This document shows positions 1-40,304 of a stretch of DNA of 40,304 bases, one piece after another. The notes under the pieces were generated by a model. It did no database searches. It was not told where the DNA came from and saw nothing but the letters and a program-made list of their open reading frames with translations. Position numbers and translations under genes: made by a program. Position 1 is the first letter of the stretch. Every line of letters starts with the position of its first letter. The DNA lies in assembly GCA_022703355.1 (NCBI GenBank), contig JAKLDU010000010.1, positions 1 to 40,304 of the forward strand. The letters are read 5' to 3'. Origin of the DNA: Deltaproteobacteria bacterium (GTDB lineage: Bacteria; Desulfobacterota; Desulfomonilia; UBA1062).

Positions 1-1799
1 ATCATCTGGGGGATCATGAGGCCCGGCTTGTCCGGGAGCTTCTCCACGCCCCAGGCCTTCTCGAACTTCGCCCGGGCTTCGGCGCTGCCCACCTGCTGGT
101 AGCCGGGGAACACGTTGGGAAGCGCGCCCATGTCGCAGGCGCCCTGGACGTTGTTCTGGCCGCGCAGGGGGTTCACCCCGCCGCTCTCGAGGCCCATGTT
201 GCCGAGCAGCATCTGCAGGTTCGCCACGGACAGCACGTTGTTCCTGCCGCAGGTGTGCTCGGTGATGCCAAGCGTGTAGCAGCACATGACAGGCTTCACC
301 GAGGCGAGCTTGCGCGCGATGTCCCTGATGAGGTCGGCGCTCACCCCCGAAATCTCGGCGGCGCGCTCTGGCGGGTATTCCAGGACCTTTGCCTTCAGCT
401 CGTCGAAGCCTTTGCAGCTGTTTTCCACGAACTCCCTGTCGTAGAGGTTCTCGGTGATGAGCACGTTCATGAGGCCGTTGAGGAAGGCGATGTCGCTGCC
501 CACCCTGATGGGCGCGTGAATGGTGGCAAAATCCGCCAGCGGCTGTTTTCTCGGGTCGACCAGGATGAGCTCGCCGCCGTTCATGACGGCGTTCTTGAGG
601 AACGTGGCCGCCACCGGGTGCGCCTCGGTCATGTTCGAGCCGATGACGAGGAACATCTTCGCCTTTCCGAACTCGCCGAAGGAGTTCGTCATTGCCCCGG
701 AGCCGAATGCGATCGCCAGACCGGCGACCGTGGGGGCGTGTCAGGTTCGCGCGCAGTGATCGATGTTGTTGGTGCCGATCACCGCGCGGAAAAGCTTCTG
801 CATCTGGTAGGAGTCTTCATTGATGCTGCGGGCGCAGCTGACGCCGGCGATGGCGTCCGGCCCGTGTTTGGCGATGATCTCTTTGAACTTCTTGGCCACC
901 AGGCTCGTGGCCTCGTCCCAGGACGCTTCCCTCAGCTCGCCGTTCTCCCTGATGAGCGGGGTCGTGAGCCTCTCGCCCGAATAGATGAAGTCGTAGCCGA
1001 AGCGGCCTTTCACGCAGAGCCTGCCCTTGTTCGGCGAGGCCTCGTCGACCGCCGTCACCTTGAGAATCTTTCCGTCCTTCACGTGAAGCCACAGCTGGCA
1101 GCCCACGCCACAGTACGGGCAGGTGGTGCGGACCTTTTCCACATCCTTGATGCGCCCCTGGAACTTCGCCTTCTTCTCGATGAGGGCGCCCACCGGGCAG
1201 GCCTGCACGCACTGGCCGCAGAACACGCAGTCGCTCTGGTCGTAGCGCACGTCGCCGCCCGCGACGATCTTCGCGTGCGGGCCCCGGTTGCCGAAAGAGA
1301 TGGCCCGGTTCACCTGGACGTCCTGGCATGCCTGGACGCAGCGGCCGCAGAGGATGCACTTGCCGAAGTCCCTGATGATGAAGGGGTTCACGTCCTCGGT
1401 GGGGTACGGCTGGGGCGTGGCTTCGAACCTCGGCTGGTCGATGCCGTAGCGGTAGGCGAGGTCCTGGAGCGTGCAGCCTCCCGACCTTTCGCAGGTTATG
1501 CAGTTGTGCCTGCCGCTGGCGAGGAGAAACTCGGTGGTGAGCCTTCTCGTCCGGTGCACCCTGTCGGATTCGGTGTCCACCGTCATGCCCTTCTCCGCCG
1601 GGGTCGAGCAGGCCGCCACCAGCGACCGTGCGCCGGCGACCTCGATCAGGCAGATGCGGCAGGCGCCCGTGGGGGTGCAGCCTTTCAAATGGCACAGGGT
1701 GGGAATGTGGATGCCGTTATTCTCGGCAACCTCCAGGAGGGTCTGGCCGGGGGTGAACCCGACCTGTCGCCCGTTCAACGTAAGTGTGCTGCCTTCCAT
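1..1799 (-). CDS. fdhA: NuoG-like formate dehydrogenase alpha subunit, selenoprotein (3' end outside window)
   Basis: Catalytic subunit that oxidises formate or reduces CO2 at a molybdenum/tungsten bis-pterin site. Seen in sequence: an N-terminal [2Fe-2S] domain (Cys36, 47, 50, 64), a His98-Cys100-Cys103-Cys109 [4Fe-4S] motif, two ferredoxin-type [4Fe-4S] motifs (Cys148-158 and Cys191-201), then the Cys227/230/234 cluster of the pterin domain. The frame meets TGA at 743-741 inside NNIDHCART-U-HAPTVAG, the family's selenocysteine position (residue 353), and continues open to the window edge, ending near EKLPDKPGL. A bacterial SECIS hairpin follows the TGA. The ATG at 1799 is preceded by GAGGAG at good spacing; an upstream extension to 1883 is possible but less likely. 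About 599 residues are visible of roughly 900 usual. No Tat signal, so cytoplasmic. Partner subunits of NuoE/NuoF type would lie beyond position 1 (inference). Confidence 0.93.
707..743 (-). other. SECIS element of fdhA
   Basis: On the minus strand, the UGA (743-741) is followed after 18 nt by a hairpin. The stem UCGCC (727-723) pairs with GGCGA (717-713) around the loop GGUCU (722-718). Loop sequence and distance match the bacterial SelB-binding SECIS of E. coli fdhF. This supports UGA decoding as selenocysteine rather than a stop. Confidence 0.88.
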
Positions 1800-1887
1800 C
1801 AAACGCTCCTCGTTCAGATCTTGATTTTTTGCGGTAGAACCTTTCATTACGGAAACAACTGAATGAACCCTCAGTCCTGCCATGTGT

Positions 1888-1917
1888 CTTGTAAGACATA
1901 TTTCAGGTATATGTCAA
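1888..1917 (-). promoter_or_regulatory. Predicted sigma-70 promoter of fdhA with overlapping operator-like palindrome
   Basis: Minus-strand -35 TTGACA (1917-1912) and -10 TACAAG (1893-1888) are separated by 18 nt. The -10 lies inside a perfect dyad TGTCTT-GT-AAGACA at 1885-1898, a position from which a bound protein would block initiation. A plus-strand TTGACT at 1931-1936 could be the -35 of a divergent fdhE promoter, but no good -10 was found for it. Confidence 0.5.
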
Positions 1918-2015
1918 GTATTGCATAATATTGACTTGCCGGGCCCCTCCCGACATGGTATTCACAGGCATCCGGACATTTGGAAAACACACAATCTCTC
2001 CAAAGGACAACTCAC

Positions 2016-2900
2016 ATGAAGGACATCGAAGACATCCTCCAGAAGCTCGAGAGGCTCGCAGCGCGCGCCATGGAGCGGAACCCGCACAGCGCGGGGGTCG
2101 TCTCGGCATTCAGGCCGCTCATCATGGCCAGGGCCCGGCTCGTCGACTCCCTCGATCTCGCGGGCAGGGGCGAGTTCACCCTGGACGAAAACCTTTTCAG
2201 ACAGGGAATCCCCGTGGCCAGGCAGAACGCCTGGTTCAGGGAGGACGACCCCTTCGCGCCGGTGGCGCTTTCCCTCATATCCCCCCTGAAGACAGGGTTC
2301 CCCGATCTGAACAGCACCTGGGAAAGATTCACCGGGCTCATCGACGGCAAAAAGATCGTTCTGCCCGATTTCTTCCGGTCATACCCTGCGGGCGGCGATG
2401 ATCTCCTTGCCTCCTGGGCGCAGCTCCTCGAAGCCGATGTCCGGATTCCCGCCTTCCTCGCGAGTTCCGTCGCCCGGGTGATCCTGGAGAGAAGGGCGCT
2501 GGACTGGGCCGGCCTCGTGCAGGACTTCGAGTGGGAGAAGGGATACTGCCCCCTGTGCGGATCCCCTCCGAACATCTCCAGACACCTCGAAGGGACCGGG
2601 CAGCGATGGCTCCACTGCCCCCAGTGCAACCACGAGTGGAGGTTCAGGAGGGTCGTGTGCCCCTGCTGCGAAAACGACGACCAGAAAACCATGAGCTACT
2701 TCACCATAGATGAAAAAGAGCAGGAATCCGCCTTCGGGTGCGAGATGTGCAAAAGCTACCTGGTCACCGTGCTGAAGGTGAGCGGCACCGCGGAGTTCGA
2801 CCCGGACATCGCGGCGCTCAGCCTGTCGCACATCGACATCATAATGCAGGAGAAAGGGTACCTGCCCATGGTTCAGCCCGAGTGGAGCACCTTCGCCTAG
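2016..2900 (+). CDS. fdhE: Formate dehydrogenase accessory protein FdhE
   Basis: Cytoplasmic assembly factor for respiratory formate dehydrogenases, 294 aa. The C-terminal half carries the family's paired Cys motifs: CPLCG, CPQC, CPCC and CEMC, which in FdhE form rubredoxin/zinc-ribbon-like metal sites. The surrounding FRRVVCPCCENDDQ and FGCEMCKSYLVT segments are typical of the family. ATG at 2016 is chosen because AAAGGA lies 8 nt upstream; a TTG at 1980 would add 12 residues without a ribosome site. It is divergent from fdhA and just upstream of fdnGHI, so it probably serves the exported enzyme, as FdhE does for FdoGHI/FdnGHI in E. coli. A strong hairpin separates it from the fdn promoter, so it is probably its own transcription unit. 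Confidence 0.93.
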   Translation: MKDIEDILQKLERLAARAMERNPHSAGVVSAFRPLIMARARLVDSLDLAGRGEFTLDENLFRQGIPVARQNAWFREDDPFAPVALSLISPLKTGFPDLNSTWERFTGLIDGKKIVLPDFFRSYPAGGDDLLASWAQLLEADVRIPAFLASSVARVILERRALDWAGLVQDFEWEKGYCPLCGSPPNISRHLEGTGQRWLHCPQCNHEWRFRRVVCPCCENDDQKTMSYFTIDEKEQESAFGCEMCKSYLVTVLKVSGTAEFDPDIAALSLSHIDIIMQEKGYLPMVQPEWSTFA

Positions 2901-2908
2901 ATCGACCG

Positions 2909-2935
2909 GGGGTGGGGCTCTCAGCCCTTCACCCC
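2909..2935 (+). terminator. Hairpin after fdhE, possible terminator
   Basis: GGGGTG plus GGGCT (2909-2919) pair with AGCCC (2923-2927) and CACCCC (2930-2935) around a CTC loop, with a two-base TT bulge. It is strong and starts 8 bases after the stop codon, but no T-run follows, so intrinsic termination is uncertain. Confidence 0.4.
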
Positions 2936-2991
2936 TGAGCTTCCCCGCAAGCCGTCACCATCGCTGAATATTTATGCTCGGAATTACTCAT

Positions 2992-3009
2992 TATGTTATT
3001 GATAACATA
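2992..3009. promoter_or_regulatory. Perfect palindrome upstream of the fdnGHI promoter
   Basis: TATGTTAT-TG-ATAACATA, 8-bp arms with a 2-bp centre, lies in an AT-rich island in otherwise GC-rich DNA. It is 38 bp upstream of the predicted -35 of fdnG, a suitable position for an activator. The regulator is unknown; the site does not match the FNR/CRP half-site TTGAT or TGTGA. Confidence 0.5.
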
Positions 3010-3046
3010 CATCGTTCTTTTTCAATCAGTTGCATGAAATCAAACA

Positions 3047-3076
3047 TTGACTATTCAGTACGGGAAGGCGTATTAT
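3047..3076 (+). promoter_or_regulatory. Predicted sigma-70 promoter of fdnGHI
   Basis: -35 TTGACT (3047-3052) and -10 TATTAT (3071-3076) with an 18-nt spacer, about 55 bp upstream of the fdnG start. An AT-rich tract and a palindrome lie upstream. Confidence 0.6.
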
Positions 3077-3130
3077 GCATATCGTTATATATGTAGCGTC
3101 TCACCTATAGAGAAGAGAGAGGAGAACAGA

Positions 3131-6100
3131 ATGGAGATTACCAGAAGAGGTTTTCTCGCCTTGTCAGGCGCCGTCGGCTCCCAGGCCGCTCTGGGGGCGT
3201 TCGGCCTCATGGGCCCGGTCAAGGCCTATGCCGACGAGCTCAGCAAGGCGAACAAGGTCAAGGCGTCGAAACAGTACACGACGGTCTGCGCCTACTGTTC
3301 ATGCGGCTGCGGGCTCATCTGCAGTGTCGATTACATGACGGGCAAGATCTTCAACATCGAGGGAGACCCCGAGAACCCCATCAACGAAGGCTCCCTGTGC
3401 GCCAAGGGCGCAGGCTTCTTCGACCTGACCGAGGCCAACAAGCACCGCCTCAGGAAGGTCCAGTACCGGGCCCCCTACAGCGACAAGTGGGAAGAGAAGG
3501 ACTGGGACTGGGCATTGAACCGCATCGCGCGCCTCACCAAGGACGCCCGCGACAAGGACTTCGTCGTCACGAACGAGAAGGGCGAGCTGGTGAACCGGAC
3601 CGAGAGCGTCGCCCATCTCGGCTCCTCGAACATCGACAACGAGGAGTGCTGGCTCATCTCCATGTCCGTGCGCTCAATGGGCCTGGTGTACATCGATCAC
3701 CAGGCACGGGTCTGACACAGCCCCTCCGTAGCGGCTCTGGGAGAGTCGTTTGGTAGGGGTTCGATGACGAACCACTACATAGATCTGAAAAACGCGGATG
3801 TCATTCTCATCATGGGCAGCAACGCCGCCGAGCACCACCCGATGGCGTTCAAATGGATCCTCCGGGCAAAGGAGAAGGGCGCGCAGATCATCCACGTCGA
3901 CCCGCGCTACACCCGCACCTCGGCCCGCTGCGACTACCACGTCCCCTTGAGGTCCGGCACGGACATCGCCTTCCTGGGGGGCATGATCAACTACATCGCA
4001 AGCAACGACAAGTTCTTCCACGACTACGTCGTCAACTACACCAATGCGCCGTTCCTCGTGAACCCGGACTTCCAGTTCAACGATGGCCTGTTCTCGGGGT
4101 ACAACCCCGAGAAGCGCAAGTACGACAAGGCGACCTGGACCTTCCAGATGGACGCCAACGGCGTCCCGATGAAGGACTTCACCCTCCAGGACCCCCGCTG
4201 CGTGTTCCAGCTCATGAAGCAGCACTACTCGCGCTACACTCTGGACAAGGTCTCCAGCATCACGGGCGTCTCCAAGGAAAACCTCCTGAAGGTGTACGAG
4301 GCGTACGCCTCCACGGGCGTGCCCGACAAGGCCGGCACCGAGTGCTACGCGCTGGGCTGGACGCACCACACCACGGGCAGCCAGATCATCCGCACCATGT
4401 CCATGATCCAGCTCCTGCTGGGCAACATGGGCATCGCGGGCGGCGGCGTCAACGCGCTCAGGGGCGAGCCCAACGTCCAGGGCTCCACCGACCACTGCAT
4501 CCTGTACGGCAACCTTCCGGGCTACCTGAAGATGCTCAACACGTCGTGCCCCGACCTGAAAACCTATCTCGAGCATTATACGCCCAAGTGCAATGACCCG
4601 CAGTCGGCGAACTTCTACATCAACTACCCCAAGTTCACCGTGAGCTTTCTGAAGGCCATGTACGGCGACGCGGCGACGCCGGAAAACGAGTTCGGCTACA
4701 ACTGGCTCCCGAAGCTCGACGACGGCAAGCACTACTCGCTCATGCACCTCTTCGACAAGATGTACGAAGGCAAGATCAAGGGCCTCTTCTCCTACGGGAC
4801 AGACCCCGCGGTGAGCTCCCCCAACTCGGGCAAGGTCCGCAAGGCCCTGGAGAAGCTCGACTTCCTCGTGAGCGCCAACATCTTCGACAACGAGACCTGC
4901 TCCTTCTGGCACGGCCCCGGCGTGGATCCCACGCAGGTCAAGACCGAGTGCTTCCTCCTGCCCGCGGCGGCCACCATGGAAAAGGAAGGCAGCCAGAGCA
5001 ACAGCGGCAGGTGGGTCCAGTGGAAGTACAAGGCCGTGAACCCCCCGGAAGACGCGCTGGCCATAGGCGACATCCAGATCAGGATCATGGACACCATCAA
5101 GGCCCTCTATGCCAAGGAGGGCGGCCCGAACGCCGAGTCCATCCTCAACCTCAAGTGGGACTACAAGGACGGCAAGGGCAACTTCGACGCGCTCAAGGTG
5201 GCCAAGCAGATCAACGGCTACTGGCTGGCCGACAGCACCTACGAAGACAAGCTCACGGGCGCGACCAAGGACTTCAAGAAGGGCGAGCTCGTACCCAGCT
5301 TCGGCATGCTCAGGGATGACGGCACCACCTCGTGCGGCAACTGGATCATGTCCGGCTCCTTCGACGAGAAAGGCCTGAACAAGATGGCCAAGCGCGAGAA
5401 GGACGACCCCACCGGCCTGGGTCTCTATCCCAACTGGGCCTACTGCTGGCCGGTCAATCGCCGCATCATCTACAACCGCGCCTCCTGCGACGTGAACGGC
5501 AAGCCCTACAACCCCAAGCGCAAGATCCTTGCCTGGACGGGCGACAAGTGGGTGGGCGACGTGCCCGACGGCCCCTGGCCGCCGCAGGCGGACAAGGAGA
5601 AGGGCAAGTACCCCTTCATCATGAAGCAGGACGGCGTGGGCTCGCTGTTCGGGCCCGGCATGGTGGAAGGCCCGTTCCCCGAGCACTACGAGCCGCTGGA
5701 AGGCCCGCTGGCGAAGAACCCGCTTTCGAACCAGCTCATCAACCCGACCATCGAGATCTTCAAGAGCGAGCTCGACACGGTGGCAAACGCCAGCGAGAAG
5801 TTCCCGTACGTGTGCACCACCTACTCCTGCACCGAGCACTGGTGCTCCGGAGCGCTCACCCGCTGGCAGGCATGGCTCCTCGAAATGCAGCCCGAGCTCT
5901 ACGTGGAGATCGGCGAGCAGCTCGCCCGCGACCTCCGCATCGGCAACGCCGACTGGGTGCACGTTTCATCCGCCCGCGGCAGGGTGAAGTGCCGGGCCAT
6001 GGTGACCAAACGGTTCGTGCCGTTCAAGGTCGAAGGCAAGACCGTCCACCAGGTGGGCCTGCCCTTCAACTACGGGTGGCTCTACCCCGAAGACGGAAGC

Positions 6101-6193
6101 GACTCCACGAACTTCCTCACGCCCACCGTCGGAGACGCGAACACCTTCTGCCCTGAGTACAAGGCCTTCATGGTCAATGTGGAAAGGGCGTAG
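3131..6193 (+). CDS. fdnG: Formate dehydrogenase-N-type catalytic subunit, Tat-exported selenoprotein
   Basis: Molybdopterin bis-PGD enzyme oxidising formate on the outer face of the cytoplasmic membrane and passing electrons to the FdnH-type subunit. The protein is 1020 aa, close to E. coli FdnG (1015). Seen: a twin-arginine signal (TRRGFLAL, hydrophobic stretch, then ADE); a [4Fe-4S] motif with Cys53, Cys56 and Cys60; and in-frame TGA at 3713-3715 (residue 195) in the context DHQARV-U-HSPSVAAL, exactly where FdnG has selenocysteine. The frame then continues as GRGSMTNHYIDLKNADV and on to 6193. Taking the TGA as a stop would give a false 194-aa fragment and an 809-aa second protein. ATG 3131 is preceded by AGGAG. 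Operon with the iron-sulfur and cytochrome subunits follows (10-nt gap). Confidence 0.95.
3713..3750 (+). other. SECIS element of fdnG
   Basis: The UGA (3713-3715) is followed by a potential hairpin: CUCC (3724-3727) pairs with GGAG (3740-3743), with GGCU (3733-3736) in the loop about 17 nt after the UGA, the position of the conserved GGUCU. The fold is weaker than that of fdhA, so the exact structure is less certain than the selenocysteine itself. Confidence 0.6.
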
Positions 6194-6203
6194 GGGGTGA
6201 ACC

Positions 6204-6998
6204 ATGAAAGAGCATAAGATGGAATACGTGAAACTCATCGATACCACGCTGTGCACTGCGTGCCGCGGCTGCCAGGTCGCCTGCAAGCAGTGGAACGAGA
6301 ACCCCGCGTCCAAGACGCAGAACCACGGGAGCTACCAGAACCCGCAGGACCTGGAGTGGAACACCTGGACCCTCATCCGCTTCCAGGAATACACGGACAC
6401 CGACGGCAACTTCAAGTGGCTGTTCCGCAAGGACGGCTGCATGCACTGCACGGATGCCGCCTGCGTCAGGGCCTGCCCGAGCGGTGCCCTGCACCACACG
6501 GACTATGGCGTCGTGGCCCACAACCGGGAGATCTGCATCGGGTGCAAGGCCTGCACGTCTGCCTGCCCCTTCGACATCCCGCGGTACAACAAGACCACGG
6601 AAAAGATCTACAAGTGCGATCTCTGCTATGACCGGCTCAAGAACGGACAGCCGGCGGCGTGCGTGAAGGCGTGCATCACCGGCGCCATCACCATGGGCGA
6701 AAAGGAGACCATGATCAAAAAGGCCTACGACCGGGTCGAGAAGCTCGGCGGCAAGGCCGTCGTCTACGGCGACAAGTTCGTGGGCGGAACCCACGTCATG
6801 TACATCCTCTCCGAGCCGCCGGCCGTGTACGACAAGCTCCCGGTCAAGCCCAGCGTGCCCATGTCCGTCATTCTCTGGAAGAACCTGTTCAAACCCTTCA
6901 CCCTCATCGGCATGGGCGCGATCGCAGGGGCGGCCGCGCTGCACTACCTGATCAAGGGCCCGCACGAGGTGCACGAGAAGAAGGAAGGGGAGGAGTGA
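6204..6998 (+). CDS. fdnH: Formate dehydrogenase iron-sulfur subunit with C-terminal membrane anchor
   Basis: Electron-transfer subunit (264 aa) that links the catalytic subunit to the membrane cytochrome. Four Cys-rich [4Fe-4S] motifs are visible: CTACRGCQVAC near residue 15, CMHCTDAACVRACP, CIGCKACTSACP, and the CDLC/CVKAC set. The helix near residues 233-253 (PFTLIGMGAIAGAAALHYLI) matches the single anchor helix of FdnH. The N-terminus has no Tat signal, consistent with co-export bound to FdnG. A GGGGGTG ribosome site precedes ATG 6204; an internal ATG (MEYVKL) six codons later is a possible alternative. It ends one base before fdnI. Confidence 0.93.
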   Translation: MKEHKMEYVKLIDTTLCTACRGCQVACKQWNENPASKTQNHGSYQNPQDLEWNTWTLIRFQEYTDTDGNFKWLFRKDGCMHCTDAACVRACPSGALHHTDYGVVAHNREICIGCKACTSACPFDIPRYNKTTEKIYKCDLCYDRLKNGQPAACVKACITGAITMGEKETMIKKAYDRVEKLGGKAVVYGDKFVGGTHVMYILSEPPAVYDKLPVKPSVPMSVILWKNLFKPFTLIGMGAIAGAAALHYLIKGPHEVHEKKEGEE

Positions 6999-6999
6999 C

Positions 7000-7626
7000 A
7001 TGTCGAACCATTCTGCTGAAATGATAAAGGTAACGGACGGCATCGAGCGGATAGCCCACTGGATCCTCGCGGCAACCTGCCTCTTCTGCCTGCTCACCGG
7101 CCTGGGGTTCATGTTCCATTCGTGGAGCGGCATCCCGAACATGCTCGGCGGCTATTACGCGGCCCTGTGGATGCACATCTTCTCGGGCCTGGCCTTCGCC
7201 GCTTCGCTCATCTACGGGTTCTTCATGTGGAAGAAGGACTGCGCCTTCGAGGCCGACGACGCGAAGTGGATCCTGAACGGCGGCGGCTACCTGTGGCCCA
7301 CCACCAACCTTCCCCCCGTCTACAAGTACAACGCGGGGCAGAAGGCGTTCTTCTGGTGCATCGTGGCTTTCGGCGCGCTCATCGTCCTCACCGGGCTCGT
7401 GATGTGGAACGCGGATTCCTTCGCTCACGTGGTGGCCCGCTGGGCCTTCACGCTGCACGCCATGAGCGCCATGGTCATCGGCTCGTTCTTCGTGGTGCAC
7501 TTCTACCTGGGCACCATCGGGAACCCGGGCACGGTCTCGGCCATGTTCACCGGCAAGTGCTCGAAGGCATGGTGCCAGACGCACTGCCCCCGGTGGCTCG
7601 AAGAGAAAGAAAAGAAAGTTGCATGA
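7000..7626 (+). CDS. fdnI: Formate dehydrogenase cytochrome b556 (gamma) subunit
   Basis: Integral membrane di-heme cytochrome b (208 aa) that receives electrons from the iron-sulfur subunit and passes them to the quinone pool. Four hydrophobic helices are visible. Histidines sit where FdnI ligates heme: ERIAHW in helix 1, LWMHIFSG in helix 2, and FTLHAM and VVHFYLG in helix 4. The C-terminus carries three Cys (KCSKAWCQTHCPRW), which E. coli FdnI lacks as far as I recall; their role is unknown. ATG 7000 overlaps no gene but follows the fdnH stop by one base, with GGAGGAG inside fdnH as ribosome site. Last gene of the operon, followed by a clear terminator. Confidence 0.92.
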   Translation: MSNHSAEMIKVTDGIERIAHWILAATCLFCLLTGLGFMFHSWSGIPNMLGGYYAALWMHIFSGLAFAASLIYGFFMWKKDCAFEADDAKWILNGGGYLWPTTNLPPVYKYNAGQKAFFWCIVAFGALIVLTGLVMWNADSFAHVVARWAFTLHAMSAMVIGSFFVVHFYLGTIGNPGTVSAMFTGKCSKAWCQTHCPRWLEEKEKKVA

Positions 7627-7685
7627 TGCCTGATCAGGCCCCCTCTTCCCCTGAGGGAGAGGCCCTGATTCACCGGCGGAGAAAT

Positions 7686-7729
7686 AAAAAGAGCCGCGGC
7701 TGTCCCTCATGGCAGCCGCGGCTCTTTTT
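7686..7729. terminator. Bidirectional intrinsic terminator between fdnI and kup
   Basis: The stem GAGCCGCGGCTG pairs with CAGCCGCGGCTC around a 10-nt loop. It is preceded by an A-run and followed by a T-run, so it can end transcription from fdnGHI (plus) and from kup (minus), whose 3' ends converge here. Confidence 0.9.
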
Positions 7730-7816
7730 CGTGATAAGAACAGTCATGCATTTCCACTCCATGCGCGTGCCACCACGCCTGGTGTGTCCTGCCGCCGCTC
7801 CCCCTCCCCACCCCCT

Positions 7817-9748
7817 TCAGATCTCGATCTGCGCGCCGATCTCCACCACCCGGTTGGGCTGTATCCCGAAGGAGGCCATGGGGGTCTGGGCGTTGCGGGA
7901 CATGAAGGCGAAGAACGCCTTGCGCCAGGCCGTCATGCGGGAGCTCCCGGAGGTGAGGAGCGTCTCGCGGCCCAGGAAGTAGGTCGTGACCTGCGGGTCG
8001 GTCACGAGGCCCTGGCGGGAAACGAGCTCCATGACCTTGGGCACGTTGGGCTGCTCCATGTACCCGAACCGGGCTACGAGGCGGTAGAACCCCTGGCCAA
8101 GGTCATCTATGGTCACCCTGCGCCCGTCGGGCACGACGGGGACGTCGAGGGTGGACAGGGTGAAGAGGACCACCTTCGCATGGAGGGTGTCGTTGTGCTT
8201 CAGGTGGTGGAGGAGCGCCGGGGGGGTCCCCTCGGGCGAGACCGTGAGGAAGACGGCCGCTCCGCGCACCCGGTGGACAGGGTGCAGCTTCAGGTCCTCG
8301 AGGAACAGGTCGATGGGGAAGCGGCTCTCCCGGAGCTTCTGCGCCAGCAGGGACCGGCCGTCCTTCCAGGTGGTCATGGCGATCATGACAAACGCCGCCA
8401 CGGCCAGCGGGAACCACCCGCCCTGGAAAAACTTCAGCAGGTTGGCCCCGAAGTAGGCGAGATCGAAGGAGAGGAACACGCCCACCAGGGGGATGACCTT
8501 CCACAGGGGCCAGTTCCATACCCTCATGAGCACGAAGCCGTAGATGATCGAGGTGAGCGTCATGGTGGCGGTCACGGCGATGCCGTAGGCGCCCGCGAGT
8601 CCGCTCGAGCTTCGAAATGCAAGGACCACCCCGATGCAGCACACCATCAGCGTGTGGTTCACCAGGGGGATGTAGATCTGCCCCCTGGTTTCCCGTGAGG
8701 TGTGGAAGACGCGCAGGCGCGGGCAGTACCCCATCTGGATCGCCTGCTGGGTGAGCGAGAAGGCCCCGGTGATGAGCGCCTGGGAGGCGATCACCGTGGC
8801 CGCGGTGGAGAGCGCCACCATGGGGTAGAGCAGGGCCCGGGGCACGAGGCCGTAGAAGGGGTTGAAGGCCTTGTCCGGATGGGCCAGGAGCAGGGCCCCC
8901 TGGCCGAGGTAGTTCAGGAGCAGCGCGGGGAACACGAAGGAGAACCACGACACCCGGATGGCCCCCCGCCCGAAATGGCCCAGGTCAGCGTAGAGCGCCT
9001 CGCACCCGGTGATGCAGAGCACCACCGACCCGAGGATGATGATCCCGTGGCGGCTGTGGACGGAAAAGAAGGTGAAGATATGGCCGGGGTTCAGGGCCAG
9101 GAAGATCTCCGGGTTCCGGAGGGACTCCACGAGCCCGAGCCCCGCGATGGTGAGAAACCACACGCACATGACCGGGCCGAAGACCCTCCCCACCCCGCGG
9201 GTCCCCCACCGCTGGACGAAGAACAGGGTCAGGAGGATGGCGCAGGTGAGGGGCACCACCAGGGGCGTCAGCGCCTTCGTGGCCACCTCGAGCCCCTCCA
9301 CCGCGGACAGGACCGAGATGGCGGGCGTGATGATGCCGTCGCCGTAGATGAGCGCCGCGCCGAAGATGGCGGCCGTGACCACGAAGGCGTACGCCCGGGA
9401 GGACCGGGTGCCGCTGCTCGAGCGAGCCAGGGCGAGGAGCGCGAACACGCCGCCCTCGCCCCGGTTGTCGGCCCGGAGCAGGAAGAGGACGTACTTGACG
9501 CACACCACGACCACCAGGGTCCAGAAGACGAGCGAGGTGACCCCGAACACGTTGACCTTTTCCACCGGGATGGCATGGATGCCGGAGAAGCATTCCTTGA
9601 CGGCATACAGGGGACTGGTGCCGATGTCCCCGAAGACGACCCCCAGGGCGCCGACGATCAGGGCGAGCTCTTTTTCGTGTGTGCCGGGCGACGGCTGGCC
9701 CGGCTCCGGACCGGACGGATCCGGGCCGGCGAAAGCGGAATCCTGCAT
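7817..9748 (-). CDS. kup: Kup-family low-affinity potassium uptake protein
   Basis: Potassium:proton symporter of the KUP/HAK/KT family in the cytoplasmic membrane, 643 aa (family usually about 620-660). The N-terminal signature GALGVVFGDIGTSPLYAVKE is present, followed by about 12 hydrophobic helices including IYGDGIITPAISVLSAVEGL. A cytoplasmic C-terminal domain ends in VEIGAQIEI. ATG 9748 has AAGGAGGG at good spacing. It stands alone, behind a c-di-AMP riboswitch and a sigma-70 promoter. Since c-di-AMP rises with potassium in known systems and this riboswitch class is an off switch, high potassium should shut the gene down (inference from the class). Confidence 0.96.
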   Translation of the reverse strand: MQDSAFAGPDPSGPEPGQPSPGTHEKELALIVGALGVVFGDIGTSPLYAVKECFSGIHAIPVEKVNVFGVTSLVFWTLVVVVCVKYVLFLLRADNRGEGGVFALLALARSSSGTRSSRAYAFVVTAAIFGAALIYGDGIITPAISVLSAVEGLEVATKALTPLVVPLTCAILLTLFFVQRWGTRGVGRVFGPVMCVWFLTIAGLGLVESLRNPEIFLALNPGHIFTFFSVHSRHGIIILGSVVLCITGCEALYADLGHFGRGAIRVSWFSFVFPALLLNYLGQGALLLAHPDKAFNPFYGLVPRALLYPMVALSTAATVIASQALITGAFSLTQQAIQMGYCPRLRVFHTSRETRGQIYIPLVNHTLMVCCIGVVLAFRSSSGLAGAYGIAVTATMTLTSIIYGFVLMRVWNWPLWKVIPLVGVFLSFDLAYFGANLLKFFQGGWFPLAVAAFVMIAMTTWKDGRSLLAQKLRESRFPIDLFLEDLKLHPVHRVRGAAVFLTVSPEGTPPALLHHLKHNDTLHAKVVLFTLSTLDVPVVPDGRRVTIDDLGQGFYRLVARFGYMEQPNVPKVMELVSRQGLVTDPQVTTYFLGRETLLTSGSSRMTAWRKAFFAFMSRNAQTPMASFGIQPNRVVEIGAQIEI

Positions 9749-9799
9749 GGAAAGACCCTCCTTACCTTTTCAGAGGCCAGGCCTCCGAAAGCCGGAAGG

Positions 9800-9930
9800 T
9801 CTCACCTCTTCGACGCCTACGAGGTTAGCTGACGGGCTCGGGCCGAAGAGATTGCCCTACGCTTTTTTATGCGATACGCCCCGTTTCCTGGGTCCCCCGC
9901 TCCCTGCCGTGCAGGGATTGAGCGATGTGA
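9800..9930 (-). ncRNA. ydaO/yuaA-class c-di-AMP riboswitch in the kup leader
   Basis: Reading the minus strand, the leader has the conserved blocks of the ydaO class in order: ATCGCTCAATCCC near the 5' end, GCGGGGGACCCAGG, then GGGCAATCTCTTCGGCCCGA, CCCGTCAGCTAACCTCGTA and GGCGTCGAAGAG. These match the B. subtilis ydaO leader blocks recalled from memory. The 3' part holds ACCTT and AAGGT segments that can pair around a GC-rich stem just before the AAGGAGGG ribosome site. Regulation could therefore act on ribosome access; no T-run terminator is seen. Confidence 0.88.
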
Positions 9931-9935
9931 AATTC

Positions 9936-9964
9936 TTCCTACGCTCCTGATTTTCTTTTGTCAA
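9936..9964 (-). promoter_or_regulatory. Predicted sigma-70 promoter of kup
   Basis: Minus-strand -35 TTGACA (9964-9959) and -10 TAGGAA (9941-9936), 17-nt spacer. The predicted start near 9929 coincides with the 5' end of the riboswitch. Confidence 0.6.
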
Positions 9965-10001
9965 TGATGTCGCGGCAGGCGCCGGGCGCCCTCCCGCTCC
10001 T

Positions 10002-11150
10002 TCAGGAGCACAGTGAGCGGCCGAGCTTTTCCTGCCTGATCCTGGCCACGTTGCCCGCGATCTTCATGAAGGACACGAGGTCGTTGGCGAGGACGGCATA
10101 GTCGTGCCCCATCTCGAGGCCGGCCAGGCCCGTGATGGCGCTCAGGCGCTCCTGGACGTCGCTCGCCGCCTGCCTCAGGTAGAGCGACAGGGACAGGAGC
10201 CCGGGGTGGCCCGCACCCCCCTCGTCGAGCATCCGCGCCCCTTCCCGGGAGAGGAGCTCCAGGGACTCCAGTGCCGCTGCCACCCAGCCGAGGGCCGAGG
10301 CGACGTCCCGGCCCGGGTCCGCCCCCCTTTCCCGGAGGGCGCGGGCGATCATCCCCGCCTGGGCCCTGGCGCCGCCGATGAAGGGGGCCGTCATCATCAC
10401 GTCCTCCACCTGCCGGAAGGGCAGCGCGATGTCTTCGTAGGCGCGGCCCTCCCTGCCGATGACGCCCTCTGCCGGCACCCGGCAGCCGTCGAGGATGATC
10501 CCGCCGTGGGGGCAGGGCCGCAGGAATCCCAGGTCCATGGGGGCGGTCCTCTCCAGGCCCCTTGCTTGCCCGGGCACCAGAAAGGCCGTGTAGCTCTTCC
10601 TGCCCCCCCCCTCGGCCGTTATGGCGAGCACCACGAACAGGGTGGCCATGGGGCCGTTGGTGAGGTAGGCCTTCTCCCCGGAAAGGACAAAGGAGCCCCC
10701 TTCGCGCCGGGCCATCGTGGTGAGCTTCCCGGGGTGGCCCCCCACGCCGGGCTCGGAGATGGCCAGGCAGGGGATCTCCTTCCCCGAGGCGAGAGAAGGC
10801 AGGCAGTCGCCCTTCTGCCCGTCCGTGCCGAAGCCCAGGATCACGAACCGGGAGATGAGGACGTGCATGAGCCACGACATCGCCGTGCCCAGGCTGCGGC
10901 CGTGCTCCACCAGGGCCTGGGCGGCGACCGCCAGGTGCAGCCACCCTCCCCCCGCGCCCCCGCTCGCCCGGGGGACGCCGATCCCGAACAGGGCCTGCTT
11001 CTCCATGGCCTCGTGCAGATCGGGGGGAAAGACGACGAGGTTTTGCAGGTCGCCCCGGGGTGCGACCTCCTCCCGGGCAAACCGGGAAACCATGTCCTTC
11101 AGGGCCTTCAGCTCCGCATCCGAGTTCGTCACGACAGCCTCCCGGGTCAT
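10002..11150 (-). CDS. Divergent acyl-CoA dehydrogenase family protein
   Basis: FAD-linked acyl-CoA dehydrogenase fold, 382 aa, the usual length. Seen: the flavin-binding segment AISEPGVGGHPGKLTTMA and the following VLSGEKAYLTNGP, corresponding to the family's EP-x-GSD and GEK-x-WITN blocks. The C-terminal region is atypical: the usual YGG-x-GY motif and the nearby catalytic glutamate block are replaced by ITGLAGLEMGHDY, so substrate and even activity are uncertain. ATG 11150 has no clear Shine-Dalgarno site; a start at residue 20 (MVSRFAREE) is possible. It lies about 90 bp downstream of the VWA gene and may share its transcript. Confidence 0.8.
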   Translation of the reverse strand: MTREAVVTNSDAELKALKDMVSRFAREEVAPRGDLQNLVVFPPDLHEAMEKQALFGIGVPRASGGAGGGWLHLAVAAQALVEHGRSLGTAMSWLMHVLISRFVILGFGTDGQKGDCLPSLASGKEIPCLAISEPGVGGHPGKLTTMARREGGSFVLSGEKAYLTNGPMATLFVVLAITAEGGGRKSYTAFLVPGQARGLERTAPMDLGFLRPCPHGGIILDGCRVPAEGVIGREGRAYEDIALPFRQVEDVMMTAPFIGGARAQAGMIARALRERGADPGRDVASALGWVAAALESLELLSREGARMLDEGGAGHPGLLSLSLYLRQAASDVQERLSAITGLAGLEMGHDYAVLANDLVSFMKIAGNVARIRQEKLGRSLCS

Positions 11151-11164
11151 TCACGGCAGGAGAA

Positions 11165-11254
11165 GGGTTTCCCCCTGCTCATAGGATAAGCGACACTGCT
11201 GACTTCTTCACTTCGCGCACCGATAGGGGTTCCCCATGCTCACAGGATAAGCTC
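11165..11254. repeat. Imperfect direct repeat copying the 3' end of the VWA gene
   Basis: A 28-bp unit at about 11165-11191 (core CTCATAGGATAAGC) recurs about 62 bp away at about 11227-11253 (core CTCACAGGATAAGC). The second copy covers the stop codon and last codons (ELIL-stop) of the VWA gene; the first is a non-coding copy downstream of it. Confidence 0.6.
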
Positions 11255-12619
11255 TTCCACGAAAGCCACGAGCTGGTTGAGGTTCCGGCACTCCCGGAGC
11301 TCGTGGCAGTGGGCCTTGTAGGCGAACATCTCGGAGTCGCCCGTGTTCCAGGCGCTCTCGGGCTCGGGGTTGAGCCAGATGAGCCTGCGGCACTTCTCCC
11401 GCATCTCCTCGAGGATCCGGTCCTCGGGGTGGAAGTAGTTCGACCGGGCGTCGCCGATGATGATGAGGGTGGTCTTCTTGTTCAGGGTGTCCATGTGGTT
11501 CTTCCTGAACTGGCGAAAGGTCTCGCCGTAGTCGGTCTGGGCGTTGTAGTCGATGTCCATCTCCCTGAGCACCTTCACGATGGCGTGGTTGATCTCCTCC
11601 TCCTCGAGGACCTTCGTCACCTCCACGGGCCTGTTCACGAAGATGAAGGAGTGGACCCGGGTGAAGCACTCCTGGAGGGAGTAGAGGATGTTGAGCATGA
11701 AGCGCGCCGCGGAGAACACCGAGCTGGAGATGTCGCACAGGGTGACGATCTTGCCCCTCTTCGGGGGCTTCTTCCGGAACCGGATGTCGATGGGCACGCC
11801 GTCGTACCTGCCCGCGGCCCGGATCGTCCTCTTCGCGTCGAGCACACCCCGGCTGCTCGAGGCGTAGCGCCTGCTCATGATGTCCTTGAGCTTGCGCACG
11901 AGCCGGTCGATGAGCTCGCGGACCCGCTCGATCTCCTGGGGCGTGAGCGCGGAGAAGGGGCGCTCTCCCAGCTGGCCGAGGTACTGCTCGTGGGTCCTCT
12001 GCTGGACCCCCTCGTTGTGGGGCCTCGGCTCCCGGAGCAGGATGTCGTAGGCCCGGTCCATCTGCTCGCGGAAGCGCCTGCGGAGATTGCCCCGGGTCTC
12101 CTCCCGGTAGTCGAAGGGGTTCTCCTCGATGATCCTATCGATGCGCGACCGGGTGTCGTTGAGCTGGACCATGACCATGAGCCGGGACGCCAGCGGACCC
12201 AGGTTGAACTTCCGGCCCTGCTCCGGGTCGGCCTCCTCCGTCTGGACCCTGCGGATGAGCTCCAGGAAGCCCATGGGGTCGCCCGAGAGGAAGTCGAGGA
12301 TGGCCTCGTGGTTCTCGCTCCCGCGCACCTGCTTCTGGAGCTGCTCGATGAGCTGGTCCATCTTCTGGGGCGTGGCGTCGGTGTCGTCGAGGTCGATGTC
12401 CTGCCTGAGCTCGTGGAAGTAGAGGCGGTAGAGCCGGTCGAACTGGGCCTGCTCGCGCCTGCTCTTGGCGAAGTTCGCCCGCAGGACCGAGCGGAACTCG
12501 TCCTCGTTGAGCATGTTGATGAGGGCGAGCTGCGAGATGCAGTCCACCACCTCCGAGGTGGAAACCCGGTAGCCCGCCGTGCGGCAGCAGGCCACGAACT
12601 TCAGGATGGCGTTGACCAT
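11240..12619 (-). CDS. VWA domain protein, CoxE-like
   Basis: 459 aa. The C-terminal half (from about residue 270) is a von Willebrand factor A domain with the MIDAS motif CDISSS, preceded by the basic IRFRKKPPKRGKIVTL strand typical of CoxE/YehP-type proteins. The rest of the fold, with a TTLIIIGDARSN strand and RRLIWLNPEPESAW, also matches. The N-terminal half is charged and helical with no recognised domain. The gene begins 9 bp after moxR. MoxR/VWA pairs are known to act as ATP-driven chaperones that mature metal enzymes or complexes; the client here is not identified. No signal peptide, so cytoplasmic. Confidence 0.85.
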   Translation of the reverse strand: MVNAILKFVACCRTAGYRVSTSEVVDCISQLALINMLNEDEFRSVLRANFAKSRREQAQFDRLYRLYFHELRQDIDLDDTDATPQKMDQLIEQLQKQVRGSENHEAILDFLSGDPMGFLELIRRVQTEEADPEQGRKFNLGPLASRLMVMVQLNDTRSRIDRIIEENPFDYREETRGNLRRRFREQMDRAYDILLREPRPHNEGVQQRTHEQYLGQLGERPFSALTPQEIERVRELIDRLVRKLKDIMSRRYASSSRGVLDAKRTIRAAGRYDGVPIDIRFRKKPPKRGKIVTLCDISSSVFSAARFMLNILYSLQECFTRVHSFIFVNRPVEVTKVLEEEEINHAIVKVLREMDIDYNAQTDYGETFRQFRKNHMDTLNKKTTLIIIGDARSNYFHPEDRILEEMREKCRRLIWLNPEPESAWNTGDSEMFAYKAHCHELRECRNLNQLVAFVEELIL

Positions 12620-12628
12620 GGGTCGACC

Positions 12629-13537
12629 CTACTTAAGGACGCTCGCCGCGTTCGCCTTGACCATCTGGGCGTCAGCCCGGTACTTGCAGATCATGTTCAG
12701 GGTGTCCGCGAGCACCCTGCTGTCGATGCTCTCCACGGACAGCGCCACCAGCGACCTGGCCCAGTCGATGGTCTCGGAGATGCAGGGGTTCTTCTTGAGG
12801 CCGAGCTCCCGGATGGCGCGCACCGCGTCCACGATCCGTGCCGCCAGCGTGTCGCTGATCTCGGGGAGCTTGAGCTTGACGATGCGGAACTCGAGGTCGC
12901 GCTCGGGGTAGTCGATGTAGATGTGGATGCAGCGGCGCTTGAGGGCGTCGCTCATGTCGCGGTAGTTGTTCGAGGTCAGCAGCACGTAGGGGATGACCTT
13001 CGCGGTCTTCGTGCCCAGCTCGGGGATGGTCACCTGGTAGTCGCTCAGGAGCTCCAGGAGGAAGGCCTCGAACTCGGGGTCGGCCTTGTCCACCTCGTCC
13101 ACCAGGAGCACCACCCGCTCTTCGGAGGAAATGGCCTGCAGGAGCGGCCGGGGCTGGATGAAGCGCTCGGAGAAGAAGGCGTCCTCGTGGGAGGCGATCT
13201 TGTCCACCGCGTCCTTGAGGTTATGCGCCCCTGCGATGACGTCGCCGATCTTTTCCTTGACCATCTGGGTGTACAGGAGCTGCTTCGCGTATTCCCACTC
13301 GTAGAGGGCTTTCGACTCGTCGAGCCCCTCGTAGCACTGGAGCCGGATGAGCTGAAGCCCCAGCGCGCGGGAGATGGCCTTCGCCAGCTCGGTCTTGCCC
13401 ACGCCGGCGGGCCCTTCCACCAGGATGGGCTTGTCCGTCACGGAGGCCAGAAACACCACCGTGGCGATCTCCCGGGAGGTCACGTACCCCGCGCCCTCGA
13501 GTTTTTCCTGTACCTCTCTGACATCGTTGAAGCTCAT
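12629..13537 (-). CDS. MoxR-family AAA+ ATPase
   Basis: 302 aa. Walker A GPAGVGKTELAKAI near residue 47, Walker B VVLLVDEVDKAD, sensor 1 VLLTSNN and an arginine-finger region LKRRCIHIYIDYPE identify the MoxR group. The start MSFNDV at 13537 is preferred over 13576 because AAAAGGA sits 8 nt upstream. It pairs with the VWA gene directly downstream, the usual MoxR-CoxE arrangement for chaperone-like assembly of metallo-enzymes. A 9-bp inverted repeat lies in its upstream region. Confidence 0.92.
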   Translation of the reverse strand: MSFNDVREVQEKLEGAGYVTSREIATVVFLASVTDKPILVEGPAGVGKTELAKAISRALGLQLIRLQCYEGLDESKALYEWEYAKQLLYTQMVKEKIGDVIAGAHNLKDAVDKIASHEDAFFSERFIQPRPLLQAISSEERVVLLVDEVDKADPEFEAFLLELLSDYQVTIPELGTKTAKVIPYVLLTSNNYRDMSDALKRRCIHIYIDYPERDLEFRIVKLKLPEISDTLAARIVDAVRAIRELGLKKNPCISETIDWARSLVALSVESIDSRVLADTLNMICKYRADAQMVKANAASVLK

Positions 13538-13580
13538 GGTGAATATCCTTTTCTTTATGAAAGTTGTATCCTTCATCCTA

Positions 13581-13612
13581 GCATGTTTGAGAGCTTAAAT
13601 ATACAAACATGC
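13581..13612. promoter_or_regulatory. Inverted repeat between the lipoprotein gene and moxR
   Basis: GCATGTTTG (13581-13589) and CAAACATGC (13604-13612) form a perfect 9-bp dyad around an AT-rich 14-nt spacer. It lies after the lipoprotein stop codon and upstream of moxR. It could be an operator for moxR or a weak terminator hairpin; no T-run follows. Confidence 0.4.
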
Positions 13613-13641
13613 CGGGCGTCCCCGGAGGGATCGTCCCGGGC

Positions 13642-14652
13642 TCAGTTGTCCCAGCGGAGATCGTCCACGCTCTGGGGGAAGTCGCCGGGCGGGTAGAACC
13701 CCAGGCAGTCCTCGCTGTCATCGGTGATGTAGCGCAGTGCGCCCGTCCCGTTCGGCGGGTTGAGACCGGCGTCGGTGATGGTCACGTCGGTCGAGTTGTT
13801 GAAGTCATTGATGTCGAGCGTGATGTAGTACTCCCTGTCCGACCCGGTGGTGGCGTTGTTCCTCGCCATGAAGGCCATCTCCGAGCTGCTTTCCACGCCG
13901 CCCCCTCCCATGGCCTCCCAGTTGCCCCCCGCGTCGGTGCACACGGAGAGTCGAAACGTCCGGTCTTCCATGTCGCCGTCCCACATGAACTGGATGCCCT
14001 TGTCGGAGTCGGTGACGCTCGCGTGCCAGACCCCGAGGGAGCTCCCGTTCCGGATGGCGTAGAAGACCCCGGCGTCGGTGGTCCCGGAGGTGTACTGCTC
14101 GACGATGACCTCCCGGTCGCCCACGATCATGAAAGCCATGTGCACGGTGAGGCTCCCGGAGCGCACCGTGACGATCCGGTCCACGGGCACGCTCATGACC
14201 TCCTGGAAAAACCACTTCAGAAAGGGCACGTCCACCCCGTTGACCTCGGTCTCCACCGTGGCCGTGTCGTCGCCTGCGGTCGCTTCACCCTCGATGTCGA
14301 AGCTTTCCGAGAAGCCGTTCACCAGCTCGATGTGCTCGTCGAAAATGCTCAGCTGGGTGTAGATGCTCTGGTAGTCGTCGAGGGTGGTGTTGAACATCTT
14401 TCCCAGGACGCCGTTGGAGTTGGTCCTTGACCAGCCCGTCCACGAGCTCAGCACGCTGCTCCCGGAAGAAAACACGGCGGACCCGATGTAAGGCGTGCAG
14501 GTCTTCACGTCGTCGCTGTACGCGTTCAGGGTCGCGCCCTGGTAGGACGAGGTGCCGCCGTTGGAATCGTCATCGTCACTGATCGAGTCGTCGCCGCACC
14601 CGGCGAGGAATGAAGCCGCGATGACCGCCACAAGCACAAGGATCTTCTTCAT
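13642..14652 (-). CDS. Hypothetical lipoprotein
   Basis: 336 aa. A type II signal peptide is clear: MKKILVLVAVIAASFLAGC with the lipobox LAGC at residues 16-19, followed by an acidic, Ser/Gly-rich linker (DDSISDDDDSNGG). The mature part is rich in Ser, Thr, Asp and Gly, with many beta-prone stretches and four later cysteines; I recognise no family. A GAGGGGG ribosome site precedes the ATG. It is separated from moxR by about 100 bp with an inverted repeat, so co-transcription is uncertain. Confidence 0.85.
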   Translation of the reverse strand: MKKILVLVAVIAASFLAGCGDDSISDDDDSNGGTSSYQGATLNAYSDDVKTCTPYIGSAVFSSGSSVLSSWTGWSRTNSNGVLGKMFNTTLDDYQSIYTQLSIFDEHIELVNGFSESFDIEGEATAGDDTATVETEVNGVDVPFLKWFFQEVMSVPVDRIVTVRSGSLTVHMAFMIVGDREVIVEQYTSGTTDAGVFYAIRNGSSLGVWHASVTDSDKGIQFMWDGDMEDRTFRLSVCTDAGGNWEAMGGGGVESSSEMAFMARNNATTGSDREYYITLDINDFNNSTDVTITDAGLNPPNGTGALRYITDDSEDCLGFYPPGDFPQSVDDLRWDN

Positions 14653-15194
14653 AGGCCCCCCTCAGGGCGGAAGTACCCGCATCCCATTCTATATACCAAA
14701 TCGGGAGAGCTTTCCAGCGGCCAGTGGCCCCCGCCCTCCAGGGGCAGGTGCCGCAGGGATAGCAACCCGGGGGGAAAGACCGGGAGTATCCTCACCCTGA
14801 AGGCGCAGGTGCAGCAGCGGGCAGGACGACTCCCCCGTAACCGCCGGAGGGGGGCTTCCGGGCGGGCAACGTTTTCCCGGCTGGTCGCCGCGCCGTGGCC
14901 GGGCACTCAGAAGCCGATGCCCGCGCAAGGCTGCGCCCTCCGCACGGGCCGCGTGCGGGGCTTGAGTTTGATGTGCGGGGGTTTATTCTATAACTTCTAA
15001 GGGTGCCCTGATGCGGGCAGCTATTCAAAGAGGTGGAGATTGAAAGGGGGTGTGAGAGCGATCGCGGCAGGCCTCGGGGTCATGCCCGGCCAGGGGAAAC
15101 AGCAGGTTCACCGTGCATCTTTCCGCCTCCCGGGCGTTTTTCCACACGTTGCCTTCGGGCAGATACCATCAAATCTGATGTGAGGAGGTTTTGT
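14653..15194. other. 542-bp gap between divergent genes, no gene recognised
   Basis: Very GC-rich with several potential stems and no open frame that looks coding. On the plus strand, TATAAC at 14989-14994 is a fair -10 for a long-leader transcript reaching the ComEA-like gene, but the -35 is poor. On the minus strand, TATAGA sits 17 nt from TGGAAA upstream of the lipoprotein gene and could be its promoter. The segment 14735-14820 holds two similar CAGGTGC-GCAG stretches. I could not match it to a riboswitch class. Confidence 0.4.
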
Positions 15195-15542
15195 ATGAAG
15201 AAGTTTACCGTATCGGCAGGGGTGTTCCTGGTCATTTTCCTGTTCGGCACCGTGGCCTGTGCGCAGGCCAGGGAGATCGGTCAGGGCAAGCTCAACGTCA
15301 ACACCGCCACCGTCGAGGAGTTCCAGCTGCTTCCCGGCATAGGGCCTTCCATGGCCAAAGGCATCGTCGCCTCGAGGACGGCGAAAGGCCCGTTCAAATC
15401 CTTGAACGACATGGAAAAGATCAAGGGCATCGGGAAAAAGAAGCTGGCCAAGCTGCGCCCCTACCTCAAGACCGATGGCGAATCGAATTTCGAGCCGGCG
15501 AAGCAGAAGCCGGTGGGTGGAGCAAAGAAGCCCGTGTCCTGA
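15195..15542 (+). CDS. Secreted ComEA-like helix-hairpin-helix protein
   Basis: 115 aa. An N-terminal signal peptide (MKKFTVSAGVFLVIFLFGTVACAQA) is followed by a ComEA-type double helix-hairpin-helix domain: LNVNTATVEEFQLLPGIGPSMAKGIV, then FKSLNDMEKIKGIGKKKLAKL. ComEA proteins bind DNA outside the cytoplasmic membrane. The Lys/Pro-rich tail (about 20 residues) has no recognised fold. GAGGAGG lies 6 nt before the ATG. It is isolated from other competence genes, although comF lies 5 kb away, so a role in DNA uptake is only suggested. Small HhH proteins of this type are common in Desulfobacterota with unproven function. Confidence 0.85.
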   Translation: MKKFTVSAGVFLVIFLFGTVACAQAREIGQGKLNVNTATVEEFQLLPGIGPSMAKGIVASRTAKGPFKSLNDMEKIKGIGKKKLAKLRPYLKTDGESNFEPAKQKPVGGAKKPVS

Positions 15543-15599
15543 GGGCAGAGCTCACCGGCCGTTTATAAGCCGGAGAGTCTCTGCGCAGGGTGTCGATCA

Positions 15600-15623
15600 G
15601 GCCGGTGCCTCCGGGCACCGGCC
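15600..15623. terminator. Perfect GC-rich hairpin between converging genes
   Basis: GGCCGGTGCC (15600-15609), a TCCG loop and GGCACCGGCC (15614-15623) make a perfect 10-bp stem. It lies 58 bp after the ComEA-like gene and 115 bp from the end of the converging J-protein gene. No T-run on either side, so termination is likely but not certain. Confidence 0.45.
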
Positions 15624-15738
15624 CTATGCGGGCGCGGACATGAGGGCATAGAGTGAATCGGCGGCAAAGATCACGGCACCAGCCTTTTGCGGGTACGGGG
15701 CATGAGGGGCGCATTTCCCGCAGGCCCCCTGCGCCGGG

Positions 15739-16683
15739 TCAGGGATTGAAGGAGGACACCCGTTTGAGCTCGGCGAACAGCCTTTTCTCCTCGCTCGAAA
15801 GGTCCTTGGGCAGGACGATCCTGATCTGGACGAAGAGGTCCCCTTTGTGCGCCAGGCCCCTTCCCTTGAGCCTCAGCCTCTGGCCGGACGAGATGCCCGG
15901 AGGGATCTTCAGGTTGTAGGTGCCGTCGGGCGTCTGGATCTCCTTCGTGATACCGAGAGCCGCGTCCCAGGGTGAGACGGGCAGGTCTTCGATGATGTCG
16001 TTTCCCTCCAGCTTGTACTTGCCGTTGGAGGAGAGCCTGATCTTCAGGTACAGGTCCCCCGAGCCGCCGGCGCCGGGGTTGCCCTGCCCCGCGAGGCGTA
16101 TCCTCATCCCGTCGTAAGCCCCGGAGGGGATCCTCACGCTGAGCCGTTTGGCAGTGCCTGCACCCTGGAGCTGAATCTCCCGGTTCGTCCCCGCCTGGGC
16201 CTCTTCGAGGGTGATCTCCACCTCCGTCTCCAGGTCTCCGCCCCGGGCAGCCTGGCCCCTGCCGGGACCCTGCGCACCCATGTCCAGGTCTCCGAAGAGG
16301 GATTCGAAAAAGTCGGAAAACCCGCCTCCCCCGGGCCGTGCCGAACCCTGTCCGAAGTCGAAGTGGAACGTGCGGCCCCTGCCGGACCGGCCCTGCCTGC
16401 CGAAGATCTCCTCGCCGAAGACGTTCTCATAGCCCGGAGGCGGACGGAAAGACTGCCCCTCCTGCCAGTTGCTTCCCAGGGCGTCGTAGCGCTTGCGCTT
16501 CTCGGGATCCTTGAGCACCTCGTACGCCTCCCCGACCTCCTTGAAGCGCTTCTCCGCGGTGGGGTCGTTCTTGCAGGTGTCCGGATGGCATTCCCGGGCG
16601 AGACGCCGGTAGCGCTTCTTTATCTCTTCCTGCGAAGCATCCCTCTCGATGCCCAGGATCTTGTAATAATCTTTATATTCCAA
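15739..16683 (-). CDS. CbpA-like DnaJ-class co-chaperone
   Basis: 314 aa. An N-terminal J domain (residues 1-70) has the HPD motif that stimulates DnaK ATPase. A Gly/Phe-rich linker (about 75-145) follows, then the two C-terminal substrate-binding beta domains ([19 protein letters not shown] and [12 protein letters not shown]). The Cys-rich zinc domain of true DnaJ is absent, which places it with CbpA/DnaJ2. The start [11 protein letters not shown] at 16683 has GAAGGAAG upstream. It may assist DnaK in the cytoplasm; no grpE or dnaK is present in the window. Confidence 0.92.
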
Positions 16684-16815
16684 GGGTCTTCCTTCAAATT
16701 ATTTTTTGGGCCACTCCTCTAAATTAGGACTCCCGGCAGGGAAAATCAATGTCATGGACCCCTCCCCCGCACCGTGCCCCCAGAGGCGGGTGGTTCTCCG
16801 GTTGCAGAAAGGGGC

Positions 16816-17736
16816 CTAAAAGCGGTTCTCGAGCTGGGACGCGACGGCCCGGGGTATCCAGGCCAGCCCATCCTCCGGCACGCCTGCACGGTGGAGGGCG
16901 TTCACGGCCTCGTCGAGGTAGCGCTGGGCGACTTCCCTGCCCTTCGCGAGTATGCCGGGGGTGATGAGGGGAATGAGGTAGTCCTTGCGGCCCGCCGGGT
17001 CCGGGATGCGGGACACCTCCGCGAGCACCGAAGGGGTTTCCCGGAAGAGGATCACCAGCGGCAGGGTCGACTTCCCTTCGATGATGTCGTTGTATGCGTC
17101 CTTGTTGTCGTCCTTGCTCGGCGTGAGGTTGATGATGTCGTCCACGATCTGGAAGCCCATCCCCACGGACCTTCCGAACAGGGTCAGCGCGTCGAGGGCC
17201 GGCCGGGTGAGCCCTGCGAGATATCCCGGGGCATAGGCGCAGTACTCGAAGAGGGAAGCAGTCTTGAGGTAGATGATGTCGAGGTAGACGTCGAGGTTGT
17301 CGTGAAAGCCCTGGGCGTACTGGAGCTCCTTGAGCTCGCCTTCCGACATGCTCCTCACCGTCCTTATCATGCCCGTCACCAGCTCCAGCTCGCCGAGGCC
17401 GCACATGGTCTCCAGGGCGGAGGCGGTGATGAAGTCCCCCACGAGCAGGGCGGGCTTGTCGCCGAAGACCTGGTTGGCCGTCGGCCGCGCCCGCCGGATG
17501 GACGTGCAGTCCACCACGTCGTCGTGGAGGAGGCTGGCGGTGTGCATGAGCTCGACGGTGTAGGCTATGGGCAGGATCTTTTCCTCGGTGAGGCCCACGG
17601 CCTTGCCCATCACCATGACGAGCTTCGGCCTGAGGCGCTTGCCCCCGGAGCCGAGAATGTATTCCCCGATCTCCGAAGTGAACCGCGTCGAGCTCCGGAA
17701 GATCTCCCGGAGGCCCTTCTCGAATGTCCCGTCCAT
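16816..17736 (-). CDS. Polyprenyl diphosphate synthase (octaprenyl/heptaprenyl type)
   Basis: 306 aa prenyltransferase making the isoprenoid side chain of quinones (or undecaprenyl-like chains) from IPP and an allylic diphosphate. Seen: GGKRLRP near residue 30, the first aspartate-rich motif LLHDDVVD followed by RRARPTAN, and GFQIVDDIIN as the second motif. The third acidic position of that second motif is Asn instead of the usual Asp. DIIEGKSTLPLVI is the conserved C-terminal block. The ATG at 17736 is chosen by alignment to the family; the ribosome site is weak (TAGG). Menaquinone would suit the membrane formate dehydrogenase upstream (inference). Confidence 0.9.
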   Translation of the reverse strand: MDGTFEKGLREIFRSSTRFTSEIGEYILGSGGKRLRPKLVMVMGKAVGLTEEKILPIAYTVELMHTASLLHDDVVDCTSIRRARPTANQVFGDKPALLVGDFITASALETMCGLGELELVTGMIRTVRSMSEGELKELQYAQGFHDNLDVYLDIIYLKTASLFEYCAYAPGYLAGLTRPALDALTLFGRSVGMGFQIVDDIINLTPSKDDNKDAYNDIIEGKSTLPLVILFRETPSVLAEVSRIPDPAGRKDYLIPLITPGILAKGREVAQRYLDEAVNALHRAGVPEDGLAWIPRAVASQLENRF

Positions 17737-17820
17737 AGCGTGACCTATACCAAAGAGCCCTGTGAATATCAACGCAAACCTGGAATGCGAAAGAGGCCTT
17801 GCCCGTCCGCCAGGGGCATG

Positions 17821-17918
17821 TCCGGGGCACGCCCCGGCGTCAGGCTCAGATGATGTCCTTGAATAGTTCTGCGTCCGAGTTGTGGCATATCCGGGCATGC
17901 CCCGGCGTCAGGCTCAGA
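17821..17918. repeat. Imperfect direct repeat at the 3' end of the DUF2520-RfaE2 gene
   Basis: A unit of about 30 bp at 17821-17850 recurs at 17890-17918, sharing GCCCCGGCGTCAGGCTCAGA (20 of 20 bases). The second copy contains the stop codon of the fusion gene; the first lies 68 bp further downstream. Each copy also holds a short hairpin (CCGGGGCACGCCCCGG in the first), so they may act as paired terminators. Confidence 0.7.
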
Positions 17919-19188
17919 GCTTCCTGATCTTTTCGATGAGTCCCGTAGTGGAGTGGCCGTGCCGGAACGGAAGCGACCGGACCTCGCCGCCGTACGACCT
18001 CACCACGTCGGCGCCGACGATTCTCTCGGGCTCCCAGTCGCCGCCCTTGACGAGGACATCGGGGCGGAGGAGGGAAATGAGCTCGAACGGGGTGTCCTCC
18101 CCGAAGAGGCACAGGTAGTCCACCGAGCCCAGGGCGGCCAGCACGGACGCCCGGGAGCCCTCCCGGTTCACGGGCCGCTCCTCGCCCTTGAGCCTGCTCA
18201 CGGACGCGTCGGAGTTGACCCCCACCACCAGGGCGTCGCCCAGGGCCCTTGCCTCCCGGAGATACGAGACGTGGCCCTCGTGGAGGATGTCGAAGCAGCC
18301 GTTGGTGAAGACCACCTTCATGCCGCGGGACTTCAGGGCCGCCACCCGTTCCCTGAGGGCGTCCTGGCCCAGGAGCTTGTCCTGGGCGTCAAACTCGCCC
18401 GGCCACTCCCGGCAAGCCAGGCGGGCGGTGAACTTCCCCAGGGCGAGGTAGGAGGGGAGGATGTCGGGGAAACCCCTCTTCAGGGACTCGATGTGCTCCC
18501 GCACGGTGTCCCAGTCCCCCCGCTGCACGGGGCCGGTGAGCGCCCGGGCCCCGCGGGCATCGATGTTGGCGACCGTACCCCTGATCAAAGGCATCAGGTG
18601 GGGCATTCCCAGGCCCACGCTCTCCATGAGCAGGGAGGCCTCCGAGGCGAGGGCCACGAGGTAGTTCGACGCGATGACCGCCGCGGTGTGGTACACCACC
18701 TTGTCCTCCCTGGCCAGGACCACGAGGGTGGACGACAGGGTGGACGCAAGGTCCGCCGCGACCTCGTACGCCCGGGGAGACCCCTCGAAGGTGAAGAACG
18801 CCTCCCGGAGGGCGGCCTGGGCGAGGTCCTTGTCGAGTATGGACTGGAGGGGGTGCAGGCTTGCCACCTCCGCCCCGTTTTCTTCGAGCTCGTGGAGGAG
18901 TTCGGAAGTGTGCAGGCCGCTCAGGTGGAAGAACACGACGCCCCGGCAGGCATCCTTCCAGAGTGCGGCGATGCGGGAGGCGGTCCCTGAAATGGCGCTG
19001 TCCGGGACGGCCAGGAACACCACCCGCGCCCCCCGGGGATGACCGGGAATCGCCTGGTGCAGGGGAACGCCAACGGGCCCCGGCCTCGATGAAACCGCCC
19101 AGCACGGACAATGCCCGGCCTGCGCCAGGAGGGCGAGCAGGGCGCTTCCCACCTTGCCCAGCCCGATGACGGCGAAATCATACTTCAT
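17914..19188 (-). CDS. Fusion: DUF2520 Rossmann dehydrogenase-like protein + RfaE2-type ADP-heptose nucleotidyltransferase
   Basis: 424 aa in one uninterrupted frame. Residues 1-260 match the Rossmann-like plus DUF2520 family: a dinucleotide-binding [45 protein letters not shown], and [14 protein letters not shown]. Residues 265-424 are a complete RfaE2 (HldE C-terminal) domain: [15 protein letters not shown] with the HxGH nucleotidyl-transfer motif at 303-306, [17 protein letters not shown], and a VKGGDW block. RfaE2 transfers AMP to D-glycero-beta-D-manno-heptose 1-phosphate for LPS or surface glycans. The DUF2520 domain resembles ketopantoate reductase-like enzymes; its reaction is unknown. 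It overlaps the upstream gene by 11 bp, with AAAAGG as ribosome site. The two domains are normally separate proteins. Confidence 0.9.
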
Positions 19189-20086
19189 CCGTGATGCCTT
19201 TTGACCGCAGGCGGTGATACTTGTCCCAGTCCATGGTAAAGGAGAGCTCGTTCATGGTCTTGTGCACGAGATCCTTGTATTCCTTGAGGCTGAAGTACCG
19301 GTGCAGCTTCCTGGATATGGGGTAGATCTCCTCGGAGGGCTTCCAGTAGGCAGGCTCGCCCGTCCTGGCGTTGCACAGGCAGTCGAAGGTCACGGCGAAG
19401 GAGACGTCCGCCAGATGGCTGCCCTTGAAGTCCCTGATCATGGCCTGGAGCTGCCCGGAGTCATAGGGGGAAAAAAACGAGTACGCGAGCGAGTAGAGCT
19501 CCGAGTAGAGCCGGGTGTAGATGACCGCGGCATGGTAGTATTCGGGTATGTCGATAATGGCGTCCTTGCCCGTCGACTTCCCGAAGTGGTAGAGCAGGCT
19601 CTGCATGTTCTTCAGCCCGCCGAGCCCCGGGTACGCCTGGCCGGGCAGCCTCGGCCTCTCATCGGAGAAGGAGGCCCGGGGGTCCTGGAGGGCCAGCCAC
19701 TCGATGAGGAGCATGGAAAGCCCCTCGTCGAAATCGAAGCCGTTCACGAAGGTCTTCTTGGGCCTGAAGATGCCCTCCCGCACGATGAGCTCGATGAGCC
19801 TCGTGTTCTCGTCCTGATGGGAGGCGAAGTCCACGTAGAGGCGGTAGGTGTAGTTGTCCTGCTGGGACAGGCTGATGACGAGGTCCTTGTAGCCCTTCTC
19901 GGAGAGGATCTTGACCATGCCTGCCCGGGTGAGCATCTTCATGATCTGCTTCTCGTCGTAGAGTCCCAGGAACCTTTTCGAGGAAAACAGGTCTTCCGCC
20001 CCGCGGACCGGCTCGTCGGCGATGGAATAGGTGATGTCCTCGAGGTACCTGGGGATCTTTTTCGGTGGAGTAATGTGAGGTGTCAT
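19178..20086 (-). CDS. Conserved-looking protein of unknown function
   Basis: 302 aa, not recognised. It begins with [25 protein letters not shown], is mixed alpha/beta by eye, and has no signal peptide or membrane helix. The middle region (about 140-180) contains [22 protein letters not shown] and [15 protein letters not shown], which have the look of a conserved family block; the only cysteines are the pair CLC near residue 241. It overlaps comF upstream by ATGA and the DUF2520-RfaE2 gene downstream by 11 bp, so the three are translated as one coupled unit. That coupling suggests a link to the fusion protein but gives no function. Confidence 0.8.
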
Positions 20087-20790
20087 GAAACAGCCCTTCC
20101 TGCACTCACGAAGATGACTTTTGCAGCGCCTGCATCTTTCAGCGTCCGGGAAATCTCTCGAGCCGTCCCGCCGGTGGTGACCACGTCGTCGACGACCATG
20201 ACCGTCTTGCCCGCAACCGCGCTGGCCCGGAACACGCGCCGGAGATTGCTTCCCCTGTCCCTTTTCGAAAGGCCCACCTGGTTCGGGGTCTTTCCGGCCT
20301 TCGATATTATTCCATATCTCACATCTGTTTTCATATATCTAGACAATTCCTGCGCGATGAGCGAAGACTGGTTGTAGCCCCTGGCCGCGAGCCTGGACCA
20401 GTGGAGGGGGACCGGCACCAGGATGTCAGCGGTCAGGCCCTTTTCGCTCACGAGCGCATATATCAGGCGGGCGAGGAATTTCTTGTACACGGTCTGCCGG
20501 CCGTACTTGAACCGGTGGATCACCTCCCGGACGGGCCCCTCGAACAGGCAGGCGCTCACGCACCGGTCGAACGCCGGGGGGCTGAGCCTGCACTGCAGGC
20601 AGGTGCCGGGCGTCCCCACGGGACTGCCGCACACGCCGCACACCGGCTCGGGCACCGGGTGCATCCCGGCGCGGCACACGCCGCACACGCCGTTCTCCAC
20701 TTCTCGACCCCCGGCGCAGATGAGGCAGCGGGAAGGCAGCAGGCTTTCCCTGAGAAAAGTGAACAGGGCTGTCTCAAAAACTGCAAACAT
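20083..20790 (-). CDS. comF: ComF-family phosphoribosyltransferase-like protein
   Basis: 235 aa. The N-terminus has four paired-Cys motifs (CLIC, CGVC, CGVC, CLQC), the zinc-binding part of ComF. The C-terminal phosphoribosyltransferase domain has the PRPP-binding motif VMVVDDVVTTGGTA and VPVPLHWSRLAARGYNQS. ComF is cytoplasmic and needed for DNA uptake in naturally competent bacteria; in others the role is unclear. The stop overlaps the start of the following gene as ATGA. Confidence 0.92.
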   Translation of the reverse strand: MFAVFETALFTFLRESLLPSRCLICAGGREVENGVCGVCRAGMHPVPEPVCGVCGSPVGTPGTCLQCRLSPPAFDRCVSACLFEGPVREVIHRFKYGRQTVYKKFLARLIYALVSEKGLTADILVPVPLHWSRLAARGYNQSSLIAQELSRYMKTDVRYGIISKAGKTPNQVGLSKRDRGSNLRRVFRASAVAGKTVMVVDDVVTTGGTAREISRTLKDAGAAKVIFVSAGRAVS

Positions 20791-20920
20791 GGAGGTTGCC
20801 GCTCCGCTTCACGGCCGGAGAAAGCCCTTCGTCCGGCAGGGCCGCGCCAGCTGCCGGGGCGGCCGGGAGGGCGGCATGAACGCCTTGTCCCGGCAGACTG
20901 AGCCGCGCCGGAAGGTCCGG

Positions 20921-21679
20921 CTATGAGTAATATTTGTTGTACTGGTACTTCTTGTATGAGTACTTCTTGGCGGGGAGCTCGTCAATGGCGTTGAGCACCG
21001 TGCCGATGACCTTGTCCCGGGGCAGGTTCTCCAGCGCCATCTTGAAGTCGGCCTCCCTGGTGTAGCGGTAGCGGGTGACCATGATGATGGCGTCCACCTG
21101 GGACGCAAGGATCTTCGGGTCCACGGTCGCCTGGATGGGCGAGGTGTCGATGATGAGGTAGCGGTCGTTGTAGCGTCCGGACAGCTCCTTGATGAGGGAC
21201 TTCATGCCCTTGGACTCCAGCAGCTCCGAAGGGTTGACCGGCGCCTCGCGTGCCGCGGGGAGGATGGTGAGCTTCTCGATGGGCGTCTTGACAAGGCAAT
21301 CGGCCACGCTCGCCTTGCCCTGGAGGATCTCCACCACGCCTTTTGACGGGGGGTACTTGAAGAGGTGGTGCAGGGAAGGCTTCCGGATGTCGCACTCCAC
21401 GAGCAGGACATGCTGGTCTTCGCCCCGGGCGATGGAGATGGCCAGGTTGGCGGATATGAGGCTCTTGCCTTCCGACGGCAGTGCGCTCGTCACCATGATG
21501 ACCCGGGGGACTTTCCGGCCTTCCAGGTGGAAGATCGCCGTCCTGAGCTTGCGGATCTGTTCGGCGGTGTAGGAGTAGGGCATGTGGTACATGTAGAGGT
21601 GGTCGTCGAGATTGGCCGTGACGCCCGCATCCCTGATGTCGACCTCCTCCTGTTTCTCGAGAGCCTTCCACAGATCCAT
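20921..21679 (-). CDS. CpsD/CapB-type tyrosine autokinase of polysaccharide export
   Basis: Bacterial tyrosine kinase (252 aa) that modulates polymerisation and export of exopolysaccharide by phosphorylating its own tail. Walker A SALPSEGKS (65-73), Walker A' VLLVECDIRKPS (91-102) and Walker B YLIIDTSP are all visible. The C-terminus ends in a dense tyrosine cluster (YSYKKYQYNKYYS, six Tyr in 13 residues), the autophosphorylation site of this class. No membrane helix, so it must work with the Wzz-like protein encoded two genes upstream. Last gene of the export operon, 3 bp after the AAA ATPase gene, with GGAGG as ribosome site. It resembles the PEP-CTERM/exosortase-associated tyrosine kinase group. 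Confidence 0.92.
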   Translation of the reverse strand: MDLWKALEKQEEVDIRDAGVTANLDDHLYMYHMPYSYTAEQIRKLRTAIFHLEGRKVPRVIMVTSALPSEGKSLISANLAISIARGEDQHVLLVECDIRKPSLHHLFKYPPSKGVVEILQGKASVADCLVKTPIEKLTILPAAREAPVNPSELLESKGMKSLIKELSGRYNDRYLIIDTSPIQATVDPKILASQVDAIIMVTRYRYTREADFKMALENLPRDKVIGTVLNAIDELPAKKYSYKKYQYNKYYS

Positions 21680-21682
21680 GTG

Positions 21683-23254
21683 CTAGTCCTCCATGCTTAT
21701 CTTCACCGGCTTTGCGTAGGGGAAGCCGGCGCCGCGCAGCTTGCCCGTGTAGTCGATGGCTTCCTGCCGGGAATTGAACGTGCCTATGGTTATCCGGTAC
21801 CAGGTCTTGTCCTCTTCATCGAGATAGGGGTAAATGGTGGCCTGGTACCCCTTCGAGAGCAGGTCGGAAAACACCGCCTTTGCCTCGTGGATCGAGTGAT
21901 AGGACGAAACGCTCACGCTGTACAGGACCTGGGAAGCCGACCCGCCGGCTTCGGAGAGGGAGGGCAAGGCGACCTTCTGCCCCTTGCGCACGACGTCCAG
22001 ATCGGCTATTCCGGGGTTGGCCTGCCGGATCGCCTTGAGGATGCCATCGTCCACCTTCCCGTAGAAGTCCGCGGCGATCTGTGCCACCGTGTCGCCGCTT
22101 CCCACGGTGACCACCGTGCTCCTGTCTTTGGCCGGCTCCTCCGTGGGGGGCGGTATGATCGGGTCGGGCCTGTCGTTCTCCCCATACGACTGAACGCTCT
22201 GCTTGAATATCTTCCGGGGGATTCCCGGCCGGTCGGCAGCGGTTTCCGGATCGGAACCGTCCTGCTGTGTGGCAGAGCCTTTGTGCTCCATCTGGAACAC
22301 GGTCGAGGGGGATGTGTCCCGGGGAACAACCCGGGTGTACACCCAGGCGCCCGCAGCCACGAGAAGGGCAGCTGCCACGAGCTTGAAAACGAGGGACACC
22401 CACCCGCCCCCGAAAAGGCTGAACCGGGACGACTGGCCGTAGGCCTTCTTGGACCGGTAGGTGCTCTCGATGTCCGAGGCCGCCTTGCGGACCATGGTCG
22501 CACTGACCTGCTTCACGTTGTCCGTGTAGGCGGTGATCAGGACATTGTCGCACAGGATGTTGATGAGCCGGGGGTACCCTTTCGAGAAGCGGTAGATCTC
22601 CGAAAGGGCCGATGCGGTGAACAGGGCCCTTTCCCGGGGAACATAGCCGGCGACCCTCAGCCGGTGATCGATGTAATCCCTGGTCTCCCCGCTGTCCAGC
22701 GGGGGGATGTGGTACTTGATGCCGATGCGCTGTTTGAGCTGCCTCAGGTGCGGGCTCTTGAGCTTCTCATTGAGTTCCTGCTGGCCCAGCAGCATGATCT
22801 GGACGAGCTTCTCGTTCACGGTCTCCATGTTCGAGAGCAGCCTGATCTCTTCGAGCATCTCGATGGAAAGACCCTGGGACTCGTCGACGATGAGGATCGC
22901 CCCCCCCATCTCCTTCAGGCGCTCTTCGTAGGTCACGATGTAGTCGCGGGACCGCTTGTCCTCGGGGATGCCGATGGCCTCGCCCAGGAGAAAGTAGAGG
23001 TTCTCGGGCTTGATGTGGGGGTTCTTCACCACGACCTTGGGCATCCGGGGGGGGAGCTTGAGGATGAAGGCGTTGAGAATGGTCGTCTTGCCCGTCCCCA
23101 CCTCGCCGGTGATCACCACGAAGCCGCTCGCCTCCTTGAGGCCGTACAGCAGGTGCGCCAGGGCCTCCTTGTGGCCGGGGCTCATGTACAGGAATCTCGG
23201 GTCGGGGGTGATGGAGAACGGCTTGAGCTGAAGGCCGAAGTATTCCCGGTACAT
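21683..23254 (-). CDS. ExeA-like AAA ATPase with membrane helix, LysM and SPOR domains
   Basis: 523 aa. Residues 1-270 are an ExeA/XrtA-associated AAA ATPase: MYREYFGLQLKPFSITPDPRF, Walker A GEVGTGKTT (50-58), Walker B AILIVDESQ, and SKGYPRLINILCDNVLI. One hydrophobic helix lies near 300-320 (SLVFKLVAAALLVAAGAWVY). After it come a LysM motif (about 390-440, GSGDTVAQIAADFYGK) and a SPOR domain (about 448-520, YSVSVSSYHSIHEAKAVF). The layout places the ATPase in the cytoplasm and the peptidoglycan-binding modules in the periplasm. It sits in the polysaccharide operon between the Wzz-like gene and the kinase, so it may tie export to the cell wall (inference). Confidence 0.92.
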   Translation of the reverse strand: MYREYFGLQLKPFSITPDPRFLYMSPGHKEALAHLLYGLKEASGFVVITGEVGTGKTTILNAFILKLPPRMPKVVVKNPHIKPENLYFLLGEAIGIPEDKRSRDYIVTYEERLKEMGGAILIVDESQGLSIEMLEEIRLLSNMETVNEKLVQIMLLGQQELNEKLKSPHLRQLKQRIGIKYHIPPLDSGETRDYIDHRLRVAGYVPRERALFTASALSEIYRFSKGYPRLINILCDNVLITAYTDNVKQVSATMVRKAASDIESTYRSKKAYGQSSRFSLFGGGWVSLVFKLVAAALLVAAGAWVYTRVVPRDTSPSTVFQMEHKGSATQQDGSDPETAADRPGIPRKIFKQSVQSYGENDRPDPIIPPPTEEPAKDRSTVVTVGSGDTVAQIAADFYGKVDDGILKAIRQANPGIADLDVVRKGQKVALPSLSEAGGSASQVLYSVSVSSYHSIHEAKAVFSDLLSKGYQATIYPYLDEEDKTWYRITIGTFNSRQEAIDYTGKLRGAGFPYAKPVKISMED

Positions 23255-23264
23255 GCGAAAGCCC

Positions 23265-24803
23265 TCAGAACGGGATGGGTACGGGGAGATTCACCGTGAG
23301 ATCGGCAAAATGGGAGTACCCCACGATGATGACGCCTGCGACGAAGATGACCACGTTGATGCCGAGGTAGACCATCACCCTCCTCTTCTGCATGGTCACG
23401 TCGTGTTCCGTCAGGGCCAGGGGCACCGCGCTCAGGCAGGGGATCCCGCCGCTCCAGGTCTCGAGCTGCTTTATGCCCTTCACGGTGGAGTCCATGAGCT
23501 CGAGCAGGATGATCAGCCCCGCCCCGGTCCCCAGGCCGAGCGCCAGGAAGACCATGGCGATCATGAGGGGGTTGGGGCTCACCGGGACCTCGGGCATCTG
23601 GGCGTAGTCCACGATCCTGAACTGCTCGCCCTGCTGCCTCATCTCCATGCTCTCGGCGCGCTTCGCCTCGTAGTACCTGTCCAGGAGCCGCTGGTAGTTT
23701 TCCTGGGTGATGTTGTAGTCCCTGGTGATGGTGGCGAGTTCCTGCTCCCGCTTCGGGGTGGTCTCCACGCGGCCCTGGTAGAAGTCGATCTTGTGCTGGA
23801 TCCTGGCCAGCTCGTTCCTGGCGCTTTCCACCTCGAGGGTCGCGCTCTTGAGCTGGGTCTTCAGGTCTATGACCTGGGGGCTCAAACCGGTCGCCTCTCC
23901 CCTGCCGCCCCTGCCCTCGAGATCCCTGATCTGCTGCTGGAGGAGCTTGACGCTGGGGTGCTCGGGGGTGTAGCGGGCCCTGGCCTCTTCGTACTGGGCC
24001 TTGAGCTGGACGATCCGCTGGGCGTTTTCCGAGATGGTGGCGCCGGGCTGGTTGGTCTCGAGGGCCGAGAGCTGGCTCTGGAGGGCGATGCGCCTGTTCA
24101 TCGCTGCTGCCAGCGAGGTCTGCACCGTTTCGAGCCTCAGCTGGAGGCTGTTCATGGTCGTGACGTTGCTGGTCATCTGCTCGGGCAGCTCGCCCATGAA
24201 CTGGTTGCGGTACGCCTGGACCTTGGCCTCCTGCTCCTGGAGGAGGACCTTCAGGTCGGCGAGCTGCTTTTCGAGGAAGGCCGTGGTCTCCGTGGCCCGC
24301 CTGGCCCTCTGCTTGAGGTTGGAGTCGATGAAGAAGGAGGCGAGCTTGTTCGTCACGTCGGCGACCTTCCGGGGCTCCGAGCCCTTGAACGAGATGGTGA
24401 AGGACACGGTCCCGCCCCTGCGGCCGTCCGTGGTGGTGTTCACGTCGATCTTCTTGCGCATCCCGGCCACGAGGATGTCCATGGCCACGCCCTCCCCCCT
24501 CGCCTCGGGGTAGAGGTTCATCTCCCTGATGACGTTCTCGAGGTTGGACCGGGACAGCACCTCCTGGGACAGGGTCATGACCTGCTCTTCGACGGCCGTG
24601 CCCACCGAGGGCTGGACGTACGACGACGGGATCTCCTGGGACTGCACCACGATGAGGGTCGACGCCTCGTAGGTCCGGGGGAGAATGACGTAGAACCAGA
24701 GCCCCACGAAGGAAAAGAAGAGAAGCGGTATGGAAACCCAATACCACTTCTTTATCATGGCATCCAGGATGTCTTTAATGTCTAAACGCTTTTCTTCGCT
24801 CAA
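23265..24803 (-). CDS. Wzz-type polysaccharide chain-length determinant
   Basis: 512 aa inner-membrane polysaccharide co-polymerase. An N-terminal helix (about 20-40, YWVSIPLLFFSFVGLWFYVI) and a C-terminal pair of helices flank a long periplasmic coiled-coil region (about 170-380) rich in Gln, Glu and Leu. The motif PEVPVSPNPLMIAMVFLALG is the proline-rich segment before the second helix in Wzz proteins. The start is taken as TTG 24803: it overlaps the stop of the upstream gene as TTGA, and GAGGTG lies 6 nt before it. A frame extending upstream to 24920 would be antisense to nothing but runs into the preceding coding sequence. It resembles the XrtA-associated chain-length protein group. Confidence 0.9.
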   Translation of the reverse strand: MSEEKRLDIKDILDAMIKKWYWVSIPLLFFSFVGLWFYVILPRTYEASTLIVVQSQEIPSSYVQPSVGTAVEEQVMTLSQEVLSRSNLENVIREMNLYPEARGEGVAMDILVAGMRKKIDVNTTTDGRRGGTVSFTISFKGSEPRKVADVTNKLASFFIDSNLKQRARRATETTAFLEKQLADLKVLLQEQEAKVQAYRNQFMGELPEQMTSNVTTMNSLQLRLETVQTSLAAAMNRRIALQSQLSALETNQPGATISENAQRIVQLKAQYEEARARYTPEHPSVKLLQQQIRDLEGRGGRGEATGLSPQVIDLKTQLKSATLEVESARNELARIQHKIDFYQGRVETTPKREQELATITRDYNITQENYQRLLDRYYEAKRAESMEMRQQGEQFRIVDYAQMPEVPVSPNPLMIAMVFLALGLGTGAGLIILLELMDSTVKGIKQLETWSGGIPCLSAVPLALTEHDVTMQKRRVMVYLGINVVIFVAGVIIVGYSHFADLTVNLPVPIPF

Positions 24804-26056
24804 TACCGCACCTCTACCACCACTCTGTATCGGTTTTCCTTCTCGGTATCTGTATACTCGTGGTGCTGCTCGTAGCGCTCGTAGCCCGGGGTGATGATCA
24901 GATACCTCACAGGGTTCCACCGCAACGATATCAAGCCGGAATAGTCCTCCTCCTGCCCTTCGAGATCGGAGAGCGCGGTGCCTGAAACCGGGTTTCGCTC
25001 TTCGTAGGTAATATTAGTAGTCAGGGTGACATCTCTCAACAGGAACCACTCCCAGGTGAGGTACGCGCTGCGCGCCTCGTAGACCCCGTAGCGGTCGGTG
25101 GTGAACTCCGCGACGTATTCCCGGCTCACCCGCAGCGTGATCGTGCCGGAAGGGCTCTCGCTCCTGAGCTCACCGCGGGCGGCATAAGACTGCTCGCTGT
25201 CCATGTCCTCCATGGTCAGCCAGCTGTAGCCGCCCGAGAGCATCAGCCGGGTGGCGGGGGTAAAGGCGTACCTGCCGGTGAGGAACGCAGAGGTGATGTC
25301 CGAGTCGGGCGTCTCGTCATCCTCCTGCGCCTCGTGCTCGTATTCGCCGTCCACGCTCATGGTCAGCTTCCGGGTCATGGTCCGCTCCAGGGAGAGCCCC
25401 CCCCGGGCGGTCCACGTGTCGCCCGTGCCGTCCGGGTCGAACTCGTCGCCCATGCTGTCGTACCGGTAGCTGGCGTACCCGCCGGTGATGCGCAGGGCCG
25501 TCAGCTCGGTGAGCTGCTGACTGAGGTTCGCCGTGACGCCGTGGGACACGAGGTCCTCTTCCTCCTCGTTGTCTTCCTGGGAGTAGGTGTAGCCGATGCC
25601 TCCCGAGGTTCTCGAGGTGAAGGTCCTGGTATAGTTGAACCGGGCCGTCTGTATCCTCGATACGCCCGTCACGTCGCTCAGGACGGTGGTCCTGTTGGTC
25701 CGGGTGTAGCCGTACCCGAAGAGGAGCGTGTCCGTCTGGGTTGTCCGGGTGTAGCTCGAGTCCAGGAGGACCTCGGTGGAGTCGTCGTCGCTGAACTCCT
25801 GGTGAAAGCTCCGGGTCAGCCGCCCGCTGAGGTCGAGCCGGGAGATCCCGCTGGTGTAGATGACCTGCGCGCTGGGGCCCACCTCGAAGATGCTCTCGCC
25901 TTCCTCGTCGTGGGCGGTGCCGCGGTAGTTGTCCGTGTATTCGTAGGAGGAGTAGAGGCCGACATGGTACTCCAGGGGTGCCGCGCCCACGGGCGTGCAG
26001 AGCCCCGCCGCCAGGAGGAGGGCCCCCAGCAGGACCGTCAGGGGAGAGGGCCTCAC
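24800..26056 (-). CDS. Outer-membrane beta-barrel protein of the polysaccharide export locus
   Basis: 418 aa. A signal peptide (MRPSPLTVLLGALLLAAGLCTPVGA) is followed by repeated amphipathic beta strands with alternating aromatic and Thr/Arg residues to the end (VEVRY), as in outer-membrane barrels. The final residue is aromatic, the usual recognition signal for barrel insertion. The GTG start at 26056 overlaps the stop of the Wza-like gene as GTGA. The position and size fit the PEP-CTERM-type outer-membrane barrel protein of polysaccharide loci. It may form the outer channel with the small Wza-like protein (inference). Confidence 0.85.
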   Translation of the reverse strand: MRPSPLTVLLGALLLAAGLCTPVGAAPLEYHVGLYSSYEYTDNYRGTAHDEEGESIFEVGPSAQVIYTSGISRLDLSGRLTRSFHQEFSDDDSTEVLLDSSYTRTTQTDTLLFGYGYTRTNRTTVLSDVTGVSRIQTARFNYTRTFTSRTSGGIGYTYSQEDNEEEEDLVSHGVTANLSQQLTELTALRITGGYASYRYDSMGDEFDPDGTGDTWTARGGLSLERTMTRKLTMSVDGEYEHEAQEDDETPDSDITSAFLTGRYAFTPATRLMLSGGYSWLTMEDMDSEQSYAARGELRSESPSGTITLRVSREYVAEFTTDRYGVYEARSAYLTWEWFLLRDVTLTTNITYEERNPVSGTALSDLEGQEEDYSGLISLRWNPVRYLIITPGYERYEQHHEYTDTEKENRYRVVVEVRY

Positions 26057-26595
26057 GGGACTATCACGGTGTCACCGGGCATGATCATGACGTTCTCGGT
26101 CGTGCCCTTGATGACCTTGTTGTAGTTCACGACGAGGCGCTGCTGCCCGGACGCCTGGTTGCGGAGGATCACGATGCTCCCGGAATCCGCCCACTGGTTG
26201 AACCCGCCCGCCCTGGTGATGACCTGGGCGATGGTCATGCCCCGGTCGAGGATGTACTCGCCGGGCTGGTTCACCTGGCCCTGGACGTAGAACCTCTTGC
26301 TCCGGGGCTCGCGGACGATGACCGCGGCGTGGGGCTCCTTGATGTACTTGGACAGGATGGTCTCGATCTCTTTCTGGAGCTGGGGCGGGGTTTTTTCCGC
26401 GGCCATGAGATCCCCCACCAGCGGAAGAGAGATGAACCCGTCGCTGCGCACCGTCACCTGCCGGGAGAGGGTCTCTTCGCCCCAGACGGAAATGTCCAGC
26501 TGATCCGAAGGGCCGATGAGATAAGAAGCCTCCTGAGCGCAGAACACCATGGTCGGGACGATGATTCCGAGCAGTGCAAAAAGGAATCTCTTCAT
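26053..26595 (-). CDS. Small Wza-like polysaccharide export protein (Poly_export/SLBB)
   Basis: 180 aa, about half the length of E. coli Wza. A hydrophobic N-terminus (MKRFLFALLGIIVPTMVFC) is followed by the Poly_export domain (YLIGPSDQLDISVWGE, VRSDGFISLPLVGD) and one SLBB domain (FYVQGQVNQPGEYIL). The residue after the hydrophobic stretch is Cys19, but VF-C is not a good lipobox, so acylation is doubtful. The start is set at 26595 (AAGGGG upstream); a start at 26625 is less likely. It lacks the C-terminal helix that crosses the outer membrane in Wza, and the adjacent beta-barrel may supply the pore (inference). Confidence 0.9.
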   Translation of the reverse strand: MKRFLFALLGIIVPTMVFCAQEASYLIGPSDQLDISVWGEETLSRQVTVRSDGFISLPLVGDLMAAEKTPPQLQKEIETILSKYIKEPHAAVIVREPRSKRFYVQGQVNQPGEYILDRGMTIAQVITRAGGFNQWADSGSIVILRNQASGQQRLVVNYNKVIKGTTENVMIMPGDTVIVP

Positions 26596-26614
26596 GCATG
26601 AACCCCTTTTCATT

Positions 26615-28036
26615 TTACTTTTCAATGCCGCATTCCTTGATCTTGTACAAGAGGGCCTTGTAGCTTATCTTCAAAAGCTGGGCAGCCCTTTTCTTGTTCC
26701 AGTTCGTCCCCCGAAGCGCCCTGAGGATCATGATCCTCTCCGCCTTGATCACGGCCTCTTTCGACGCAAGCTTCAGGGGAATGACCTCCTTGTCGTCCGT
26801 CTCGATCTCCAGGGTCTCGACCTTTGTTTCCCCCCGTCCCGGCTTTTCCATGCCGGTCGACGTGCCGCCGTTCCTGAGGTAGGCGATGAGGTCCCCCACG
26901 TCCCCGAGGATGACCAGACGCTTCACCTGGTTCTTGAGCTCCCGGACGTTGCCCGGCCACAGGTAGGCATGGCACAGGGGGTAGAGGGACTCCTTGTCCA
27001 CCTGGATGTTTTTCCCGTACTTGTCGTTGTAGGCGTCGAGGAAGTACTCGAAGAGGTAGGTGATGTCTTCCTTGCGCTCGTACAGGGGGGGGATGGTGAT
27101 GTTCACCACGTTCAGCCGGTAGTAGATGTCCTCACGGAAGGAGCCCTCCTCCACGGCCTTGCGCAGGTCACGGTTGGTGGCCGCGATGACCCGCACGTAC
27201 ACCTTCACGTCCTGCTTGCCGCCCAGGCGGGAGAAGGTCCCTTCCTGGAGCACCTGGAGGAGCTTCGACTGGATGCCCAGGTCCATCTCGCCGATCTCGT
27301 CGAGGAAAATGGTGCCGTTGTTCGCGAGCTCGAACTTGCCCGCCTTGGACTTGTAGGCGCCGGTGAACGCCCCGCGCTCGTAGCCGAAGAGCTCGGACTC
27401 CAGCAGGTCGTGGGGAAGCGCCGCGCAGTTGACCTTGACGAAGGGCTTGTCCCTGAAGGTGGAGCCGTAGTGGAGCGCCCGCGCCACGAGCTCCTTGCCC
27501 GTGCCGCTCTCGCCTTCGATGAGCACGCTCACGTCCGTGTCCGCCACCTGCTCCACGAGGTCCTTGACCCGCTGCATCTTGGCGCTGTTGTAGATGAACT
27601 CGCCCTTGAGCTCGTCCACCCTGAGCTGCTTCTTCAGGTGGGAGATCTCGTTGAGGAGCTTCTTCTTTTCGAGGGACTTCGTGATGGCGAGCTCCAGCTC
27701 CTCCTCCTCGAAGGGCTTGACGAGGTAGTCGGTGGCGCCGGCCTTCATGGCCTTGACGATGATGTTGGTCTGGCCGAGGGCGGAGAGCATGAGGACGGGC
27801 AGATCGCCCTGGATCTTGCGGATTTCGTTCAGAGTTTCGAGGCCGTCCATCTCGGGCATGAGGATGTCGAGTATGGCGAGGGAGACGTCCTGGCCGGTCC
27901 TGAGCTCGTTCACCGCGTCCTTCCCATTGGAGGCCGTCCTGACGTCGTATCCGTTCTGGGTGAGAAGCTTGGAAATGTACCTCCGGATGCTTTCGTCGTC
28001 GTCGACGACAAGGATCCTGATCTTTTCATTCATCAT
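26615..28036 (-). CDS. NtrC-family sigma-54-dependent response regulator
   Basis: 473 aa. A receiver domain (1-120: VDDDE, phosphoacceptor Asp in AILDILMPEMDG, Lys in LVKPFEEEE) precedes a sigma-54 AAA+ domain (about 145-380: Walker A GESGTGKE, the GAFTGA loop in YERGAFTGAY, LFLDEIGEM-type Walker B). A Fis-type helix-turn-helix (KKRAAQLLKISYKALLYKI) ends the protein. It is immediately upstream of the export genes (19 bp before the Wza-like gene), so it is likely their regulator and co-transcribed with them. It resembles PrsR of the PEP-CTERM system. The start is ATG 28036; GTG 28045 is also possible. I found no convincing sigma-54 promoter in the window. Confidence 0.92.
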   Translation of the reverse strand: MMNEKIRILVVDDDESIRRYISKLLTQNGYDVRTASNGKDAVNELRTGQDVSLAILDILMPEMDGLETLNEIRKIQGDLPVLMLSALGQTNIIVKAMKAGATDYLVKPFEEEELELAITKSLEKKKLLNEISHLKKQLRVDELKGEFIYNSAKMQRVKDLVEQVADTDVSVLIEGESGTGKELVARALHYGSTFRDKPFVKVNCAALPHDLLESELFGYERGAFTGAYKSKAGKFELANNGTIFLDEIGEMDLGIQSKLLQVLQEGTFSRLGGKQDVKVYVRVIAATNRDLRKAVEEGSFREDIYYRLNVVNITIPPLYERKEDITYLFEYFLDAYNDKYGKNIQVDKESLYPLCHAYLWPGNVRELKNQVKRLVILGDVGDLIAYLRNGGTSTGMEKPGRGETKVETLEIETDDKEVIPLKLASKEAVIKAERIMILRALRGTNWNKKRAAQLLKISYKALLYKIKECGIEK

Positions 28037-28069
28037 ACAGCCCACCAGTACTTGGAGATTGAGAATACA

Positions 28070-30046
28070 TTAATCATCTTCGCTATTCAAGGGTATTGTA
28101 ATCACGAAACATCCGCCCGAATCGGAGGGTCTGGCCTCCACGCTGCCCCCGTGGGCGTGCACGATCTCCTTGGTGATGGACAGCCCGAGGCCGATGCCCC
28201 CCTTCGCCCTCCCGGAGGTCCCCACGTAGAAATCGCTGAACAGCTCCCTCGCCTCCTCGACCCTGATCCCGGGGCCTTCGTCCAGGACGGTGATGACGGC
28301 GCACTCCCGGTTCAGGAGCCTGTTCATGGCGTTCAGGTCCGGGATGCCCCTCTCGAGGCTGACGGTGACGGTCCCCCCCTCGGGGGAGTGCTTGATGGCG
28401 TTGTGGATCAGGTTGCACACGGCCTGCTCGAACCTGATGGGGTCAACGTAGAGCTCGGGTACGCTCTCGCACCCGCGCAGGGCGACCTTCACCCGGCTGT
28501 CCCTGATCCCGATGGCCATGTTCCGCGCGATGGCGCCGAGGTAGTCCCTGCTGCCCACCGTCTGCCGGTGCAGGGTCAGCGTCTCCGCGTTGATCTTGGC
28601 GAAATCCAGGAGCGAGTTGCTGAAGTGCAGGAGCTTTTCGCACTGGTCCTCGATCTCCTGGACGTTTTCCCGCTGGCCCGGGGAAAGGCAGGTGTGTGCT
28701 TCCCGGGCGAGCATGCGGGCATAGCCCCGGATCACGGTGAGCGGCACGCGGATCTCGTGGGAGGCCACGTGGAGGAAGCGCGTCTTTAAGGCCAGGAGCT
28801 CCTTCTTGCTCGTGATGTCCCTCACCACGCCGATGTAGCAGTTCTCGCCGTCGATGACGAGCCTGCCGATGGAGATCTCCAGGTAGAGGTTCTGGCCGTC
28901 CTTCCGCCGGGACTGGATCTCCAGGTTCGGGACGAAGACGTTGCCCGTCTGGTGCCTGAGCGAGTTTTTCAGGGCGGTTATGGTGTCGCGGGTGATGAAC
29001 CTGCGGAAGTGCCTGCCCGTGATCTCGTCCTGGCCGTAGCCCAGCATTTCCTGGAACTTCCGGTTGGTGAGGAGAAGCCTCCCGCCCTTGATGATGTACA
29101 TGGCGTCCAGGGCGTTCTCCACCATGTCCTTGTACTGGTCCTTGATGCGCACGAGCTCGCGCTCCTTGAACCGCTCGAGGGTGACGTCCCGCACGCAGAC
29201 CAGTATCTGCCGGGAGGACTTCATGGGGAGCGTGGCGATCTCCAGGCTCAGGACCCTGCCGCCGCGCTCCACGTCCAGGGTCATCTCCCGGGTCTCGGAC
29301 TTCAGGTCGAGCAGCACGCCCTCCCCCAGGAGGGAGGCGATGCTGTCGCCGCTCTCGAGCCCCAGGAGCCCGGTGGCCTTCCTGTTGGCGGCGGTGATGC
29401 GGCCGTCGGGATCGCTGGTGAGAACGCCCATGGACATGCAGGTGAAGATCCGGAAGATGTTCCTGCCGAATTCGTCCACGGCCTGGTCCGTCATGGAAAG
29501 GTCGGCCTTGAGGATGGCGTTGATGTCCCCCATCTCCCGCATGGTTCGGGCGTTCCTCAGGGCCAGGGCGGCGGGCGGCAGGAGGGCCTTCACCAGGTCC
29601 ATGTCCCGCTTCCCGAACCCTCTGGCCCTGGGGTGGCTCAGGTTCAGGACGCCCACGAGCTCCTTCTTCCCGTACACGAGCGGCATGCTCAGGAGCGAGC
29701 CCACCTGGATCTTCATGGCCAGGCTCTGGAACAGGGGGTCTTTCGAGGCGTCGGGGATGACGATGGCCTTGCGGGTCTGGGCGACCCGGCCCGCGATGCC
29801 CGTGCCCATGGGGAAGGCGTTGCCCAGGGAGTCCTCGCTGTACCGGAAGCGCCTGTCCCCCGCCCCCTTGGCCGCCTTGATCTCGAGCCTGCTGGAGTCG
29901 CGGGAGGGCATCATGATGGAGGCGTTCTCCGCAGAAGTTTCGTCAATGACGATGTCCAGGAGAGCCCCGGCCACCGCCGAAACGTCGGGCGCATGAGATA
30001 TGGCCTCATTCACCCGCCTGAAGACAGTCAGCTCCTTATTGATCAT
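28070..30046 (-). CDS. GAF-PAS-PAS sensor histidine kinase
   Basis: 658 aa with no membrane helix, so a cytoplasmic sensor. Domains in order: GAF (about 10-165), two PAS regions (about 205-300 and 310-425, the second with a canonical VVRDITSKKE end), HisKA with the phosphorylated His430 in ASHEIRVPLT, and HATPase (N box NLIHNAIKHS, G boxes DEGPGI and GIGLGLSITKEIV). It is 33 bp upstream of the response regulator gene, so the two very probably form a pair. The architecture resembles PrsK-type kinases in PEP-CTERM polysaccharide loci. GGAAAGG precedes the ATG. Confidence 0.92.
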   Translation of the reverse strand: MINKELTVFRRVNEAISHAPDVSAVAGALLDIVIDETSAENASIMMPSRDSSRLEIKAAKGAGDRRFRYSEDSLGNAFPMGTGIAGRVAQTRKAIVIPDASKDPLFQSLAMKIQVGSLLSMPLVYGKKELVGVLNLSHPRARGFGKRDMDLVKALLPPAALALRNARTMREMGDINAILKADLSMTDQAVDEFGRNIFRIFTCMSMGVLTSDPDGRITAANRKATGLLGLESGDSIASLLGEGVLLDLKSETREMTLDVERGGRVLSLEIATLPMKSSRQILVCVRDVTLERFKERELVRIKDQYKDMVENALDAMYIIKGGRLLLTNRKFQEMLGYGQDEITGRHFRRFITRDTITALKNSLRHQTGNVFVPNLEIQSRRKDGQNLYLEISIGRLVIDGENCYIGVVRDITSKKELLALKTRFLHVASHEIRVPLTVIRGYARMLAREAHTCLSPGQRENVQEIEDQCEKLLHFSNSLLDFAKINAETLTLHRQTVGSRDYLGAIARNMAIGIRDSRVKVALRGCESVPELYVDPIRFEQAVCNLIHNAIKHSPEGGTVTVSLERGIPDLNAMNRLLNRECAVITVLDEGPGIRVEEARELFSDFYVGTSGRAKGGIGLGLSITKEIVHAHGGSVEARPSDSGGCFVITIPLNSEDD

Positions 30047-30081
30047 AGCCTTTCCGACAAAGACCCCCCTTTTGACGATCC

Positions 30082-31551
30082 TTATCGGTTACGCCTCTTC
30101 GCCTTCTTGAGGGCTTTGCGCATATTCTTCTTCTTTTTGAGGTCGACGAGGTTCTTTTTGGGCGCTTTCGGAATCTGCTCGTCGAGGGCCCCGGCGAGGC
30201 TCGGGTCCAGGCCGAGCTTTCCCAGGGCCTTCTTCTTGCCCGAGCCGAGGTTGCGCATGAGCCCCCTCATGGTGTTGAACCTGCCCATGAGCTCGGCGAC
30301 CTTGTTCCGGGGCTGACCGCAGCCCCTCGAGATCCGGGCCACGCGGCCTTCGTTCAGGCAGTCGGGGTGCTCGCGCTCGAAGACGGTCATGGAGTTGATG
30401 ACCGCCTCAACGCGCATGAGCTCCCGGTCGTCCACCTGCATGCCCTGGGGGATGCCGAACTGCCCCAGGGGGAGCTTGGCGATGAGGTCGGTGAGCGACC
30501 CCATCTTCTTCATGACCTTGAGCTGCTTGAGGAAGTCGTTGTAGGTGAAGTCGCCGCGCAGAAGCTTTTCCGCATCCTCCTCGGCCTTCTTCTCGTCCAC
30601 CACCTCCTCGAAGTCCTTCACGAGGCCCACGATGTCGCCCATGCCCAGGATCCTCGAGGCGAGGCCCTCGGGCCGGAACTCCTCGAGGCGGTCCAGGGAC
30701 TCGCCCATGCCCAGGAACTTGATGGGCTTGCCGGCCACCTCCTTGATGGAGAGCGCCGCGCCGCCCCGGGCGTCGCCGTCGAGCTTGGTGAGGATGAAGC
30801 CCGATATGTCGAGCCTGCGGTCGAACTCCCGGGCCACGTTCACGGACTCCTGCCCGATCATGGCATCCACCACGAGGATGATGTTCTCCGGCGCGGTGAC
30901 CGCCTTGATGTCCTCGAGTTCGTGCATGAGCACGTCGTCCACGATGGTCCTGCCCGCGGTGTCGAAGAGCACCACGTTGCAGCCCTTGAACTGGGCGGCC
31001 TCGAGGGCGTCTTTGCAGATCTGGGGCGGGGTCTTGCCCGGGGCGAAGAACACCGGCAGGTCGAGCCTGCGGCCGAGGACCTTGAGCTGCTCGATGGCCG
31101 CCGGCCGGTAAATGTCCGCCGCGACCATCATGGGCTTCTTCCCGCTCTTCTGGAGGTAGCGCGCGAGCTTGGCCGTGGTGGTGGTCTTGCCGCTTCCCTG
31201 GAGTCCCACCATCATGATGGCGCTCACCGGGCGGCTCCCGAAGTGAAGCGAGGTGTCCACCGGCCCCATGAGGGAAGCGAGTTCGTCGTAGCAGATCTTG
31301 ATGAAGTGCTGCTCCGGGGTCGCCTTGAGCTTTTTTCCGGCGTGGGAGACCCGGGTCTGGACGATCTCGCCGATGGCCTTGTCCTTGACGCGGTCGATAA
31401 AGGACCTCACCACGTGGAATTCCACGTCCGCCTCCAGGAGCGAGAGGCGGATCTCCCTGATGGCGTCCTCGATGTGCTTTTCCTGGATGGTCGCCTTTCC
31501 CTGGAGCAGGTCCTGGGCTTTCTTGAACCCGCCGGTTATCATTTCGAGCAT
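30082..31551 (-). CDS. ffh: Signal recognition particle protein Ffh
   Basis: 489 aa GTPase that binds 4.5S RNA and nascent signal sequences and targets ribosomes to FtsY. Seen: N domain, P-loop GLQGSGKTTTTAKLARYL, DTAGR, TKLDGDARGGAALS, and an M domain with IPQGMQ and the RNA-binding ISRGCGQP motif. The M domain ends at about residue 455 and is followed by a short Ala/Pro-rich link and a strongly basic tail (KKKKNMRKALKKAKRRNR). The start MLEMITGGFKK is set by AAGGAG 8 nt upstream; frames further upstream lack support. It lies 35 bp before the sensor kinase gene on the same strand; that may be incidental. Confidence 0.96.
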   Translation of the reverse strand: MLEMITGGFKKAQDLLQGKATIQEKHIEDAIREIRLSLLEADVEFHVVRSFIDRVKDKAIGEIVQTRVSHAGKKLKATPEQHFIKICYDELASLMGPVDTSLHFGSRPVSAIMMVGLQGSGKTTTTAKLARYLQKSGKKPMMVAADIYRPAAIEQLKVLGRRLDLPVFFAPGKTPPQICKDALEAAQFKGCNVVLFDTAGRTIVDDVLMHELEDIKAVTAPENIILVVDAMIGQESVNVAREFDRRLDISGFILTKLDGDARGGAALSIKEVAGKPIKFLGMGESLDRLEEFRPEGLASRILGMGDIVGLVKDFEEVVDEKKAEEDAEKLLRGDFTYNDFLKQLKVMKKMGSLTDLIAKLPLGQFGIPQGMQVDDRELMRVEAVINSMTVFEREHPDCLNEGRVARISRGCGQPRNKVAELMGRFNTMRGLMRNLGSGKKKALGKLGLDPSLAGALDEQIPKAPKKNLVDLKKKKNMRKALKKAKRRNR

Positions 31552-31788
31552 GGAGCTTCTCCTTTGTCCGTGCAGAGAGGTGCTGTCTCGTCGTTTCCCC
31601 GTGCGCCCGGTCAACGCTTCGCGCTTTTCGCGATCTTCCCCCCCGTCAGGTACACCCGGGCGAAAAACATACCCCTCGGAAAAACATTGAATGGGAAGAC
31701 CTCAAGGCATCAATACGGGCAACCTCCCGGGATTGTCAAGCAGATTGAACGCGTTGCACGGCAGGCCCACCCCTGCCGGGAAAGGGGT

Positions 31789-31821
31789 CCCCGCGCCGGG
31801 AGGAGAGCTTCCGGCGCGGGG
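31789..31821 (-). terminator. Hairpin at the end of the por-nuo operon
   Basis: CCCCGCGCCGG (31789-31799) and CCGGCGCGGGG (31811-31821) form a perfect 11-bp stem starting 20 bases beyond the last stop codon (31841). On the minus strand it is followed by ACCCCTTT rather than a clean T-run. Termination is likely because the next gene (ffh) has its own start signal, but it is not proven. Confidence 0.55.
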
Positions 31822-31840
31822 TTCTGATCCGATGGGGTCT

Positions 31841-32569
31841 CTAGCGGTGGTCAGGGCACTTGTCGAAGAAGGCCCGGTCCTTGCCGGTGGTCTTCACGAT
31901 CCAGTCCACCTGGGCCTGGGGGATGTAGGGCTTGCCGCACACGGAGCAGGCCGCCATCTTGAACTTCCTGCCCCAGATCGTGCGCACGCCCTTGCTGTCC
32001 TTCATGGAGATGGCGCCCGTCGGGCAGGCGTACGCGCAGGCGCCGCAGCCGATGCAGGCCTGGGAGTCCTTGTGGAACGGGGTCCCCGGCGCCTTCTCCA
32101 CGCCCCTGTTCTGCATGGAGATGGCGCTCACGCCCACCACGTCCTCGCACACCTGGGTGCACAGGGAGCACGCGATGCACTTGTAGCGGTTGTTCTCGCC
32201 CTCGTCCTTGAAGAACCGGGGCTCGTCGATGCCGTACTTCGACGCGAGGCCCCTGACGACCTCGGAGTCGGGCACCCGGCACAGGAGCAGCTCGAGCACG
32301 CCCTTGCGGATCTTCATGACCTGATCGGTGGAGGTGTTGACCTCGAGGCCTGCGCGCACGGGGTAGTTGCAGGAGGTGACGATGCGCGACCTGCCCCCCT
32401 GGACCGCCTCCACGAGGCACACCCGGCAGGAGCCGCCGGAGCTCTCCAGCTCGGGGTGGTGGCAGAGCGCGGGGATGTCGATGCCGTTCTCCCGGGCCGC
32501 CATGAGGACCGGCTGGTCCTTGACCGCTTCAACCTGTTTCCCGTCGATGATTATCGTGATCTTTTCCAT
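31841..32569 (-). CDS. HoxU/NuoG-N-terminal-like iron-sulfur subunit
   Basis: 242 aa. An N-terminal [2Fe-2S] domain (CHHPE, CRVC and later Cys; about residues 36-65) is followed by a segment corresponding to the NuoG His-Cys3 region, here LLLCRVPDSEVVRGLASKYG, in which the His and Cys ligands are missing. Two [4Fe-4S] motifs follow (CIACSLCTQVC and CIGCGACAYACP). The C-terminus has CSVCGKPYIP and a final Cys, a metal-binding-looking pair not found in HoxU. It would carry electrons between the NuoF flavin subunit and another partner. Last gene of the seven-gene operon (12 bp after nuoF). Compare fdhA in this window, which keeps the His-Cys3 cluster. Confidence 0.85.
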   Translation of the reverse strand: MEKITIIIDGKQVEAVKDQPVLMAARENGIDIPALCHHPELESSGGSCRVCLVEAVQGGRSRIVTSCNYPVRAGLEVNTSTDQVMKIRKGVLELLLCRVPDSEVVRGLASKYGIDEPRFFKDEGENNRYKCIACSLCTQVCEDVVGVSAISMQNRGVEKAPGTPFHKDSQACIGCGACAYACPTGAISMKDSKGVRTIWGRKFKMAACSVCGKPYIPQAQVDWIVKTTGKDRAFFDKCPDHR

Positions 32570-32581
32570 GGATTTCAGTCC

Positions 32582-34438
32582 TTATTCAACCCGTACTGCG
32601 TCGAAGTTGCAGACGTCCTTGCACACGCCGCACTTGATGCACGCGCTCGCGTCTATGACATGGGCCCCTTTGCGCTCGCCCGTGATGCACTGCTGGGGGC
32701 ACTTCTTGGCGCAGAGCGTGCAGCCCGTGCAGGCGGCGGCGTCGATGGAGTAGGTGATGAGGCTCTTGCACACGCCGGCGGGACACTTCCCGTCCCTGAT
32801 GTGGGCCTCGTACTCGTCCCGGAAGTACCTGACGGTCGAGAGCACCGGGTTGGCCGCCGAGCTCCCGAGGCCGCAGAGCGCCGCGCAGGTGAGCACGTCG
32901 CAGAGCTCGGTCAGGGTCTCGATGTCCTCCTCCCTGCCCCTGCCCTCGGTGATGTCCGAGAGGATCCGGTGCATCCGGGGCAGCCCGTCCCTGCAGGGGG
33001 TGCACTTGCCGCAGGACTCCTCCACCAGGAAGCCGATGAAGTACTTGGCCACGTCGACCATGCAGGTGTTCTCGTCCATGACGATGATGCCGCCCGAGCC
33101 CATCATGGAGCCCGCCTGGGTGAGCGAGTCGAAGTCCACGGGGAGGTCCGCCTCGCTGTCGGGGATGCATCCGCCCGAGGGGCCGCCCGTCTGGACCGCC
33201 TTGAACTTCTTGCCGTTCAGCACGCCGCCGCCGATCTTTTCCACCAGCTCCCGGATGGAGATGCCCATGGGCACTTCCACCAGGCCGGTGTTGTTCACCT
33301 TGCCCACCAGCGAGAACACCTTGGTGCCTTTCGAGCCCCTGGTGCCGAAGGAGGCGTACCAGTCCGCGCCGTTTCGGATGATGACCGGGATGTTGTTCCA
33401 GGTTTCCACGTTGTTGAGCACGCTGGGCTTGTCGTAGAGGCCCTTCTCGACGGACCTGATGTACTTTGCCCGGGGTTCGCCCACCTTGCCCTCCAGGGAG
33501 CGCATGAGGGCCGAAGACTCGCCGCACACGAAGGCGCCGCCGCCGCGGCTTATCCTGATGTCGAAGCTGAAGTCCGAGCCGAGGATGTTCTCCCCGAGGA
33601 AGCCCATCGCCCGGGCGTCGGCCAGGGCGGCCTGGAGGTTCTTCACCGCCAGGGGGTATTCGTCGCGCACGTAGATGTACCCCTGCTTGGCGCCCACGGC
33701 GTATCCGCCGATGATCATGCCCTCGATGACCGAGTGGGGGTCGCCCTCCATGATGGAGCGGTCCATGAACGCCCCGGGGTCGCCCTCGTCGCCGTTGCAC
33801 ATGACATAGCGCACGTCGGAGTCGACCGCCCGGCAGGAGCGCCACTTGGTGCCCGTGGGGAACCCGCCGCCGCCCCGGCCCCTTAAGCCCGACTTCTCCA
33901 CCTCGGAGACGATGTCCTCGGGCCTCATGGTCAGCGCCCTGGCGAGGCCCTTGTAGCCGTCGCAGAGGAGGTAGTCGTCGATGGACCTGGGGTCCACGTT
34001 GCCGATGTTCCTGAGCGCGATGCGCTTCTGGTATTTGTAGAAGGGGATCTCGTGGTACTGGGCCACCGATTCCCCCGTGTTCACGTCCTTGTACACGAGC
34101 TTCTCGATGATCTCGCTTCCCACGAGGCTCTTCTCGACGATCTCGGGCACGTCCTTGGGCTTCACCTTGAGGTAGAGGACATCCTTCGGTCTGAGCACGA
34201 CGAGCGGTCCGTTCTCGCAGTAGCCGTGGCAGCCGGTGGTCTTGAAGCCGACGTTCACGTCGACCTTGAGGCCCTTCCTTTCGATCTCCTCCCTGAAGGC
34301 CTCCGCCACCGCCACGGCGCCGTTCGCCTGGCAGCCCGTGCCGAAGCAGATCAGGACAGAGGGCAGGTCCTTCTTCTGGGCGGCCTTGACCCGTTCCCGG
34401 TACCCTTCCAATTGTTCAAACGATGTGATCGCTTTCAT
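32582..34438 (-). CDS. NuoF/HydB-like NAD(H)- and FMN-binding subunit with C-terminal ferredoxin domain
   Basis: 618 aa. An N-terminal thioredoxin-like [2Fe-2S] domain (Cys in CFGTGCQANG and CHGYCENGP) precedes the NuoF core: FMN site GLRGRGGGGFPTGTKW, GDEGDPGAFMDRSIMEGDPHS, and [4Fe-4S] motif CGKCTPCRDG with a later Cys. The C-terminal 60 residues hold two more [4Fe-4S] motifs (CTGCTLCAKKC and CIKCGVCKDVC). This three-part layout is that of HydB/HndC and related bifurcating subunits, not of complex I NuoF. It should exchange electrons with NAD(H). The gene sits between nuoE and the HoxU-like gene, 14 bp from nuoE. Confidence 0.92.
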   Translation of the reverse strand: MKAITSFEQLEGYRERVKAAQKKDLPSVLICFGTGCQANGAVAVAEAFREEIERKGLKVDVNVGFKTTGCHGYCENGPLVVLRPKDVLYLKVKPKDVPEIVEKSLVGSEIIEKLVYKDVNTGESVAQYHEIPFYKYQKRIALRNIGNVDPRSIDDYLLCDGYKGLARALTMRPEDIVSEVEKSGLRGRGGGGFPTGTKWRSCRAVDSDVRYVMCNGDEGDPGAFMDRSIMEGDPHSVIEGMIIGGYAVGAKQGYIYVRDEYPLAVKNLQAALADARAMGFLGENILGSDFSFDIRISRGGGAFVCGESSALMRSLEGKVGEPRAKYIRSVEKGLYDKPSVLNNVETWNNIPVIIRNGADWYASFGTRGSKGTKVFSLVGKVNNTGLVEVPMGISIRELVEKIGGGVLNGKKFKAVQTGGPSGGCIPDSEADLPVDFDSLTQAGSMMGSGGIIVMDENTCMVDVAKYFIGFLVEESCGKCTPCRDGLPRMHRILSDITEGRGREEDIETLTELCDVLTCAALCGLGSSAANPVLSTVRYFRDEYEAHIRDGKCPAGVCKSLITYSIDAAACTGCTLCAKKCPQQCITGERKGAHVIDASACIKCGVCKDVCNFDAVRVE

Positions 34439-34451
34439 CTGCCTTCACCTT

Positions 34452-34931
34452 TTATTTATATTTATCGAGGATGTCCATGACCTTGGACTGCCTCACGTGG
34501 CCCGCATAGCTCTCGTCCACCACCACGACCGGCGCCATGGCGCAGGCGCCCACGCAGTTGACGCTCTCCACGGTGAAGAGCCCGTCTTCGGTGGTGGAGT
34601 TGCGCTTGACCTTGAGCTCGCGCTCGATGGTCTCCAGGATCTGGCCCGCCCCCTTCAGGTGGCAGGCCGTACCCATGCAGACCTTGCAGGTGTGTTTGCC
34701 GCGGGGCTTCAAGGACAGGGCCTTGTAGAAGGTCCCCATGGCGTAGATCTTGCTCTCCGGGACGCCCATGGCCCTGCTCAGGCGCTTCATGCCCTCCTCG
34801 GGCACGTACTGGAACGCGCGCTGGAAGTCCTGGAGGATGGCCAGCAGGGACTCCTCGGACTTGTCGTAGCCCTTGATGATCCTGTCGATCTTCTTCACGT
34901 CGATCTTGTTCTTCTGCACATTCGCTCCCAT
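34452..34931 (-). CDS. NuoE/HydC-like [2Fe-2S] subunit
   Basis: 159 aa with a helical N-terminal part and a thioredoxin-like [2Fe-2S] domain. The four Cys ligands are visible in CKVCMGTACHL (two used) and CVGACAMAP. GTFYKALSLKPRGKH matches the conserved NuoE block before the first ligands. It carries electrons next to the NuoF-like flavin subunit. It starts one base after the porB stop (34933), which suggests translational coupling between the 2-oxoacid oxidoreductase genes and the NAD module. Confidence 0.92.
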   Translation of the reverse strand: MGANVQKNKIDVKKIDRIIKGYDKSEESLLAILQDFQRAFQYVPEEGMKRLSRAMGVPESKIYAMGTFYKALSLKPRGKHTCKVCMGTACHLKGAGQILETIERELKVKRNSTTEDGLFTVESVNCVGACAMAPVVVVDESYAGHVRQSKVMDILDKYK

Positions 34932-34932
34932 C

Positions 34933-35862
34933 TCACTTGCCCTCTCCGCACAGCTTCAGAATCTTTTCCCACTCCCTGTCCACCTGCCCCTGGATGAACG
35001 CGATGTCGCTGTCCGTCAGGTGCCGGAACCTGCCCTGGCCCTTGATGTACTCGGTCACCGGGACTTTTTTGTACGGCTTGTAGCTGAGCTTGTACTGCCC
35101 GCCTATGACCTCGTACAGGGGGTAGATGCAGCAGTCCACCGCGAGGCGCCCGTACTTGATGGCGTCCTCGGTGGGGATCCTCCAGCCCGTGGGGCACACG
35201 GACAGGCAGTTGATGTAGGCCGCGCCGGGGGTGTCGGCCCCCCTTTTGACCTTGTCCATGAGGTCGAAGGGGTAGCTCGAACACGCCGTGGCCACGTAGG
35301 GCACGTTGTGGGCCACCGCGATCTGGGCCATGTTCTTTTTCTGGGTGTGCTGGCCGATGCTCACCTTGCCCGCGGGCGACGTGGTGGTGCTGGCGCCGTA
35401 GGGGGTGGAGCTCGAGCGCTGGATGCCCGTGTTCATGTAGGCCTCGTTGTCGTAGCAGACGTAGAGGAAGTCGTGCCCGCGCTCGAGGGCGCCCGAGAGC
35501 TGGCCCATGCCGATGTCGGCCGTGGCGCCGTCGCCGCCCATGGCCACGTAGTTGATCTTCTTATAGGGGAGCTTGCCCTTGCGCATCATGGCCTTCATGC
35601 CCGACTCCACGCCGGAAATGACGGCGGAGGGGTTCTCGAAGGCGTTGTGGATCCACGGCACCTTCCACGAGGTGAGCGGCAGCGGGCTGGAGATGATCTC
35701 CATGCAGCCCGTGGCCATGGCCACGATGGTGTCCCTGCCCAGGGCCTTCATCACGTGGCGCACGGCCAGTGCCTCTGCGCAGCCCTGGCAGGCGCGGTGG
35801 CCCGAGGTGAAGTTCTCCGTCTTGTCGACGAGACGTGCGGAAAAAACCGAGAATTTGTCCAT
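34933..35862 (-). CDS. porB: 2-Oxoacid:ferredoxin oxidoreductase beta subunit (pyruvate type)
   Basis: 309 aa, cytoplasmic. The thiamine diphosphate site is visible as GDGATADIGMGQLSGALERG with a downstream DNEAYMNTG. The Cys ligands of the proximal [4Fe-4S] cluster are in CQGCAEALA and a later Cys (NCLSVCPTG). These features fit PorB-type subunits that decarboxylate a 2-oxoacid with CoA to give acyl-CoA, CO2 and reduced ferredoxin. Pyruvate is the most likely substrate; 2-oxoisovalerate or related acids are not excluded. AAGGAG lies upstream of the ATG. Confidence 0.93.
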   Translation of the reverse strand: MDKFSVFSARLVDKTENFTSGHRACQGCAEALAVRHVMKALGRDTIVAMATGCMEIISSPLPLTSWKVPWIHNAFENPSAVISGVESGMKAMMRKGKLPYKKINYVAMGGDGATADIGMGQLSGALERGHDFLYVCYDNEAYMNTGIQRSSSTPYGASTTTSPAGKVSIGQHTQKKNMAQIAVAHNVPYVATACSSYPFDLMDKVKRGADTPGAAYINCLSVCPTGWRIPTEDAIKYGRLAVDCCIYPLYEVIGGQYKLSYKPYKKVPVTEYIKGQGRFRHLTDSDIAFIQGQVDREWEKILKLCGEGK

Positions 35863-35873
35863 AGTTAAGCTCC

Positions 35874-37052
35874 TTATCCTCTCACGCCGTACAGGGTGAA
35901 GCCGTCGGTGTCGCCCTTTTCAGCCTTGGCCTTGCCTTCGAGGATGATGTTCCTGAAGTCGACCCGGGCCACGTCCCTGCCCGCCAGGCCGGCCACGTAG
36001 TTCACGATCTTCGGTGCGCCGGGGACGCCGTAGAGGGCCGATCTGAGCTCGGAGGCCACCGGGCCGCCGGGGCCGCCGAAGGAGATGGCGCGGTCGACCA
36101 CGATGAGGGTCTTCTTGCCGAGGGCCTCCCTGCGGAAGTCCTCGAAGGGGAACGGCCGCCAGAGCCTGAGCTTGATGACCCCGACCTTCTCGCCCTCGCC
36201 TCGCAGGGAGTCCACCACCTCCATGGCGGTCTCGCCGTAGGAGCCCATGGTCACGATGCAGTAGTCCGCGTCGTCGGTCCGGTAGGTCTCCACCGGCCTG
36301 TAGTACCTGCCGGTGAGGTCGCCCCACTCCTGCCACGCCTTGACGATGGTGCCGTAGGAGTTCACGACGCCCACCTGGCGGTGCATCTGGGCCTCGGTGT
36401 AGATCTCGGGCATGCCGAAGCAGCCCATGGAGACCGGGCTGTCCGGGTGGAGGGCGTTCTTCATCTTCACGTCCGGGAGATATTTCCTGATGGTTTCGTC
36501 GTCTTCATACTCGATGGGCTCGATCATGTGGGTGAGGATGAACCCGTCGAGGTTGATGGCCACGGGGAGCATCACCGCCGGGTCTTCGGCGATCCGGAAG
36601 GAGGTGAACACGTGGTCGTAGCTCTCCTGGCCGCTTTCCACGAAGACGTGGATCCAGCCCGCGTCCCGCACGCTCATGACGTCCGAGTGGTCGTTCCAGA
36701 TGGACAGCGGGCTCGACAGGGACCGGTTGGCCAGCGCCATCACGACGGGCAGCCGCATGGCGGCCGCGATGGTGAAGATCTCGGACATCAGCGCGAGGCC
36801 CTGGGAGCTCGTGGAGGTGAAGGTCCGGGCGCCCACGGCCGCCGATCCGCAGCACACGCTCATGGCGGAGTGCTCGCTCTCCACGGGCACGTATTCCGCA
36901 TCGAGATGGCCCTCGGCCACGATCTCCGAGAGGTGCTCCACAATGTGGGTCTGGGGGGTGATGGGGTAGGCCGCGATGACGTCCACATTGGCCTGGGCCA
37001 CCGCTTCGGACATCGCGATGGAAACTTCTATGCCTTTTCTCACTTTGGCCAT
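35874..37052 (-). CDS. porA: 2-Oxoacid:ferredoxin oxidoreductase alpha subunit (pyruvate type)
   Basis: 392 aa. It has the alpha-subunit substrate-binding block AAYPITPQTHIVEHLSEI near residue 30, EHSAMSVCCGSAAVGARTFTSTSSQGL, and NRSLSSPLSIWNDHSDVMSVRD, typical of PorA. Domain II follows with CIVTMGSYGETAMEVVDSLR. It pairs with porB for thiamine-dependent catalysis. The ATG at 37052 lies one base after the porD stop, with AGGAGGG inside porD as ribosome site. The order porC-porD-porA-porB matches four-subunit enzymes of anaerobes and archaea. Confidence 0.94.
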   Translation of the reverse strand: MAKVRKGIEVSIAMSEAVAQANVDVIAAYPITPQTHIVEHLSEIVAEGHLDAEYVPVESEHSAMSVCCGSAAVGARTFTSTSSQGLALMSEIFTIAAAMRLPVVMALANRSLSSPLSIWNDHSDVMSVRDAGWIHVFVESGQESYDHVFTSFRIAEDPAVMLPVAINLDGFILTHMIEPIEYEDDETIRKYLPDVKMKNALHPDSPVSMGCFGMPEIYTEAQMHRQVGVVNSYGTIVKAWQEWGDLTGRYYRPVETYRTDDADYCIVTMGSYGETAMEVVDSLRGEGEKVGVIKLRLWRPFPFEDFRREALGKKTLIVVDRAISFGGPGGPVASELRSALYGVPGAPKIVNYVAGLAGRDVARVDFRNIILEGKAKAEKGDTDGFTLYGVRG

Positions 37053-37053
37053 G

Positions 37054-37347
37054 TCATCCCTCCTCGCTCACCATCGTGATGCAGCCCACCGGGCACTCTT
37101 TCGCGCAGATGCCGCAGCCCTTGCAGTACACGAGGTCGGCCTCGAAGTGGCCGTCGGGCGCCTGCTTCACGCTCGAGTCCGGGCAGAACAGCCAGCACAC
37201 GCCGCACTTGATGCAGAGCCCGGCGTCCACCACCGGCCGCTCCGAGCGCCACGAGCCGGTCTCGTACTGCCGGGCGTTGCCGATCTCGGTGACCACGCTG
37301 CCGGTCTCGATTTCCTGCCATGTAATTTTTTCCATTGGTTTTGCCAT
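37054..37347 (-). CDS. porD: 2-Oxoacid:ferredoxin oxidoreductase delta (ferredoxin) subunit
   Basis: 97 aa with two [4Fe-4S] motifs, CIKCGVCWLFCPD and CKGCGICAKECP, carrying electrons away from the thiamine site. The N-terminal 40 residues (MEKITWQEIETGS and onward) match PorD proteins. The start with MAKPMEK is supported by GAGGAG at 9 nt; a shorter start at MEKITW is possible. It lies 17 bp after porC. Confidence 0.93.
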   Translation of the reverse strand: MAKPMEKITWQEIETGSVVTEIGNARQYETGSWRSERPVVDAGLCIKCGVCWLFCPDSSVKQAPDGHFEADLVYCKGCGICAKECPVGCITMVSEEG

Positions 37348-37364
37348 GGTGTCCCACTCCTCGC

Positions 37365-37913
37365 TTATACGATCGTGACCTCCTGGAACGCGCGTTCCAG
37401 GGCCTTGAGGTTTCTTGCGCCGAGCTTCGCCCCGAACCGGTCTAGGAGCGGCCCCTTGATGTCGTCGATGCCCAGCAGGCCCGTCGCCTTGACGAAGGCA
37501 CCCAGCATGGTGGTGTTCACGATGACCCGCCCGAGCTCCTCGTGGGCGATGGTGTTCGCGTCGACGGTGGCCACCCTGATGTTGCGGCCTGCAACATTCA
37601 CGACGTCGGAGGCCTTCTTCTTCGTGTTCAGGATGAGGACGCCGCCGTCGTGCATCCCCTCGGTGGGATCGAGCAGCTCCAGCAGCCCCGAGTCGAGCAC
37701 GATGACCACGTCGGGCCTGTAGACCTTCGCCCTGATGAGGATCTTCCTGTCGTCAACCCTGCAGAAAGCGACCACCGGGGCCCCCCTGCGCTCCGGGCCG
37801 AAGCTGGGGAACGCCTGGGCGAACTTGCCCTTGTTGATTGCGGCAATGGCAATGAGCTCTGCCGAGGTGACGGCACCCTGTCCGCCTCTCCCATGAAATC
37901 TGATCTCTTGCAT
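37365..37913 (-). CDS. porC: 2-Oxoacid:ferredoxin oxidoreductase gamma subunit
   Basis: 182 aa. It opens with the gamma-subunit signature EIRFHGRGGQGAVTSAELIA, followed by PSFGPERRGAPVVAFCRVDD. First gene of the operon, with AAGGAG 6 nt before the ATG at 37913 and a predicted promoter just upstream. The whole run 37913 to 31841 has gaps of 17 bp or less, so all seven genes should be made from one transcript. Confidence 0.94.
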   Translation of the reverse strand: MQEIRFHGRGGQGAVTSAELIAIAAINKGKFAQAFPSFGPERRGAPVVAFCRVDDRKILIRAKVYRPDVVIVLDSGLLELLDPTEGMHDGGVLILNTKKKASDVVNVAGRNIRVATVDANTIAHEELGRVIVNTTMLGAFVKATGLLGIDDIKGPLLDRFGAKLGARNLKALERAFQEVTIV

Positions 37914-37943
37914 ACCGTCTCCTTGGAAAATGCTGAATGGTGA

Positions 37944-37973
37944 TTCCTAGCATCCGGGCCTGTTTACTGTCAA
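37944..37973 (-). promoter_or_regulatory. Predicted sigma-70 promoter of the por-nuo operon
   Basis: Minus-strand -35 TTGACA (37973-37968) and -10 TAGGAA (37949-37944), 18-nt spacer, 31 bp upstream of the porC start. The -10 is the same as that predicted for kup. Confidence 0.6.
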
Positions 37974-38156
37974 GAAAAGATGTGGCTTTCCGTGCTCCCA
38001 CAGCCGTTTTGCGCCACTTTCGCCGGGGCAGGAAAATATCCATGAATCGCCGGTGAGGATCGGCGTTTGTTTCGGGATATCAGTCAGATGGAAGCGATCA
38101 CCCCGCTCCTTTCCGGCGCACCGACCTCCGGCGCCGGCCGGGACGCCCCGCCGTGA

Positions 38157-38188
38157 CCCCGGGGGTCTCCCCACCCCCGCCCCCGGGG
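38157..38188 (-). terminator. GC-rich hairpin downstream of the small acidic protein gene
   Basis: The stretch 37974-38247 holds no gene. It contains CCCCGGGGG (38157-38165) pairing with CCCCCGGGG (38180-38188), a perfect 9-bp stem about 60 bp after the stop codon at 38248. No T-run follows, so it is a candidate terminator only. Confidence 0.4.
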
Positions 38189-38247
38189 ACGGAGATCCGG
38201 CAAGGAATGAACTTCTTGAAAGATATTCTGCTGCGCGGGCGGGAATC

Positions 38248-38445
38248 CTACCCGGCGACCCGCTTGACGGACTTGTCCGCGATGAGGTCGTTGAGCTCCT
38301 GGAGCAGGATCTTCTCGTGCTGGTCTATGCGGCCGTCCGCGTGGGCCAGCTCGATGATCTCTTCGTATTCCGAGTTCTTGATCACGTGGTCGTCAATGGC
38401 CTTCTTTATGATGTCTTCGAGTTTTCTCCCGCTCTTGGTCAGCAT
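38248..38445 (-). CDS. Small acidic protein, hypothetical
   Basis: 65 aa, predicted all helical with alternating acidic and hydrophobic residues (EEIIELAHADGRIDQHEKILLQELNDLI). The HADGRID-x-HEK stretch resembles the acidic helix of TerB-like domains, which would make this a half-size relative; that is a weak similarity by eye. AGAGG lies 8-9 nt before the ATG, and a strong promoter lies upstream, so I regard it as a real, separately expressed gene. Function unknown. Confidence 0.75.
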   Translation of the reverse strand: MLTKSGRKLEDIIKKAIDDHVIKNSEYEEIIELAHADGRIDQHEKILLQELNDLIADKSVKRVAG

Positions 38446-38492
38446 GCGTCCGTCCTCTCGTATCTGGATGTTTACCGATGTTTTAATAAGGC

Positions 38493-38522
38493 ACTATACG
38501 GTTTCCCGCCCCCGGTTGTCAA
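38493..38522 (-). promoter_or_regulatory. Predicted sigma-70 promoter of the small acidic protein gene
   Basis: Minus-strand -35 TTGACA (38522-38517) and -10 TATAGT (38498-38493), 18-nt spacer; one of the best promoter matches in the window. Confidence 0.65.
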
Positions 38523-38533
38523 CAGTGCCCTGG

Positions 38534-38715
38534 TGTTTCCGAAGCCCGGCCGGAGGAGTACGGCCCCGGTCCGTGCCGCGCGCCCGGGAGGGGTCCGGGC
38601 GAGCCAGATACGGACATCGGGATTGACCCGTCCATGCCGCGCACCCGGGGGGGGTTTGGCCCCTTGCGCCCCGTTGATACAGGTGACCTTCCGGTCCTCG
38701 CGCCCCGGGAGGGGT
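38534..38715. repeat. Three imperfect tandem units of about 61 bp, ending at the LysR stop codon
   Basis: A GC-rich core of about 25 bp (first copy TCCGTGCCGCGCGCCCGGGA) ends at 38594, 38655 and 38715, so the spacing is 61 and 60 bp. Cores 1 and 2 are most alike; core 3 is shortened. Core 3 ends 7 bp before the LysR stop codon. Sequence between cores is less conserved. Confidence 0.6.
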
Positions 38716-38721
38716 TCGCGA

Positions 38722-39636
38722 TCAGCTCCGGGCGCCGCCGTCGATGCTGGTGCGCTTGGCCAGGATGAAATCGTGAAACTTCTCCATGAGGGGCAGGAAC
38801 TTGCGCTTCCTGTTGTGGATGACGTAGAAGTCCCTCTTGGTGTTCAGGTCCCTGATGTCGAGCGCCGCCAGGCTGCCGTTCTTCACCTCGTTCCTGATGA
38901 CGTTCCGGGAGAGGACCGCCACCCCGAGGTTCGCCTCCACCGCCCGCTTGATGCCTTCCGAGGAGCTCATCTCCATGGTGACCCTGCGCTCGATGCCATA
39001 GCGCTTGAGCACGTACTCGATGAGCCCCCGGGTCCCGGAGCCTTCTTCCCGCAGAATGATGGACTCGGGCTCGGAGGTGAGCATCTTCATGGTGAGGTGG
39101 TCCCTCCTGGCCCAGCGGTGCTTGGGCGAGCACACGATCACCAGCTCGTCCTTCATGAAGAACTCGGCCTGGAGGTCCGGGTGCTTGGGCGGGTCCTGGA
39201 GAAAGGCGAAGTCGAGCTCGCCGGAGATGCACTGCTCCAGTGCTTCCTGCCGGTTGAGGATGGTGAGCGAGATCTCCGCCTTGGGGAACATCTCCTTGAA
39301 CTCGCCCAGGAATCCGGGCAGCACATAGATGCCCACCGTGTTCGAGGTGCCGAGGATGAGCTTGCCCACGTCGCCGGAGGAGAACTGGTTCATCACCGCG
39401 TTGATCTCCTCGATGAGGTTCAGGAGCTTCTCCGAGTAGGAATAGAACACCCTGCCCGCGTCGGTGAGCGAGATCTTCCTGTTGATCCGCTCGAAGAGCT
39501 TCACGTTCAGGGAGTCTTCCAAATCCTTGATCTGGATGCTCACCGAAGGCTGGGACAGGCGCATTTTTTTCGCCGTCTTCGTGATGCTCAACGTCTTTGC
39601 GGCGATGTTGAATATATTGACCTGGTGAATGTTCAT
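38722..39636 (-). CDS. LysR-type transcriptional regulator
   Basis: 304 aa. An N-terminal winged helix-turn-helix (MNIHQVNIFNIAAKTLSITKTAKKMRLSQPSVSIQIKDLED split: HQVNIFNIAA and LSQPSVSIQ) and a periplasmic-binding-like effector domain (LILGTSNTVGIYVLPGFL, FAFLQDPPKHPDL) identify the family; by eye it is closest to the CysB/CbbR-like subgroup. The start is set at 39636 because LysR proteins begin at this motif; an in-frame ATG at 39663 (with AAGG upstream) would add 9 residues. A T-N11-A dyad lies just upstream, over the promoter of a divergent transcript. The effector and targets are unknown. Confidence 0.92.
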   Translation of the reverse strand: MNIHQVNIFNIAAKTLSITKTAKKMRLSQPSVSIQIKDLEDSLNVKLFERINRKISLTDAGRVFYSYSEKLLNLIEEINAVMNQFSSGDVGKLILGTSNTVGIYVLPGFLGEFKEMFPKAEISLTILNRQEALEQCISGELDFAFLQDPPKHPDLQAEFFMKDELVIVCSPKHRWARRDHLTMKMLTSEPESIILREEGSGTRGLIEYVLKRYGIERRVTMEMSSSEGIKRAVEANLGVAVLSRNVIRNEVKNGSLAALDIRDLNTKRDFYVIHNRKRKFLPLMEKFHDFILAKRTSIDGGARS

Positions 39637-39682
39637 TTCAACCCCGGCAAGATTTACTTTCATTTAACCTTACCATAAGATC

Positions 39683-39719
39683 TTTATATTTGACATAAAT
39701 AAATAACAGCTTATATACA
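39683..39719 (+). promoter_or_regulatory. LysR-type dyad overlapping a strong plus-strand promoter
   Basis: TTTAT-N7-ATAAA (39683-39699) is a perfect dyad that includes the T-N11-A form bound by LysR proteins. It is centred on -35 TTGACA (39690-39695); the -10 is TATACA (39714-39719) with an 18-nt spacer. The divergent LysR gene begins only 20-47 bp away, the classic layout for a LysR regulator and its target. Confidence 0.65.
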
Positions 39720-39725
39720 AATGCC

Positions 39726-39809
39726 AGCCTATAGCGATTCTTTCAAGGGCTATAGACCTCCTTTTTGGGCCCACTACCACCTCTTGATTGAGTGGGCCTT
39801 CTTTTTTTG
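39726..39809 (+). ncRNA. Candidate small RNA divergent from lysR
   Basis: From a predicted start near 39726, a transcript of about 84 nt would contain hairpin 1 (CTATAGC 39729-39735 with GCTATAG 39749-39755), an 11-nt single-stranded linker ACCTCCTTTTT (39756-39766) and a terminator hairpin. It holds no open frame. The linker is complementary to AAAAAGGAGGT, a full Shine-Dalgarno sequence. The terminator loop holds a second CACCTC. It could instead be an attenuated leader of the downstream Smr gene, whose start is 14 bp further on. Confidence 0.5.
39768..39809 (+). terminator. Intrinsic terminator before the Smr-domain gene
   Basis: GGCCCACT (39768-39775) pairs with AGTGGGCC (39791-39798) around a 15-nt loop, followed by a T-run (39799-39808). 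It is on the plus strand and lies between two divergent genes, so a transcript must start just upstream of it. Confidence 0.85.
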
Positions 39810-39822
39810 CTAAACTGGGGAC

Positions 39823-40304
39823 ATGTCAAGAAAGGACGAACCCTTCCACGGCCCGTTCAGAAAACTCAAAGGGGTGAGAATCAAGCCGAAGGCCGGGCCT
39901 CTGCCGCAGAAGCCCCCCGAGCCCCCGAAGGCCGACGACGGGGAGGTCTTCGCACAGGCCATGAAGGGGGTCGTGCCCATGAGCAGCGACCGCGTCACGC
40001 CGGAACCCCTCGACCCCGGGTCGGTGGTGGCGTCCATCCGGGAGAACGTCAGGAGGCACGAGCGGGAGACCCTCGAGATCCTCAAGGGGCTCGTGCGGGG
40101 CACCTCGCTTTTCGACATCACGACCACGGGCGAGTACCTCGAGGGCCACGCCGTCCCCGTGGACCCGGCGGTCATGAAGAAGCTCAAGGCCGGGGAGCTC
40201 ACGGTCGAGTCGCACCTCGACCTCCACGGCCACACCAAGCTCACGGCGGAGCAGGCCCTCCAGAACTTTATCCTGAACGCCCACGCCCTGGGCCAGAGGA
40301 CCGT
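39823..40304 (+). CDS. Smr-domain protein (3' end outside window)
   Basis: The frame is open from ATG 39823 to the window edge (160 residues visible). The N-terminal 100 residues are basic and Pro/Lys-rich (RKLKGVRIKPKAGPLPQKP) with no recognised fold. The C-terminal visible part begins an Smr/MutS2 C-terminal domain: LDLHGHTKLTAEQALQNFI and HALGQRTV, the conserved LDLHG motif and helix. Smr domains bind or cut nucleic acids; the remaining Smr catalytic part lies beyond 40304. The gene is preceded at 14 bp by an intrinsic terminator. A ribosome site is weak (TGGGG, 3-4 nt away). Confidence 0.8.
   Translation, partial: MSRKDEPFHGPFRKLKGVRIKPKAGPLPQKPPEPPKADDGEVFAQAMKGVVPMSSDRVTPEPLDPGSVVASIRENVRRHERETLEILKGLVRGTSLFDITTTGEYLEGHAVPVDPAVMKKLKAGELTVESHLDLHGHTKLTAEQALQNFILNAHALGQRT

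Follow-up and report, generated by a model that had tools for sequence, protein, structure and literature searches.

A conserved candidate anti-Shine-Dalgarno small RNA between lysR and smr in a family of uncultured Thermodesulfobacteriota

There are several precedents for a small RNA (sRNA) gene transcribed divergently from the gene of a LysR-type regulator, as in the locus described here. The OxyR-OxyS and GcvA-GcvB pairs share this arrangement, although OxyS and GcvB are unrelated sRNAs of enterobacteria that use other seeds. In alphaproteobacteria, the LysR-type protein LsrB/VtlR activates sRNAs of the AbcR1/2 and NfeR1 types, which repress translation via anti-Shine-Dalgarno (anti-SD) seeds, one of them placed between two stem-loops (PMC3712013, PMC10746234, PMC8844928, PMC7486931). 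Here, we examine a locus of this general design at the end of the window, by which we mean the whole 40,304-nt stretch of DNA that was analyzed. We consider it probable, judging from its sequence and that of its relatives, that it encodes a trans-acting anti-SD sRNA, likely activated by the adjacent LysR protein and ended by its own terminator, which would block the translation start of chosen mRNAs and whose terminator would double as the -35 region of the promoter of the downstream Smr-domain gene (smr).

A predicted RNA gene between lysR and smr

All the elements listed in the initial annotation, namely the dyad, the promoter, two hairpins, the linker between them, the terminator with its T-run and the CACCTC in its loop, are present in the gap between lysR and smr (Table 1). 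A consensus promoter scan had omitted the promoter of the RNA because its -10 does not end in T. For lysR we use the start at MNIHQ; a longer reading frame begins with an ATG at 39663, which was set aside as the orthologs start at MNIHQ. Elsewhere in the window, a c-di-AMP riboswitch (RF00379, 94 bits; 9748-9934, minus strand) immediately precedes a gene (start at 9748) for a Kup-like potassium transporter, a pairing of a known type.

Table 1. Features of the lysR-smr region (window coordinates)
Feature	Position	Strand	Details
lysR, LysR-type regulator	38722..39636	-	PF00126 E 1.6e-18; PF03466 E 7.6e-49
Conserved block ATTTACTTTnnTTTAAnnnTAnCATAAG between the divergent starts	39650..39679		possible LysR recruitment site and/or lysR promoter
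T-N11-A dyad TTTATATTTGACATAAA over the -35	39683..39699		TTTAT-ATTTGAC-ATAAA, T39685-N11-A39697 (sequence reading); possible LysR activation site
RNA promoter	39690..39717	+	-35 TTGACA 39690-39695 (perfect); -10 TATATA ~39712-39717
Small RNA gene (predicted)	39726..39809	+	~84 nt, ATG absent inside; covariance model R1, conservation
Hairpin 1	39729..39755	+	CTATAGC 39729-39735 / GCTATAG 39749-39755; loop variable
Single-stranded anti-SD linker ACCTCCTTTTT	39756..39766	+	ACCTCC invariant, 24/24 copies
Intrinsic terminator	39767..39808	+	GC-rich stem 39767-39775/39791-39799; T-run 39802-39808
CACCTC in terminator loop	39778-39783	+	sequence
smr promoter	39788..39816	+	-35 TTGAGT 39788-39793 in terminator; 17-bp spacer; TGC-TAAACT, -10 39811-39816
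Smr-domain gene, SmrA/YdaL-like	39823..40304	+	cut by window end; ATG 6 nt after -10

The predicted fold of the 84-nt RNA (-23.8 kcal/mol, z -2.3; equally good folds in 3 of 200 shuffles) leaves ACCUCCUUUUU unpaired between the two hairpins. Within it, ACCUCCUU is unpaired with a probability of 0.97 in the window copy and of ~0.95-1.0 in most relatives (predicted ensembles), and this exposed 8-mer is what we take, from general knowledge of the 16S tail, to be the anti-SD end of 16S rRNA itself. Neither the dyad nor the ACCTCC string is remarkable by itself: a perfect 5+7+5 dyad turns up in 17% of shuffled gaps and ACCTCC in 2% of shuffled RNAs, so that comparison with relatives had to decide. 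As the sequences stand, it is conservation and not single-sequence statistics that lifts the locus far above chance.

Conservation and copies elsewhere

In BLAST searches against 60 relatives the gap was matched throughout the window's family, and the covariance model R1 found the RNA in 21 of the 24 family genomes, the named records among them being metagenome-assembled genomes of uncultured Thermodesulfobacteriota/Deltaproteobacteria; in GTDB the group corresponds to the order UBA1062 within Desulfomonilia. The same model gave zero matches outside the family among the 395 genomes sampled from the phylum, the wider model R2 gave zero in the 18 remaining genomes of the class, and none was found in the viral contigs searched. 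A match in Bacillota (L064) was rejected as chance: it lacks hairpin 1 and the terminator pairing, and about one chance match is expected for the pattern. A further weak match in G003 (L056:1501-1586; E 0.003 with R1 and 0.04 with R2), which combines AACCTCCTCTTTAGG with a terminator, is possibly a diverged relative.

The RNA is 74-94% identical to the window copy, as against 21-63% at the fourfold-degenerate sites of the adjacent lysR, and its anatomy is thus under strong selection. Across the alignment of 21 loci, most of GGCCCACTACCACCTC...TTGAGTGGGCC is invariant or nearly so, whereas substitutions accumulate in the hairpin 1 loop and in the flanks. Upstream, ATTTGACA is present in 20 of the 21 orthologs, with ACTTGACA instead in L019, and a TATAAGG-like -10 is seen in most of them. 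With the three copies that lie apart from lysR and smr counted in, GCUAUAGACCUCC is invariant in 24/24 copies, as is GCTATAGACCTCC across the 21 orthologs and the 3 paralogs; an accessible anti-SD seed, ACCUCC, is conserved in all 24 copies and mostly unpaired. Two parts of the RNA are less constant. The 5′ arm of hairpin 1 has been lost in L015 and L019, with the 3′ arm GCTATAG still invariant, and the CACCTC of the terminator loop is missing from four orthologs (L019-L022) and two paralogs (L044, L045), which means that this loop string is not essential.

Extra copies occur in G012 (two) and G015 (one), none of them adjoining lysR or smr. These paralogs retain GCTATAGACCTCC while their terminator stems change in paired fashion: GGCCCAC/GTGGGCC gives way to AGCCCAC/GTGGGCT, with a GCCCGC/GCGGGT version in L045, such that the stem is compensated in both L044 and L045. 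Counting pairs with the paralogs included, two stem positions have changed on both sides, as against 0.1 expected from shuffling. Among the orthologs there is no covariation, as the terminator stem never varies there, and the case for RNA structure thus rests on the paralogs and on folding. The expectation in the initial annotation that relatives would keep the linker and compensate their stems while the flanks drift was therefore borne out for linker and flanks, and for the stems in the paralogs but not among the orthologs. Copies away from both neighbors, with differing but still pairing terminators, point to a stand-alone RNA and not just a leader, and the conservation of its own promoter (-35/-10) and intrinsic terminator is what a separate RNA gene would display. 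Together, conservation and the copies elsewhere strongly support the original proposal that a separate RNA, which exposes an anti-SD linker, is encoded beside a LysR gene.

Links to smr and lysR

The terminator contains a second conserved signal. TTGAGT is invariant in 21/21 smr-linked copies, at a spacing of 16-18 from a -10-like TGnTAnnnT that directly follows the T-run in nearly all loci, and it is absent in 3/3 paralogs without smr; the match to the smr -10 beats all 2000 shuffles. The -35 region of the smr promoter hence seems to lie within the RNA terminator, an unusual and newly recognized overlap, which would explain why the RNA and smr have stayed together. The smr ATG lies 6-8 nt past the -10 in most of the 21 loci (it is displaced in G010) and no SD is visible before smr, a layout from which we infer that the smr mRNA is probably leaderless. 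The complete Smr protein of a relative matches PF01713 (E 2.8e-19) and YdaL (PDB 3qd7, E 4e-11) and scores below the cut-offs for SmrA, SmrB and MutS2, for which reason we call it only Smr-domain, SmrA-like. Escherichia coli SmrB is described in PMC10897456 as cutting mRNA at collided ribosomes.

Because smr lies downstream of the RNA in every main locus examined, usually within 20 nt and even where lysR is gone (in G010 it is present but displaced by ~160 nt), we had to consider that the RNA is merely its leader, with both read from the same promoter and the terminator stopping transcription unless a signal allows read-through, as in attenuation. A cis-acting leader of this kind would always be followed by smr and be co-transcribed with it, whereas smr is missing beside the extra copies in G012 and G015 and appears to have a separate, conserved promoter after the terminator, with the SD absent, an arrangement that also accounts for the tight linkage. 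Moreover, an alternative antiterminator fold is not seen in the predicted ensembles, and we regard a leader as improbable. The overlap itself suggests another possibility, in which transcription driven by LysR runs into the terminator and thereby occludes the smr promoter, and the RNA is a by-product of such transcriptional interference. The RNA terminator does overlap the smr -35 in 21/21 copies; however, interference would select for neither an invariant GCUAUAGACCUCC nor a CCUCC linker, and would not keep both in paralogs that lack smr. While it is thus an unlikely substitute for a functional RNA, interference could act in addition to it.

The LysR protein is CbbR/YeiE-like and closest to the model of the selenium-metabolism LysR, NF040786, to which it is related without being a member (235.1 bits, cut-off 250). 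Its close orthologs adjoin the RNA in genomes that have both. Three genomes (G005, G017, G023), two of them >90% complete, lack both the RNA and this lysR, and three others (G011, G014, G022) keep the RNA without lysR. The block that precedes the RNA promoter is conserved at lysR-bearing loci and degraded at the lysR-less loci L014 and L019 and, in part, L017 (in G011 and G014, and only partly in G022). Shared presence and loss, the divergent arrangement and the degradation of the block where lysR has gone make control of the RNA by LysR likely, if on indirect evidence, although the block might be nothing more than the promoter of lysR. Across 18 loci the T-N11-A dyad is poorly conserved, with 62% of its arm positions kept as against 55% in shuffles (p ~0.03); it is also common in shuffled gaps and is not significant alone.

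Three observations concern the wider neighborhood. Genes resembling those of 2-oxoacid:ferredoxin oxidoreductases adjoin lysR in the window (35874-37913, minus strand). In the lysR-less G014 and G022, the immediate neighbor of the RNA is the gamma-subunit-like gene of this group. A second lysR, 85% identical to that of the window, occurs at L100 (G006:C80), where the upstream sequence is replaced within ~50 nt and the RNA is absent.

Candidate mode of action and comparison with known systems

In the reading that we favor, the sRNA would be transcribed divergently from lysR, its promoter probably switched on by the LysR-type protein, and would end at its own terminator with ACCUCCUUUUU kept open between the two hairpins. 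As the linker corresponds to the anti-SD part of the 16S tail, the RNA could pair with strong SD sites, and the pairing would probably reach into the melted 3′ arm GCUAUAG, whose invariance despite the loss of the 5′ arm (L015, L019) suggests that it takes part in the pairing. For the duplex between the linker region and AAGGAGGU, -11.7 kcal/mol is predicted. Such pairing would block the translation start of chosen mRNAs, and repression of strong-SD mRNAs by the RNA fits both its anatomy and its known analogues. The smr promoter, in turn, would use the -35 inside the terminator, and an smr mRNA starting at its ATG would offer the RNA no SD.

Scans of relatives for targets returned candidate sites only and no secure conserved target, and when the full 17-nt seed was searched with at most two mismatches allowed, its sites were in no excess over a reversed-pattern control. 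The best shared candidate, from the scan with AAGGAGGTCT-ATG, was a recurrent LysM gene with the ribosome-binding site AAGGAGGTCTATTGATG. We do not claim it as a target, since its site is at the same time coding sequence for the end of the gene before it (LKEVY/F-stop), is variable (GTT) in several genomes and has a close counterpart in the RNA-less G005 and G023. The upstream gene, which is penicillin-binding-protein-like, overlaps the LysM gene at L166-L172 and L195-L214, such that its stop region encodes the SD of the latter. The linker scan (AAAAAGGAGGT-ATG) gave 16 sites in 6 genomes, and an ACT-domain gene emerged from both scans. This gene (L163, L178, L184, L233) is a candidate target: in two genera its strong SD (AAGGAGGTCTATAATATG, AAAAAGGAGGTTAAGCCAATG and the like) is complementary to the RNA.

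The outcome of these scans also bears on whether the conserved GCUAUAGACCUCCUU might be a protein-binding site or a sponge for another RNA, and not an anti-SD seed for mRNAs. That no conserved mRNA target was found would agree with this, as would the invariance of the 3′ arm GCUAUAG even in L015 and L019, which have lost the 5′ arm, a degree of constancy beyond what a linker pairing with SDs needs. Nevertheless, we hold it to be doubtful, given that the exposed ACCUCCUU presumably is the 16S anti-SD itself and that AbcR1/2 repress mRNAs through comparable linker seeds. Least probable of all is the notion that, upon a LysR signal, the RNA acts as a soluble copy of the 16S anti-SD tail and moves the cell away from SD-led and toward leaderless translation; the leaderless smr, which is promoted from within the RNA terminator and whose family includes SmrB, would then be the built-in beneficiary of this change.

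An anti-SD sRNA working like AbcR1/NfeR1 is the most likely interpretation. AbcR1/AbcR2 (alpha-r15), with LsrB/VtlR, likewise have their genes in the gap beside a LysR-type gene, the product of which activates at least one of the sRNAs, as we infer for the window RNA; they also have anti-SD motifs, one of them between two stem-loops, and sibling copies. They differ from it in being 114-121 nt long with three hairpins and the anti-SD motifs CUCCUCCC and UUCCCCUC, and in occurring in alphaproteobacteria as tandem copies with smr absent. NfeR1 (alpha-r14), which is LsrB-activated, shows a comparable regime of identical anti-SD motifs on stems that are free to differ; unlike the window RNA, it has three hairpins, each with CCUCCUCCC, and does not lie beside a conserved LysR-smr pair. 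In Rfam, zero families reach their cut-offs at the RNA or in the relatives tested, and neither AbcR nor NfeR is among the matches listed, even to E 10. The best weak matches, ncr982 of Bacillus (22.3, cut-off 50; E 0.47) and the toxic sRNA RF02278 of Burkholderia (13.6, cut-off 50; E 3), share with it a CCUCC-type stretch before an intrinsic terminator. In the absence of sequence membership in any of these families, we view it as a new RNA family of an already known kind, which would add a conserved and previously unannotated sRNA to a deep uncultured group of Thermodesulfobacteriota for which little is known about such RNAs. Having a terminator serve also as the -35 of the promoter for a leaderless neighbor would be a compact and easily testable design, and the natural losses of lysR, a stem arm or a neighbor among the relatives offer ready-made experiments. 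Finally, the likeness to the alphaproteobacterial LsrB-AbcR/NfeR1 design suggests that the control of anti-SD RNAs by LysR-type proteins arose more than once.
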